From Planctomycetota bacterium (GTDB lineage: Bacteria; Planctomycetota; UBA11346), in contig JAHEDF010000019.1 in assembly GCA_024641365.1 (NCBI GenBank), positions 1 through 18,573 of the forward strand: a stretch of DNA of 18,573 bases, read 5' to 3'. How positions within the stretch are numbered: position 1 is the stretch's first letter; each line of letters begins with the position of its first letter. Under the pieces are notes generated by a model. That model was not told the origin of the DNA. It saw only the letters and a list, made by a program, of their open reading frames with translations, and ran no database searches. Both the position numbers and the translations under genes were made by a program. Below are positions 1-18,573 of this stretch, piece by piece.

Positions 1-804
1 ACGTTACCCTTGGCCTCCGAGCCTGATCCACGCCAGGTTTTTGAACGCTTATTTGGCACAGGGAAAGGTAAAGAACGCGAACAAAATATGCAGGCACGCA
101 TTGCCTCACGTCGCAGTGTATTAGATTTGGTATTGGACGATGCGCATAATTTGAAAAAGGAACTTGGTAATAACGACCGTCATAAAATGGACGAATATTT
201 AAATAGTATTCGAACCATTGAAAAAGATATTGAAAAGAGTGAAGAATTTACGCTCCCTACTCCAGGCATCGAAAAACCGGGCAGCATCCCCAAGGACCAC
301 GGCGCACATATTCGCCTGATGTACGACTTGATGGCGCTGGCTTTTCATAGCGATTCAACACGTATTGCGACCTTTTTATTGGCCCACGATGGTAGTAACC
401 GTAGTTTCCAGGAAATTGGCATTGGTGAAGGTCATCATGCATTATCGCACCATCAAAATAATGCCGAGTCTATGGCAAAGATTGCGCGTATCGATAAATT
501 CTATGCCGAGCAATTTTCCTATTTCCTGAAAAAATTATCCGAACTAAAAGATCCTGATGGCAGCACTGTTCTTGAAAACAGTATGATTATGTACGGCAGT
601 GGTCTGAGTGATGGCAACAAGCATCGCCACGATAATTTACCAATTCTATTATGTGGTAACGGTGGTGGTACTTTAAAACCGGGACGTCACATCGAAATGA
701 CGGATCGTACACCCTTGAATAATTTATTCTTAGGGATGTTGGAGCGTATGGGTGCATCCACTGGTAAACTTGGGGACAGTACGGGTGCCGAAACGCAACT
801 CTAG
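1..804 (+). CDS. DUF1552 family protein, C-terminal part (5' end outside window)
   Basis: The frame is open from base 1 to the TAG at 802-804, giving about 267 residues. The TTG at base 10 is only an internal codon, because in-frame residues precede it. Recognisable DUF1552 features are the SEPDPRQVFERLFG segment near the start, the long helical RRSVLDLVLDDA region, a SxxxGDGNxHxHDNLPILLCG-like stretch around residues 197-217, and the closing TPLNNLFLGMLERMG...GDSTG motif. Family members are usually about 430-460 residues, so roughly the last 60% is here. DUF1552 proteins are secreted, of unknown biochemical function, and in Planctomycetota/Verrucomicrobiota are typically encoded next to a DUF1592/DUF1588-type cytochrome protein. 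That partner would lie outside the window. The reading frame looks intact. Family assignment is from recognised motifs; no function is claimed. Confidence 0.85.
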   Translation, partial: TLPLASEPDPRQVFERLFGTGKGKEREQNMQARIASRRSVLDLVLDDAHNLKKELGNNDRHKMDEYLNSIRTIEKDIEKSEEFTLPTPGIEKPGSIPKDHGAHIRLMYDLMALAFHSDSTRIATFLLAHDGSNRSFQEIGIGEGHHALSHHQNNAESMAKIARIDKFYAEQFSYFLKKLSELKDPDGSTVLENSMIMYGSGLSDGNKHRHDNLPILLCGNGGGTLKPGRHIEMTDRTPLNNLFLGMLERMGASTGKLGDSTGAETQL

Positions 805-915
805 ACTGCGCTAGATGATCAGCAGTAATCTCATACAGATAATAGAAATGCTGTGCCAATCTTTATCGACTTATGTCGTCTGTTATTGATGCGACTGAAG
901 CATGGCTAAAACATG

Positions 916-1375
916 GCTAGTTTATTGCGTCCAGTTGGGTTGTTTGTCCGATTTATTTGGGCCACGTACGGTCATGTATTGGGCTTTGGGCATTATGTTA
1001 ATTTCTGTTGAGTTGCTCGCACTGCCGAATAATGCCTTAGGATATTCGATAGATGTATGGTCCTTTACAGCTTTGGTATTTATTATTGGTTGTGGAATGG
1101 GCATTGGTAAAGCCGCGGTTTATAAATACGTGACTAATTATTTTCCCAAAGATGTTGCTGCCGTCGGCGGGATGGTTGGTTTGCTCGGAGCACTTGGCGG
1201 ATTCTTCCTGCCTTTAATGTTTGGCTATTTAAATGCCTGGACTGGTTGGATTCAAACACCTTTTATCGTGCTGTTTGCCCTCGTGGCAGGCAGTTTCTTA
1301 TGGATGCACGTGAGTGTATTAAGTATGAAGCGCAAAGAGCCTGAAATGGAAAAGAGTGATTTGGCAACTGCGTAA
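916..1375 (+). pseudogene. narK: Remnant of a NarK/NNP nitrate/nitrite transporter (MFS), truncated and frameshifted
   Basis: From 938 to the TAA at 1373-1375 the frame encodes the C-terminal third of a major-facilitator protein. It carries the nitrate/nitrite porter signature GMGIGKAAVYKYVTNYFP followed by VGGMVGLLGALGGFFLP, and about four hydrophobic helices. An ATG at 902 opens this frame, but its first dozen residues do not fit the family. In the +1 frame, 916-939 reads ASLLRPVG, the expected NarK sequence just before GGxLSDxFG. The homology therefore jumps frame at about 937-940, best explained by loss of about 2 bases. Complete NarK proteins are about 400-480 residues with 12 helices, and nothing NarK-like is visible between 805 and 915. 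The DNA is most likely a decaying fragment. A short expressed product from 902 is possible but would not be a transporter. Confidence 0.82.
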
Positions 1376-1441
1376 ATGCCAAATTGTAACTAATTTCACG
1401 ACAAAGTTCAAAACCAAATAATGTCAAAGAATTCGTTTACT

Positions 1442-1474
1442 AAAAAACCCCTGCCTTAAAAGGCAGGGGTTTTT
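1442..1474. terminator. Bidirectional rho-independent terminator
   Basis: A perfect stem of CCCCTGCCTT (1448-1457) with its complement at 1460-1469 is flanked by an A-tract on the left (1442-1447) and a T-tract on the right (1470-1474), so it can terminate transcription on both strands. It sits between the narK remnant (plus, ends 1375) and the convergent haem-protein gene (minus, ends 1504), as expected for a shared terminator. Confidence 0.93.
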
Positions 1475-1503
1475 GCACTCTCACATAAAACCGTTACTTA
1501 GTT

Positions 1504-4221
1504 TTATTTGATATCGGAAGCTAAATATGCTGCAATATCAGCCAATGCTTGATGATCCAAACCCATCATTTCAGCCGGGAACATTAATGAGGTTCTAATT
1601 CTGGAGATTTTCTTAACCTTGGATTTGGGAATCATTTGCACAATGCCACCCATCGATTTTACAATGACGGGATCGCTTGATGACAAAACGATACCATCAA
1701 TATCACCGACATCAGTAACAACTTTTGATGCTTCAAAGCCATGTGAAATATCTTTTGACGGATCGATAATGGCTTCAATGACCACTTCTTTCGGTTGGGT
1801 TTTGCCGAACATGGTCAAATCAGGTCCAAAATCTGCACCCTGCGAACCAATGTGGTGACAGGTGTAACAAACTGCGACACGCGTTTTTCCCGCCTCTGCA
1901 TTACCGGTTAATTTAGCCGCTTCTGCCGCTATTAATTTACCCGACGGTGCAGGGAATGCCGGCGATGGCATTGGCTGAATAACCACTTTATCGGCGTCAT
2001 AAATACCCGCTGTCTTCACAGCTTCACGCACACCAAAATCTTTCCATTCATTGTTCATACGATTAAGTAACCACCAGATTGCCAATGCTTTGTGCGGAAA
2101 GCCTTCAGCCTTGGCCACTTCTAACATGGCATCTGCTGAGGTTTTGTCTTGCACAAATGCGAGTGCATCCATGGCCAATTTTTTATGCGCTGCGCTAACG
2201 GAAGATGACAAGCAACGAGCTTTTAAAGCCGGTACTGATGCAACTGCACTTAAACGCCACGCAATCCACGCCGATGCGTCCGACCATGCTTCCGGAGCGC
2301 CAGCATCTTTTGCAACTGCCGCATATAATTCTTCCGTCTTGCCTGTCGCACCAATACCGAGGGCGTCTAAATAGGAACGATCTTTTCCATCAAATCCTTT
2401 GGCAACATCAACCAAAATACTCAGACTTTGTGCTGCTGGCACATCGCGACAAGATAATGCCGCTTCACGACGAAGCGCTGTCGATGCATCTTTTGCCGCA
2501 ACCGCAGCCATTGCAATTACATCGATATTTGCACGGCGCAGTGCACGATAGGCAACTAAACGTTTATCTGCATTCGCGTCTTGCAGCATGGCCTTCACTT
2601 TTGCGACGCCACTTGGGCCCATCTGCGCTAATAACCAAGTCGCACGCGCTGCGATATATGGATTCGCATCAGCTAATAATTGCGTTACCGCAGGAACTGC
2701 TTCATCGCCTTTGGCCTTCAAGCCAACAAAGCCAATATTACGTACATTAACCGCTGGGCTCTTGAGCGCCGTAATTAATCCGTCGATAGTTTTTTCATCA
2801 AATTTTGGAATATTAGGCTTAAAGCCCTTTGGTGCGATACGGTAAATGGTACCAGTAATTCCGTCATCCAACGTTTGATGGCCACCGACGCGTCCATCAA
2901 ACCAGTCAGCAACATAAATTGCGCCGTCTGCTCCGACGCTCACATCTGACGGGCGGAATAATGAGTGTAATTGGCCGTCCCATTTTCCACCAGTAAAGTC
3001 CGAACCATTAAATTCTTTTTTCAAATTAGAATTTAACCAGTCCATACGATCTAAGGCAAAGCCTGCTCCGTTCGCTTTTGGCAAGTAGCCAAACACAACG
3101 TTACGGCCAGGTTCACAACTTAATAAAAGCCCTGACCATTTATCACCGAGAGCGCCGTTTTCATAAAATACGATACCCGTTGGCGAACCACCTCCATACA
3201 CGTCACCCGCTGGCATGGTTCCAGGATCTTCTTGACGCCACTCAGCAATTTGCGTTGTTTGCCCAGGACGTAAATCGGCACGCCATGAACGCTGACCATC
3301 GCGTGAGGCAAAACCAGCATTGCCGTATTCTAAAATATGGGTTACGCGGCAAGCAGGTGGATCGTCATTGTCGTTTTGGAAAACATCACCAATTGAATTA
3401 ATGGTTTGTTCGTAACTATTACGATAATTATGTCCAATAACTTGCACGTTGGTGCCGTCCGAATTCATGCGTGCAGTAAAGCCGCCGAAATAGACATGGC
3501 CGTCATCACTTTTTTGTCCTGCAATTTCAGATGGCTTGAAAGCTGCCTTACCGCCACCTTTCATCTCTTGCGGATTATAGGGACTACCAATGCGAAATGT
3601 TTTTCCGGATTTATCGGTAAAGAGCGAACCACAGTTGCCAGCATTAAAATACCATAAACCATCAGGGCCCGCTGTTACGGAGTGTAAACTGTGGTCATGA
3701 TTCCGACCATTAAATCCCGTTAATAATACTTCGCGCGTATCGCCTTCATCAAAAACTTTATTGCGATTGACGTCGGTATACACGATCATGTCAGGTGTCA
3801 TGGAAACGATAATTTTGTTATCCAAAACACTGATGCCTAATGGCGCAATTAAAAATTCTTCCTGAACGAATACGTGGCTCTTATCGGCTTTACCATCGCC
3901 ATCGGTATCACTAAGAACGACAACGCGGTCGCCCTCTGCACGTCGCCCATATTTATGGCGATAATTGACGCCTTCATTCACCCAAATATCACCATCACGA
4001 TCGATATCCATATTTGTGGGGTTGGAAAATAATGGACTCGTAGCCCACACCGTGACTTCTAAACCTTCTGGCACCTGAAACATTTCTGGCGGTACTAATG
4101 TAGGCTTATCTTCAGCACCTACGAACGGCATGGCCATCATAGCTAAAAGAGCAGGAACTGCTTTACGCAAACGGATGCATGACGGAGTCGACGCAGTGCC
4201 AGTTGGAGTTTTAGAATTCAT
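1504..4221 (-). CDS. Secreted PVC-type membrane-bound dehydrogenase-like protein with HEAT repeats and CxxCH haem domain
   Basis: The 905-residue product has a Sec signal peptide with likely cleavage after VGA at about residue 36. Residues about 45-465 look like a sugar-dehydrogenase/NHL-like beta-propeller of the 'Pirellula/Verrucomicrobium N-terminal' type, including a DTDGDGKAD calcium-site-like loop at 105-113 and RPSDVSVGADGAIYVADWFDG at about 423-443. Residues about 478-700 are HEAT-like helical repeats. Residues about 780-905 form the PVC haem-binding domain with a single c-type site, CYTCH (Cys785, Cys788, His789); Met880 in SLMFP is a possible distal ligand. An AGGA sits 6 bases before the ATG. 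Family knowledge suggests a periplasmic redox enzyme acting on carbohydrate-like substrates, but substrate and activity are not determined. The gene stands alone, convergent with the narK remnant and ending at the shared terminator. Confidence 0.9.
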   Translation of the reverse strand: MNSKTPTGTASTPSCIRLRKAVPALLAMMAMPFVGAEDKPTLVPPEMFQVPEGLEVTVWATSPLFSNPTNMDIDRDGDIWVNEGVNYRHKYGRRAEGDRVVVLSDTDGDGKADKSHVFVQEEFLIAPLGISVLDNKIIVSMTPDMIVYTDVNRNKVFDEGDTREVLLTGFNGRNHDHSLHSVTAGPDGLWYFNAGNCGSLFTDKSGKTFRIGSPYNPQEMKGGGKAAFKPSEIAGQKSDDGHVYFGGFTARMNSDGTNVQVIGHNYRNSYEQTINSIGDVFQNDNDDPPACRVTHILEYGNAGFASRDGQRSWRADLRPGQTTQIAEWRQEDPGTMPAGDVYGGGSPTGIVFYENGALGDKWSGLLLSCEPGRNVVFGYLPKANGAGFALDRMDWLNSNLKKEFNGSDFTGGKWDGQLHSLFRPSDVSVGADGAIYVADWFDGRVGGHQTLDDGITGTIYRIAPKGFKPNIPKFDEKTIDGLITALKSPAVNVRNIGFVGLKAKGDEAVPAVTQLLADANPYIAARATWLLAQMGPSGVAKVKAMLQDANADKRLVAYRALRRANIDVIAMAAVAAKDASTALRREAALSCRDVPAAQSLSILVDVAKGFDGKDRSYLDALGIGATGKTEELYAAVAKDAGAPEAWSDASAWIAWRLSAVASVPALKARCLSSSVSAAHKKLAMDALAFVQDKTSADAMLEVAKAEGFPHKALAIWWLLNRMNNEWKDFGVREAVKTAGIYDADKVVIQPMPSPAFPAPSGKLIAAEAAKLTGNAEAGKTRVAVCYTCHHIGSQGADFGPDLTMFGKTQPKEVVIEAIIDPSKDISHGFEASKVVTDVGDIDGIVLSSSDPVIVKSMGGIVQMIPKSKVKKISRIRTSLMFPAEMMGLDHQALADIAAYLASDIK

Positions 4222-4577
4222 TGGTTGTCCTATGGGATGGGAGCGCGTTGATCACCAGATCGCAGCTGCTGAAGGGGTAGTGCTTTTACTCGCACAGCTA
4301 TGGGCTGTTGAAGCCTACACCCCCTGCTACTACATACTGGTGTGTGATATAGAAAGTATCTCCACTCAGGGTTTAAAAGTATTAAGAGACTTAATTCCTG
4401 CTGGCGTTAAGTCCAAAGAAAAACTTATTCTGCATATGTGCATAATCAGCTCCTAAGCACGCCTACGCTGAACATATCAATTAATAATACTAATTATCAA
4501 CAAGACTGCTTGTCTCATTGTTTTAATAAAGGTTGCCACAAACAATTATTATAATGACAGCTAAACAAAAATATTGT
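4222..4577. other. Gene-free leader region upstream of the haem protein
   Basis: No convincing gene was found here on either strand. A plus-strand open frame at 4130-4456 runs antisense into the haem-protein gene and lacks recognisable features. Reading towards the haem-protein gene, a weak sigma70-like pair TTGATA-N18-TATGTT occurs near 4470-4500, which would imply a transcript leader of over 200 bases. A 7-bp inverted repeat lies inside the region (entered separately). Confidence 0.5.
4388..4413. promoter_or_regulatory. Inverted repeat in the haem-protein leader
   Basis: GACTTAA (4388-4394) is exactly complementary to TTAAGTC (4407-4413) across a 12-base loop. No T-run follows on either strand, so it is not a canonical terminator. 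It could be an operator or a leader hairpin. It lies about 170 bases upstream of the haem-protein start. Confidence 0.35.
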
Positions 4578-4736
4578 CTAGCAGGTTGCTGAAAAAGTAA
4601 CCTGCGGAGTTTGAAGGGGACCGTCTGCCCCCCTTAGGGTAAGAGTCTGTTTTAATAATTGCGGAAAAATCGCGACTGCACGTCGCCCCGCAATTTATTA
4701 AAACCTAGCTGGTTGGTGTTTTCAGCAGCCTGCTAG
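4578..4736. mobile_element. MITE-like element with 18-bp terminal inverted repeats
   Basis: The left end CTAGCAGGTTGCTGAAAA (4578-4595) and the right end TTTTCAGCAGCCTGCTAG (4719-4736) are inverted copies matching at 17 of 18 positions. The outermost CTAG may include a short target duplication. Inside is a second inverted repeat, GTTTTAATAATTGCGG (4649-4664) against a 17-base arm at 4688-4704, with one base of indel. At its centre is a small GCGAC/GTCGC hairpin. At 159 bp it cannot encode a transposase, so it would move only in trans. The symmetry strongly suggests a non-autonomous insertion-sequence derivative. The parent family cannot be named from this window. It lies between the haem-protein leader and the 3' end of the mini binding-protein gene. 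Confidence 0.85.
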
Positions 4737-4811
4737 GAAAACCGCCTAGAAATAGATTATGGCCACATGAATCTACGCCACATTATTCCCTTAGGTCCGG
4801 TCATTTATTCC

Positions 4812-5225
4812 TTATCGAATAGGAATGACTTTTACACTCCCACTGACTTTTTCTGCATCCACATACCCAATAGCCCCAGGAGTTTTTTCAATTAGAGCCA
4901 CTAATTCTTCTTCGCTTTTTGTCGATAGAGGCATTGAGCCTCTCCCCGTAAAAACTAATTTTTTCCAACCTGACATAAATTGGTATTCATTTTTCCCCAA
5001 TTGAGTCATTAGTTTTTCATGGCTCTTACTGCCCGTTACGATCACAACAATTACCCGTGATCCATCTGGCCATGTTGTTTTCTTTCCCGTAAAGTAATAA
5101 TTAAACTCGCTCTCATTCATGTTGGCTATCTGGGTGCTCGGGTGCGCCACGATCGATTCGGCTGCACCCAGCGATAGGCACGTAATGAGCATGAACAGGA
5201 TTTTAGAAGATTTTTGAACTAACAT
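4812..5225 (-). CDS. Mini periplasmic phosphate-binding-like protein (PstS/PBP-like domain)
   Basis: The product is about 137 residues. The start at 5225 is preferred over the upstream in-frame ATG at 5252 because GGGAG lies 5 bases before it and because it directly opens a clean Sec signal peptide (LVQKSSKILFMLITCLSLGAAESIVA). The mature part reads IANMNESEFNYYFTGKKTTWPDGSR... and ends ...EELVALIEKTPGAIGYVD. This is the pattern of the second lobe of PstS-like phosphate-binding proteins (xxIFxGKxxxWxxG ... pgaIGYv). Full PstS proteins are over 270 residues, so this is a half-size stand-alone domain and may not bind ligand in the classical two-lobe way. It follows the porin gene by 35 bases on the same strand and is probably co-transcribed with it. 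A periplasmic location is inferred. The ligand is unknown; phosphate is only a family-level guess. Confidence 0.8.
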   Translation of the reverse strand: MLVQKSSKILFMLITCLSLGAAESIVAHPSTQIANMNESEFNYYFTGKKTTWPDGSRVIVVIVTGSKSHEKLMTQLGKNEYQFMSGWKKLVFTGRGSMPLSTKSEEELVALIEKTPGAIGYVDAEKVSGSVKVIPIR

Positions 5226-5260
5226 AATGGCTCCCGGGAAAATTGCTCGCATAGCAGGCC

Positions 5261-6601
5261 TCAGAAGTCGAAAGTGGTTTTAAGAGAGAAAATATTACCG
5301 TAGATATGTTGATTTGCAGATGTCGTTTCTTGTATACGTTCAAATTCGCCTTTAAGCAGAAAGTGATCCGTCACATCATAACGAACGGCAAATACGACTG
5401 ATTTGGTATATGATGTTGAGTTATCAAAGCGTGACTGAGACCAGTTGTAAGCACCAAACACATGAACATTACTCAAAAAACCTGGCATTGTTGTAAGTTG
5501 GTAATTTACTGATCCATAAAATTGATTTGCCCGTGCCGTTAGCATCCGAGTCGAGGCCGGTTGGTCGACGCTGGCTGGAGGAAATGGCCCTGGAAATCCT
5601 GTCCCAACAAAATCCAAGGCGCCCGTATCGGTTGTCGCTTTCCAGTATTGATTGGTATATTCGCCTGCAAAAGTAAAATCACCTTTTTGGTATTCAAAAC
5701 CCGTCATTATGTCTGTCCAATGATGAATATAGATATCTAACGATGTCCTCGCTGTCGTTCCCGATGCAGCACCAAGTCCCGGGTTAACTGGCATCGTCAC
5801 ATCTAACACGCCACCATTTAAGCGCATGTCATGCACATATAAATTTGACACTTTAAGTCGCAATCCATTAACAGGCGTGTTCCATGTCGCATAACCACCA
5901 CTCATTCGTTCAAGGGTAATTGAATCAGCTGAAGTCAGCTTCATGGTCAAAGTCCCAACGCCAGGGATAGTTGGCGCTGCTTGTGCTATACCGTTTTTAA
6001 ACGTATCAAAAATAGGCCCGTCACTTCCATCAATATTTTGCGTACCAACATAGCCCGATAAGTCGAGGCTACCAAAACTATCGGAGCGTAGTGAACTATT
6101 TATCTGCGCGCCATTGGCCGCCAAAAAGAAATCGCGAAATGATGCTGAATAGGTTGCACGCGGCAAAAATACTGGCGTACGAGTCATATCCAAATCGCGG
6201 AAGTCGTTATATAATCCATGTCCTGTTTTAAAGCGCCCTGCGACGAAATTCACGTCCAACCAATTTATGTCCGTTGGTACTTGGTATTGGCCAAATGCCC
6301 AGTCAATTTGCACTTCATCATTGCCATACTTGCCAATATCATAGGCAATAAATTGTGCGCCAATACGTAAGCGATCGACAGGTGTCGCGGTAATATTAAC
6401 CGCGAATTCATTTAATTCGAACGTTCCGCTATTCGTGTCTCGCCCCCATAGACCTGTGTTCTCGTATAATTGTCCATCGGTTCGCACATAACCTTGACTA
6501 GCAAAGCCGTGTAGTTGCAGGCCGAAATCATCGACGGCAAAAGCCGTCGATGAGCCGACGATTATAAGCAGTGATGGTAACAGATAAGATTGGCCAGACA
6601 T
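5261..6601 (-). CDS. Outer-membrane porin (beta-barrel)
   Basis: The preferred start at 6601 gives 446 residues. GAGG sits 5 bases upstream, and the signal peptide MSGQSYLLPSLLIIVGSSTAFA begins directly there; the longer open frame to 6682 runs through the promoter region. The mature protein starts VDDFGLQLHGFASQGYVRTDG. It continues as alternating polar/aromatic segments typical of porin strands (ELNEFAVNITATPVDRLRIGAQFIAYD, FTFAGEYTNQYWK) and ends in TTFDF, with the C-terminal Phe recognised by the BAM machinery. No specific porin subfamily or substrate can be assigned. The downstream mini phosphate-binding-like gene suggests a shared uptake role, possibly for an oxyanion (inference). A perfect hairpin lies inside the signal-peptide codons. 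Confidence 0.85.
   Translation of the reverse strand: MSGQSYLLPSLLIIVGSSTAFAVDDFGLQLHGFASQGYVRTDGQLYENTGLWGRDTNSGTFELNEFAVNITATPVDRLRIGAQFIAYDIGKYGNDEVQIDWAFGQYQVPTDINWLDVNFVAGRFKTGHGLYNDFRDLDMTRTPVFLPRATYSASFRDFFLAANGAQINSSLRSDSFGSLDLSGYVGTQNIDGSDGPIFDTFKNGIAQAAPTIPGVGTLTMKLTSADSITLERMSGGYATWNTPVNGLRLKVSNLYVHDMRLNGGVLDVTMPVNPGLGAASGTTARTSLDIYIHHWTDIMTGFEYQKGDFTFAGEYTNQYWKATTDTGALDFVGTGFPGPFPPASVDQPASTRMLTARANQFYGSVNYQLTTMPGFLSNVHVFGAYNWSQSRFDNSTSYTKSVVFAVRYDVTDHFLLKGEFERIQETTSANQHIYGNIFSLKTTFDF
6528..6553 (-). promoter_or_regulatory. Perfect 11-bp hairpin in the 5' coding region of the porin
   Basis: TCATCGACGGC (6528-6538) and GCCGTCGATGA (6543-6553) are exact inverted copies around AAAA. 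The pair covers porin codons 17-25, at the signal-peptide cleavage site. In the mRNA this would be a strong stem with a UUUU loop, which could affect translation or stability. It may be a chance effect of codon choice; no T-run follows, so it is not a terminator. Confidence 0.45.
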
Positions 6602-6632
6602 AGGGACCTCACATTCAATGTTGCTGTAACTG

Positions 6633-6666
6633 ATAAGGTGTACCTTATGAATTATTAATTTGTCAA
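6633..6666 (-). promoter_or_regulatory. Candidate porin promoter with overlapping palindromic operator
   Basis: On the minus strand a consensus -35 box TTGACA (complement of 6661-6666) is followed after 18 bases by a weak -10 (TACACC, complement of 6637-6642). A perfect palindrome ATAAGGT-GT-ACCTTAT (6633-6648) overlaps that -10 and lies 32-48 bases before the porin ATG, a typical position for a repressor or a MerR-like regulator. A second possible -10, TATAAT, is at 6685-6690 but has no good -35. The assignment is by position and consensus only. Confidence 0.45.
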
Positions 6667-6839
6667 TTAAATCTTTATACAACTATTATAAAATTAATCG
6701 GAGACAGTTATTTTTAACCCGTTAATTATAAAATTATAGCCGTCAGGAATGCGCCTTCTATTTCGCGATAACTGATAAAACGCGGTAAATAACGGACTTT
6801 TATTAGGGTAAATAAGTCTAATCTTGATGTTATTATAAA

Positions 6840-7109
6840 TACTGTCTTCGCATGACGACACCTGAATATAAGTACTTTATTATTAAGAGGTCAGTTTTAT
6901 TTAACTAAATTATTTAAAATTACTGTCTTCGCACTGCGACACCATAGGTGTCATATTGCAGAAAATTAATTACATTCGATCCACAATGCTATAAATACTG
7001 TCTTCGTGCTGCGACACCGCCTAACCGATACACGTATTTATAAGATATAAATTGAGATGATTCCGCTGAACAGGTATTGTCATAGAGGCTGTCCCCGCGC
7101 TGCGACATC
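6840..7109. repeat. Cluster of four 18-bp dyad repeats, TGTC-N10-GACA, upstream of the porin
   Basis: Four same-orientation copies of TGTCYYCGYRYKRCGACA have cores at 6843-6860, 6924-6941, 6999-7016 and 7090-7107. The outer TGTC and GACA are invariant. The first three copies are also preceded by TAC and followed by CC; the fourth is the most divergent. Start-to-start distances are 81, 75 and 91 bases, and the AT-rich DNA between copies shows no similarity. Copy 2 extends into a GACACC-ATA-GGTGTC hairpin (6938-6952). A partial reverse match, CGGAGACAGT (complement ACTGTCTCCG), occurs at 6699-6708. The cluster fills the 520 bases between the end of the ABC importer operon and the porin gene, with no gene inside. 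Multiple binding sites for a dimeric regulator are the likeliest reading; a CRISPR array is less likely because spacers are 50-70 bases and unequal. Confidence 0.75.
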
Positions 7110-7122
7110 ATACTTAATTGCT

Positions 7123-8094
7123 TTAACCAACATGGTCATTTGCTGGCCAGGACTGCCCCAATGTACGTGGACCGACGCTCCCTTGGCGCAAACAACCCAG
7201 CGCCACAAGCGCGACTATAAACGGCATCGCCTGAAAAAGTTGGTAGGGAACGACGTTGTTATATCCACGACTCTGCAAGACACTTTGTAGCGCATCCACT
7301 GCACCAAAACCGAGGCAAACCAATACCAACCAGCAAATGCGCCAACGTGCAAATATGACAAGCGCCAAAATAACAAAACCCATGCCGCCAGTCATTAACG
7401 CCGTAAAACCATGAACCCGCATGAGTGATAAATACGCACCCGCTAATCCAGCCAACATACCAGCGCATAGGATTATACCAAAACGCCAGCGTCTAACCGT
7501 GATCCCCAATTTTTGACAAGCATCAGGATTATCTCCTAATGCTGAAATAATAAGTCCCAAACGCGTTGAGCGCAGCAACCACCAACTGCTAAAAATAATA
7601 ACGAACACACCAAGCAGCAAACCATATTGATGAAAGACAAGCGGTCCGACAATTGGCAAATCAAATAAAATGCGATCTACGTCTGGTGATAAGCCCGGAA
7701 TAATACCTCGCGTAAAACCAACACCGTTAGCTAATTCTGCATATCCATGCGATTGCAATAATAACCACGCCGTACCACTACCGCCCACGGCAATTAAATT
7801 TATCGCCATACCCGTCACTATTTGATCCGTTCTCATATACACAGTCGCCCAAGCAAAAATGGCTGCCAAAATTCCTGCCACGCTGATGGCGGTCAGCAGT
7901 CCAATATATGCATATCCACTTAATGCCGCTCCAGCAAAACCACCGATGCAACCAGCTAGCAATAATCCTTCAATTCCAACATTTAACGTACCACTGCGTT
8001 GTGCACACAGTTCTCCTATGCCAGCAATAATAAATGGAACCGCTGCCGTGACTGCCTGCGCTGCTAATAAAACCACCAACGTATCGTTGATCAT
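7123..8094 (-). CDS. BMP-type ABC importer, inner-membrane permease 2 (NupQ/YufQ-like)
   Basis: The product is 323 residues when started at the ATG at 8094, which overlaps the upstream permease stop as ATGA. The open frame extends to 8124, but those extra codons lie inside permease 1. It is very hydrophobic, with about eight to nine membrane segments. It carries the hallmark GELCAQRSGTLNVGIEGLLL motif (residues about 27-46) of branched-chain/BMP-type permeases (BPD_transp_2 fold) that form the nucleoside importers of the B. subtilis NupOPQ type. It would pair with permease 1 to form the translocation path, powered by the double ATPase. It is the last gene of the operon, ending 14 bases before the fourth dyad repeat. 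No clear terminator follows. Confidence 0.9.
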   Translation of the reverse strand: MINDTLVVLLAAQAVTAAVPFIIAGIGELCAQRSGTLNVGIEGLLLAGCIGGFAGAALSGYAYIGLLTAISVAGILAAIFAWATVYMRTDQIVTGMAINLIAVGGSGTAWLLLQSHGYAELANGVGFTRGIIPGLSPDVDRILFDLPIVGPLVFHQYGLLLGVFVIIFSSWWLLRSTRLGLIISALGDNPDACQKLGITVRRWRFGIILCAGMLAGLAGAYLSLMRVHGFTALMTGGMGFVILALVIFARWRICWLVLVCLGFGAVDALQSVLQSRGYNNVVPYQLFQAMPFIVALVALGCLRQGSVGPRTLGQSWPANDHVG

Positions 8095-9143
8095 GTGGTT
8101 TCTCCCTGCGGACGCAGGCGCCAACGCAATGCTAAGGCGGTACCGACCAAAATGGCTATGACCACAACTCCTTGCATGATGTCACCGACATCATGCGGGA
8201 TAGCTAATCGGCGTTCTAAATGCCGAGCACCAGTGCTCAGCATGCCCATAAATAATGCCGCTGCGATAATGCCAAGTGGATGTAAACGTCCAAGCATCGC
8301 GACTGCAATTCCGGCATAGCCATAACTGCTCGGCGTTCCGCTCAACATGCCTGTTACTCCCGCAACATGACACGCACCACCAAGTCCCGCTAAACCACCA
8401 CTAATTAACATGACTAACGCTTGTCGAGATATTACCGGCATCCCCACTACATGTGCAGCACGTGCATTAAGGCCGACTGCTTGAATTTCAAAACCAAATC
8501 GTGTCCAGCGCAAAGCGATAAATAAACAGCAGGCAAGCACAACACCAACTATAACACCACTATGTAATTTTGTGCCAGCCATCAATAATGGCAGGCGAAA
8601 ATTATCTGCAATCACAGCTGTTTGTGGAGCGGTAGTTGCCGGGTCATGTAATGGCCCTTGCACTAACATACCAACCACAGCAACAGCAATAAAATTTAGT
8701 AATATAGTTGACAGCACCACCGGAATCGAACGCCATCGTTCACCAATAGTGCTTAATAAAGCCCACCCTGCTCCTGCACTTGCGGCAATGAATAAAGCAA
8801 CTGGCAAGGAAAACCACGCTGGACCAGGAATCGCCCAGGTTGTCGCACAGCCAACCATGATAACGGCGCCAATTAAAAATTGCCCCTCGCCACCTATGTT
8901 CCACACGCCGCAGCGAAAGGCGATAGCGGCAGCTAAACCAGTAAATAATAATGGGCCTGCCTCCTGCACACTCATAGCTAAGCGCAGGATATTCCCGGCT
9001 GCACCGACACTCCATGTTGCTAGAACGGTGGTTGGTGCATGTCCCATAAAAAACAACACCACTAGCAAAATAATGACAGGCCCTGCAATTGCTGTTGCGA
9101 TAATGAGGGTGCTGTAGAGCCAATTTTTCCAGGCCCACGTCAT
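8091..9143 (-). CDS. BMP-type ABC importer, inner-membrane permease 1 (NupP/YufP-like)
   Basis: The 350-residue polytopic protein begins with a membrane helix (LIIATAIAGPVIILLVVLFFMG). It carries the family hallmark GLAAAIAFRCGVWNIGGEGQ at about residues 69-88, followed by FLIGA, and about eight to ten hydrophobic segments. It belongs to the BPD_transp_2 permease family and is the heteromeric partner of the next gene. Its start overlaps the ATPase stop by four bases (ATGA) and its stop overlaps the next start the same way, indicating translational coupling and fixed stoichiometry. Substrate specificity resides in the binding protein; nucleosides are the family-level expectation. Confidence 0.9.
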   Translation of the reverse strand: MTWAWKNWLYSTLIIATAIAGPVIILLVVLFFMGHAPTTVLATWSVGAAGNILRLAMSVQEAGPLLFTGLAAAIAFRCGVWNIGGEGQFLIGAVIMVGCATTWAIPGPAWFSLPVALFIAASAGAGWALLSTIGERWRSIPVVLSTILLNFIAVAVVGMLVQGPLHDPATTAPQTAVIADNFRLPLLMAGTKLHSGVIVGVVLACCLFIALRWTRFGFEIQAVGLNARAAHVVGMPVISRQALVMLISGGLAGLGGACHVAGVTGMLSGTPSSYGYAGIAVAMLGRLHPLGIIAAALFMGMLSTGARHLERRLAIPHDVGDIMQGVVVIAILVGTALALRWRLRPQGETT

Positions 9144-10621
9144 TTGCCGACTCCTGCCATTAATTGTGCGATATCAGCGCGCGAAGCATCGGGCCACTTA
9201 CTGGGCAGCAAGCAACCGCGCTGCATGACTAATAGGCGATCAGCAATAGCCATTATTTCATCAATATCATTGTGCACCAATAATACGGCAGCACCATTAT
9301 TTCGTGCTTGCACTAAATTCCGTAATACTGATTGGGCAGCAGCAATATCTAAGCCGCGAGTCGGATTAACAGCAATGATGTACGATGGATTACCATAAAA
9401 TTCTCGGCCAATTACTGCTTTTTGTTGGTTGCCTCCTGATAAAGTGGCAATTGGCACTTCTGCGCCCGGTGCACGAATATCACATTCTACCATTACATTC
9501 TGAACATGACGCCGCCATGCTGATAACGTTAAAAAACCATGATGGCTGAATGCCGGCATACCATAATGTTTTAGCATCACATTCTGCTCAACCGACATCG
9601 GCAAAACCAACGCATCGCGATGGCGATCATCAGGAATATAGGCGCATGTGTGCGGATCGAAAGGAGAGTGCATTACTCCGTTTGTTATGGCTACCGCACC
9701 AATTAATACATTGATTAATGTCGCTTGCCCATTTCCTTCAACGCCAGCAATCCCAACAATTTCCCCTTTTCGCACTGATAAATTAATATCGCGCAATAAA
9801 TATTCCTTTTTACTATTTTGCACACTTACATTTTCTAAGCTGATCACTTGCATAGCAGCAGCAGTTGCGGGCTGCGGTGTATTTTGAACCTGATCTACAG
9901 CCTCACCAACCATATGCGTTGCCAAAGTGTCTATCGGCGTTTGTGCGTCTCCGTGATAAGTAATTTTACCACGCCGCAGTACCGTTACGACATCACAGAC
10001 CTGGGTGATTTCTGGCAATTTATGGCTAATAAATAAAACCGCGACGCCATCTGCTGCCAAACTTTTTATTGCTACCATCAGTTCGTCACGTTCGCTATCA
10101 GTTAATACCGCTGTTGGTTCATCTAAAATTAATGTGCGCGATTCATTCGCTGATTGTTCTAGTGCAATAAGGGCTTTAATAATTTCAACGCGTTGCTGCT
10201 GACCAACAGCTAATGTTTCGACAATGGCAGCTGGATCAATGTTCCAATGCAAGCGTTCGGTACATGCACGAATGCGTTGCGCCCATTGTTGACGATCACA
10301 CCGACCCAGCGTCGACTGCAGTGCCAAAATAATATTATCAACTACAGATAAAGTCGGTATTAAAGCAAAATGTTGATGCACCATGCCGATGCCGCACTGT
10401 TGTGCGTGTGCTGGTGAGTGCACAGCGGTGATTTTATTATTTATCGAAATGGTTCCCTGATCTGGAGCCAGCAGACCAAAAACAATATGCATTAATGTTG
10501 ATTTTCCGGCGCCATTTTCTCCGACTAATCCATGCACTTGCCCTCTCGCACAGGTCAACGACACATCAGTCAATGCCGCAACCGCTCCAAATTGTTTACT
10601 GATATGTGAGAGAGTCAGCAT
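9140..10621 (-). CDS. BMP-type ABC importer, double ATP-binding protein (NupO/YufO-like)
   Basis: The 493-residue protein holds two ABC domains. Domain 1 is catalytically complete: Walker A GENGAGKST (34-42), Q-loop Gln83, signature LAVGQQQR (137-144), Walker B LILDEPTA (164-171) with Glu168, and switch His200. Domain 2 has a degenerate Walker A, GVEGNGQATL (293-302), without the lysine. It keeps a good signature LSGGNQQK (394-401), and the Walker B region reads IIAVNPTRGLD with no catalytic Glu. This asymmetry is usual in the nucleoside/sugar (CUT2-like) ATPases, so it is not evidence of decay. It couples ATP hydrolysis in the cytoplasm to the two permeases that follow. It starts 14 bases after the small-protein gene and has no strong Shine-Dalgarno sequence. 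Confidence 0.93.
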   Translation of the reverse strand: MLTLSHISKQFGAVAALTDVSLTCARGQVHGLVGENGAGKSTLMHIVFGLLAPDQGTISINNKITAVHSPAHAQQCGIGMVHQHFALIPTLSVVDNIILALQSTLGRCDRQQWAQRIRACTERLHWNIDPAAIVETLAVGQQQRVEIIKALIALEQSANESRTLILDEPTAVLTDSERDELMVAIKSLAADGVAVLFISHKLPEITQVCDVVTVLRRGKITYHGDAQTPIDTLATHMVGEAVDQVQNTPQPATAAAMQVISLENVSVQNSKKEYLLRDINLSVRKGEIVGIAGVEGNGQATLINVLIGAVAITNGVMHSPFDPHTCAYIPDDRHRDALVLPMSVEQNVMLKHYGMPAFSHHGFLTLSAWRRHVQNVMVECDIRAPGAEVPIATLSGGNQQKAVIGREFYGNPSYIIAVNPTRGLDIAAAQSVLRNLVQARNNGAAVLLVHNDIDEIMAIADRLLVMQRGCLLPSKWPDASRADIAQLMAGVGK

Positions 10622-10635
10622 TGCGTGCTATAAAG

Positions 10636-10914
10636 TTACTCACTGACATCTTTGGTATAGGTGTGCCCCCATTGACCAAGGGTGCCATAGACAGATGGAC
10701 CGTTAAAGGAGTAACCAAATATCCACATAATGCCTTCATTAATTGACATCATGACGCGATTAAATTCACCAAAGCTATCGCGATATTCAATAACCCCAAT
10801 TCGTTTTCCAAATGTAGTAGTCGATGTCCAATCCTTAATCATAAGACATTCCAATGTGAACCACACCACAACAAGGGCAGCACAGCAAATTGCGATAATT
10901 TTCTTTTTGTTCAT
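10636..10914 (-). CDS. Small membrane-anchored protein of unknown function inside the importer operon
   Basis: The 92-residue product begins MNKKKIIAICCAALVVVWFTLECLMI, a positively charged start followed by one hydrophobic segment (about 6-26) that could be a signal anchor. The rest is a soluble tail rich in Gly, aromatic and Ser/Thr residues (SFGEFNRVMMSINEGIMWIFGYSFNGPSVYGTLGQWGHTY). The two adjacent Cys residues fall inside the hydrophobic stretch and do not form a clear lipobox. I do not recognise a family. The frame fits tightly between the binding-protein gene (22-base gap) and the ATPase gene (14-base gap), which supports a real co-transcribed gene. The ribosome binding site is weak. 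An accessory role in the importer is inferred from position only. Confidence 0.65.
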   Translation of the reverse strand: MNKKKIIAICCAALVVVWFTLECLMIKDWTSTTTFGKRIGVIEYRDSFGEFNRVMMSINEGIMWIFGYSFNGPSVYGTLGQWGHTYTKDVSE

Positions 10915-10936
10915 GTTAGTCGACTATGCCTACATT

Positions 10937-11908
10937 TTATTGATTGGGAATAGTAATGGTTCCTTTGGCTAGCGCTTCCCCTGCTGTTTTAACGGCTTCT
11001 TGCAACTCTTTAGTGATTACCGTTTGTGTTAGCATCGGATTGAGCACCGCCACACAGGTACCACGCTTTAAATTTTCTTGAACTATTCCGGGTTTAAATA
11101 AATTGCCTTTCACTGCCTCTGCAACTTTCTGAAAAGTAGCGTCTAAGCGAATGACTGCACATGCCAAGGTGTGCGCAGCACAAATAGCATTATTATTTTG
11201 GTCAGCAACACAGCCAAAAACATAAACTGGGTTTTGTGGATTTTTTTCGTTGTGTTCTTTAATCGCTTCAAATACACCGCGACTCGCGGCGTCGACATCA
11301 TGATAAACAATGTCAATGCCTTGTGAAAAAAATGCTTCCGTTTGTGATTTAGATTTTACGGGTTCATCCCATGATGTATAGGCTTCAACGACAACTATAT
11401 TTGCTTTCACACTACGAGCACCAGCCAAAAATCCGCGATAACATGCTTTTACGGATGGAATAGGTGCACCACCAACAAATCCTAATTTTCCGGTTTTGGA
11501 AAGAGTGGCTCCCATAATTCCTAATTGGTAAGAAGCCTGCGATACATCAAAATCGAGTGTCATGATGCCGGGTTTTTCAATATCTGCACCACTGACTGCA
11601 ATTTTCATTTTCGTACCACTGGCTGCTACTTCAGCTGCTGGTGTTAAAAATTCATAGCCATGTGCAATAACTAAATCAAAACCATCTGCAGCATAAGAAC
11701 GTAATTCGTCCCCACTCGCTTCTTGGCTCACTTTTTGTACGACAGAAATTTCTGCTCCGAGTGACGCCTTAACACGGTCCATTGCCTCTTTCGCTAATTG
11801 GTTCCATCCACCATCGGTTACGGAACCAGAACAAATTAAACCGATTTTCATTGCCTCGCCAGCAAAGGACATCGCGAAAAAAAAGCATAATAAAACAAAA
11901 ACACGCAT
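10937..11908 (-). CDS. BMP-family (PnrA/NupN-like) periplasmic substrate-binding protein
   Basis: The 323-residue protein has a short Sec signal peptide (MRVFVLLCFFFAMSFA). The mature chain begins near residue 17-20 with MKIGLICSGSVTDGGWNQLAKEAMD, the BMP-family ligand-loop motif. Further marks are DLVIAHGYEF (78-87), GKLGFVGGAPIPSV...GFLAGARSV (140-167), SWDEPVKSKSQTEAFFSQGIDIVYHD (179-204) and VFGCVADQ (230-237). Family members bind purine nucleosides and related compounds and deliver them to NupOPQ-type permeases. The actual ligand here is inferred. No convincing lipobox is seen: the only early Cys (residue 8) comes too soon. It would therefore be a soluble periplasmic protein, unlike the Gram-positive and spirochaete lipoproteins. 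AAGG lies 8 bases before the ATG. It is the first gene of the five-gene operon. Confidence 0.92.
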   Translation of the reverse strand: MRVFVLLCFFFAMSFAGEAMKIGLICSGSVTDGGWNQLAKEAMDRVKASLGAEISVVQKVSQEASGDELRSYAADGFDLVIAHGYEFLTPAAEVAASGTKMKIAVSGADIEKPGIMTLDFDVSQASYQLGIMGATLSKTGKLGFVGGAPIPSVKACYRGFLAGARSVKANIVVVEAYTSWDEPVKSKSQTEAFFSQGIDIVYHDVDAASRGVFEAIKEHNEKNPQNPVYVFGCVADQNNNAICAAHTLACAVIRLDATFQKVAEAVKGNLFKPGIVQENLKRGTCVAVLNPMLTQTVITKELQEAVKTAGEALAKGTITIPNQ

Positions 11909-11958
11909 AGCAATTACCTTGGTGACAGTCGTGTTCTATAACTAAAAAAAGGCATGAC

Positions 11959-11994
11959 GCTATACGCACACCGTAAAGCTGTCACAAATTGTGA
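11959..11994 (-). promoter_or_regulatory. Candidate importer-operon promoter with a dyad over the -35 box
   Basis: On the minus strand TTGTGA (complement of 11982-11987) and TATAGC (complement of 11959-11964) are separated by exactly 17 bases, about 50-75 bases upstream of the binding-protein ATG. The -35 element is one arm of the perfect dyad TCACAAATTGTGA (11982-11994). This placement is typical of a repressor or anti-activator site. The arms are the reverse order of a CRP site, so CRP is not proposed. Confidence 0.5.
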
Positions 11995-12003
11995 TACACC
12001 GGC

Positions 12004-15003
12004 TTAAACCAAGCGATCATACCAGCGACGCCCAATTTCACGAGCCACGTGCAAACTTAAGTTAAACGCATCCAGATCTGCATAATCACAACGGCGCGCT
12101 AACAGCGTGCGCTCATCAGTATCTTTCGGTAAACTACTAATCGCTTTTCCAGCAGCCAAGCGCATACGCGATTCCGCAAATCGCAAAGTATGTAAACTGC
12201 TGGTTAGTTCTTCGACAGCCTCCAGCGGAATTCGCCCTAAATCGCCAAGCCGAGCAATCATATCTTCGGTTGCGCAGCCGATTGGCATTTGTGACGGATC
12301 TAATCCTAAACTCACAAACTGTGCAATAAATTCATGATCGACATAACCACCCCATCCACGTTTTACATGATCACGCCCAGCAACACTGTCCTCTAATCGA
12401 ACACGCATATCGCGCACTTCAGTTCGTGAGTTCTGGTCTATCGGCTGCGTAAATGCTGCGCTACGAATTAATGAAATCGCTTCATTGGCTAATTGTGGAT
12501 CGCCTGCTAAATAAGAGACGCGCAACATTGCCATGCGTTCCCACACGTCGCGTTTATCCTCCCAATATTTTTTTAATGCTTCGGTATTAGCCACCATCGG
12601 CCCCCCATCACCCCAGGGACGTAAGCGAGGATCTACCTCATAGACATGCGCTTCATGCATTATGCGCATTAACGTTTGTGCGATACGCAACCAAAAAGAA
12701 TCGCCATCATAATCCGCTTTGGGACAGTGGCCGCCAGGATCTGAAACAAATATGACATCCATATCACTGGCATAGGTTAATTCTTTAGAACCTAATTTAC
12801 CAAGCCCCAATACCGCAAAACGCGTTGGGCGTTTTCCTTCCATAGGAATGCCCCATTCGGCCGCTCGGTCCGCAATTACGCGCGGCAATAATGCATTAAA
12901 TACGGCTGATGCTGTGGCGGTTAATTGTTCGCCAACATCTCGTTGGGTGATGCCTTCTAAATCGCGCATCGCCGTTGCTGCTGTTTCGCGAGCGACCATA
13001 AAAGCCAACGGCTCACCAGGATTAGATAAACCCGCAATTAATGTGCGTGCTTCTGCTGCTAATACACCTTCTGAACGCAAACGTTTATTCAGTGTGTCGA
13101 TTACTTCATCAGGTAAACCCGGAAAGTCGTGCATTAATTGAATAAGAAAGCGCGACCATCCTGCTAAATCAGCAAACATAGTTAAAATATCAGCCCGCAT
13201 GCCTAATAATTCATAGAACGTCGAACGCCCACCGACGGCGTGCACAATTTCAACAAAATTTTCTAAGGTAAAATCCGGATTCGGGCTCTCGCCAATTAAA
13301 TGCAGCAATAATGGCATTATTTTAACTAAACTGCGTTCCGTGCGACTGCGACTTAATACAAAAAATGGTTCTTCAGCTAATTGGCGTAAATTATAACAAG
13401 CCTTTTTAATATCTTTAAAACCAACTTTCTCTAAATATTTTTCCGTTAACTTATCATCAGCTTCACCTTGTACTACGAGCGCCATCATGGCGTCATCTTC
13501 TTGTGTCGTGGTCAAGAAATGACGTCCAACAATTTCACGCACGTGCGTACGCACGCGTGCATGCTTACGATCAAAGCGTTCAAGTGCATCGCGTCCTTTG
13601 TAGCCACAACGATGCGCTAAACTGGTTCGACGATCATCTGCCGCTGGCATGTCATGTTCTTGCCGATCATCCCACATTTGCATACGATGTTCGACCGTTC
13701 GCAGCCAAATATAGTAGTCTTCCAATTGTCGTGCATCTACCGGCGGCATAAACCCACGATCAGTTAACATATGTAATGTGGGTAAAGTCGCGCGCTCACG
13801 TAGTTCTGGTAAACGACCACCGTACGCTAACTGAAAGTATTGCACTAAGAATTCAATATCGCGAATACCGCCTGCGCCGGTTTTAATATTTGATTCTTGT
13901 GCACGTTCTTCAATACGCCGACGCATACTACGCGCATCATCAAGTGTCTCCCATTCTGGATCTTTTGGATAAATCCATGGCTGTAATTCTTCAATTAATT
14001 TTTGTCCGAAAGTTAAATTGCCAGCAACTGGTCGGGCTTTAATCATGGCCTGACGTTCCCATGCGCGCCCGACACTATAATAATAATCATATGTTTCACG
14101 TAAACTTAATGCCAATTCACCGCGATCACCCTCTGGGCGCAGCCGCATATCAATACGAAATAAACGCCCATCATCTGCTGGATTCTCTAAGATCTGAATC
14201 ATTTCTTGACCAATGCGCTGATGATATTCGTGATAATCTGGTGGCGAATCCTCTATTTCTTTATAGAGAAAAATGAGATCAATATCACTACTATAATTTA
14301 ATTCACGCGCTCCATGTTTGCCCATCGCCAAAACGGCAAAGGCACGCTGATCAGGTGGCAATGCTGCAATATGTTCAAAACGACTATTCACAGCATGCTC
14401 AGCCATCGCAAATGCCGATTGTATAAGAACGTCGACCACGTCTGACATTTCAATTACCAATGCTTCAAAACTGAGCGAGTTCGTCATGTCACCTAAGATT
14501 AGGCGCAAAAAATGCCGGTGTTTAAATCGCGCTAAAATTCGACGACGTTGATTTAAGTCTGCACCTGCCTGTTCATGCAGCAGTGAATCGGCCAATAACT
14601 CATTACCCCATACTTGGCGATGGTGCCCCGCATTAACTATTTCAATAAAATCATCTGGATGGCGACAGGCGACATGAAATCCATAACGGCTTATATGTCC
14701 GAGGCGCAATAATAATTCCAGTCCCGATGGATCTTTTTGCCAATCGCTTAATATCGCCTCCGGATTAACACAATTGGATAAAAAACTGCGTAGGTCTGCT
14801 GGAACCCGCGATATTATTTGCGTCTCGTCTGAACGACTCGTTTGGTAGTGATGCATAAACGACAACGTCGTTCCAGCTAACTCACCATAGAGCTTTGCTA
14901 AGCGTTCTTGCCAGGTGTCATCTTGCATGCGCCCGTCAGCGTGATGAGCAATTGTGTGAACGAAAGCCTCTTTATGAGCTACGAGCTGGCAGACACGAGT
15001 CAC
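12004..15003 (-). CDS. glnE: Glutamine synthetase adenylyltransferase/deadenylase
   Basis: The product is 999 residues from the GTG at 15003, close to the family size (E. coli about 946). Two nucleotidyltransferase domains are present. The N-terminal (deadenylase) site is GKHGARELNYSSDIDLIF at 228-245, with Asp240 and Asp242; KTGAGGIRDIEFLVQYFQL follows at 375-393. The C-terminal (adenylyltransferase) site is GLGKLGSKELTYASDMDV at 733-750, with Asp747 and Asp749. GlnE modifies and demodifies a tyrosine of glutamine synthetase in the cytoplasm according to nitrogen status, usually under PII control. No glnA, glnB or glnD gene is adjacent. The start is uncertain: GTG at 15003 has only a weak ribosome site, and an ATG at 14928 (974 residues) would also retain all domains. 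It is divergent from ribE across 61 bases. Confidence 0.96.
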   Translation of the reverse strand: MTRVCQLVAHKEAFVHTIAHHADGRMQDDTWQERLAKLYGELAGTTLSFMHHYQTSRSDETQIISRVPADLRSFLSNCVNPEAILSDWQKDPSGLELLLRLGHISRYGFHVACRHPDDFIEIVNAGHHRQVWGNELLADSLLHEQAGADLNQRRRILARFKHRHFLRLILGDMTNSLSFEALVIEMSDVVDVLIQSAFAMAEHAVNSRFEHIAALPPDQRAFAVLAMGKHGARELNYSSDIDLIFLYKEIEDSPPDYHEYHQRIGQEMIQILENPADDGRLFRIDMRLRPEGDRGELALSLRETYDYYYSVGRAWERQAMIKARPVAGNLTFGQKLIEELQPWIYPKDPEWETLDDARSMRRRIEERAQESNIKTGAGGIRDIEFLVQYFQLAYGGRLPELRERATLPTLHMLTDRGFMPPVDARQLEDYYIWLRTVEHRMQMWDDRQEHDMPAADDRRTSLAHRCGYKGRDALERFDRKHARVRTHVREIVGRHFLTTTQEDDAMMALVVQGEADDKLTEKYLEKVGFKDIKKACYNLRQLAEEPFFVLSRSRTERSLVKIMPLLLHLIGESPNPDFTLENFVEIVHAVGGRSTFYELLGMRADILTMFADLAGWSRFLIQLMHDFPGLPDEVIDTLNKRLRSEGVLAAEARTLIAGLSNPGEPLAFMVARETAATAMRDLEGITQRDVGEQLTATASAVFNALLPRVIADRAAEWGIPMEGKRPTRFAVLGLGKLGSKELTYASDMDVIFVSDPGGHCPKADYDGDSFWLRIAQTLMRIMHEAHVYEVDPRLRPWGDGGPMVANTEALKKYWEDKRDVWERMAMLRVSYLAGDPQLANEAISLIRSAAFTQPIDQNSRTEVRDMRVRLEDSVAGRDHVKRGWGGYVDHEFIAQFVSLGLDPSQMPIGCATEDMIARLGDLGRIPLEAVEELTSSLHTLRFAESRMRLAAGKAISSLPKDTDERTLLARRCDYADLDAFNLSLHVAREIGRRWYDRLV

Positions 15004-15064
15004 TTGTAGCCGTAAGCTCTAAATCCCCCTTGCCTATCCCCCAGAGCTCCCATCACATAGCACT

Positions 15065-15676
15065 ATGTTCACCGGAATTATCGAACACGTCGCTCCCATT
15101 GCATCGATTGACCACCGTCATGCGGGGACCGTTTTGCGTCTGGAATTAGGTCCGTTAGCAGTCGATGCAAAATTAGGCGACAGCATTGCCGTTAATGGCA
15201 TCTGTTTAACGATTGCTGAACTGAGTGGTACGACAGCACAATTTGATGTGAGTCCAGAAACAAAATTAAAAACTACCGTTGCTGGTTGGAGTATTGGTCG
15301 CTTAGTAAATCTGGAACGAGCGCTCGCTTTTGGCCAACGATTAGGCGGTCATTTAGTCAGTGGTCATGTGGACGGAGTTGGTCGCTTATTACATCGACAA
15401 AAAGATGGTGACAGCGAACGATTTACTTTTGTCTTGCCTGATGGTGATGCCGTACGTGTAGTTGAAAAAGGCTCCATTACTATTGATGGTATTAGTTTGA
15501 CCACCTGGGATTGCGTAGGCGCACGTTGTTCAATTGCCGTTATCCCACATACATTAACAAATACCAACTTGACACAATTACGGCCAGGCATGCCAGTTAA
15601 TTTAGAAATGGATCTTATTGGCCGCTGGGTAGAAACCATGCTTCCTGATAAAAAATCAACTGGTAAGCAATCATGA
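15065..15676 (+). CDS. ribE: Riboflavin synthase, alpha subunit
   Basis: The 203-residue protein shows the two lumazine-binding barrels of riboflavin synthase. Repeat 1 begins MFTGIIE (1-7) and has VNGICLT (43-49). Repeat 2 begins near GGHLVSGHVDG (94-104) and has GSITIDGISLT (136-146), then IPHTL (160-164) and NLEMDLIGRWVE (179-190). It catalyses dismutation of two 6,7-dimethyl-8-ribityllumazine molecules to riboflavin plus the pyrimidine precursor, the last step of riboflavin synthesis, in the cytoplasm. The MFTGIIE start is diagnostic even though no clear Shine-Dalgarno sequence precedes it. No other rib genes are adjacent and no FMN riboswitch fits in the short upstream gap. It is followed 35 bases later by the ABC-2 permease. 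Confidence 0.97.
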   Translation: MFTGIIEHVAPIASIDHRHAGTVLRLELGPLAVDAKLGDSIAVNGICLTIAELSGTTAQFDVSPETKLKTTVAGWSIGRLVNLERALAFGQRLGGHLVSGHVDGVGRLLHRQKDGDSERFTFVLPDGDAVRVVEKGSITIDGISLTTWDCVGARCSIAVIPHTLTNTNLTQLRPGMPVNLEMDLIGRWVETMLPDKKSTGKQS

Positions 15677-15711
15677 TCTCAGCCCGTCATTTACTAATTG
15701 GATAGTGTCTT

Positions 15712-16434
15712 ATGCCAGCGTGGTACATTGCTCGTCGGGATATTATTGCTGCATTTACCTCGCCCCTAGCGTGGTTGGTTTTGGCGTGTTGGACTTTGCT
15801 CACCAATATTTTATTTATTCGTACGTTAGATGCCGTTCACGGCACGCCAGGAGCTGATCAACCGCTGTTTGTCGAATCGTTAAATTTAGGCGTAATATTT
15901 TTAGCGCTTTTAGCTCCCGCCATTACCATGACCAGTTTTGCTCAGGAACGCCAACAAGGTACCATGCAATTATTACTGACGGTACCAATTCAAGAACATC
16001 ATTTAATTCTTGGGAAATTTTTAGCTGCGGCAGTCGTGTTAGGCTCATTATTGCTCGCAACGCTTTTTCAGCCGGTGACCTTATTAATTATCAGCGCCAT
16101 TGATGGACCGCAATTAGCTGCTGGCTATATCGGCTTATCATTACAGTTATGTTTTCTAGCGGCATTAGGCGTGTGGATTAGTTTGTTAGTAGATAGTCCC
16201 ATCGCTGCGTACGTTTTAACCTTTGCTGCCATCGCTGTGCTATTGCTTGTTGGTATCGCACCACGTGATTCGTGGCTTTATAATATCGGGCAAGCCGTTG
16301 GTATGGTCAGTCGTTTAGAGCCATTTTTTCGCGGTGATATGCGATTAGGGAATGTCCTGTATTTTGGGGCTACGACTGGCTGCTGCTTAGTTATGGCGCA
16401 TAGTGCATTGTTGGCGCGGAGGATTCATGGCTGA
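15712..16434 (+). CDS. gldF: ABC-2 type permease, GldF-like
   Basis: The 240-residue inner-membrane protein has about six hydrophobic segments (near 15-36, 58-77, 101-129, 136-160, 163-182, 213-235). The N-terminus IARRDIIAAFTSPLAWLVLACW matches the GldF pattern of an arginine-rich helix followed by SPxAxxV. ERQQGTMQLLLTVPI at 79-93 is the ABC-2 cytoplasmic loop motif that contacts the ATPase. GGAT lies 8 bases before the ATG. It overlaps the next gene by 8 bases. GldF/GldG are membrane parts of an ABC complex first described in Bacteroidota gliding, and homologues are widespread in non-gliding bacteria including PVC members, so motility should not be assumed. No ATPase gene is adjacent in this window. 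Confidence 0.88.
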   Translation: MPAWYIARRDIIAAFTSPLAWLVLACWTLLTNILFIRTLDAVHGTPGADQPLFVESLNLGVIFLALLAPAITMTSFAQERQQGTMQLLLTVPIQEHHLILGKFLAAAVVLGSLLLATLFQPVTLLIISAIDGPQLAAGYIGLSLQLCFLAALGVWISLLVDSPIAAYVLTFAAIAVLLLVGIAPRDSWLYNIGQAVGMVSRLEPFFRGDMRLGNVLYFGATTGCCLVMAHSALLARRIHG

Positions 16435-18031
16435 ATCCGCAAATCACGCAGAAACAAAAAGTACAACAACAGCCTCGACACCCGGCTGGACTAAACGACT
16501 TGGACGTCTTGGTGGTCGCACCATATTAATATTATTAGTCTTAATGTTTATCGTTGCTGCTGCAGATCGCAGTCGCTTACGTGTTGACTGGAGTGCAGAT
16601 AATCGTTTTTCGTTATCACCAGCCTTAATATCATTATTAGAAAAACAACACGATCAGTTAGAATTAATTACCGTATGGCCAATTGAATTTGATGATTTAG
16701 CACGCCCCCTCTTAGATGGGTTACGCGTTATAGCCGAACGCTCGCCCGCGATTACCTACCGACATATCGATCCCATTTTACATAAACCAACCCTGGCAAC
16801 ATTTGAAAAAACATATGGTGCAGCACTGGTACCCGCAATTTATGTAGTGCGTCCTGCTATTAAGCGCGCGTTTTATATCCCAGTAAACAGTAATACGCGC
16901 ATTGAATTACAACGTGAAATCGGCGGCGCACTGGTATCTTTAGCTGAAGGCGTGCAACCACGCATTAGTTTATTACAAGGACATGGTGAATTACGTCCTG
17001 ATGGCGGATTGGACGATGGCTGCAATGAATTGATTCGCGCATTTGAATTAGCGGGCTTTGATGTGCACCTGAGTGAAATTGCTCGCGATGGAAAAATTAA
17101 CCCAGAATCGTTATTAATTATTGCTGGTGCTACTACACCATTAGGTCCCGATTTAGCACAAGTGAAAGCGCATATTGTAGATGGTGGAGCAACCTTCATT
17201 TTAGGCGATGATCGTTTGCCGCAAGATTTAGGTGATTATTTACGTACACGCGGCATCATGATGGGACCGTCATTACCACAAGAATTACCAAGTGCCTTAC
17301 AGGCTAATGGTAATTTTATCCCTGCACTCAGTCCCGGTGCGCCTTCTATTCCACCACGTATTATTGTCAGCTTACATCGCCATCTAATTGGACAGGAATC
17401 GACATTTCCGCATCATAATTTATTATTGGATAGCGATTTAATGAATCCTCGCCATACTGCTCTGCAACGAGCGTTATTAAGTGGGCAAAGTATGCTTAGC
17501 CCGTGGACGACGCCGGTGCAATTATTACAACCGGGTGCATTTGACGAAGAAACGCGCAAACGATTACAACAAGCTTATATTGCTTTAGGCACGACACCTT
17601 TTACCGCCGATATGTTATTACAAACTGCTCCGCATGATGCTTGGGTAAAAACACGTACTGAAGCTTTGCAAGCGCCTGAACAATTAGATTCGCAACCAGC
17701 CTTGCCTTTAGCGTGGAGCATAGAGTCGATGGTTGGTCCGAACAGTGTACGCGATGAGCAAAATGCCCGCATGGTTATTTTGGGAAGTCGCCAAGCTGCG
17801 AGCGATGGCATTTTAGCACAACGGCGTTTTGCCAACGCCACATTTTTTACCGATCTTGCGCATTGGGCATTACATCGAGATCGCGCGACGGCTATTCCAG
17901 AAGCTGAATCAAAGTCGTTTCGCGTCGAAGCCAGTGATAGTTTATTATTTTGGATTGAGGCTTTTCTTGTCGCTGTCATCCCCTGTTTTTGTATTGGCTT
18001 CGCGATATTAACGTGGTGGGATAGACGCTGA
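16427..18031 (+). CDS. gldG: GldG-like ABC transporter auxiliary protein
   Basis: The start at 16427 (534 residues) is preferred because GGAGG lies 4 bases upstream and it overlaps the permease stop by 8 bases; the frame extends to 16403 but lacks such a site. The protein has an N-terminal cytoplasmic tail, a transmembrane segment at about 31-47, and the GldG motif DWSADNRFSLSPALISLL (54-71). A large periplasmic ABC_transp_aux-type domain follows, including RISLLQGHGELRPDGG, close to the family's 'LxGHGE' strand, and LLIIAGATTPLG. A C-terminal membrane segment (IEAFLVAVIPCFCIGFAIL) ends WWDRR. It probably forms the periplasmic part of a complex with the GldF-like permease. Its substrate is unknown. 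Confidence 0.88.
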   Translation: MAESANHAETKSTTTASTPGWTKRLGRLGGRTILILLVLMFIVAAADRSRLRVDWSADNRFSLSPALISLLEKQHDQLELITVWPIEFDDLARPLLDGLRVIAERSPAITYRHIDPILHKPTLATFEKTYGAALVPAIYVVRPAIKRAFYIPVNSNTRIELQREIGGALVSLAEGVQPRISLLQGHGELRPDGGLDDGCNELIRAFELAGFDVHLSEIARDGKINPESLLIIAGATTPLGPDLAQVKAHIVDGGATFILGDDRLPQDLGDYLRTRGIMMGPSLPQELPSALQANGNFIPALSPGAPSIPPRIIVSLHRHLIGQESTFPHHNLLLDSDLMNPRHTALQRALLSGQSMLSPWTTPVQLLQPGAFDEETRKRLQQAYIALGTTPFTADMLLQTAPHDAWVKTRTEALQAPEQLDSQPALPLAWSIESMVGPNSVRDEQNARMVILGSRQAASDGILAQRRFANATFFTDLAHWALHRDRATAIPEAESKSFRVEASDSLLFWIEAFLVAVIPCFCIGFAILTWWDRR

Positions 18032-18074
18032 TTTAGCGCTAAAACCTGTTACAAAGCAAAACACTGGCGTTAGT

Positions 18075-18093
18075 GATAAAAATTATCATTATA
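18075..18093. promoter_or_regulatory. Fur-box-like sequence upstream of the antiporter
   Basis: The 19 bases from 18075 match the classical 19-bp Fur consensus at 15 positions, and TGATAA-AAA-TTATCA (18074-18088) forms a dyad. It lies about 65-85 bases upstream of the antiporter ATG in the gap after gldG. AT-rich DNA gives such matches by chance, and iron control of a CPA2 antiporter would be unusual, so this is tentative. Confidence 0.25.
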
Positions 18094-18159
18094 GCTTTGC
18101 AACAAGCCAATGCGCGATTCGCGTGCATGTGTACAGACAAACGGTTAAGGGGAGTGTGA

Positions 18160-18573
18160 ATGGATTTTTGGACGGTGCTCAGTGGCATATTAGTATTATT
18201 ATCGGCAGCATTAATTGCTGGCGTTATCTTTGAACGTCTTGGTCAAAGCGCTGTCTTAGGATATTTATTAGCGGGCTTGTTATTGGGACCAAATGCATTT
18301 GGACCAGAGACAGCACAAAATGCGACCGTCAGCAACATCGCAGAATTAGGCGTCGCCTTATTATTATTTGCCATCGGTCTTGAATTCTCATTAAAACGAT
18401 TGTGGCGCATGGGGCCCGTTGGTCTTGGTGGCGGTACCGCTCAAGTCACCTTAACCGTTGGTATCGGTGCCGCGATTTCATTTGGCTTTGGACTCGACGC
18501 ACAAGAAGCCATTGGTATCGGTGCTATTGTCGCATTTAGTTCGACTGCCTGCGTTTTACGCGTACTCACTGAT
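18160..18573 (+). CDS. CPA2 family monovalent cation:proton antiporter (Kef-type), N-terminal part
   Basis: The gene opens with ATG at 18160, preceded by GGGGAG 5 bases upstream, and runs off the window after 138 codons. Residues 1-138 show the CPA2 N-terminus: a first membrane helix (VLSGILVLLSAALIAGVIF), ERLGQSAVLGYLLAGLLLGPNAFGP, and IAELGVALLLFAIGLEFSLKRLW. This is the standard KefB/KefC/YbaL pattern and covers about four to five helices. Full members have about 12 helices, often followed by RCK (TrkA-N/C) domains, which would lie outside the window. The likely role is K+ or Na+ exchange for H+ across the inner membrane. The 128-base gap from gldG suggests its own promoter. Confidence 0.92.
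   Translation, partial: MDFWTVLSGILVLLSAALIAGVIFERLGQSAVLGYLLAGLLLGPNAFGPETAQNATVSNIAELGVALLLFAIGLEFSLKRLWRMGPVGLGGGTAQVTLTVGIGAAISFGFGLDAQEAIGIGAIVAFSSTACVLRVLTD

Follow-up and report, generated by a model that had tools for sequence, protein, structure and literature searches.

What might use four short, oriented repeats lying in one intergenic gap upstream of a porin-like gene? The window (the whole stretch of DNA analysed, 18,573 bases) holds exactly four matches to TGTC-N10-GACA, all on the + strand and none elsewhere. Their start-to-start spacing is 81, 75 and 91 bases, as the initial annotation had reported for four copies in the same orientation. The dyads span 265 bp (6843-7107), and all fall in a single 521-bp gap (6602-7122) between a permease gene and the porin-like gene, at 242-506 bp from the porin start codon on its upstream side. 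The GC content of this gap is 34%, compared with 44.8% for the window.

In 200 dinucleotide shuffles of the whole window, the mean number of dyads was 0.21 and the largest two. When the 521-bp gap was copied 20,000 times under an order-1 Markov model, 19,931 copies had zero dyads, 69 had one and none had more. The four dyads are far above both levels, and thus the array is not a product of chance.

Anatomy of the array and its surroundings

The features discussed below are as follows; MGR_bin356 (genome G001, locus L001) is the nearest relative among those compared.

7123-8094, − strand: last permease gene of a Bmp-type ABC operon, at the edge of the gap (gene calls and Pfam)
5261-6601, − strand: porin-like gene, the presumed target of the array (gene calls and homologues)
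4812-5252, − strand: PBP-like gene of 146 aa beside the porin gene (PF12849 below its cut-off, 20.3 versus 27 bits)
6661-6666, − strand: TTGACA, possible -35 element of a porin promoter (also at a similar distance from the ATG in G001)
6833-6840, + strand: AT-rich left part of copy 1 (like stretches at 6914-6921 and 6989-6996)
6841-6862, + strand: unit copy 1, 22-nt core, dyad 6843-6860 (motif scan and alignment, as for copies 2-4)
6922-6943, + strand: unit copy 2, 22-nt core, dyad 6924-6941
6997-7018, + strand: unit copy 3, 22-nt core, dyad 6999-7016
7088-7109, + strand: unit copy 4, the most diverged, 22-nt core, dyad 7090-7107

The conserved unit consists of an AT-rich left part joined to ACTGTCTTCGCACTGCGACACC. 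The initial annotation had described an 18-bp dyad. Its TGTC and GACA ends are indeed invariant, but the conserved unit is longer, with copies 1-3 alike over about 30 nt including the AT-rich stretch on the left, and it is less symmetric. Across the 22-nt core, 19, 20 and 17 positions are identical among copies 1-3, while copy 4 matches the other copies at 14, 17 and 17. The earlier wording of three nearly identical copies is therefore rather strong for the pair 1-3. Copies 1 and 3 have 17 exact bases in common, starting at 6834 and 6990 and crossing the left border of the core. Part of the agreement on the left side may be due to AT-richness as such.

The letters invariant in all four copies are C TGTC.. 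CG..... CGACA. C, and variation is seen in the centre and at the two positions that follow TGTC. Since these invariant letters are asymmetric about the dyad, each copy is directional, and all four point the same way. When the copies were aligned on the dyad, at least three of the four agreed in 95% of the 22 core columns and in 90% of the 10 columns immediately before them. Over 40 columns the share was 47.5% on the left side and 22.5% on the right; the agreement expected from gap composition is 25%, and more where a stretch contains only A and T. The stretches between the cores measure 59, 53 and 69 nt. Ten pairwise tests among the spacers (left parts trimmed) and the two flanks revealed no similarity (p-values 0.146-0.968), in keeping with the earlier description of otherwise unrelated AT-rich DNA. 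The units have thus stayed alike while the intervening DNA has not.

The porin-like protein matched no Pfam family. Its name rests on relatives: 4 of the 100 homologues listed carry PF13609 or PF07396, both porin families. One homologue, P0002, is encoded on a 269-kb contig and has 65% identity to the porin. Three of these 100 are named as Planctomycetes bacteria. The distance from TTGACA to the porin ATG is 65 bases in the window and 66 in G001 (hand count), and in both the letters GTACAC or GTGTACC follow TTGACA. The hexamer is also present upstream of the porin gene in G003; G002 and G004 have no exact copy.

Two further elements were observed near the porin operon. A palindrome, ATAAGGTGTACCTTAT, is located at 6633-6648, just downstream of the possible -35 element and near the porin start; it could be an operator, but the gap is not short of palindromes of this size (two found versus 0.43 expected). 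Between the PBP-like gene and a gene for a heme-binding protein is a MITE-like stretch (4577-4738) with inverted ends CTAGCAGGTTGCTGAAAA and TTTTCAGCAGCCTGCTAG and a strong single-stranded DNA fold (z -7.1). Its end was detected in 0 of 131 loci, and the strict form in no viral contig.

Occurrence in relatives, plasmids and viruses

Relatives were sought by scanning genome contigs. The permease query yielded none, and the porin alignment yielded 41 loci, of which L001-L008 were the most useful. The gene order in G001 is Bmp, orf92, ATPase, permA, permB, a reversed narK-like gene, porin, PBP-like and heme-binding protein. Identity between the window and G001 is 67% for permB, 53% for the porin and 78% for the heme-binding protein. 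In G001 a full narK gene lies between permB and the porin gene, whereas the corresponding gap of the window is without it. A narK-like MFS remnant is present in the window at 902-1375; it covers the C-terminal third (residues 288-433 of the G001 protein), lacks the front and is likely a pseudogene left by rearrangement. A decayed narK within the gap was rejected: tblastn of the G001 protein gave no match there, and elsewhere it hit only 938-1372 and, at chance level (E 3.1), 10448-10537.

The dyad was absent upstream of the porin gene in every relative examined. No TGTC-N6 to 14-GACA occurs in G001-G004 within the 461-481 bp upstream of and just into the porin gene. TGTC-N10-GACA is likewise missing from all 41 porin loci, for which up to 700 bp before the porin match were scanned. 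The full 700 bp were available for 39 of these loci and less for L005 and L032; in distant loci the match begins inside the gene. Any 4-base dyad repeated three times upstream was found at one of the 41 loci (L013), an A/T case. The letters that do recur between the window and G001 sit at most 66 bp from the ATG (by eye), so the recurring part adjoins the gene and not the array. The initial annotation had named a lack of conservation at orthologous loci as evidence against its proposal. This lack is what we found, yet it is weak evidence because the nearest porin among the compared genomes is just 53% identical.

Wider searches gave a similar picture. A triple-dyad array with gaps of 50-80 was absent from all 392 planctomycete genomes, and the control likewise gave 0. 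With one mismatch, CTGTCTTCGNNNTGCGACACC occurred once each in three of the 392, versus two for the reversed control. The 22-letter form with exactly three mismatches was found in 12 of 23 genomes of the class of G001, at 16 places versus 13 in the control, and a looser pattern in six genomes gave 16 matches versus 16. Near-matches to the unit thus occur in relatives at about background frequency. Single dyads were present in L002 (10324) and L010 (8666), away from the porin gene. The near-matches in G002 (L045, L049) were rejected as a second family, as only a few flank letters are common to them (by eye). TGTCYTTGAACTGCGACA occurs in G002, G005 and G006 with alike flanks in all three and probably represents one conserved gene.

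A similarity search with the gap against the 23 genomes of the class of G001 gave a best E-value of 0.3; against plasmids (20 records) and phages (36 records), the best among the matches listed was 0.04. Viral contigs contained neither the exact 20-letter form nor the paired strict form. Triple dyads were found in seven viral stretches, with repeats unlike those of the window. The two closest to the window unit in letters are L111 and L108. L111, a 184.8-kb contig from a viral collection, carries seven units at 12-288 (five of TGTCCCAATTCTGCGACA and two variants), 33-46 bp apart. L108 carries five units of TGTCGCGGATTCGCGACA at 1696-1926, 48-69 bp apart, within one long reading frame that has a helicase-like frame downstream of it (as read from the translations); this five-unit repeat is possibly an origin-type array. 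Among the papers listed for the motif letters, none appeared relevant. Taken as it stands, the array is real, well delimited and apparently lineage-restricted.

Candidate users of the array

The reading that we favour, and regard as evenly poised between right and wrong, is a lineage-restricted cluster of sites bound by a putative regulator, at a distance of 242-506 bp from the porin/PBP-like operon on its upstream side. Selection on the contacts of a dimer would be expected to leave invariant arms, a free centre and spacers without mutual similarity, which makes a DNA-binding protein the best-supported user. The four sites would be bound in a fixed orientation by one sequence-specific protein, probably dimeric. 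The array would most likely be the upstream regulatory region of the porin/PBP-like operon, a natural target because it is downstream and runs in the same direction, and action at this distance would involve looping or joint occupancy of several sites. We infer all three elements: protein binding, the role of that protein as a regulator, and the porin operon as its target. The operator proposed in the initial annotation is accordingly favoured by the invariant arms, variable centre, unrelated spacers and position upstream of the co-directional pair, while an effect on that pair is conjectural.

The evidence on this operator reading points both ways. A repeated site with invariant contacts does lie upstream of a gene, and the confinement of all four window dyads to one gap upstream of a co-directional operon counts for it. 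Against it count the lack of any dyad upstream of the porin gene in relatives (distant ones, however) and the absence of helical phasing in the 81/75/91 spacing. Nor was any gene of the window recognised as that of a regulator. Regulator-binding sites turn over fast. Given this and the distance of the relatives, the missing conservation lowers confidence but does not amount to a refutation. Bacterial operons with grouped regulator-binding sites on their upstream side are a general kind of arrangement. The array resembles such groups in its several short oriented sites, invariant arms and co-directional operon, and differs in starting 242 bp from the gene, in its irregular spacing and in being unconserved in relatives.

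Readings at the RNA level were rejected. Eight single-strand folds were weak on both strands (-2.2 to -5.2 kcal/mol, z -1.96 to +1.58), which disfavours an RNA hairpin or riboswitch. No Rfam family matched at the gathering score, and a lax search of 6560-7180 gave one chance-level match (SscA RNA, E 0.67, 20.7 versus 60 bits). There was no terminator-like site in 6550-7200. Weak hairpins and the lack of an Rfam family or terminator count for a protein acting on DNA. Recent tandem duplication of 75-91-bp units was rejected since the spacers are unrelated. Overall, the features fit double-stranded DNA read by a protein better than an RNA hairpin, a REP element, a recent tandem duplication or a CRISPR array.

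Two known kinds of site were also considered and rejected. The PHO box, the site of PhoB, consists of two CTGTCAT-like direct repeats 11 bp apart. The array unit starts with CTGTC, and a porin/PBP-like pair would fit phosphate uptake; however, the second repeat is absent in copy 1, where its CTG is missing, and reads CTGCGAC in copies 2-4, and the invariant GACA arm is foreign to the PHO box. For a sigma-54 enhancer (UAS), the best minus-strand site between the array and the porin gene scored 16 of 25 on a home-made scale, giving no convincing promoter.

Alternatively, the four units could belong to an interspersed repeat family specific to this lineage, either REP-like or of some other small intergenic type, which we think rather unlikely. 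The likeness of copies 1-3 over about 30 nt, the unrelated spacers, as for separate insertions, and the lack of such an array in the 392 planctomycete genomes, which points to lineage restriction, would all suit it. On the other hand, the window has no further dyad outside the gap, and the hairpins are weak with 4-bp arms. REPs as defined in PMC3733652 form stems of 5-13 bp, bear GTAG or CGTC as a tag and pair mainly as head-to-head dimers. The array shares with them short intergenic repeats, dyad symmetry and occasional clustering, but its arms and folds fall short of a stem of at least 5 bp with a tag at one end: by eye, GTAG is in no copy and CGTC in copy 1 only, and all copies are head-to-tail. 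The REP-like option of the initial annotation is consequently disfavoured. Clusters are frequent for GTAG repeats (PMC3733652), and clustering alone is therefore no argument against a repeat family.

A relic end of a Tn7/Mu-type transposon, that is, directional transposase-binding sites left after loss of the element, is in our view improbable. The repeats are directional, in one orientation and variably spaced, and short repeats in clusters are likewise what is used to locate Tn7-like ends (PMC10293859), which the array resembles in being a cluster of direct, spaced short repeats. The changed gene order, with narK between permB and the porin gene in G001 and only its C-terminal fragment in the window, also agrees with such an event. 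The array differs from these ends in having neither a second end nor a transposase in the window and flanks syntenic with G001. No transposase was found among the recognised window genes, and the 18.6-kb window has one repeat cluster, although a second end could lie outside. Moreover, the gap is bordered on both sides by the genes found around the equivalent place in G001, and the 392 planctomycete genomes contained no triple array. The relic array listed as a third option in the initial annotation retains some likelihood.

Equally a long shot is that the directional unit, some 31 bp in length, serves a new lineage-restricted DNA-binding system, either a multi-site far-upstream regulator or the transposase of a new element, and not an ordinary operator of a known family.

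It is very doubtful that the units are promoter modules in tandem, directed towards the porin gene and used by an alternative sigma factor: each unit does join a GC-richer part to an AT-rich TATA-like part, but sigma-70-like sites are near the shuffle level (4 versus a mean of 2.8, sd 1.7), copy 4 has retained little of the AT-rich part, and the invariant GACA arm would go unexplained. A decayed CRISPR array is scarcely credible despite its repeats of about 30 nt, unique spacers and diverged terminal copy, as the cores are only 14-20 of 22 alike and the stretches between them measure 59, 53 and 69 nt, a divergence and unevenness that exclude an ordinary CRISPR array with its near-identical repeats and near-constant spacers; the 10 window proteins scanned yielded no match to a defence model (the ATPase, GlnE, RibE and GldG-like proteins were outside the scan).

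Possible implications for planctomycete regulation

The array is a well-defined but ordinary-looking lead. To our knowledge, uncultured planctomycetes have few mapped regulatory sites. With its four sites and clear invariant letters, the array is a probe that could name a regulator and its targets; if the unit is mobile, it would be the mark of a hitherto undescribed element.
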